Assembly (NCBI GenBank): GCA_021160985.1
Contig: JAGHBN010000151.1
Location: forward strand, 1 to 36,840
Origin: Thermococcus sp.
GTDB lineage: Archaea > Methanobacteriota_B > Thermococci > Thermococcales > Thermococcaceae
Reading direction: 5' to 3'
Length of the DNA: 36,840 nt
Position 1 is the first letter of the stretch, and the number at the start of each line of letters is the position of its first letter. The position numbers and the translations under genes are program-made. Under the pieces are notes generated by a model. The model was not told the DNA's origin. It made no database searches and saw nothing but the letters and a program-made list of their open reading frames with translations. Shown here piece after piece: positions 1 to 36,840 of this stretch.

Positions 1-844
1 CTCGGGGAACCGTGTGAACTACTCAATGGTGACCATAGGCGGCGTCAGGAGGGACATAGACGAGAAGGGCAAGAGGCTCATCCTCGACCTGATAAAGTAC
101 TACAGGAGCATAATGCCTCAGATAGAGGAGGTATTCCTCCACGACCCGACCATAGAGGCGCGTCTGAGAGACACGGCGGTGGTAAGCAGGCGCATCGCCA
201 GAGAGTACGGTGCAGTCGGCCCGACCGCCAGGGGTTCTGGGCTAAAGGTGGACGCCAGGTGGAGCGAGGGGCTCGGCGTTTACCCGGACCTTGGAGTTAA
301 GCCGGTGCTCCCGCAGGACGTCACCGGCGAGAAGCCGCACGGCGACGTTTACGACAGGACGGCCGTGAGAATTGGAGAGATTCACCAGAGCCTTGAGCTT
401 CTTGAACATGCACTCGACCAGATGCCAGACGGAAAAATCAAGGCCTTCCCGAAGGACAACGTCCTCGTCGCCAAGCTCAAGATTATGGTCGACGGGGAGG
501 GAGTCGGAAGATACGAGGCCCCGCGTGGCGAGCTGGTGCACTACGTCCGCGGAAAGAGGGGCTCCGACAAGCCGCTCCGCTGGAAGGCAAGGGAGCCGAC
601 CTTCCCGAACATCTTCACCATCGCCAAGGGACTGGTGGGCAACCAGGTCGCGGACGTCGTGGTTGCCATCGCCTCAATAGACCCGTGCCTCAGCTGTACG
701 GACAGGGTTGCCGTGATTCAGGACGGAAAGAAGAGAGTCCTCACCGAAAAAGATCTCATCAAGGCCTCGATAGAGAAGACGCGCGAGCTCAATCCGGAGG
801 TTAAGGGAGACCCAAGCCCGCTCGGAGTGGGCTGTGTGAGGTGA
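1..844 (+). CDS. mbhL: Membrane-bound [NiFe] hydrogenase large subunit, C-terminal part (5' truncated by window)
   Basis: Frame is open from base 2 (SGNRVNYSMVTIGGVRRD...); C-terminal DPCLSCTDR matches the [NiFe] DPCxxCxxR-type motif; followed by NuoH-like and 2x[4Fe-4S] subunits in the mbh L-M-N order. Confidence 0.85.
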   Translation, partial: SGNRVNYSMVTIGGVRRDIDEKGKRLILDLIKYYRSIMPQIEEVFLHDPTIEARLRDTAVVSRRIAREYGAVGPTARGSGLKVDARWSEGLGVYPDLGVKPVLPQDVTGEKPHGDVYDRTAVRIGEIHQSLELLEHALDQMPDGKIKAFPKDNVLVAKLKIMVDGEGVGRYEAPRGELVHYVRGKRGSDKPLRWKAREPTFPNIFTIAKGLVGNQVADVVVAIASIDPCLSCTDRVAVIQDGKKRVLTEKDLIKASIEKTRELNPEVKGDPSPLGVGCVR

Positions 845-1842
845 TGGAGATGGACGTCATGACAAACATCGTCTATCCTGTAGCAGGTCTGATAGGCCTC
901 TATGCCTTCGTCTCACTCGCCTCACTCCTCTGGGAAGGAATAGACAGGAAGCTGGTCGCGAGGATGCAGAGGAGGGTCGGCCCGCCGCTCCTCCAGCCGG
1001 TCTACGACTTCCTCAAGCTGGCAAGCAAGGAGACGATAATCCCAAACACCGCCAACTACATGTTCAGAGCGGCACCCGTGCTCGCCCTAGCGACAGTCAT
1101 AGCGCTCCTCCCCTACACCCCGATGGGCTTCGAACCGATCCTCTCGAGCAGGGGGGACGTCATCGTCTTCATCTACCTCCTCACGCTGATATGCTTCTTC
1201 AAGATACTCGGTGCAATAAGCTCCGGAAGCCCCTACGCGAAGATAGGTGCGGCGAGGGAAGCCGCGATACTGGTGTCCAGGGAGCCGGCCATGATGCTGG
1301 CAATCTTCGCAATAATGTGGCGCCTCGGAAAGCTCGGCGTTGAGAAGCCGTTCAGCATGGGGGTCTTCTACCAGCACAACATCTGGGAGATAGGGACACC
1401 GCTCAGCTTCGTTGGTGCAGTAATCCTCCTTTACGTCTTCGTCATCTGGCTGGTGAGTGAGATAGAGGCCGGATACTTCAACATCCCCGACGCTGAGGAA
1501 GAGATAGCCGAAGGTGCCCTCGCCGAGTACAGCGGGCGCTACCTGGCCCTGCTGAAGCTCACGAAGGCACTCAAGACCTACATAGCGGCGTCGCTCGTCG
1601 TGTCAATATTCTTCCCATGGGGAATAGCGAGTTACTTTAACCTCAGCGGGCTTTCAGCCGACATCGTGAACCTGCTCTTCCACACGCTCAAGGTGTTCAT
1701 CCTGCTCTTCGCAGTCCAGAGCGTCTTCAGGGCCACCACCGGCAGACTCAGAATAACACAGGCCGTTGAACTCCTCTGGAAGAACGTCCTCCCAGCCTCA
1801 ATCATCGGCACCCTCCTCATAGCCATGGAGGTGATAATGTGA
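841..1842 (+). CDS. mbhM: Hydrogenase membrane subunit, NuoH/HyfC-like
   Basis: 333 aa multi-TM protein with NuoH-like RMQRRVGPPLLQPVYDFLKL and EIEAGYFNIPDAEEEIAEG; overlaps the preceding gene by 4 bp. Confidence 0.85.
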   Translation: MMEMDVMTNIVYPVAGLIGLYAFVSLASLLWEGIDRKLVARMQRRVGPPLLQPVYDFLKLASKETIIPNTANYMFRAAPVLALATVIALLPYTPMGFEPILSSRGDVIVFIYLLTLICFFKILGAISSGSPYAKIGAAREAAILVSREPAMMLAIFAIMWRLGKLGVEKPFSMGVFYQHNIWEIGTPLSFVGAVILLYVFVIWLVSEIEAGYFNIPDAEEEIAEGALAEYSGRYLALLKLTKALKTYIAASLVVSIFFPWGIASYFNLSGLSADIVNLLFHTLKVFILLFAVQSVFRATTGRLRITQAVELLWKNVLPASIIGTLLIAMEVIM

Positions 1843-2276
1843 GCCTCTCACCCCTCGTCCCCACAGTACTTAGAAACCTGTTCAAGAAACCAGCAACCAA
1901 CCTCTTCCCCAAAACCGAGCCAGTACCCGTCCCGGAGAACTTCAGGGGTCAGATAAAGTACAACGTGGACAAGTGCGTCGGCTGCAGGATGTGCGTCACC
2001 GTCTGTCCGGCAGGAGTCTTCGTCTTCTTACCCGAGATAAGGAAGGTCGCCCTGTGGACGGCTCGCTGTGTCTACTGCAAGCAGTGTGTCGACGTCTGCC
2101 CGACCGGGGCGCTCCAGATGAGCGACGAGTTTCTGCTGGCGAGCTACGACAACTACGACGACAAGTTCATCCCGCTCAAGCCAGAAAAGGTCGAGGAGAT
2201 CAAGAAGAGGCTTGAGGAGCAGAAGAAGGCAAAGGAAAAGGCCCAGGCTGAAAAGAAGGAGCAGTCCAAAGCGTGA
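1839..2276 (+). CDS. mbhN: Hydrogenase ferredoxin-like subunit, two [4Fe-4S] clusters
   Basis: CVGCRMCVTVCP and CVYCKQCVDVCP motifs; overlaps mbhM by 4 bp. Confidence 0.85.
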   Translation: MSLSPLVPTVLRNLFKKPATNLFPKTEPVPVPENFRGQIKYNVDKCVGCRMCVTVCPAGVFVFLPEIRKVALWTARCVYCKQCVDVCPTGALQMSDEFLLASYDNYDDKFIPLKPEKVEEIKKRLEEQKKAKEKAQAEKKEQSKA

Positions 2277-2319
2277 GTGACTTGCCTTTTCTTTTTAGCC
2301 CCCTCTACTCACTTTTCCA

Positions 2320-2850
2320 CTAATACTGCGCTACCTCTGCTCCCGGGATTTCTACCCTTATCCCCATGAGCTCTGCCTCGCCCTTCAGTCTTAGATAGTG
2401 CGTCCACTCGACATCGGCGAGGTATTTGTAGACTTTTCGAGCGTTCTCATCCTGCGTGATCTCGGCGAGCCTCTCGTAGAGCCTCTTAGCTATCAGCTCG
2501 GTTTCCATAGCTATTTTCAGGACGTAGGGTATGTTCTCCGGGTCTTCGAGGGCCCTCGCAAGGACTTCAGCCTCAATGTAAGGCAGGTCAATCTTTTTGG
2601 GCTCTTCACCGTAGGTGCGTACATAGATCCGCTTAAGCGTGTTTCCGTGTTCTTCTGACTCCCTGGCAAGGTCCATGAAAGTTCCGATAAGGCTCGCCGG
2701 AAGACGGAGCTCCTCGGCCTTTTCGGCCAGCTTCCAGTAAATCTTTGCCTCTTCGTACTCACCAAATATCCAGTAGGCAAGGACTTCTTTTTCGCTCAGC
2801 TTCGAGAGCATTCTCTCAAAATCGGCCAGAACTTTTTCAAGGTCTTCCAT
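2320..2850 (-). CDS. Ferritin-like/rubrerythrin-type diiron domain protein
   Basis: Four-helix pattern with EYEEA, ESEEHG, METEL, DVEWTHY putative ligands; TATAAA-like box upstream on the minus strand. Confidence 0.75.
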   Translation of the reverse strand: MEDLEKVLADFERMLSKLSEKEVLAYWIFGEYEEAKIYWKLAEKAEELRLPASLIGTFMDLARESEEHGNTLKRIYVRTYGEEPKKIDLPYIEAEVLARALEDPENIPYVLKIAMETELIAKRLYERLAEITQDENARKVYKYLADVEWTHYLRLKGEAELMGIRVEIPGAEVAQY

Positions 2851-2948
2851 TTTGATTCGCCGAAGTTTTTATACATCATAATAGACTTAAAAGTTTCTGC
2901 TAAAGAAGTCAATTCCCGAAAATTCGAAAAACGAAAAAAGACTCTGTT

Positions 2949-3431
2949 TCAGGTATCAACATTTTTGCCCTCCAAAAGGCGCAGAAGAGCCTCGTAGTGG
3001 CCCCTCTCAATATCGGCCAGGCTAAGGTATATTCTCCTTAATTCCTCGTCCCCGCACTCCTCCGCCAGCTTCCTGTAAATCGTCTCCGCAAGTTTCTCGC
3101 TCTCGAGGGCCACTTTGATGACATCCTCCAGGTCTTCGACCTTCCAGAACTTGCCGAAAACGTTGAGGGACTCGACGTTTGGGACGTTCACTTCGACGAG
3201 CTCGTCGCCGTACCGCTCGCGATATATCCTGTAAAGCTCGTCTCCATGCCCCTTGGACTCGTCGCCGAGCCTCTTAAAAGTCAGAACTACTTCTTCCGGG
3301 AGGCCAAGCTCCCCGGCCCTCTCTGCAAGCTTCCAGTAGATTTCAGCTTCCTCGTATTCGCCTCTAATCCAGTAGCTCAGGAGTTCGCGCTCATTGAGCT
3401 TTCTAATCTCGTTCAAGATTTCGACAACCAT
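2949..3431 (-). CDS. Ferritin-like/rubrerythrin-type diiron domain protein, paralogue 2
   Basis: EYEEAEIYWKLAERA, DESKGHGDEL, ESEKLAETIY, DIERGHYEALL; similar to both neighbours. Confidence 0.72.
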   Translation of the reverse strand: MVVEILNEIRKLNERELLSYWIRGEYEEAEIYWKLAERAGELGLPEEVVLTFKRLGDESKGHGDELYRIYRERYGDELVEVNVPNVESLNVFGKFWKVEDLEDVIKVALESEKLAETIYRKLAEECGDEELRRIYLSLADIERGHYEALLRLLEGKNVDT

Positions 3432-3433
3432 GT

Positions 3434-3913
3434 TTAATCACCCAGCAGTTCGTATTCCTTCTTCAGGGCCTCATAATGCCCCCTCTCAACCTCGGCGAGC
3501 TTGAGGTAGAGCTCCCTCAGGCGTTCGTCATCAACTTTCTCGGCCAGCGCTTTGTAGGCCCCCGTTGCCATCAGCTCGCTCTCCATTGCAGTTTCAAGCA
3601 CTTCTTTAACTTGATCGGCGCGCTCAAACTTCTCGAGGACGGGAAGGACCTCCAGCGGCGGAATTTCGGTCGAAGGCTCCCCTCCAAAGGACCTCCTTAA
3701 ATGCCTTGTTAGCTCTTCGGCGTGCCTTTCGGAGTCCCTGCTGAGCTTAAGAAAGGTCTCAACGAGGTTCTCCGGAAGCCCAAGATTTTTAGCCCTTTCA
3801 GCAAGCTCCCTGTAGAACTCCGCCTCCTCCCTTTCGCTTGCTATCCAGTAGGCCAGCGCTTCTTCATAGCTTATCTTCTGAAGCCTCTCGATGACCTCTT
3901 CAACGTCCAGCAT
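3434..3913 (-). CDS. Ferritin-like/rubrerythrin-type diiron domain protein, paralogue 3
   Basis: EREEAEFYRELAERA, DSERHAEEL, ESELMATGAY, EVERGHYEAL; stop lies 2 nt before the start of the next gene. Confidence 0.72.
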   Translation of the reverse strand: MLDVEEVIERLQKISYEEALAYWIASEREEAEFYRELAERAKNLGLPENLVETFLKLSRDSERHAEELTRHLRRSFGGEPSTEIPPLEVLPVLEKFERADQVKEVLETAMESELMATGAYKALAEKVDDERLRELYLKLAEVERGHYEALKKEYELLGD

Positions 3914-4011
3914 CTTTATCCCCTGAACAGTTTGTAGGCCAGCCTAATAAGCTTTTGTCATGAACGAAAATCCAGAAGACAACCATTGAGCGTTTCCAAA
4001 ATCAAAACTGC

Positions 4012-4497
4012 TCAGTCCTCCACCTTAAACTTAAGGAGTTCACCCCTCCGAACGAGGCCGATTCCCGCCCTTTTTCCGAGAACCTCCACAATAACTGTGA
4101 AGTCGGGTTCACTCAGGTTCACTCTGAGGCCGTAGCCCTCGACAAGAAGGGAGCCCAGTTTGACCTCAAGTTCCCTCTGGGACAGTTCCCGGTTCCCCCT
4201 AGCCTTTGCCCGGACCGCAAATGTCCCATCTATCTTTTTCCCAAGTTCAACGACTGCATTTTCGATATCTTCCCATCTTGCGGGAACGATAACATCGAGC
4301 GGCACGACACGCTGTATTGCCTGTGTCTCAAACCCCCTCAGCCTTTCAAGGACTTCCTCTTTGGGAAGCGGCGTCTCGGCAAGGAGAACGCCTTTCCAGT
4401 CCGTCCCCTTGACCCTGACGTTCCCCAGGGCCCACTCGAGTTCAAGGATAGCATCCCCCTCCCTCCCGGGGGGAGCCGTCACCAGAATGACCGTCAT
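4012..4497 (-). CDS. THUMP domain-containing protein
   Basis: TFAVRAKARGNRELSQRELEVKLGSLLVEGYGLRVNLSEPDFTVIVEVLGKRAGIGLVRR is THUMP-like. Confidence 0.75.
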   Translation of the reverse strand: MTVILVTAPPGREGDAILELEWALGNVRVKGTDWKGVLLAETPLPKEEVLERLRGFETQAIQRVVPLDVIVPARWEDIENAVVELGKKIDGTFAVRAKARGNRELSQRELEVKLGSLLVEGYGLRVNLSEPDFTVIVEVLGKRAGIGLVRRGELLKFKVED

Positions 4498-4558
4498 TTT
4501 CGCTCACCAATGGACAAGTTTTTATATCCTGAAAGCCAAGATAGTGCGGTGAGGTTAA

Positions 4559-5761
4559 ATGGAATCTGGTGGCCTTAAGCTTTATCCCTATCAGTCATAC
4601 GAAATATACGGCCTTTCTCGAAACCCCTTTGAGCAGCTTGCGAGTGAGGGAATAAGGGACGTTGAGAGCATTCACGTTTATCAGGAGGTGGACATGCGCC
4701 TCCAGATGATAATCTCAGAGGTAATAGGAAACAAGAGCTCGATAGCGCTCAGCATAGTCGGGCCCCTTGGAATGGGCAAGACCCAGAGGCTCAAGACAAT
4801 AGCCAAGGCAATAGAAGAGCACAAAGGAAAGGCCCTCTACGTCAAGGTTGATACCCACGACATCCTGAAGCTGACAAGGGACATATTCTACGCCATCAAA
4901 CCGCCAAAGAGCAGGACGAACATCTTTCTAGAAAACCTCTCGAGAAAGCTCGGCTTCATAGATAGGCTCGAGAAGATGCTGAGCGACACGCAGGAGTACA
5001 AGAGCAGGGACATAGCAGAGCTCCTTGCAGAACAGCTGGGCAAATACCCCTACTCCGCCCTTCTCCTCGACGAGCTGGAGAACATGCAGGGGGCGAGCGA
5101 AAAGGAGAAGATACAGTTCTTTGAGATGCTGAGGCACTTCATCAGCAACATGCCCGAGGGCTGCATCGTTGCCTTCGCCTGCGTACCCGAGGCCTACGAG
5201 GAGTACTCAAAGATATTCCCCGCTTTCTTCATGCGCCTCCACTACGAGTTCAAGCTGCGCCCGATGAGCCTCGATGAGGTCTACGAACTCGTAAAGAAGA
5301 GGCTGAACAAGGTCAGGGTAAAGGACACGGACGACCCCCTGTACCCCTTTACCGAGGATGCAATAAAGCTCATCCACAGGCTGGGAAGGGGCAATCCGAG
5401 ACAGACGCTGAGACTGCTCCACTACGTCCTCACTGAGGCGGCGAAACACCGCTTCGACCCGATAGACGACTTCGTTGTGACCACCATTCTCGAGGAGCCA
5501 AAGAGCCTCGACGAGTACCTCACCAGGATTCCAAAAGAGTACAAGGAGCTCGTTAAGACGATAGTCTTTGAGTTCAACGGAGGGCCTGCGAGCTACATCC
5601 AGATAGCCAAGGTCGTGAAGAAGCCGGGCGTCCAGGTCTACGAGAACCTCAACGAGCTCGTGAGGCTCGGATTCCTCGTTGGGGATCCAGGAGGAAACTA
5701 CAAGGTTCCGGATTACGTGAGGAAGTTCCTCGAGGAAGGACAGGCCCAGGAAGAGGAGTAG
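4559..5761 (+). CDS. AAA+ (ORC/Cdc6-like) ATPase with C-terminal winged-helix-like region
   Basis: Walker A GPLGMGKTQ, Walker B SALLLDELE, sensor-like GRGNPRQTLRLLHYVL; TATA-like ttttatatcc upstream. Confidence 0.75.
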   Translation: MESGGLKLYPYQSYEIYGLSRNPFEQLASEGIRDVESIHVYQEVDMRLQMIISEVIGNKSSIALSIVGPLGMGKTQRLKTIAKAIEEHKGKALYVKVDTHDILKLTRDIFYAIKPPKSRTNIFLENLSRKLGFIDRLEKMLSDTQEYKSRDIAELLAEQLGKYPYSALLLDELENMQGASEKEKIQFFEMLRHFISNMPEGCIVAFACVPEAYEEYSKIFPAFFMRLHYEFKLRPMSLDEVYELVKKRLNKVRVKDTDDPLYPFTEDAIKLIHRLGRGNPRQTLRLLHYVLTEAAKHRFDPIDDFVVTTILEEPKSLDEYLTRIPKEYKELVKTIVFEFNGGPASYIQIAKVVKKPGVQVYENLNELVRLGFLVGDPGGNYKVPDYVRKFLEEGQAQEEE

Positions 5762-5783
5762 CAAAATTCCTCGAGGTGAAATC

Positions 5784-6314
5784 ATGAACTACGAGGAGCA
5801 CGTGGTAGCAGGGATAGTTAGTTATCCCCTTCTAATTTTCCTCGCCGGCCTTTTGAAGCACTTTCTTCAAGTCCCCTTTAGAATGAGCACCGCTGCCATG
5901 ATGCTCGGATATGCCCTCTACGTCTTCGGAAGCGACCTCCCGGACATAGACCACCCGGACGCCCTTATACACCGCGGTGCAAAAGCCGTAGTCGCGGTTC
6001 TGATCGGAAGCGCAGTATACACCCACACAATAAGCTCAATTGATTTCGGGGAGCCCTGGAAGACCCTCACCGCTGCCTGGGGGGTAGGAACCGCGGGAGC
6101 ACTGGCGGCGTGGTATGGGTTCTCGGAGCTCATGCCCCGGCATAGGGGGATCATCCATTCCCTAGCCTTCGCATTGGTTTACGGGCTCCTGTCCCTCCTA
6201 TTCGCCGATTACGGGCTTAAAATGAGCTGGGAGGAAGCCCTGTTCGTCGGGTTCGCGGCTTTCTCCGGCTACACACTCCACCTGCTCCTCGACCGCTCAG
6301 TCAAACTGGTCTGA
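5784..6314 (+). CDS. Membrane-bound metal-dependent hydrolase-like protein (YdjM/DUF457 type)
   Basis: DLPDIDHPDALIHRG, RHRGIIHSLAFAL and HLLLDR motifs with several TM segments. Confidence 0.7.
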   Translation: MNYEEHVVAGIVSYPLLIFLAGLLKHFLQVPFRMSTAAMMLGYALYVFGSDLPDIDHPDALIHRGAKAVVAVLIGSAVYTHTISSIDFGEPWKTLTAAWGVGTAGALAAWYGFSELMPRHRGIIHSLAFALVYGLLSLLFADYGLKMSWEEALFVGFAAFSGYTLHLLLDRSVKLV

Positions 6315-6360
6315 GGGGAAAGCTTATTCGTCCCAAAGTTCAAGTCCCGTTGGTGGTGAC

Positions 6361-7203
6361 ATGAACCCCGGAGCCATGTTCATCCTCCTGGTTCTTTTTA
6401 TTATCCTGGGAATAGCCCTCATGGCCCACAGGACGCAGGAAGAAGCAAGACGGAAGGCCGAAAAGTTCCGGGAAGGGATAAAAATCGATGGTAGCATGGT
6501 AATCCTCCCGAGGAGGATGGGGCTCGTCAAAGGGAGGCTTATCCTCAAGGGACACTGGTCGAGCACCGGGAAGAGCCGGCACTATTCCGTTGACAGAGAA
6601 TTCACCCGGGAAACCGAGCTGAAGACTGACAGAATAGAACTGAAGCCCGAAAGGTTTTCTCTCGTCATGAACCGAAATGAGGACGTTTTAATAGACGTCC
6701 CCGCGTATCTCGTCACGGAACCTGAGTTTGAAAATACCGTTGTGATACCCATAAACCCCTCCTACAGGTTCGAGCTCGACAGGCAGTCGCTTGAGGCCTC
6801 AAAGGACATGGAGTTCGCCCACGCGAGGATTGAACTGACCGAGTGGGGCTTTTCCGGGAAGCTCTACGCCACCGTCCAGAAGTGCAGGGGTGCGAGGCTG
6901 GAGCTGAAATGGAAGGACCCCGATACCACGGAGAAGCTCGCCGAGACCAGTGAGAGCGCGGAGTTCAGAAGGGAGTTTATGAGGGAGAAGTTCGTGATAA
7001 TTTCCAACAAGAACGTCGCTGACCCGAGGAGCTTCAAAAGGCTCCTTGGAAATGCCGCTTTCATGGAGGGCCACGGCGAGTACGCGGTAGAGCTCACTCT
7101 CGACGTCCCGCTTGGAAGCGACGTCCACGACAGAGCAACCTTGAGGGCCGAGCCCGGAGCGGAGGTACCGGAGGGCGAAACAAGGGTCGAGGTCGTGGTT
7201 TAA
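6361..7203 (+). CDS. Hypothetical protein with N-terminal TM segment
   Basis: 280 aa ORF preceded by ggtggtgac; N-terminal MFILLVLFIILGIALMAH. Confidence 0.6.
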   Translation: MNPGAMFILLVLFIILGIALMAHRTQEEARRKAEKFREGIKIDGSMVILPRRMGLVKGRLILKGHWSSTGKSRHYSVDREFTRETELKTDRIELKPERFSLVMNRNEDVLIDVPAYLVTEPEFENTVVIPINPSYRFELDRQSLEASKDMEFAHARIELTEWGFSGKLYATVQKCRGARLELKWKDPDTTEKLAETSESAEFRREFMREKFVIISNKNVADPRSFKRLLGNAAFMEGHGEYAVELTLDVPLGSDVHDRATLRAEPGAEVPEGETRVEVVV

Positions 7204-7270
7204 ATACACACCGGTGGGCAATAATGCTTTTAAATATTCAACCAAAAGTTGAGAACTGGAGGTGAGAAAG

Positions 7271-8263
7271 ATGTTCAGCCTTGGAGGATTTTCACGTGGT
7301 GGAGAATATGAGAACAAGACCTGGGACGTGCTTATCATCGGAGCAGGGCCGGCCGGCTTCACGGCAGCGATATACGCGGCGCGCTTTGGACTGGATACCC
7401 TGATAGTCAGCAAGGACCTCGGCGGAAACATGGCACTGACAGACCTCATAGAGAACTACCCCGGCTTCCCGGACGGAATCAGCGGCTCAGAGCTGACAAA
7501 CAAGATGCACGAGCACGTCAAGAAGCTCGGCGTTGATATTGTCTTCGACGAGGTCGAGAGGATTGATCCGACCGAGTGTGCCTACTACGAGGGTCCATGC
7601 AAGTTCGCGGTCAGGACAAAGAACGGCAAGGAGTATAAGGCGAAGACCATTATAATAGCCGTAGGCGCCGCCCCGAGGAAGCTCCACGTCCCCGGAGAAG
7701 AGGAGTTTATGGGAAGGGGCGTTTCCTACTGTGCCACCTGTGACGGCCCGCTTTTCAAGGGCAAGAAGGTCATAGTTGTCGGCGGGGGGAACACGGCACT
7801 TCAGGAGGCCCTCTATCTCAAGAGCATCGGTGTTGACGTCACCCTCGTCCACAGGCGCGACGAGTTCAGGGCAGACAAGATACTCCAGGACCGCTTTAGG
7901 GAGAGCGGAATTCCTGCGATACTCAACACGGTCGTGACTGAGATTAAGGGCACCAACAAGGTCGAGGCCGTGAAGCTGAAGAACCGCGTCACCGGCGAGG
8001 AGATCGAGATGAAGGTCGATGGAGTGTTCATCTTTATCGGCTACGAGCCGAAGACCGACTTCGTCAAGCACCTCAGCATAACCGACGAGTACGGCTACAT
8101 TGAGGTCGACATGCACATGCGCACAAAGGTCAAGGGCATCTTCGCCGCAGGAGACATAACCAACGTCTTCAAGCAAATAGCGGTAGCGGTCGGCCAGGGA
8201 GCGATAGCGGCAAACTCCGCCAAGGAGCTTCTCGAGGAGTGGAAGGTGAAGAACGGAGACTGA
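7271..8263 (+). CDS. trxB: Thioredoxin reductase (NAD(P)H-dependent)
   Basis: GAGPAGFTAAIYAAR, redox motif CATCDGP, GGGNTALQEALYL, FAAGDITN; ATG at 7271 preceded by ggaggtga. Confidence 0.93.
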   Translation: MFSLGGFSRGGEYENKTWDVLIIGAGPAGFTAAIYAARFGLDTLIVSKDLGGNMALTDLIENYPGFPDGISGSELTNKMHEHVKKLGVDIVFDEVERIDPTECAYYEGPCKFAVRTKNGKEYKAKTIIIAVGAAPRKLHVPGEEEFMGRGVSYCATCDGPLFKGKKVIVVGGGNTALQEALYLKSIGVDVTLVHRRDEFRADKILQDRFRESGIPAILNTVVTEIKGTNKVEAVKLKNRVTGEEIEMKVDGVFIFIGYEPKTDFVKHLSITDEYGYIEVDMHMRTKVKGIFAAGDITNVFKQIAVAVGQGAIAANSAKELLEEWKVKNGD

Positions 8264-8484
8264 AATTTTCCCCTATTTTACCCTTCCTAGCCCTCTTTTG
8301 GTTAAGACCTCTTTCAAAGAAGCGGTTAAATGAAGAGGGGGTCCCATAAACTACGCACAATTTAACCACACGACCAGAGAGCTACGATACTAATCAAAGT
8401 TTTTCCCCGTTACGGTCCCTCGACCACTCCAGGTTTATAAACTCCTATCCCCATAGGATTTTTCGAAAATTTTTCGGTCAAAGA

Positions 8485-8500
8485 TGTTCATCAATGAACA
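8485..8500. promoter_or_regulatory. Palindrome TGTTCAT-CA-ATGAACA just upstream of a TATA-like element (cttatatagg, ~8504-8513)
   Basis: Perfect 7-bp arms read directly; adjacent to a TATA-like box and the gene start at 8545. Confidence 0.5.
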
Positions 8501-8544
8501 CAGGCTTATATAGGAGGACTTCCATTCCCCTACGGTGATGCACG

Positions 8545-9882
8545 ATGGTGGTTAGACCGAATGTTAAAGAACTCCCCGGACCCAAGGCCAAGGAGATAAT
8601 TAAGAGGAATTTTGAGGCCCTTGCTTACACGACACAGGATCCAGAGACCCTCCCCATAGTTATAGAGCGTGGAGAGGGCATCCTCGTCCACGACGTTGAC
8701 GGAAACGTCTTCTACGACTTCGGAAGCGGTGTCGGCGTGCTTAACGTCGGCCACACCCACCCGCGCGTCGTTGAGGCCATAAAGAGGCAGGCCGAGAAGT
8801 TCACCCACTTCGCCCTCAACGACTTCTTCTACGAGAACGCCGTGATACTGGCCAACAAGCTTGCTGAGCTGGCCCCAGGTGACTTCCCGAAGAAGGTCGT
8901 CTACCAGAACAGCGGTGCAGAAGCAAACGAGGCCATGATGAAGCTCGTCAAGTACGGCACCGGCAGGAAGAGGTTCATAGCCTTTTACCACGCCTTCCAC
9001 GGCAGGACTCAGGCCGTTCTTTCGCTTACCGCCAGCAAGTGGGTCCAGCAGGACGGGTTCTTCCCGACCATGCCGGGCGTCGAGCACATACCCTACCCGA
9101 ACCCCTACAGGAACCCCTGGCACATTGACGGTTACGCTGATCCCAAGGAGCTCATAAACCGCGTCCTTGAGTTCATTGAGGACTACGTTTTCAAGCACGT
9201 CCCGCCCCACGAGGTCGGAGCCATAGTCTTCGAGCCGATACAGGGTGAGGGCGGCTACGTCATCCCGCCGAAGGACTTCTTCAAGGAGCTTAAGAAGCTC
9301 GCCGACAACTACGGAATCCTCCTTGCCGACGACGAGGTTCAGATGGGCGTCGGTAGGACCGGAAAGTTCTGGGCCATCGAGCACTTCGGCGTCGCCCCTG
9401 ACACCATCCAGTTCGGTAAAGCCATAGGCGGTGGAATCCCGCTCGCCGGCGTCATCCACAGGGCAGACATAGCCTTTGACAAGCCGGGCAGGCACGCCTC
9501 GACCTTCGGAGGCAACCCGGTTGCCATTGAGGCCGCCCTGGAGGTCGTCGAGATCGTCAAAGAGCTCCTGCCGCACGTCCAGGAGGTCGGAGACTACCTC
9601 CACAAGCGCCTCAAGGAGTTCGAGGAGAAGTACGAGGTCATAGGCGACGCGAGGGGTCTCGGCCTTGCCCAAGCCGTTGAGTTCGTGAAGAACAAGGACA
9701 CCAAGGAGAAGAACCCGGAGGTCAGGAACAAGGTCGTTGCGGAGGCCGCCAAGAGGGGTCTCATACTCCTCGGCTGCGGTGACAACTCCCTCCGCTTCAT
9801 CCCGCCGCTCATCGTCCAGAAGGAGGAAATCGATGTCGCGATGGAGATATTCGAGGAGGCCCTCAAGGCCGCCCTCAAGTGA
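8545..9882 (+). CDS. Class III pyridoxal-phosphate aminotransferase (ornithine/4-aminobutyrate aminotransferase or amino acid racemase family)
   Basis: [47 protein letters not shown] (PLP lysine), STFGGNPVA. Confidence 0.88.
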
Positions 9883-9947
9883 CTCCTTTTCACCCTTTTT
9901 GAGAAGTTTTTTAAAGTAAAAACTTGAATTTCTTCCCGGTGGTGAGT

Positions 9948-10544
9948 ATGGGAGACGTTCTTGATCCTCTCAAACCATACGTTCCTTACATACTAGGCGG
10001 CGCAGTTGCAGTTTTCGTCGCTTACATCTGGTTCAACAGGAAGAAGTTCAGAAGCGCCAACATGGTCGCAATAACCGGCCTAATGACGGCCCTTGTATTC
10101 GTCGCCACGAGGGTCATCCAGATAAACCTGCCCACCGGCGGCTACCTCAACTTCGGCGACACAATGATCATGTTCACATCAATGCTCTTCGGCCCCGTCG
10201 TAGGAGCGTTTGCCGGCGGCGTGGGCTCCGCCATGGCGGACGCCTTCAGCCCCTACGCAGGATGGGCACCGATCACCCTCGTGGTTAAGGGACTCGAGGG
10301 ACTTGCAGTCGGCTACCTCGCCCAGAGGAACTCCCACACAGGCAACCTGGTACTCGCCGGAGTCATCGGCGGAATAATAATGGTCACCGGCTACTTCCTG
10401 TTCGAGATACCCCTCCTCGGCCTCTCGGTGGCCCTGACGGAGATACCGCCCAATACACTTCAGGCAGTAACCGGAGTTCTCGTGGGAACTGGGCTGGCAA
10501 CCGCGGTAAAAAGAAGGTACCCGGAGGTCGAAGACCTCATCTAA
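9948..10544 (+). CDS. ECF transporter S component-like membrane protein
   Basis: Six-TM pattern; TALVFVATRVIQINLPTGGYLNFGDTMIMFTSMLFGPVVGAFAGGVGSAMAD; ATG at 9948 preceded by ggtggtgagt. Confidence 0.8.
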   Translation: MGDVLDPLKPYVPYILGGAVAVFVAYIWFNRKKFRSANMVAITGLMTALVFVATRVIQINLPTGGYLNFGDTMIMFTSMLFGPVVGAFAGGVGSAMADAFSPYAGWAPITLVVKGLEGLAVGYLAQRNSHTGNLVLAGVIGGIIMVTGYFLFEIPLLGLSVALTEIPPNTLQAVTGVLVGTGLATAVKRRYPEVEDLI

Positions 10545-10831
10545 ACATCGAGCTTCTGGAGCTCCTCCCACATTTCCTTTTCCTTAAAGATCGGCTCCAC
10601 CGATATTCTACGGGACGCCCTGCGTATCTGTCCCAGGAAAGATGAGTCGGCCACGACGGCATCGAAGCCCAGCTCGTCGATCTTGTATATCTTGAGCGTG
10701 GAAGCATGCTCCCTGAGGACCGGTGCAGAGTACTCGAGGAACTTAGGGCCCACCAACAGAAGATCAGGATTGAGACCTTCCTCCTTCAGCTCCTTTATGG
10801 CCTTCTCGAGAAGTTCAGCCACTTCACCCAT
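10541..10831 (-). CDS. DUF1884-like protein; candidate A-domain (family 4) encapsulin
   Basis: ~96 aa from the ATG at 10831 (ATGGGTGA overlap with the deoC stop; GGAGGGTGG upstream). Sequence [21 protein letters not shown]...[33 protein letters not shown] resembles, from memory, the DUF1884 protein PF0899. The listed ORF extends to 10873 but would overlap deoC by 50 bp. Confidence 0.7.
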
Positions 10832-11510
10832 TCCTTCCACCCTCCACAATTCTAACTCCGCTAGAAGTTCCAATCCTCGTCGCGCCTGCCTCTATCATGG
10901 CCAGAGCCTGCTCATAGGTTCGTATCCCACCGGAGGCCTTGACACCCATCTCCGGGCCGACCACCTTTCTCATGAGCCTGACGTCCTCAACGGTGGCCCC
11001 TCCAGTGCCGAAACCGGTAGAAGTCTTCACGAAGTCTGCACCGGCCTCTTTGGCAAGTTCACAGGCCTTGACCTTCTCCTCGTCGGTTAGGTAGCAGGTC
11101 TCGAGGATGACCTTAACGAGCGCGCCTTTCTCATGGGCGACCTTAACGACCTCGGCTATGTCGTTTTTCACGTACTCGTAGTCCCCGTCCTTGAGCGCAC
11201 CTATGTTGATGACCATGTCGAGCTCATCGGCGCCGTCCTCAAGGGCCCTCTTTGCCTCGAAGACCTTGACTTCCGTCGGCGTTGCTCCGAGCGGGAAGCC
11301 GATGACGCTGGCAACCCTGACGTCCGCTCCCTTCTCGCGCAGGTAGTCCTTGGCGAGCTTGACGCGGTAGGGGTTAACGCAGACGGCATAAAAGTTGTAC
11401 TGGATTGCCTCGTCGCAGAGCCTTATTATATCTTCCTTCGAAGCATAAGGCTTCAGGTTTGTGTGGTCAATATAACGGGAAATATCGATGCTATCCGGCA
11501 TAGTTATCAC
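10824..11510 (-). CDS. deoC: Deoxyribose-phosphate aldolase
   Basis: [76 protein letters not shown]. Confidence 0.95.
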
Positions 11511-11685
11511 CTGAATATCAGGAGGTTGTTGACATATTTAGGACTTTTTCCACAAAACTGCAGAGAATTCCTCTAAATTTGAGGGAAGTTTGGAAAATAT
11601 CCAACAAAGTTCAGCGAGACAGGGAACCGATGGTGACACGAAGCAGTTCTCTCCGACCCAAAAAGGTAGAGTGAAGTCTAAAAGC

Positions 11686-12897
11686 TCACCTCCTCCGCAG
11701 GAGGAGGGCCAGAGACAACCCAACTATTAGGGCAGGGCCGCAGATTTCCCCGTTCGGCGAGTCCTCAGTCGAAGTCGCAGTATCTGTCGACGGCGGCTGA
11801 GTTGCAGTTGGCCCAACATAAGCCGTTCCGTTCGGGAGGTCGTAGGCGGGCACAACGGGCGAGGTGCACCTGACCAGGGAGGGGTCTTTGCTCTCGTCAT
11901 AGGGTATCCACGCATAGTCACCGGCTTTCGTTTCATACCAGCCGATGTGGGAGTTCCAGCCGGCCTTCCCAGGCCCAGCGACTCTGGCTATCGCCTCGAT
12001 GTCGTCATCGCTTATCTGGAGGACTCCCACTTCCCTCAGCCACTCAAGCTCTGTCTTTACCGCTACGGATAAGTTTACCTCGGAGGGGTCTATTACAGGG
12101 GCAATCTCCACCTGGGGCGAAATTGCAGGGTCCGATAGTGGCAGGCAGTCAACTCCAAAGGCGGAGAGAAACTCCCCGACCGCGGCCTTAAGCTCATCGG
12201 GCCCCACGCCGCGAGCTTCGGCTTCCACCTCCACGAGACCCGCCCGGATAACCTGTGATGGGTCAACCCCGTGCTTTCTAAGGCATGATTTAAAGTCCCC
12301 GTTCGGCTTCCAGGTGCAGAACCCGTTTACACAGCCACAGCTCGTCAGCGAGAAACACTCATACCACGGCTTATAAACACAGGGAGTTACTATCTTCGCG
12401 GCCTCGTTTCTGGGGGCGCAGACCTCCCCGGAGCAACCGCCAGTGGCGCAGTCCCTGTCAGAATTACACTCGCTCCCGGCTACAGGCTTCAGGGCTATCG
12501 TGATGTTGTCCCAGGTAAAGGTCATGTTGGCTATCTCCTTCCAGCCCCCAGCCTTCAGCTTTTCAATAGCGGAGGCAGTCACAAGTAGGGAGGCGTTGAA
12601 AGTAACGCTGGCCACTGCCTCCGCAGGAATCTGCACCCTCAAGTGCGGGCCGTCGCTGGCGTTCCAGAGTATAACGACGAGCCTCCTGTCGTAGTGGGAG
12701 CGGAAGATGAAGGTGCCGTTCTCAACTATCGCGTTGTGGAGGGCGTTGAAAGCCGGATAGGGCCTGTAAACTATCCCCGGCTTGTTCAGGACTACCTCAA
12801 CGGCGTAGAAATCCGCAGGACTCACGCAAGCCTTCACGAGGGGAGCAGAGAACAACACCAGGAGCACGATAAATGCGACAGCTTTCCGCATTATCAC
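11686..12897 (-). CDS. Exported Cys-cluster protein with CGP-CTERM-type C-terminal sorting signal
   Basis: N-terminal signal sequence; Cys-rich segment [20 protein letters not shown]...[22 protein letters not shown]; Thr/Ser-rich linker then [20 protein letters not shown]. Confidence 0.75.
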
Positions 12898-13009
12898 TCA
12901 CCGAAATGAGAATATGCAAACGGATATATACGCCTATCCATTGCTTCAGCCCGGATTGAAGCTAAAACCTTTATATGCCCACCCGCGAATATCACCCGAG
13001 GTGATTGAT

Positions 13010-14302
13010 ATGGAGAACCCGTTTGAGATAACCGGAGTCGTTGCCAGAGAGATACTCGACAGCAGGGGGAACCCAACCGTCGAGGTCGAGGTCTACACGC
13101 CGGTCAGCATGGGAAGGGCCGCAGTGCCGAGCGGTGCCTCAACCGGAACCCATGAGGCCCTTGAGCTCCGCGACGGCGGAAGCCGCTACCACGGAAAGGG
13201 AGTTAAGAGGGCCGTTGAGAACGTCAACAAGATTATAGCCCCGGAGATCATCGGTATGGACGTCACCTGGCAGAGAGACATAGATATGCTCATGCTTGAG
13301 CTCGACGGCACCGAGAACAAGAGCAACCTCGGTGCCAACGCCATACTCGGCGTTTCTCTGGCCGTTGCCAAAGCGGCCGCCAACGCCCTCGGACTTCCAC
13401 TCTACCAGTACATCGGCGGAACAAACGCCTACGTCATGCCAGTCCCGATGAGCAACGTCATCAACGGCGGTGTCCACGCGGGCAACGAGCTCGACTTTCA
13501 GGAGTTCATGATAATGCCCGTTGGAGCGAGCTCCTTTAGAGAGGCCATAAGGTGGGTCAGCGAGACCTACCACGTCCTCAAGAAGGTCATCGCCGAGCGC
13601 TATGGTAAAAACGCCGTCAACGTCGGCGACGAGGGTGGCTTTGCCCCGCCGATGAAGGAGGTCACCGAGCCTCTCGACGTCCTCATCAAGGCCATTGAGG
13701 AGGCCGGCTACAAGCCCGGCGACGAGATTGCCTTCGCCCTTGACGCCGCTTCCAGCGAGTTCTACGACGAGGCCAAGGGCAAGTACGTGGTCAGTGGAAA
13801 GGAGTACGACAGGGGAGAGCTCCTCGAGCTCTACAGGGAGCTCGTCACCACCTACCCGATAGTCTCCATCGAGGACCCGTTCCAGGAGGAGGACTGGGAA
13901 GGCTTCGTCATGATAACCAAGGAGCTCGGCAGGAAGGTTCAGATAGTCGGCGACGACCTCTTCGTCACCAACCCGAAGAGGATAAGAAAGGGCATCGAGA
14001 TGGGCGCCGCCAACGCGCTCCTCCTCAAGGTCAACCAGATTGGAACCCTCAGCGAGGCCATCGATGCCGCCTACACCTCATTCCGCGCCGGCTACGGCGT
14101 CGTCGTCTCCCACCGCTCCGGAGAGACAGAAGATGCCACCATAGCCGACCTGGCGGTTGCCCTCAACGCCGGCCAGATCAAGACCGGTGCTCCGGCCAGG
14201 AGCGACAGGAACGCCAAGTACAACCAGCTCATACGCATAGAGGAGGAGCTCGAGGGCATAGCCGTCTATCCGGGCAAGAAGTTCAGGAACCCGTTCCTCT
14301 GA
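13010..14302 (+). CDS. eno: Enolase
   Basis: [74 protein letters not shown] at 13010 after gaggtgat; TATA-like tttatatg at ~12970. Confidence 0.96.
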
Positions 14303-14308
14303 TGGGGC

Positions 14309-14803
14309 TTAGGCTTCCTCTTCCCCTTTCTTCTTTGCCTCAAGCATCTCTCTGAGGGCCTTTCTCTTGGCGTTGAGTATCTCACAGACCCTGTCAAGGA
14401 TTTTAAGGTATTCCTCTATGGCCTCCTTGGCAAGCTTCCGCCCGTAGCCCAGCTCCTCCAGCTTCTTCCTCAGCGCTTCGTGGTACTGGACGGCTATGTA
14501 AAGGGACTGGAGCGTTAGTTCGTTCGCCTCCCTGAGGTACTCCCATCCCTTTTCAGTGAGGGTGTACTTGATGAGCTTTCGCTTTCCATGGTACTCCTCC
14601 TTCGGCTCTAAAAGGCCCTCATCCACCATCTTGCTCAGCATGTTGTAGAGGTTGCCGTGGCTCGGCTTCCACGTCCCCTGGCTTATCTTCTCAATCTCCT
14701 TAAGGATTTCATAGCCGTGCGCCTCTCCCTTAAACCCCACTATAATGAGTATGAGATGCCGAATTGGAGCAAGGAACATATTCTTCATGGAAGGAGCGCC
14801 CAT
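14309..14803 (-). CDS. PadR family transcriptional regulator
   Basis: LILIIVGFKGEAHGYEILKEIEKISQGTWKPSHGNLYNMLSKMVDEGLLEPKEE...RKLIKYTLTEKGWEYL. Confidence 0.9.
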   Translation of the reverse strand: MGAPSMKNMFLAPIRHLILIIVGFKGEAHGYEILKEIEKISQGTWKPSHGNLYNMLSKMVDEGLLEPKEEYHGKRKLIKYTLTEKGWEYLREANELTLQSLYIAVQYHEALRKKLEELGYGRKLAKEAIEEYLKILDRVCEILNAKRKALREMLEAKKKGEEEA

Positions 14804-14828
14804 GACACCACCTCGAAAGGTTTATAAG

Positions 14829-14863
14829 ATATGTTCGTTCCAAACATATTTGGCAATATGTTT
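14829..14863. promoter_or_regulatory. Inverted-repeat operator candidate between padR and the MMPL gene (three ATATGTT/AACATAT half-sites)
   Basis: ATATGTT(14829-14835)-cgttcca-AACATAT(14843-14849); AAACATATT-tggc-AATATGTTT (14842-14863) is perfectly inverted. Confidence 0.65.
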
Positions 14864-14912
14864 CCTAAAGAGATATTCAGGATTACCCCTTAAAAGATTT
14901 GAGGTGGTAGTA

Positions 14913-17900
14913 ATGGCGTGGAACGAGTGGATAGCAAAGCACCCAAAGACTGTGCTGGCAGTCTGGGTGGTGCTAATCGTTATCCTGGCGCCGCTCGCAG
15001 GAAGAATCAGCGAGCTGACCGATTACAGCACAGAGCAGATGGTGTCCCACAACATAGAGTCCATCAAAGTCCAGGACATCATGAGCGAGGAGTTCACCGG
15101 AGCTCAGAACGAAGACATGACATACCTGCTGATAACGAACATCAGCGTCAACGACGAAAACGCGAGGAAAGCCTACTACGCCTTCAAAGACCGCGTTGAG
15201 GGCAGGTACGCCACTAACGTAAGCTCCTACTACGACGCCCTCGACATGCTCTGGGACATGGACTACGAGCTGACCCTCAACATCACAAGGATGGCCGCTA
15301 ACATCACGGGAGTCCTCTATGCTACTGTTAAGGGCGTCAACGACGGCTACGGAATGGTTCTGAGCCAGACGCTCCTTCTGAAGAACACAACCGAAATGGT
15401 AAGAGGAAGCCTCGTTGAAACCGCGGGGGCGTACCTGACCCTCAAGGCCAACATGACGGCCCTCTACACCCAGCTCAATTCAACTGCCACTCTTCTCAGG
15501 GCCGCCGACGGGGCATACCTCCAGATATGCGCTCAGAACCCGAACATGAGCGCTCAGGAGAAAGTCCAGGCCCTTCAGAACGCCCTTGAGGGCCAGGTTC
15601 CTGAGAACCAGAAAGCAATCGTCCCCGTCATAGCCCAGACCGTTGTGTCCGCAGACCCCTACTGCAAAGGTACGCTCCTCTCGAATGATGAGCTCCTCAG
15701 GAACACCACGGTCGAACTCGTGTACGGCATGGTCGCGAATACTGGCCTTGAACTCCCCAAGGAGGTTCTCTTCCAGCTGTACGACAGTAAGGGTAATGAG
15801 GCCGTTATAGACGCCCTCACCAAGAGCATTCTCAAGGGCCAGATAGCCCAGATGATGAAGAACCTCGCCCCGAACCCCGAGGCCGTTGCGGAGGCAATCG
15901 TTGAGGAGGTTGCGAAGGACCCGCAGGGAATAATAAGCGGGGAGAGGCTTGAGGACGCCACGGTCTCAGTCGTCCTTGCCATGGTGCCGCAGAAAACCGA
16001 CGAAACTGAGAGCCTCGTCAGGGCCCTCTATGAGGGAGCCGATCCAAAGGAGCTCGCAAAGGAGTTCTTCCTCAAGGGAATGGGAGAGCAGTCCGGAGAG
16101 CAGGAGATGCCCAAGGAGTTCAAAGAAACAATGGAGGCCCTCATCGAGCAGGTCATAGAGAACTACCCGCTGAGCGAGGAGGAAATCGAGAGCCTTGTGA
16201 AGAAGACAGTCCTCTCGACTATATCGAGCTACGCGAAGGACAACCCCTACGGAGTCGAGCTGAAGTTCAACGAGACCCTGCTGGCTGAGATAGCCTTCCG
16301 CTTCAAAGACAACCCCAGTGCGATAACGAGGGAGGATGTCAAGCCCCTCGCGGAGGAGCTCTGGCCGGTTGTCAAGGAGAAGGCAGGAACTTACCTCAGT
16401 ATGCTCAAGAGCGAGGACAACACCACGGTTCTCATAACGTTCATACCGCTGGGAGAGCCCGGCCCCGATACAGACCCGTACCTCTACTACGCCCAGAACG
16501 CCACGGAGGTCAAGGATATTGCCCTTGAGGAGTTCGGAAAGTACTTCCCTGACGCCTTCGGGGCCCTTGGAGGAACCCCCGTCCAGACGCACGAGATGAC
16601 CGCGTACGGCCGGAGTGATAACCAGAAGACCAGCCAGGCGAGCATCATAGGTGCCCTCGTCGTGCTGTTCATCCTCATGGGAGGGGCCCTCCTGGCGACA
16701 TTACTGCCCTTCACGGGCGTCGCAACCTCAGCGCTTACAGCCCTGGGAATAGCGTACCTGCTCACGAAGGGCGGAATCCTCAACATCGGAAGCTGGGCCC
16801 AGATGCTCACCATAACGACCGCCCTCGGTCTTGGAATTGATTACTCGACCTACTACGTCCACCGCTTCAAGGAGTACATAGCCGAGGGCTACGACCACGA
16901 GAAGGCCGTCGCGGAGGCCCTCAAGAGGGCTAAGGACGCCGTCCTGGCGAGCGCATTCACTGACATCATAGCCTTCGCGAGCTTCGTCCTCGCCTGGGAG
17001 TTCCCGATATTCCAGCAGATGGGAATGGTAATCCCGCTGGCGGTCATAGCGGTGCTCCTCGCCAGCCTGACGCTCATCCCAGCAATAACGGCCCTCATAG
17101 GAGACAAGCAGATATTCTGGTGGCCGAGGCACATAAAGCACGTTGAGGCGCTCGACGTCCACGAGAGGAGCAGAATAGCCGAGTGGGTCGTCAACCACGC
17201 CAAGGTCGTCCTGCTCATAGGCCTCCTGATAGCGGTTCCGGCGACGTACACGTTCTTCACGTTCGAGGGAACCCACGACATGAGTCTCTTCCTGCCAGAG
17301 AAAAGCGAGACCCTCACCTTCATGCAGCTGAGCCAGGAGAAGCTCGGAGCGGCCATAACATCGCCAAACTACGTCATAATAGACCTTGGCCACAGTATAA
17401 CGGACGATGACCTCAAGGTGATAGATGAGATAACCGCCCACATAACGACGATGGAAGGCGTTAAGGCCGTCTACTCACCGACCAGGCCCTACGGCGAGCC
17501 AGTGAGCAACCTGACGCTTTCGGCGGTCACGGAGCTCGGAGGGGAGAGGTTCATCTCAAGCAGTGGAAACAAGGTGATGATTCAGATAGACCCGGTCTAC
17601 AAACCGACAGACGACAGGGCCAAGGAGCTCGTCAAGGCGCTGAGAAGCTACATGGCGGGGCTTGAGAAGGAGGGCAAGATAAAGGAAGGACTCGTCGGCG
17701 GGGGAGCGGCGCTCTCGATGGACCTCACCGACAGGATCAACGACATCTTCTGGCACAGGATAATCCCAGTGGCCCTCGTGCTGATGTTCCTCTCGCTGAT
17801 ACCGACGCTCAAGGGACTGCCGGCGGTCGTCTCGACGATGATGACAATATTCCTCGGCGTCATGACGAGCATCTGGGTCTCAACGTGGCTCTTCGGCAGG

Positions 17901-18284
17901 GTCTTTGACCAGGAAATCATGTGGTTCCTGCCGCTCATGGTCTTCGTAGTGCTCATGGGGGTCGGCATTGACTACAACAGCTTCTACCTCGTCAAGGCCA
18001 GGGACGAGTTCGAGCGCCGTTCACCGAAGGACGCCCTCGTCGTGGCGGCGGGAACCATGGACATGCTGGTAATCGGCCTCGCGGTGGTCCTTGCGAGCAC
18101 CTACGGCGCGCTGATGCTCAGCAGCACGTGGGGAACGAGGGAGATAGGCTTTGCATTGGCCGCTGGAGTCCTGCTGACGGCGACGATGGCGGTGTACTTC
18201 ATAGGCCCGGCCTTCATGAGCCTCTTCGGCGAAAAGGCCTGGTGGCCGCTGTTCAAGAACCACGAGAAGGCCAAGAGGGAGTGA
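14913..18284 (+). CDS. MMPL/RND-type membrane transporter, divergently paired with padR
   Basis: ~1120 aa with two clusters of TM segments; LGLGIDYSTYYVHRFKEY and MGVGIDYNSFYLVKARDEF repeats typical of MMPL; ATG at 14913 after gaggtggtagta. Confidence 0.88.
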   Translation: MAWNEWIAKHPKTVLAVWVVLIVILAPLAGRISELTDYSTEQMVSHNIESIKVQDIMSEEFTGAQNEDMTYLLITNISVNDENARKAYYAFKDRVEGRYATNVSSYYDALDMLWDMDYELTLNITRMAANITGVLYATVKGVNDGYGMVLSQTLLLKNTTEMVRGSLVETAGAYLTLKANMTALYTQLNSTATLLRAADGAYLQICAQNPNMSAQEKVQALQNALEGQVPENQKAIVPVIAQTVVSADPYCKGTLLSNDELLRNTTVELVYGMVANTGLELPKEVLFQLYDSKGNEAVIDALTKSILKGQIAQMMKNLAPNPEAVAEAIVEEVAKDPQGIISGERLEDATVSVVLAMVPQKTDETESLVRALYEGADPKELAKEFFLKGMGEQSGEQEMPKEFKETMEALIEQVIENYPLSEEEIESLVKKTVLSTISSYAKDNPYGVELKFNETLLAEIAFRFKDNPSAITREDVKPLAEELWPVVKEKAGTYLSMLKSEDNTTVLITFIPLGEPGPDTDPYLYYAQNATEVKDIALEEFGKYFPDAFGALGGTPVQTHEMTAYGRSDNQKTSQASIIGALVVLFILMGGALLATLLPFTGVATSALTALGIAYLLTKGGILNIGSWAQMLTITTALGLGIDYSTYYVHRFKEYIAEGYDHEKAVAEALKRAKDAVLASAFTDIIAFASFVLAWEFPIFQQMGMVIPLAVIAVLLASLTLIPAITALIGDKQIFWWPRHIKHVEALDVHERSRIAEWVVNHAKVVLLIGLLIAVPATYTFFTFEGTHDMSLFLPEKSETLTFMQLSQEKLGAAITSPNYVIIDLGHSITDDDLKVIDEITAHITTMEGVKAVYSPTRPYGEPVSNLTLSAVTELGGERFISSSGNKVMIQIDPVYKPTDDRAKELVKALRSYMAGLEKEGKIKEGLVGGGAALSMDLTDRINDIFWHRIIPVALVLMFLSLIPTLKGLPAVVSTMMTIFLGVMTSIWVSTWLFGRVFDQEIMWFLPLMVFVVLMGVGIDYNSFYLVKARDEFERRSPKDALVVAAGTMDMLVIGLAVVLASTYGALMLSSTWGTREIGFALAAGVLLTATMAVYFIGPAFMSLFGEKAWWPLFKNHEKAKRE

Positions 18285-18372
18285 CTTCCCTTTCCCATTT
18301 TTGTTCCGGAAGGGTTTTAGCCTCTTTTCACTTTTCTCCACTGGAGTCCCACTCAGAGAGGTGACCAATGAA

Positions 18373-18616
18373 GGGGCAAAGCTTCGCCCCCTGCAACCCC
18401 CGGCTCTGAAAGGTGATTGAAATGGAAGTAGAAAAAAAGAAACTGAAGATATACATCCCCGGCGTTAAATTCCCCCCGCAGGACCGGGGGGTTTCACCCC
18501 CCACGTCCTTGCTAACCTCCTCCCCCCGAAGGTGGGACTCCACCCCACATAAAGGGGGAAACTACGTTTCCCAGACCCTTCCTTATCCCCTAAACACCGG
18601 AGGGGGCAAAGCCCCC
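18373..18616. repeat. Hairpin-rich GC segment
   Basis: GGGGC-N8-GCCCC (18373-18390); GGGGGG-tttca-CCCCCC (~18486-18502); GGTGG-gact-CCACC (~18531-18544); GGGAAAC-tac-GTTTCCC (18556-18572); GGGGGC-aaa-GCCCCC (18602-18616). Confidence 0.7.
18422..18475 (+). pseudogene. 5' remnant of a second radical SAM gene (MEVEKKKLKIYIPGVKFP...), truncated
   Basis: KKLKIYIPGVKFP is identical to the N-terminus of the 18646 gene; 24-nt exact repeat 18452-18475 = 18673-18696; homology stops at the hairpin-rich segment. Confidence 0.65.
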
Positions 18617-18645
18617 TACAGCCCCCATTCTAAGAGGTGAGCTAG

Positions 18646-19482
18646 ATGACAGAACGAAAAAAGCTCAAAATCTACATCCCCGGCGTTAAATTCCCCTCAA
18701 TCTCGCTCACCGGGAGCTACTGCTTCCTCAACTGCGCCCACTGCGGGAGGCACTACCTTGAGGGCATGAAGAAGCCCAAGAAGAGGGAACTCGTTGACTT
18801 CTGCCTCAACCTTGAGCGCTCCGGAGGTTTGGGCTGTCTGCTGAGCGGAGGTATGGACTCCCGCCTGAAGGTGCCAATCGACAAGTACGCAGACGAGCTG
18901 AGGGAGATTAAGGAGAAGACCGGTCTCAAGCTCAACGCCCACGTCGGCTTTATCGGGGAGGAAGACCTGGAGTGGCTGAAGTACGTTGATGTCGTTTCTC
19001 TCGACTTCGTTGGAGACGAAGATGTCATACGGCGCGTTTACAGGATAGGCAAGACAGTTGAAGACTACCTGAGGATAGTCGAGCTCCTGACAGAAAACGG
19101 AATCCGCGTGGCGCCCCACATAACCATTGGCTTGGACTTTGGGAAGATTCACTGGGAGTACAGGGCAATAGACCTGCTCACCCAGTATCCGATAGACGTC
19201 CTCGTGCTGGACGTACTCATACCGACGAAGGGAACGGAGATGGAGAGCGTTCCAAAGCCTAGCGTTAAGGAAAGCCTTGATGTCGTGAAGTACGCGCGCA
19301 AGCATTTCGATGGAGAGATAAGCATAGGCTGTATGCGTCCCACCGGACAGTGGAGGCTTGAGTTCGATAGAGGGGCAGTCCTGGCAGGAGTTGACAGGCT
19401 GACGAACCCGCCGAGGAAGGTCATCGAGTGGGCAAAAAGTGTGAGGGACGTCGAGATAATCTACGAGTGCTGTGTTATGTGA
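18646..19482 (+). CDS. Radical SAM protein; candidate archaeal lipoyl synthase component (LipS1/LipS2 type) by synteny
   Basis: CFLNCAHC (CxxxCxxC). Position after eno-padR-MMPL matches, from memory, the T. kodakarensis TK2106-TK2109 order. Confidence 0.7.
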   Translation: MTERKKLKIYIPGVKFPSISLTGSYCFLNCAHCGRHYLEGMKKPKKRELVDFCLNLERSGGLGCLLSGGMDSRLKVPIDKYADELREIKEKTGLKLNAHVGFIGEEDLEWLKYVDVVSLDFVGDEDVIRRVYRIGKTVEDYLRIVELLTENGIRVAPHITIGLDFGKIHWEYRAIDLLTQYPIDVLVLDVLIPTKGTEMESVPKPSVKESLDVVKYARKHFDGEISIGCMRPTGQWRLEFDRGAVLAGVDRLTNPPRKVIEWAKSVRDVEIIYECCVM

Positions 19483-20194
19483 GAGCATCAACGAATCGCT
19501 CGACGTGCCTTACCGTCGCCCGGGCCAGTGCCGAGCGGTCATTAACGCGCTCAATCAGGGCGTTTATTGAGTTTTTGCCTTCAACAAGAATCCCCAGGGC
19601 GAGTTCAATGAATTCTCGCGCGCCCATTTTGTAGACCCTGCCATTGTCGAAAATCCAAACCAAGAACTTGCCTTCCCTGATGAGTGCCGCATGAACGTTC
19701 GGGTCAAAGGCACCAAAGTCCATCTTTACATAGAGATTAGTCTTTGGTTGTATTTTCCTTGCCCAGTCTGGGAGCTCTCCAGCGGGCTTCAGAATATTTT
19801 CGGGGACCATCCTGCCGTCTCCCGCAGGCGTTTTAACTCCCGGTCCTCCAATGAACTTCCTGAAATCATCCTCCCTTTTGAGCGCGTATAAAATTCCGGC
19901 CATGAAGTTCCCAAGGAAGCGGGGGAAGCTTACGGTGGTGGAGAGAACGTTGATGTTCTTAGGAACCCCGGTTAGGAGTGAGGGGTTCTCAATCCAGTAG
20001 CCTTTAACGGACAGGTGGTGCCTGAGAACATTGTCGAAGTCAAAGAGCACCTCTGTCCACTCCAAAAGCTCGTTCACGCTTTTAGCGGTTGAATACGGGC
20101 TCGTTCCTGGAAGATACCAGTACCAGTAAATCCCCGGAGCACTGTGCAGGGTCATGTTCCCCACCCGATACCGGGCATTCTCCTGGATTGGCAT
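19475..20194 (-). CDS. Hypothetical protein, last gene of the minus-strand accessory cluster
   Basis: 239 aa ORF immediately following the 20201-21057 gene. Confidence 0.55.
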   Translation of the reverse strand: MPIQENARYRVGNMTLHSAPGIYWYWYLPGTSPYSTAKSVNELLEWTEVLFDFDNVLRHHLSVKGYWIENPSLLTGVPKNINVLSTTVSFPRFLGNFMAGILYALKREDDFRKFIGGPGVKTPAGDGRMVPENILKPAGELPDWARKIQPKTNLYVKMDFGAFDPNVHAALIREGKFLVWIFDNGRVYKMGAREFIELALGILVEGKNSINALIERVNDRSALARATVRHVERFVDALT

Positions 20195-20200
20195 CAGCCA

Positions 20201-21057
20201 TTAAACACCTCCCCTGCCTGTGAGCCTTTCGAACTCCCTTTCCGCGTCCCTAATGGCATCATCGACGGCTTTTAAAAGAACTTTCTTCGGGACTCTGAGG
20301 GCTGTGCAGGAATACAGGACGAACGCCAGCAAAAATTCACCCTTTCCGGAGTCTGCCGCGTAGATGACCTCAAAGGGGTCGTAGGTTGAGAGGATAAAAC
20401 GGACGAACGGGGGAACCGCTCCTGCCGAGAGCCGTTTAAGCCCCCCAGTTCGCGTAGGAGCCCCCTGTCCTCCGGCCTTTTAAGCCCGCTGGAGGAGAGC
20501 CCCTTGATTTCCCCGTCCAAGTCCCCCTTTACCCGCCACCTTTCACCGGGCAGTTTGCCGTCCGCCACGAAGTCCCTGAGTTCTTTCAGCTCCTCAACGT
20601 ACCCCTCGAGGTTAACGAAAGCCTCCAGCACGTACGTGCTCCCGTAAACCTGAACCTCGTACTCGTCCATGACGTCCTCGGGTTCACCGAGCATCTCAAG
20701 CACTTTGGGTGAAGGCGGCTTTAGCCTGAACCTGAGCCACTCCATCCGCACGGGTTTTCCCTTGAGGACGGCTTCCAGGTTCTTGAGGGAATCCCGGATT
20801 GTCTCGACGAGTTTTTTGCGGGCGACCCGCACTCCCCTCCCGTCCGGCAGGGTCAGGCAGACCGTTCCACCCTCTGCCCTTACCTTCAGGCCCCAGGGCC
20901 TTTCTGACGGATTCTCCATTGATTGGAGTGCCTTTAGGGAGCTCATGAATCCATCCAGCGGCACGGGGTCTTCACTGATGAAAACAGGCCCGTCTTCGAG
21001 CACCAGCACGGGGAAGCCCCTGTCTCCATCCCTGAGGAAGAAGGAAAAGGACAACAC
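20201..21057 (-). pseudogene. Hypothetical protein with one apparent frameshift at a C6 tract (20441-20446)
   Basis: Listed ORF turns low-complexity after ELGGLNGSRQERF; in the other frame the sequence continues LKRLSAGAVPPFVRFILSTYDPFEVIYAADSGKGEFLLAFVLYSCTALRVPKKVLLKAVDDAIRDAEREFERLTGRGGV and stops at 20201-20203. Confidence 0.7.
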
Positions 21058-21060
21058 CGC

Positions 21061-21593
21061 TCACACCCCCGGTATCCGGAGTGAACCCATCCACCTGAGG
21101 TACTCGTCCCTTAAGCCCGCGGGGGACTTCGGTGTCGAGCCGCCCGAGCGCGTCAAACACGGCCCTGGCCATGCGCTTCCCGAGCTCCTTCGCGGGAAGC
21201 CCGGCTTTTCTGGTGGAGTACGCGGGGAGCGGGACGTTAAAGTCATCTGGATAGCAGAGGACGACTTTACCGTTTTCCGCTTCATAATCACGCCGAAGTC
21301 CTCGGGCAGTCCAAGGGTGAGCAGGAAAAGCCCTCGAAGGCCCTGCATGAGCTTATCAGCGTTGTATAGTCCGCCTCGTCCTCAAGCCCCATCCCTTCAA
21401 AGTCATTGGATAGAAGATAAGTAGCACCCTTGGCGAGGCTCTCGATGGCAAGTATTAACCTCAGGGGATGCACTCTGGAGTAAACTTCCACGGGGCCGAG
21501 CTTTATCCTGTAGTGTCCAGGGGAGACAATAATCGCTTTCCAGAGGGGCCCGTCTCTAACGACAAACCCGCCCCACGTTAGGGAGCATTCCAT
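21061..21593 (-). pseudogene. Hypothetical gene with multiple frameshifts
   Basis: Starts MECSLTWGGFVVRDGPLWKAIIVSPGHYRIKLGPVEVYSRVHPLRLILAIESL; plausible coding then moves through other frames (LRGLFLLTLGLPEDFGV; ENGKVVLCYPDDFNVPLPAYSTRKAGLPAKELGKRMARAVFDALGRLDTEV; LRDEYLRWMGSLRIPGV*). One switch is at G5 21121-21125. Confidence 0.65.
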
Positions 21594-21597
21594 GGCA

Positions 21598-22149
21598 TCA
21601 ACCCCCGAGCACGTCCTTATACCTGCTCCTCCGCACGAGCTCTTTAACCCTCTCAAGCCCCGTCAGGTAGGCTTCGTCCCCAGTTCCCCTCAGGTACTCC
21701 TCAAGGAATTCCAGGGCGGCTTTCACGTACTCCCTGACTTCAACCCTCTCCCTGCCAACCAACCGGTCGTTCTCGAAAGCCTCAATGAGCAGGTAATCGT
21801 CCTCCTTCCTGAACACCACGGGAGAAATCGGCTCGTAAGTGCCGAAACCCACCTCGAGCTTCCCGCCCCTGCAGTTCCTTCTTATCGCCCTCCTCTCGTC
21901 CTCCTCGAACTTTTCAAGCACGTAGGGAATTTCGTCACACGATGCAACCGCGAAGGCTACTGTGGAGAGGATTGCCGCCAGCGCCTGCACAATGTAGCAG
22001 GCGGCCCACACGAGCCTTTTCCTGTTTATCTCTATAATAATCCAGGCCCCAAACCCCCCGGATTCCTCTAACTCTTCAAGCGGGACATCAACCGAAAATT
22101 CAACCTGCATCGAGACGACCTCCCTTGAGTTTCCCACCAGACGGCTCAC
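21598..22149 (-). CDS. Hypothetical protein
   Basis: 183 aa; GTG start overlaps the upstream stop by 4 bp. Confidence 0.6.
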   Translation of the reverse strand: MSRLVGNSREVVSMQVEFSVDVPLEELEESGGFGAWIIIEINRKRLVWAACYIVQALAAILSTVAFAVASCDEIPYVLEKFEEDERRAIRRNCRGGKLEVGFGTYEPISPVVFRKEDDYLLIEAFENDRLVGRERVEVREYVKAALEFLEEYLRGTGDEAYLTGLERVKELVRRSRYKDVLGG

Positions 22150-22871
22150 AGGTTCTGAAGGAAGATTTTGAGGTCGTATAAGACTTTAAAATACGCCTCA
22201 AGGGGCTCCCTCCAGGGCCCCTTCGGGAGCAGCCGACCCAGTTCTTCCAGGGAATTCAACGTTTCCATCCCCATCTCGAAGAAAGCCTCTAACAAAGAGT
22301 TAGCATCGCATTCTATCAAAACGCTCTTCGGATTAAGCGTTCCATCACTCTCGGCGAAATAAGTCTCAGAGCATACAATCGCCCTTTCCCCGACGCGTTT
22401 AAATATTACCTGGCTCAGATATTTCCCAAATGATGCGTTAAAAACAACTCCTCCAATTTCAGAACATTTCAATATATACTCACGCTTTAGCTCTTCAATA
22501 GGGACCTCCTTTAACCGCGGGTCGGGTATTCTCTTGATTTCTGGGGGATAAACCCATTTCCACAGAAATTCAACAAAGTCCTCGCTTGTGAGGATTTCAC
22601 TATTAAAGCGTTCAAGTGCCCCTTTGAGGTAAATGCTCACAAGGAACGAATCTTGGGGGACATATAAGAACCTTAGCGGCTCTTTGGAATCGTCTGCTAA
22701 CACCTCACGGCCGGCGATTTTTAGTGAGTATCCACCGGGGGGTAAAAGAAAGAGCCCCGAAAGTGCATGAAGGCGTATTGACTTTTTGTTCCTAATTAAA
22801 AAATCCCTAAAAGCTTCTCTGCTTTTCAGCTGTCTTTCCAAGTATTCAACATCAAAGTGCCACCTCATCAA
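22146..22871 (-). CDS. Hypothetical protein; candidate immunity gene for the adjacent orphan toxin cassette
   Basis: 241 aa ORF starting ~70 bp after the stop of the orphan C-terminal cassette. Confidence 0.55.
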   Translation of the reverse strand: MMRWHFDVEYLERQLKSREAFRDFLIRNKKSIRLHALSGLFLLPPGGYSLKIAGREVLADDSKEPLRFLYVPQDSFLVSIYLKGALERFNSEILTSEDFVEFLWKWVYPPEIKRIPDPRLKEVPIEELKREYILKCSEIGGVVFNASFGKYLSQVIFKRVGERAIVCSETYFAESDGTLNPKSVLIECDANSLLEAFFEMGMETLNSLEELGRLLPKGPWREPLEAYFKVLYDLKIFLQNL

Positions 22872-22941
22872 GGTTACCCCTCCTACAGGGAATTAAAGGA
22901 AGTAGTGAAAATATAAATGGGAGGATACAAAGAGCAAGTAG

Positions 22942-23410
22942 TTATGTTTCTGGAAATGCTGTCCATACTTTCCACGTACCTTTTATCTTTTTTATCACAA
23001 CCTTATACCACACTCCCCCTTTGTTCCTTCTAAGTACTGCTGTTCTCCCATAATCATAACATCCCGATGCACTTTTATCAAAAGATTCTATAACTTCTTT
23101 TTTATTGTATCTGCTATATCCCCTCCAGAGTCAACATCCCACTGGCTGTTTTGAACCTTATCCCAGTCAGCTGCTTCCATAGTTACATGGCTCTCAATGA
23201 TATGCTCTCTTTGCTCAGGCTCTAAAGTAACATCTCCCGGTTCACACCTACCAAGTCCATTAAAAGACGCATGGAAATTTTGAGTGGCTTCTCTAAATTC
23301 CCGTGCTATAATATACGCGTCTTTAGCGTCCCATCCGTTGGGGTATGCATCTACCGAGGAGTTATCGATCTTTCTGAGATAAAGAGTTCTCTAATCTTGT
23401 TTAATGAATT
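22942..23410 (-). pseudogene. Orphan polymorphic-toxin C-terminal cassette (linker fragment plus toxin-like domain, frameshifted)
   Basis: Minus-strand reading: SLNKIRELF...VDAYPNGWDAKDAYIIAREFREATQNFHASFNGLGRCEPGDVTLEPEQREHIIESHVTMEAADWDKVQNSQWDVDSGGDIADTIKK|EVIESFDKSASGCYDYGRTAVLRRNKGGVWYKVVIKKIKGTWKVWTAFPET*; frame break at T6 (23098-23103) and another near 23355-23390; parallels the 24131-25114 protein. Confidence 0.7.
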
Positions 23411-23423
23411 ACGGAAGCGGTTA

Positions 23424-24089
23424 TTACCAGTTCTTCAACTGTGAGTACTTTAATAGGGTCTTAATCCATTGCAACTTAGTTCTTAATCCTTCCAAGATAC
23501 TAAATCCACTGATTATTTTTTCTATCTCCCTAACTCCCAAGAGGGTGTACTTTTCAACTTCACGTGCATACTCCATCGAATCCACAGAGATGACGTTCTT
23601 AGAGCCAGACAGCATTATTTCAAGCTTTTCTCCTTTCTTAGTCAGGAACAACGCTTTTCTTGGCTCAGACGTTCCAAAGAATAACTTAATACCGCCATTA
23701 TAGGAGATTAGCCTCACCACCTCTCCGCCTCTGTAAGGATTTATCTCGATGGGAAGGCCCGCAAGACTTTCAACTGCTACCATCCCCCCACGGGAGTACA
23801 AAACAGAAAATGCTGCGTCCTCAAGGAAGTCAACAAAAAATCCCCTGGGCTGGTCTATCAGCACCTTGTTTCCAACCGAAAGACCAAAGGAAACTGTATC
23901 AAACAGTAACTGGTCAAGAGAGTTCCTAAAGAGTTCAAATGGATCCATTACATTTTGTTCGCCAGTATTTAATTCGTCTTCTGTAACCTCAATTGCCTCT
24001 TTTAACAAGTACACTGCCGCGCTCATTAATATGTTTTTTTCGATTTTTGGTATATTCCACCAAATCCTCACAATGCTCATAGCAATCAC
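23424..24089 (-). CDS. Hypothetical protein; candidate immunity protein for the 24131-25114 toxin-like gene
   Basis: 221 aa ORF directly downstream of the toxin-like gene on the same strand. Confidence 0.55.
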   Translation of the reverse strand: MIAMSIVRIWWNIPKIEKNILMSAAVYLLKEAIEVTEDELNTGEQNVMDPFELFRNSLDQLLFDTVSFGLSVGNKVLIDQPRGFFVDFLEDAAFSVLYSRGGMVAVESLAGLPIEINPYRGGEVVRLISYNGGIKLFFGTSEPRKALFLTKKGEKLEIMLSGSKNVISVDSMEYAREVEKYTLLGVREIEKIISGFSILEGLRTKLQWIKTLLKYSQLKNW

Positions 24090-24130
24090 CTTGCTTAGCT
24101 AAAGAGAAGTAAAAAATAAACTTTAAGAAC

Positions 24131-25114
24131 TTACTTAACCAAATACGCAGTTATAATGTCATACAGGCTACGCCTACGATCGTACTTTGCTATCCTAAGT
24201 ATCACTCTTACCCTTCCAAGCTCAGTATTAACCTCAAGTGCTACCTCTCTGAGATTTGACTGCCTACAGTTAACTTCTCCTTTGAGTATTGCCTTTTTGA
24301 TAACATCTGCAAGCCACTCACCACTTATACTTTCAGGAAATGGTGTTGCATCAAATTCTCCGTAGAAAACCTCATGTTCAACGTGTCTCCTACTTAAGTG
24401 TCTAATATAATTCTCCCGAAATCTAACTCTCCCAGGAGGCCAGTACCCACAGGGTGCATCCCTTCCTTTGAATTTTGGTAACTTTCTCGTTTCCTGATAC
24501 AATTCTATCTCAAACTTCTTCGCCTTGTTGGCGTCCCATCCGTTGAGGTATGCTTGGCCTAACAGCTGTCCGAATTCTTTTGGGGTGAAGAGGTCGTTGA
24601 TCTGATCGAGCTCGCTCTTCTTGATCTCCACCACGGTTGTGGAGCCGTCCTTGATAACGACTTTCTCGGCTATCGGCAATGGAATGAACCACAGTTTCTT
24701 CAGGTGAACCTCCACTTTCGGCTGGCTCATCGAATAACCCGCAACCCCAATAAAGCCATCAACAAACTCGGAGAGCTGTTTAAATCCTGCAGCCTTTAAC
24801 ACAGTGTCGGCAACTTCGCCTCCATACTTCTCAATCACCTTGCGAAGGCCACTTGCAGCAAGGACAAAGAGGCTAACTGTTAGTGCTGCCAGTTCAGTAT
24901 CGCCCACCATTATCCCTATCAATACTGGGATTGTCTGTGCGATCATTGGTCGAACATCGTCTCCGATTTTCCTTTTCAGATTGGATTCTTCCTGCAACGT
25001 TGCGGTGGTATTCCCTGTCGCGTTAACAAGGCTCGCCGCGGCGCTCGCTCCACTGACGGTCATCCCAAGGAAGAGCAACACAAGAGCCAAAGCCAGAAAC
25101 CGCTTCCAGCCCAT
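24131..25114 (-). CDS. Exported polymorphic-toxin-like protein
   Basis: Signal peptide MGWKRFLALALVLLFLGMTVSGASAA; TM-like IAQTIPVLIGIMVGDTELAALTVSLFVLAASGL; linker DQINDLFTPKEFGQLLGQAYLNGWDA; C-terminal YIRHLSRRHVEHE...LADVIKKAI...RVRVILRIAKYDRRRSLYDIITAYLVK. Confidence 0.65.
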   Translation of the reverse strand: MGWKRFLALALVLLFLGMTVSGASAAASLVNATGNTTATLQEESNLKRKIGDDVRPMIAQTIPVLIGIMVGDTELAALTVSLFVLAASGLRKVIEKYGGEVADTVLKAAGFKQLSEFVDGFIGVAGYSMSQPKVEVHLKKLWFIPLPIAEKVVIKDGSTTVVEIKKSELDQINDLFTPKEFGQLLGQAYLNGWDANKAKKFEIELYQETRKLPKFKGRDAPCGYWPPGRVRFRENYIRHLSRRHVEHEVFYGEFDATPFPESISGEWLADVIKKAILKGEVNCRQSNLREVALEVNTELGRVRVILRIAKYDRRRSLYDIITAYLVK

Positions 25115-25425
25115 GCAGTCACCTCCAGTATCGTTCAGTTGGATAACAAATCCACACCTTAAAAAATTTACTATTTATTTTTAATGCTAACAGGACAATG
25201 GCAATTGAAATTAAACTACTTCATCATGAGAACCTTAAATTACAACCTTCAAGAGAGGACAACCCAAGAAACCGTAAATCCCAAGAAAACTCACAACGTA
25301 CAAGGGGAACAACTAAGTAGAGTCTAGCTTATTATGTTGGCATCCCACGATCTCAAGAGGAAAATGCAGGGCTCACCCTTCCTCGCATCATCATAAATCA
25401 GAAAGGAGAACGCCGATCATCGCCC

Positions 25426-25878
25426 TCAGACTTCTTCTTTTACCGTGACAAACGAGACCATTGTTACTGTCTGATCTATGCCCTTTATCTCCCTGAGCCT
25501 GTCCACGACTATCTTTCCTATCTCCTCAGCGTTCGGTGCGCGAACTTTTATTAGCAAGTCCCACTCACCGGCAACGATGTGGACCTCATAGACGCCCTCA
25601 AGGGCAGCGACCCTCTCGGCTACTTCCCTCTGAGTGAGCCCCGAATCAGGGTCGTAGCGCGCCAGTATGAAGGCTGTCGTTCCCAGGTCAAGTTTCTTGT
25701 AGTTGGGCTTAACCGTGAACTTCTCGATTATCCCTTCATCAACCAGCTTCTTTATCCTGTAGTGCACTGTCGTCCTCGGGATGCCAAGTTTCTTGCTCAG
25801 AGATGCTATGTTCTCCCTGGCGTTTTCCTTAAGTTCCCTCAACAACCTTATGTCTGTAGCATCAAGCGAACTCGCCAT
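25426..25878 (-). CDS. Lrp/AsnC family transcriptional regulator
   Basis: LDATDIRLLRELKENARENIASLSKKLGIPRTTVHYRIKKLVDEGIIEKFTV plus RAM domain VYEVHIVAGEWDLLIKVRAPN. Confidence 0.92.
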   Translation of the reverse strand: MASSLDATDIRLLRELKENARENIASLSKKLGIPRTTVHYRIKKLVDEGIIEKFTVKPNYKKLDLGTTAFILARYDPDSGLTQREVAERVAALEGVYEVHIVAGEWDLLIKVRAPNAEEIGKIVVDRLREIKGIDQTVTMVSFVTVKEEV

Positions 25879-25902
25879 CGCGATCCCCTTTTGTCATTAT
25901 TA

Positions 25903-25923
25903 CAATTCACACCGTGATAATTG
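25903..25923. promoter_or_regulatory. Candidate autoregulatory site upstream of the lrp gene
   Basis: CAATT...AATTG enclosing TCAC-ACC-GTGA, ~25-45 bp upstream of the start. Confidence 0.35.
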
Positions 25924-25934
25924 GAATGATTTCA

Positions 25935-26489
25935 TTATTTAAGGTTTTCCTTTAACCAAGTTGCAAAAGCGTGCAACGCCCTGCCCCTGTGAGATATCCT
26001 GTTCTTTTCGTCCGTTGTCATTTCGGCAAAAGTTCGGTCGAAACCTGAAGGTCTGAATATGGGATCGAACCCGAATCCACCGGTTCCCCTCGGCTCCTCG
26101 GTTATAACACCATCCACCCTGCCCTCAAAAATGTGAAGCTCACCGTCCCAGTACGCCACGATGCTCTTGAAATAGGCCCTCCTGTCCTCAATGCCCCCCA
26201 TAAGCTTCAGGATACCGTTTATTCCAAGAGTTTTGTAGACGTAGGCAGAATAAACCCCCGGAAAACCGTTAAGGGCCGAAATAAACAGGCCCGAATCATC
26301 TATGAAGAAAGGACCCTCAACTCTCTCCGCCAGCCATTTTACCCCGTAGTCCGCCACCTCCTCGAGGGAATCCGCCTGTATCTCTGGATACTCAACCTTC
26401 AGCTGGTAGACTTCCAACCCAACGCTGGCAAGGTACCTCCTGGCCTCCTCCACCTTACCAGGATTTGAAGTTATAAAAGCAACCCTCAT
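25935..26489 (-). CDS. XTP/dITP diphosphatase (HAM1/RdgB)
   Basis: [68 protein letters not shown]. Confidence 0.93.
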
Positions 26490-26536
26490 CGAACCACCGT
26501 AGAAAGGTATAAGGAAAGTCCTAAAAAAGTATGGCT

Positions 26537-27025
26537 TCAGTCGATCTTGTAGCCTATCTTCTCAACGAGCTCTCTGCGCTCCTCCTTCTGCTCGTCGGTC
26601 TCTACCCTGTTGGCGGCCTTGCCGTCCACCCCACCGAGAACGCTCCTCCCGAGGTCAGTCTCCGCGACGATGACCTGGAACGGATTCTCGCTGGCACCGT
26701 ATACCATTGCCACGGCGGGGTGGTTCTTGACCGCATTGAGAACGTTTATCGGAAACGCGTTCCTCATCAGAATCACGAAGACGTGACCGGCGCCTATTCT
26801 AACGGCATTCTTCGCTGCAAGCTCTTCCAGCTCGGGGTCGTTGCCCGTGTAGCGCGTGAGCTGGGGCTTTGCCTCGTTCATGGCTATTCCAAACTTGATT
26901 CCCGGAACCGTTGTCAGGAGCGTCTTCGCAAGGTCATCGACGGTGAATATCGAAAAATTCCCCTGGCCGATTATCACCTCAACGCCCTCGGGTTTTTCTA
27001 TCTCTACAACTTCCATCCTGACCAT
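26537..27025 (-). CDS. Adenosine-specific kinase-like protein (PF04008/COG1839 type)
   Basis: [87 protein letters not shown]. Confidence 0.8.
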
Positions 27026-27096
27026 TACGCACCACCGGAAAGGTTTAATAGGGCCCGGGATATAACCTTTTCGCGAGAACCAAGCGGTGAGTGCCG

Positions 27097-28014
27097 ATGC
27101 CGGAGCCCCTTATGGAGGAGCTGAATTTTCTGGTTACACTCCTGGAAAAGTACCCCCTCGAGAGCCTAAAGAAGATAGCGGAGAGCGAGGGGATGGATTA
27201 TTACAAACTCAAGAGGCTCTACGATAAGTATTACGGGAAGTACGTAACCGTCAGCGCCATGTACAACATAAGGAAGATAGGCCTCAGGAGTTTTGTCGCC
27301 TTTATGAGCGTACCCTCCTCCTCACTGAAGGAGACTGCGATGAAAATCTCCCAAAATCCCTTTGTGCCATACATAAACCCCGCCTTCGGCTTTAAGAACG
27401 GCCTTTCAATTCTCCTGCACGTGCCCGCTGACCAGGTCGGCCTCATAGACGAATTCATGAGCCGGTACTCCGATGACTACGAGTACTATGAGATTAGAGG
27501 TTATCCCCCCTCCCACGACGACAACTTTGGGGAGTGGAACCTCAGCTACGAATATGCTATCCTCATGGACATCCTCAAGTGGAACGCCAGGACGCCGATA
27601 ACACAGATAGCCCAAGAAATAGGAAAGACGAGACCGACTGTCAGATACATGATAAACAGACTGAAAGAAGAGGGCATCCTCATCTCGTTCACCCCCCTTA
27701 TAGACATGAACGTGCACGACAGGGGGGTCATAGGGATCACAAAAGAGCTGGATGATACCGTTCTGGAAAGATTTAAGGACTATGAAATAACCGTAGGCCT
27801 CCTCCCGGGGCACGGCTACTTCCTCGAGTGGTTCTTTTCGTCACAGGAAGACCTGGGGACGAAGATTATGGAGTTCAGCCAGTACGTTGATAAAATCCTT
27901 GTCGAGTACTTCGACAAAACTTTCAAGGAGATGAACGACAGGCAGCTCGTAAAGAGATATCAGAGGATGGTAAAAAAGGATGGGAGCGGCTACTACCCAA
28001 TTACGAGCTTTTAG
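27097..28014 (+). CDS. Winged-helix transcriptional regulator, Lrp/AsnC-like
   Basis: WNARTPITQIAQEIGKTRPTVRYMINRLKEEGILISFTPLIDM helix-turn-helix; ATG at 27097 after ggtga. Confidence 0.7.
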   Translation: MPEPLMEELNFLVTLLEKYPLESLKKIAESEGMDYYKLKRLYDKYYGKYVTVSAMYNIRKIGLRSFVAFMSVPSSSLKETAMKISQNPFVPYINPAFGFKNGLSILLHVPADQVGLIDEFMSRYSDDYEYYEIRGYPPSHDDNFGEWNLSYEYAILMDILKWNARTPITQIAQEIGKTRPTVRYMINRLKEEGILISFTPLIDMNVHDRGVIGITKELDDTVLERFKDYEITVGLLPGHGYFLEWFFSSQEDLGTKIMEFSQYVDKILVEYFDKTFKEMNDRQLVKRYQRMVKKDGSGYYPITSF

Positions 28015-28934
28015 AGCAGCATTGGGCAGTATTCCATGCCGTCTATATCCCCAGTGGCCTGGTACTCCAGGGCCCGGCAGTCGTGACAGATGTATTTGAA
28101 CGGACAGGTGGCACAGGTTGGTATATTGTCCTTCGTCATCCTCCAGAAACTCTTCAGCATCTTTTTCTTCAATACGTCCTTGATACTATCCCTTTTCATA
28201 TCTGCAACTACGTAGTTCCTGAGCAGGGGGCACGGAAGAGCGTAGCCGTCAGCCGTTACGGCAAGGGTTCCTGCCAGGCAGACGTGGTAATCCTCCACGC
28301 TTGGGTTCAGCACCCTCCTGACCTCTATGACGTTGAAGTCGAGCCGCTTCGCAGAGCCTGGAAAGAGCACGTCGAGGTAAACCTCCCCCTGAAAGTTCAC
28401 ACAGCTTTCCTTGAGGTTCTTGAACTCGTATCCTGGAACTGTGATCAGCGCACCGTGAACCCCTTCAAGTTCCTCAAGCTTCCTGATGTTCTCCTCGGAG
28501 TACTCAAGCTCCACCACAGTTCTGACGCCCTCCACGGGCTTAACTTTATCAATGTCCTCGAGGAGGACAACGGCATAGACCTCTGGAACACCTATCTCAA
28601 CGGCATAAGCGGCCATGGAAAGAAGGTAATCAACGTTATCGTAGTTTGTGAGCCAGAGTTCCCCACCGTTTAAGTCCCTGAACTCCCTTATCAGCTCCTT
28701 TACGCGTTCAACACTCAGGGGGTCCCTTCTCAGTATGAACCTGTTGTTTCCAATGCAGCCTATTGACCTGGGTATGCCCGTGACCTCCGAGAACTTTCCC
28801 TTTCCAGCCCCAAGCTGAAGTATAAGCCTCTCCAGTTTTCCTGAGTGAGGCCTGTTGGCCCAGGGTGGTTTTGCCACGGCCACTATGTTTGGTGAGATTC
28901 CAGCAGGAACAAAGGTAGATGACTCATAACTCAC
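28011..28934 (-). CDS. SPASM-domain protein, radical SAM-like but lacking the CxxxCxxC motif
   Basis: C-terminal CLAGTLAVTADGYALPCPLL...CATCPFKYICHDCR...YCPML; N-terminal region has only GCIGNNRF. The listed ORF start at 29042 overlaps a TATA-like box and the inverted repeat, so a GTG near 28934-28953 is more likely. Confidence 0.65.
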   Translation of the reverse strand: MSYESSTFVPAGISPNIVAVAKPPWANRPHSGKLERLILQLGAGKGKFSEVTGIPRSIGCIGNNRFILRRDPLSVERVKELIREFRDLNGGELWLTNYDNVDYLLSMAAYAVEIGVPEVYAVVLLEDIDKVKPVEGVRTVVELEYSEENIRKLEELEGVHGALITVPGYEFKNLKESCVNFQGEVYLDVLFPGSAKRLDFNVIEVRRVLNPSVEDYHVCLAGTLAVTADGYALPCPLLRNYVVADMKRDSIKDVLKKKMLKSFWRMTKDNIPTCATCPFKYICHDCRALEYQATGDIDGMEYCPMLL

Positions 28935-28998
28935 CTTCTCCACATGCACCACCGTACTGAAAAAGGAGAAATCCGTATATATACTTTTTCTATTCGGA

Positions 28999-29029
28999 TT
29001 TTGCATACCTCTTTGTATAGTATGCAAAA
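28999..29029. promoter_or_regulatory. Inverted repeat TTTTGCATAC-N11-GTATGCAAAA upstream of the TATA box of the minus-strand SPASM gene
   Basis: 10-bp perfect arms (28999-29008, 29020-29029); minus-strand TATA-like gtatatatac at ~28975-28985. Confidence 0.5.
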
Positions 29030-29038
29030 AATGAAAAA

Positions 29039-29467
29039 TCACCTATCGGGGATAGCCCTTTCCCCCTCAATCCAGAAGACACCTTCATCCGTGACTTCCC
29101 TCTTCCATACGGGAACCCTGTGTTTAACCTCGTCCACCGCCCACATACAGGCCTCGAATGCCTTCTCCCTGTGGGGAGAGACAGCTATAACGAGAATCGT
29201 GTCCTCTCCGACGGGGAGCTCCCCAACGCGGTGCCAGATAAGCATGTCAATAATCCCGAACTTCTCCAGGGCCTCTTTCCTTATCTTCTCCATCTCGTTC
29301 AGGGCCATTTCCTCATAAACCTCATATACCAGTTTCTTCACCGTTTTACCCCTGCTGTGTTCCCTTACTCTGCCGAGAAACACCACATACGCTCCAGCTT
29401 CCCTGCAGGAAACATAAGAAAGGGCTTCATCAACGCTGAACCTATCCTCAGTAACCCTGACCTTCAT
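29039..29467 (-). CDS. moaE: Molybdopterin synthase catalytic subunit
   Basis: GAYVVFLGRVREHSRGKTVKKLVYEVYEEMA, HRVGELPVGEDTILVIAVSPHREKAFEACMWAVDEVKHRVPVWKRE. Confidence 0.92.
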   Translation of the reverse strand: MKVRVTEDRFSVDEALSYVSCREAGAYVVFLGRVREHSRGKTVKKLVYEVYEEMALNEMEKIRKEALEKFGIIDMLIWHRVGELPVGEDTILVIAVSPHREKAFEACMWAVDEVKHRVPVWKREVTDEGVFWIEGERAIPDR

Positions 29468-29558
29468 CCAACCACCCCTAAACACATACCGCAGAGCCCT
29501 ATTAACATTATCCCAAAAGGTTTAAGTCCTGGGGGAGATATCCTCACCGGGTGAAAGA

Positions 29559-30401
29559 ATGAGAAAAAGGCTCCTCGCATTCTTCCTCATACTCCTAATT
29601 GGGGTCGCAGGCGGCTGCCTTGGAGATTCTAACTCAACGACATCCACCACGCCGCCAACCGAATCCAGCAGCAGCTCCATCCCAACACCCACCAAAACCA
29701 CCACTACCACGAGCCAGAACCCAATTGAAGTTCTCAAAACCTCCCTCGAAGAAATAGAAGAGTTCACCTACCTGGGCAGAACCAGCATACACATGAACGT
29801 AACCGTTCTCATGGGCAACCTCAGTCAGAACAACACCATAGCCCTCTCGATGCTGGAGAGCGGGTACATAGATTTTACGTCCACTGAGGCTGTAATAAAC
29901 ACCACCACCATAACCGAGCCCGACAACACCACCCTGAGGACGGTAAGAATCATAAAGGACGGGAAGACTTACCTCAAAACAACGATAGGGGCCGGAATTA
30001 GCTCCCTGAACGTTACTGAGAACACCTCACCCTTCATCTGGAATTACAACCCGGCCTCCCTTGCCAGGAAGTACATAACCGAAAATCCCGACGAGGTCAT
30101 CAGAAACGGTGAAACCACCGAACTAACATACACTCTAAGCTGGCAGGACGTTAAGGCGCTCGCGATACTTTACCTTGCCGTCACAGAGGATACCGGAATA
30201 GAGATAAAGGGCGGAAGACTCACCCTGACCTTCGAAGGAGGAGAACTCAAAGGCGTGGAACTGGAGTACACCGTTGTCACTACCAGCGTCGTCCAAGATC
30301 CCATCCTCGGCCAGATGACAATAAAAATCAGCGCCAAGGGCCTCAGCAGCTACGAGATAACCTCTATAAACAAAAAGATGAATGTGGAGACCCCTACCTG
30401 A
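29559..30401 (+). CDS. Putative exported lipoprotein with Ser/Thr-rich linker
   Basis: Signal/lipobox-like LLIGVAGGCLG followed by STTSTTPPTESSSSSIPTPTKTTTTTS and many N-x-S/T sites. Confidence 0.7.
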   Translation: MRKRLLAFFLILLIGVAGGCLGDSNSTTSTTPPTESSSSSIPTPTKTTTTTSQNPIEVLKTSLEEIEEFTYLGRTSIHMNVTVLMGNLSQNNTIALSMLESGYIDFTSTEAVINTTTITEPDNTTLRTVRIIKDGKTYLKTTIGAGISSLNVTENTSPFIWNYNPASLARKYITENPDEVIRNGETTELTYTLSWQDVKALAILYLAVTEDTGIEIKGGRLTLTFEGGELKGVELEYTVVTTSVVQDPILGQMTIKISAKGLSSYEITSINKKMNVETPT

Positions 30402-31104
30402 GATCAACCACATCGAAGGTGTTGAATGCCAGATCCACTATCAGAAACCTGTTCAGAAGGGGCTCCCCGAGCCCCGTCAGCAGTTTTATCGCCTCTAAGA
30501 CCTGTATCGATGCAACAGCTCCGGCCGTTGCCCCGAGTATTGGAAACTTCCCCTCTTTTTTCCCAGCGTTCGGGAATATCTCCCGGAGACTCTTAGTTAC
30601 CCCCGGAACTATTGTCGTTACCTGACCAAAGGTGCCCTCCACGGCACCGTGAACTAGGGGAACCCCTTTTCTGTGGGCGTAATCGTCGAGGAGAAATCGG
30701 GTCTCAAAGTTGTCGAGGCAATCGACTATCACGTCAACGCCGTCGAGAACCTCATCAACGTTTTCCTCCGTTAGCCTGCCCACGAACGTCTCTATCTTGA
30801 TGTCAGAGTTGAAGCGCTCGAGCTTCCATTTGGCGGACAGAGGCTTTGGATTCTTTCCAATATCCTCCTCCCAGTGGAGTATCTGCCTGTTCAGGTTGCT
30901 GAGCTCCGGCGTTTGTTCGTCTATAAGGAGTATTGTTCCCACCCCTGCAGCCGCCAGGTAGTACGCAACAGGGCTTCCAAGACCGCCGACTCCAACCACA
31001 GCCACTTTGGAGCCCTTGAGCTTCTCCTGACCCTCCGTTCCAAATATCATTATCTGCCGGTCGTACCTTTCGAGTTCCCTCTCGCTCAGCATTTTAACCA
31101 CCAC
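30394..31104 (-). CDS. ThiF/MoeB/HesA family adenylyltransferase (E1-like)
   Basis: RYDRQIMIFGTEGQEKLKGSKVAVVGVGGLGSPVAYYLAAAGVG, LNRQILH, DCLDNFETRFLLDDYAHRKGVPLVHGAVEG. Confidence 0.9.
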   Translation of the reverse strand: MVVKMLSERELERYDRQIMIFGTEGQEKLKGSKVAVVGVGGLGSPVAYYLAAAGVGTILLIDEQTPELSNLNRQILHWEEDIGKNPKPLSAKWKLERFNSDIKIETFVGRLTEENVDEVLDGVDVIVDCLDNFETRFLLDDYAHRKGVPLVHGAVEGTFGQVTTIVPGVTKSLREIFPNAGKKEGKFPILGATAGAVASIQVLEAIKLLTGLGEPLLNRFLIVDLAFNTFDVVDLR

Positions 31105-31360
31105 TCACCGGCGGGAAGAGGGCAACTACGTCCCCGTCCTCGAGCATCTCATCAAAGCGAACGTAGCGGCCGTTGCGCGAGACGTTGACGTCAGCCAAAT
31201 CGTCATCCTCAGCGAATACTTCGTTTTTCAAAACAGGGTGCCTCTCTCTCAGAATATCGATGAGTTCTCTAACCGTTATCCCATCAGGAACCTCAAGCTC
31301 CTCCTCGCCCTTTCCGACAAGGGAGCGGTAGCGGGCAAAATACCTTAACTTGATCCTCAT
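31094..31360 (-). CDS. MoaD/SAMP-like ubiquitin-fold protein
   Basis: 88 aa; KLRYFARYRSLVGK..., GDVVALFPPVSGG with C-terminal GG. Confidence 0.88.
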   Translation of the reverse strand: MRIKLRYFARYRSLVGKGEEELEVPDGITVRELIDILRERHPVLKNEVFAEDDDLADVNVSRNGRYVRFDEMLEDGDVVALFPPVSGG

Positions 31361-31416
31361 TCACACCACCGGAGAAAGTTGGAGGGATGGTTAAAAAGGG
31401 TTGCTGGACGGTTTTG

Positions 31417-31929
31417 CTACCAGGGCACGCTCTTCCAGCCCATCTTGTAGGCGAAGTAGTTGGCCCCCCAGTGGACGAAGGGCGAGACTATCAGGAGGAA
31501 GATTATCTGACCGGAATCAAGGGTTTTAACCGGATAAGCGAGGGCAAGCGCACTTATGAGAAAGCCCAGCTGGTCGAGACCGATGGCAGGGGCACCGCGG
31601 GGCAGGTTTGCGCGCCTTTTGATGAAGCTCCCTATGATGTCACCGAGAAGGGCACCAAAGGCTAGCAGAAAAGCGAGCATGAGAGCTGTTTTAAGGGAGC
31701 CGTAAAAGTCCGGGGTGATGGCATACTGGACAGCGCCTGTTAGGGTTCCCAGGAGGACACCACCAATAAAACCCCTCCACGTCTTTCCGTCTCCAAAGAG
31801 CCGTCTCCCGTCACGCCAGAGTCGCCCGCCGTCTATCGGTCTGCCCCCACCGACGATGACGGGTGAAGCGTTAGCAACGTAAGCGGGAAGTATGTACCAC
31901 ATTGCCCACAGCAGCGACGAGAGCTCCAT
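31417..31929 (-). CDS. carS: CDP-archaeol synthase (CDP-2,3-bis-O-geranylgeranyl-sn-glycerol synthase)
   Basis: YVANASPVIVGGGRPIDGGR, FGDGKTWRGFIGGVLLGTLTG, GALLGDIIGSFIKRRANLPRGAPAIGLDQLGFL. Confidence 0.88.
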   Translation of the reverse strand: MELSSLLWAMWYILPAYVANASPVIVGGGRPIDGGRLWRDGRRLFGDGKTWRGFIGGVLLGTLTGAVQYAITPDFYGSLKTALMLAFLLAFGALLGDIIGSFIKRRANLPRGAPAIGLDQLGFLISALALAYPVKTLDSGQIIFLLIVSPFVHWGANYFAYKMGWKSVPW

Positions 31930-32043
31930 TCCTCCACCCCAAAACCACTCGAATGGGGAAGTTTTAAATTTAGCGATTCTTTTCCCGGCCCCGGGAGTTC
32001 TAAACCTTTAAAGAAATGAAGAACAAGAATAGATGGGAGAAAA

Positions 32044-32603
32044 ATGAACCTGAAGCCGATACTACTCGGAGCTCTCCTGGTAGTGCTCATCTGGATTGGA
32101 TATGTGACATACGCCCTCATTACCGTCCAACCCAGGGCGGAAGCGAGATGGGGCAACGCGAACGAGAAAACAACCGAAATCATCATTAGCGTCGACCTGG
32201 GGCATCCCCTGCTCGTCCCAATCAGCCTGAAAGAGCTGTCCCTGAACTTTACAGGTGCCAGAGTTGAGTCCCTCAAGGAATTCAAATACTGGAACACGAA
32301 GGGCGATATGGAGCTCTCCCTACTGATAGACAACAACAATCTCACAAGATCCCTGATAAACTACATGAACAGGGGTACGCCACCATAGATGCGGAGGTTT
32401 ACATTTACGAGGACAAACTTCCGAAGGTGTGGGCCCTGCATGTCCAGAACGGCGAGAGGAGCAGGGTGAGAGCCGATATTTTCCTGAACCTCAGCCTTCT
32501 GAGGGTCAAGTACAACGTCAGGATAGCAACCTACGAGGAGACGATTCAGACGAACATCATGGGGGAGCTCAACCGGATGCTTGAGGACATGATGAAGGGA
32601 TGA
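32044..32603 (+). pseudogene. LEA14-like/hypothetical membrane-anchored protein, apparent single frameshift at G4 (32372-32375)
   Basis: ORF stops at 32388, but the adjacent frame continues GYATIDAEVYIYEDKLPKVWALHVQNGERSRVRADIFLNLSLLRVKYNVRIATYEETIQTNIMGELNRMLEDMMKG*. Confidence 0.65.
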
Positions 32604-32634
32604 ACTTTTTAAGGTTCCCTCCTTTCCTCCTCAG

Positions 32635-33162
32635 GTGAGAGAAATGAACGTGAGAGAGATCCACGAGTTCCTGAACAGAATGTGGGAGAGCATCTTCACC
32701 CTCAACGAGGAGCTTAAGGCCGAGCTTCCCGAGAAGGGCTTCAAAGTGGAGGACGTCGAGGAGGCCTTTGGAGCCTACATCTTCCTCGACGGCGAGTGGG
32801 TTAGAATGGACTACCCCCACCCGGCGTTTGAGATAAAGCCGCAGATTGAGGTGGGGGTGACGCCGGAGAGCTACTACTTCGTCGTTGCAATCCCGAAGGA
32901 CAGGATAAGTGAGGAGTTTCTGGCCCTCTTCCTCGAGCTCTTCCCGAGGAGCTTCATATACGGCGCCCAGGACTTCCTGAGCGACGTCTACAACTGGAGG
33001 GAAGACGAGAAAACCTCTCCGAGAGAAATCCTTCAGAGGATCAAGGACAGCGATGAAAAGATATTCCAGTTCGAGGCGGACTTTGAGAGTGTTGAGGAGC
33101 TGAAGAAAGGGCTTTTGGAACTCATAGAGACCGGAAAGCGCTTTGAAATCTTCGAACTCTGA
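32635..33162 (+). CDS. Conserved hypothetical archaeal protein
   Basis: 175 aa ORF preceded by caggtgagaga; coding-like composition. Confidence 0.7.
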   Translation: MREMNVREIHEFLNRMWESIFTLNEELKAELPEKGFKVEDVEEAFGAYIFLDGEWVRMDYPHPAFEIKPQIEVGVTPESYYFVVAIPKDRISEEFLALFLELFPRSFIYGAQDFLSDVYNWREDEKTSPREILQRIKDSDEKIFQFEADFESVEELKKGLLELIETGKRFEIFEL

Positions 33163-33171
33163 GGTGTCGTA

Positions 33172-34323
33172 ATGAGTCCAGAGGAAGCGTTTCCAGCGGA
33201 GCTCAGGGAGTACTACCGTAAGCTCTTCGGGGACGAGGCAGAGGAGATAATGGCGTCCCTCAGAACTCCCGTCGAGAAATATTATATCCGCGTCAACACC
33301 CTGAAGACGAGCAGGCAGAAGCTCATGAGCATATTAAGGAAAGAGGGCCTCAAGCCGAAGAGGAGCCCCTACCTCAAGGAGGGCATCTACTTCGAGCGCA
33401 AGGGCCCGAACTTTCCCGACGACTACGAGCCGGGCCTGCCGGTGGTAAGGGCCAACAAGTTCGCGAGCGAGAGCGTCTACCAGGGGGCGCACCTCTACGC
33501 CCCCGGAGTACTCCAAGCTGACAAGAACATAAAGCCCGGCGACGAGGTCGAGATACGCGACCCAAGGGGCCTGCTCGTCGGGATTGGAATAGCCAGAATG
33601 AGCGCAAAGGAGATGGTAGTCTCGACAAGGGGCCTGGCAGTCGAGGTCACCCTGCCCAAGTTCAAGCTCCCGAGCCTGAGCGAGCTGGAGAGCTTCAAGG
33701 GGGGCCTCTTCTACGCCCAGAGCCTTCCCTCGATGGTAACCGCGAGAGTCCTTGAGCCGAGTGAGGAGGAGCTGATAATAGACATGGCCGCTGCTCCGGG
33801 CGGAAAGACGAGCCACATAGCCCAGCTCCTCCAGAACAGGGGCGAGATAATAGCAATAGACAAATCAAGGAACAGGCTGAAGAAGATGGAGGAGGAGCTC
33901 AACAGGCTCGGAGTGAAGAACGTCAAGCTTATCCGAATGGACGCGAGGAAGTTACCGGAGCTCGGGCTCCAGGCAGATAAGATACTCCTGGATGCACCGT
34001 GCACCGCCCTCGGCATAAGGCCAAAGCTCTGGGAGAGCAGGACGCCGAAGGACATCGAGGCGACGGCCCGTTACCAGAGGGCCTTTATCTGGGCTGCAAT
34101 AAAATCCCTGAGAAGGGGCGGCGTTTTGGTTTACTCAACCTGCACGCTGAGCTACGATGAGAACGAGGCCAACGTCAAATACATGCTGGAAAAAGGCTTA
34201 AAGCTTGAAGAACAAAGTCTCTTTGTGGGCTCCCATGGAATCGACCTCGATGAGGTTCAGAGGTTTTACCCCAACAGACACCTGACCCAGGGCTTCTTCA
34301 TAGCCAAGCTCAGGAAGGTGTAG
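33172..34323 (+). CDS. RsmB/NSUN-type RNA m5C methyltransferase with PUA-like insert
   Basis: DMAAAPGGKTSHIAQLLQNRGEIIAIDKS, DAPCTALGIRPKL, STCTLSYDENEANV; PUA-like KPGDEVEIRDPRGLLVGIGIARMSAKEM. Confidence 0.9.
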   Translation: MSPEEAFPAELREYYRKLFGDEAEEIMASLRTPVEKYYIRVNTLKTSRQKLMSILRKEGLKPKRSPYLKEGIYFERKGPNFPDDYEPGLPVVRANKFASESVYQGAHLYAPGVLQADKNIKPGDEVEIRDPRGLLVGIGIARMSAKEMVVSTRGLAVEVTLPKFKLPSLSELESFKGGLFYAQSLPSMVTARVLEPSEEELIIDMAAAPGGKTSHIAQLLQNRGEIIAIDKSRNRLKKMEEELNRLGVKNVKLIRMDARKLPELGLQADKILLDAPCTALGIRPKLWESRTPKDIEATARYQRAFIWAAIKSLRRGGVLVYSTCTLSYDENEANVKYMLEKGLKLEEQSLFVGSHGIDLDEVQRFYPNRHLTQGFFIAKLRKV

Positions 34324-34325
34324 GT

Positions 34326-35408
34326 ATGGACAAGAAAAAGGCACCCTTCCTAGCCTTTGGCGTGATCATGATAATCCTGCTCATAAAGTGGGCGGGCCTA
34401 GAGAGGGTTATTGAAGTTCTAAAAGGGGCAAGGCTCGACTATTTCCTGCTGGCCGTAGCCGCTTACATAGCCGGAATCCTCCTGTGGGCCCTCAGATGGC
34501 GCGTTCTCCTGAAGAGCCTCAACATCCACGCTTCTTTCAGGACAATACTGGGGGCCCTCTTCGCGGGAATCTTCGTCAACAACATCACGCCGGGGGCCAA
34601 GGGCGGCGGAGAGCCCGTGAGGATGTACTACATATCAAAACGCTCCGACGGGGAATACGGACCGGTTCTCGCAACGGTGATGGCCGACAGGGTTCTGGAC
34701 ATGATACCCATTGTCGTTATGATCCTGATGTCAACTGTCTACGTCTACACCCTCGGCTCCTGGAGCCTGACCCTGATGCTCCTTCTCCTCGACGTCCTCC
34801 TCGCGGCCCTCATAGTAACCTCCCTCGCGATCTTTCTCAACGAGGGGAGGACGAAGAGAGTCTCCTACTGGGCCTTCGACCTCCTCTCCAAAATCATGCC
34901 CAACAGAATGAATAAGTACGAGAAGAAGTTCATACACCTGATCGAAGTCAACGTGCCCAAGTTCCAGACAGGCTTTAAGCTCCTGATGAGGGACAAGAGG
35001 AGCTTTTTCATTGCACTCCTCTACTCGCTTCTCTCGTGGTTCTTCGTCCTTCTGAGGTCGTACTTCGTCTTTCACAGTCTGAACTACGGGATAAGGCTTC
35101 TCGACGTTATGGTCGTCCAGATGGCGGGCGTTGTTATAGGGCTCGTGAGCATAATACCCGGAGGCGCCGGCCTCATAGAAACCGTCAATTCAGCAGTCTA
35201 CGTTCTCCTCGGCATAGACAAGGAGGTGGCCGTGACGGCAACGATACTGGAGAGGCTTATATCCTACTGGATCCCCACCTTCTCCGGCGGTGTAATAACG
35301 GCCCACTTCGGGATAAAGGTAACAGAAGAAAAGAAAGGTTTAACTGGAGAAGATGAAAAAGATGTGGAGATGGGAGAGGCCCAGCCGGGTGGAGAGAGGG
35401 AAACGTAA
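34326..35408 (+). CDS. Flippase-like/UPF0104 (AglD/LPG synthase TM-type) membrane protein
   Basis: ALRWRVLLKSLNI, NNITPGAKGGGEPVRMYYISKR, VLATVMADRVLDM, SIIPGGAGLIETVNSAVY. Confidence 0.82.
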   Translation: MDKKKAPFLAFGVIMIILLIKWAGLERVIEVLKGARLDYFLLAVAAYIAGILLWALRWRVLLKSLNIHASFRTILGALFAGIFVNNITPGAKGGGEPVRMYYISKRSDGEYGPVLATVMADRVLDMIPIVVMILMSTVYVYTLGSWSLTLMLLLLDVLLAALIVTSLAIFLNEGRTKRVSYWAFDLLSKIMPNRMNKYEKKFIHLIEVNVPKFQTGFKLLMRDKRSFFIALLYSLLSWFFVLLRSYFVFHSLNYGIRLLDVMVVQMAGVVIGLVSIIPGGAGLIETVNSAVYVLLGIDKEVAVTATILERLISYWIPTFSGGVITAHFGIKVTEEKKGLTGEDEKDVEMGEAQPGGERET

Positions 35409-35498
35409 TGAACCGGAAAACAGCAGCATTCTCCACAAGCACTCTCCCGGAAGTAGCCACCAGCAGAGAGGTTCTCAATGGGTAGGAAGGTGGGAGGA

Positions 35499-36335
35499 AT
35501 GAAGTTTGGAATAGTTGCGAGAAGAGACAGGGTAGATGCCCTCAAACTCGCCTACAGAGTATACGACTTTCTGAAGGTGAGCGGCTACGAGGTTCTCGTC
35601 GATGAAGAGACCTACTCCCACCTGCGGGAGTTCGACGAGGGTGATGTTTCTCCGCTCGAGGAGTTTGACGTGGACTTCATCATCGTCATCGGCGGCGATG
35701 GAACGATACTGAGGGTAGAGCACAGAACCAAGAGGGACATACCCATCCTTGGAATCAACATGGGCACCCTGGGGTTCCTCACCGAAGTTGAACCCCACGA
35801 AACGTTCTTCGCCATCAGCAAGCTCCTGGAGGGTGATTACCACATAGACGAAAGAATGAAGCTGAGGCCCGTGCTCAAATCTGGAGAAAAGGTTCCCGAT
35901 GCCCTCAACGAGGTTGCCGTCCTCACCGGAATCCCCGGAAAGATAATCCACTTAAAATACTACGTGGATGGAGGGCTTGCCGACGAGGTGAGGGCCGACG
36001 GCGTCCTGTTCTCCACCCCCACCGGATCCACAGGCTACGCCATGAGTGCGGGGGGACCCTTCGTTGATCCTCGTCTCGATGTCGTCATCATAGTGCCCGT
36101 TGCGCCGGTGGCCCTCAGCTCCAGGCCCATGATAGTGCCCTCAAAGAGCAGGATAGATGTCGTAAACGTCTCAGAGACCAGGGAGATAATCCTCTCGATA
36201 GACGGCCAGTTCTACCGCTATTTGGACCCCGAGGAGGAGATAACCATAAAAGAGTCACCGAGGAGAATGAAGTTCGTCAGGTTCACGGACGAAATATACC
36301 CCAAGTATACGATGAAGATTAAGAGGAAGTTCTGA
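35499..36335 (+). CDS. NAD(+) kinase
   Basis: [58 protein letters not shown] at 35499 after gggaggt. Confidence 0.93.
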
Positions 36336-36457
36336 AGGGCGACCTGAGGCGAGCGTTAACTCATTGAAATCCCTCCCGGATAAAGAGGCTCGCTTCCCGG
36401 CCCCACCACTGCGAAGAAATGGAATGCAAACCCGCGGGAAACTACGGCGAGCAACCC

Positions 36458-36840
<383 letters not shown>

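Follow-up and report, generated by a model that had tools for sequence, protein, structure and literature searches.

A recurrent start cassette at the lipoyl synthase gene lipS1 of Thermococcus

In about half of Thermococcus species the gene lipS1 is preceded by a severed copy of its own start and a short, hairpin-rich insertion, and this start cassette is a recurrent, genus-wide arrangement rather than the remnant of a deleted duplicate. We hypothesize, with a probability of roughly 60%, that the start cassette has been exchanged at lipS1 and that the mini-ORFs upstream of the gene are kept open so that ribosomes entering behind the native promoter can reach the start now in use. The upstream ORF consists of the severed lipS1 start continued into inserted sequence, and we found no published description of it at lipS1 in the open-access literature.

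The DNA analysed (the window) is a stretch of 36,840 nucleotides from a draft Thermococcus genome of 192 contigs. From its translated product, the gene downstream of the duplicated start is assigned as lipS1, encoding the lipoyl synthase LipS1: the product matches NCBIfam NF053742 over its full length (residues 10–276) with a score of 346.8 bits against a curated cutoff of 230, matches Pfam Radical_SAM and carries the radical SAM CxxxCxxC motif as CFLNCAHC. The upstream neighbour encodes an MMPL-family transporter. TK2109, the LipS1 lipoyl synthase of Thermococcus kodakarensis, belongs to the same family, and the T. kodakarensis genome (G011) has the same arrangement upstream of a gene ending at 1894519, the end coordinate of TK2109 in PMC9014305; a key-term search of the LipS1 characterisation paper (PMC9585515) returned nothing on a leader or duplicated start. 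Across the family lipS1 is effectively single copy and occurs in 90 of 94 genomes, weak second matches tracing to brief stretches of unrelated radical SAM genes, to the severed start or, in two draft genomes, to genes split between contigs. The 3′ end of the T. kodakarensis gene (1894519–1894579) is also the site of reported circular RNA reads of C/D-box size, which begin at the last base of TK2109; the circle was unconfirmed by RT-PCR in that study (PMC9014305).

The features of the duplicated start, all on the forward strand, are as follows.

18315 to 18320, +: candidate native promoter element, a weak TATA-like TTTTAG, at the position equal to TTATAT in relatives
18368 to 18409, +: ORF0, a 13-aa mini-ORF with the ribosome site GAGGTGA, stopping 12 nt before the ORF1 ATG at 18422
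18373 to 18390, +: hairpin GGGGCAAAGCTTCGCCCC, left over from a former copy of the cassette, judged by its resemblance to the right-hand cassette hairpin
18422 to 18640, +: ORF1 (72 aa), the severed lipS1 start (18422–18475) continued open through the cassette, with its stop 5 nt before lipS1
18452 to 18475, +: upstream copy of the exact 24-nt repeat
18477 to 18527, +: left part of the cassette (51 nt), the most conserved, with matches seen only at lipS1
18528 to 18626, +: right part of the cassette, with three hairpins of which GGGGGCAAAGCCCCC at 18602–18616 comes last; related to dispersed hairpin tracts
18627 to 18645, +: imported leader with the ribosome site GAGGTGA, adjoining the lipS1 ATG at 18646
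18646 to 19482, +: lipS1, LipS1-family lipoyl synthase (radical SAM), 278 aa
18673 to 18696, +: downstream copy of the exact 24-nt repeat, inside lipS1

The 24-nt repeat TACATCCCCGGCGTTAAATTCCCC is the sole exact direct repeat of at least 18 nt found within 800 nt in the window, and exact direct repeats of even 14 nt or more appeared in just 13 of 200 shuffles; around it, a wider register of 46 nt is 85% identical at a spacing of 221. The hairpins GGGGCAAAGCTTCGCCCC and GGGGGCAAAGCCCCC are each followed by a C-rich stretch and a GGTGA ribosome site. A first-pass annotation of the sequence had placed the repeat, the hairpins, the C-rich stretches, the ribosome sites and the short ORF from 18422 correctly, and had missed ORF0, the third mini-ORF, which contains the upstream hairpin. 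ORF0 is probably a decayed older native start, and equivalents with gaps of 5–12 nt occur in four other genomes (G024, G015, G033 and G073). As for the upstream hairpin, 18381–18401 matches the right-hand cassette hairpin at 95% over 21 nt.

The upstream regions of most lipS1-bearing genomes of the family were read, and empty and filled states were scored by regular expression and by eye. A severed start with cassette is present at 33 of about 57 loci in the genus and absent from all 28 loci that were read in sister genera. In all 33 the junction falls after the codons for KFP(S/P), except that one reads KFPL (G010). On the lipS1 tree, whose 57 same-genus rows comprise 32 filled, 4 collapsed and 21 empty, presence and absence require 12 changes, and the well-supported branches force at least seven for the label "empty". 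The number of empty rows is an upper bound, since four genomes so scored (G075, G076, G079 and G080) have a short upstream ORF resembling the collapsed form. The first-pass annotation had held that relatives with one copy and no short ORF would mark a recent local duplication without selective history; the survey is mixed on this point, with 21 single-start genomes beside the 33 duplicated loci and 4 collapsed remnants.

Comparison of filled genomes with empty relatives gives the arrangement a polarity. The empty G008 matches G089 at 98% upstream of copy 1 and at 75% upstream of copy 2; the empty G030 matches both G095 and G009 at 89% upstream of copy 1 and at 71–72% upstream of copy 2, and the pairs G020/G034 and G002/G092 give 81–83% and 71–73% respectively. 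In one exception, G086 against G088 and G094, native and imported leaders are not separated (0.74 versus 0.77 for G086/G088). Because what the empty genomes share is the sequence ahead of copy 1 and not that ahead of copy 2, these alignments identify the upstream copy as the old, native start and the present lipS1 leader and start as having arrived with the cassette. The synonymous differences between the two KKLKI stretches, previously read as coding selection on both copies, are explained by the divergence of native and imported starts and hence do not demonstrate selection on the short ORF.

Close pairs bear on the spread of the cassette. The filled G081 is ~97% identical to G076 over 4 kb downstream, a figure that falls to ~80% across the ~180 nt that open lipS1; the nearest relatives of those first 180 nt are G080 and G075 (93%), and of the remainder G076 (96%). 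A milder divergent patch covers the first ~115 nt of lipS1 between G086 and G028. Such patches within the 5′ end of the gene are consistent with short tracts, one end lying inside lipS1, having been exchanged by homologous recombination, and their pattern suggests that the cassette spread in this way.

The stretches between successive starts are open more often than composition predicts. Between the repeats, no stop interrupts the ORF1 frame in 31 of 33 genomes (it is broken in G034 and G035), and the other two forward frames contain stops in 30 and 26 genomes. Among 41 stretches that run from one start to the next, 39 end within 20 nt of the next start or overlap it, against 19.9 expected from dinucleotide shuffles, although the genomes are related, so that these and the other open-frame counts overstate independence, and short ORFs are often open by chance. 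Most gaps between an upstream stop and the next start lie between −7 and +12 nt, and a further 12 upstream mini-ORFs, a biased set picked by eye, behave alike. The strongest individual cases are the interiors of G023 and G086 (424 and 357 nt), which have no stops against 5–8 in the other forward frames (P of an open frame from shuffles, 0.004 and 0.010); homologous stretches elsewhere in the genus all contain 1–5 stops, except for a stop-free one of 47 aa in G021. In G012, a +1 and a −1 indel together restore the ORF1 frame. A substitution test for stop avoidance expected about 3.6 stop-creating changes (probability of zero, 0.024), two events flagged by the script having been judged by reading codons to be alignment artefacts of loop variants.

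The encoded peptide, by contrast with the frame, drifts. Copy 1 accumulates amino-acid changes, for example S, R, C or D in place of the G of the IPG motif, and the long interiors of G023 and G086 differ equally at the three codon positions (27/26/24, no third-position excess), with dN 0.27 and dS 0.46; coding selection on the ORF1 peptide was rejected on these grounds. An excess of open frames together with peptide drift points to selection for an open, translated-through frame rather than for a defined peptide. The suggestion that the short ORF is a selected leader peptide thus survives for its frame and fails for its product.

We therefore arrange the proposed exchange of starts as follows. 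A segment of ~150 nt, rich in hairpins, was inserted at the KFP(S) codons and brought with it a leader, a ribosome site and the first ~17 codons of lipS1, so that the imported start now opens lipS1 and the old one remains upstream under the native promoter. Thermococcus species have repeatedly gained, lost and exchanged the cassette, and the most likely route is homologous recombination in which the 5′ end of lipS1 supplies the homology. As the promoter region of the old start is still upstream, the severed start would be kept as an open frame reaching nearly to the new start, and ribosomes would pass from ORF0 to ORF1 to lipS1 by termination–reinitiation. Such a translated bridge would keep transcription and translation coupled and would avoid a long untranslated leader that invites FttA-dependent polar termination; polarity in T. 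kodakarensis, with FttA as its likely cause, is summarised in PMC12548453.

Upstream comparison indicates that filled genomes have kept the native promoter region, and TTTTAG at 18315–18320 is the candidate element in the window, proposed from relatives with the same context (such as G008/G089). On the other hand, lipS1 could have its own promoter inside the cassette, where a TATA-like box (TTTTAAAC) with a good match is present in many genomes. This internal box is absent from seven short or rearranged variants and is degraded in several standard cassettes, so that in these at least lipS1 should be reached from upstream. The upstream ORFs that act by termination–reinitiation (reviewed in PMC12548453) likewise stop within a few nucleotides of, or overlap, the downstream start, and ORF1, 5 nt from lipS1 in the window, ends well in the range of a coupled upstream ORF (open to ~30 nt of the next start or overlapping it); at lipS1, however, the upstream ORF was assembled from the severed start of the same gene and inserted sequence, and the peptide it encodes lacks conservation.

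The cassette itself, ~150 nt with four predicted hairpins, is unevenly conserved. Its left 51 nt, which contain the hairpin GGACCGGGGGG-TTTCA-CCCCCCACGTCC (18481–18508), have a mean identity of 96.5% that is uncorrelated with lipS1 divergence (rho 0.02); the right 99 nt have a mean of 87% (rho 0.51), and the fourfold sites of lipS1 differ at 52%. An open frame alone would not require the nucleotide-level conservation of the left part, a hint of some further function. One explanation is a regulatory leader, with selection acting on RNA structure: hairpins and ORF1 together would serve as an attenuator or a translational switch and tune lipS1 expression to a signal. The conservation of the left part, the four hairpins and the ORF1 stop at the lipS1 start speak for it, but just one of the 42 predicted pairs has changed on both sides, several pairs in the hairpins are disrupted, the folding z-score of the element is only −1.77, Rfam gives no match at gathering level, and many relatives lack the element altogether. 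Neither the covariation nor the Rfam match that would identify a riboswitch or structured cis-RNA was found, and we regard a regulatory leader as unlikely. Rfam matches below threshold, to Clostridiales-2 among others, fall on the minus strand with scores far short of the cutoffs and were taken as chance. That the circulating start cassette is kept because the translated mini-ORFs and the hyperconserved hairpin regulate lipS1 is likewise rather improbable; if true, this would be a case of translation-dependent leader control in archaea.

That the arrangement is a neutral leftover, a functionless local duplication whose frame is open by chance in GC-rich sequence, gains from the roughly 30–57% chance, in shuffles, that a standard-length cassette is open, and from the peptide drift and even codon-position differences described above. 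Chance accounts poorly, however, for the recurrence across the genus, the hyperconserved left part, the open long variants and the compensating indels of G012, and we think this explanation improbable.

The insert could also derive from a mobile element that once integrated at an attachment site in the lipS1 start, in the manner of integrases that use tRNA or protein genes as targets and restore them, the hairpin segment being what remained. Target-restoring integrative elements of archaeal tyrosine recombinases (PMC8371274, a review that lists attB sites inside protein-coding genes) are likewise flanked by direct repeats of a target gene that they reconstitute. At lipS1, direct repeats of the target gene do flank the insert, always at one site and with the gene restored, and the interiors of G023 and G086 are longer. 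Yet the inserts span only about 70–460 nt and contain neither recombinase nor cargo; viral contigs, plasmids and phages yielded no match to the cassette, no full-length or gene-bearing relative, no integrase and no attP-like copy; the same short interior recurs across many species; in several genomes the two flanking repeats have diverged from each other; and the patches of divergence reach into the gene body, as in homologous recombination. We accordingly give a mobile relic little credence. One draft genome (G089) has both a full lipS1 cassette and a version with an internal deletion (L211/L212, on contigs C85 and C42), which suggests a strain mixture or a recent deletion.

A deleted tandem lipS1 paralogue, the first-pass proposal, which is favoured by an upstream copy that encodes the lipS1 start with a ribosome site, is very improbable and was rejected: the search for two intact tandem genes found none among the 90 family genomes with a lipS1 match, the severed copy ends at the same codon in 33 of 33 loci, and in empty relatives the native leader sits directly on lipS1.

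The right-hand modules of the cassette resemble hairpin-rich tracts dispersed in the genus, and the left part was found only at lipS1; no copy beyond lipS1 was found in the window's own draft genome. Such noncoding tracts, several hundred nucleotides to about 1 kb long, are intergenic in many Thermococcus genomes (noted in L080, L082, L083, L084 and L074, about positions 900–2200 of each) and share modules that include GTGGGGCTTCGCCCCAC, GGGAAACTACGTTCCC and AAACTTTGC...GCAAAGTTT; we found no description of these tracts in the open-access literature. In several species, a conserved GC-rich hairpin pair is flanked by apparent Hsp20 and AAA-ATPase genes (around position 1500 of L073, L075, L077, L078, L079 and L081), ordered as in the lipS1 cassette and without a duplicated gene start. 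Since none of the 21 other hairpin-tract loci examined has a duplicated gene start, the arrangement appears specific to lipS1. The small intergenic mobile repeats and MITEs of prokaryotes (PMC10969869, PMC2759123) are likewise short, hairpin-rich and akin to dispersed genome sequences; the cassette differs in having a left part confined to lipS1, a single insertion site and no target-site duplication seen beyond the gene start itself.

On our reading, that the start cassette is exchanged and bridged by open mini-ORFs, lipS1 would be a gene whose translation start has been replaced repeatedly through the exchange of a short cassette. Its start annotation and leader length need checking in cassette-bearing genomes. 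The natural series of single, double and triple starts within one genus, including the model organism T. kodakarensis, offers a ready test of selection for translated leaders (polarity avoidance) and of termination–reinitiation in archaea.
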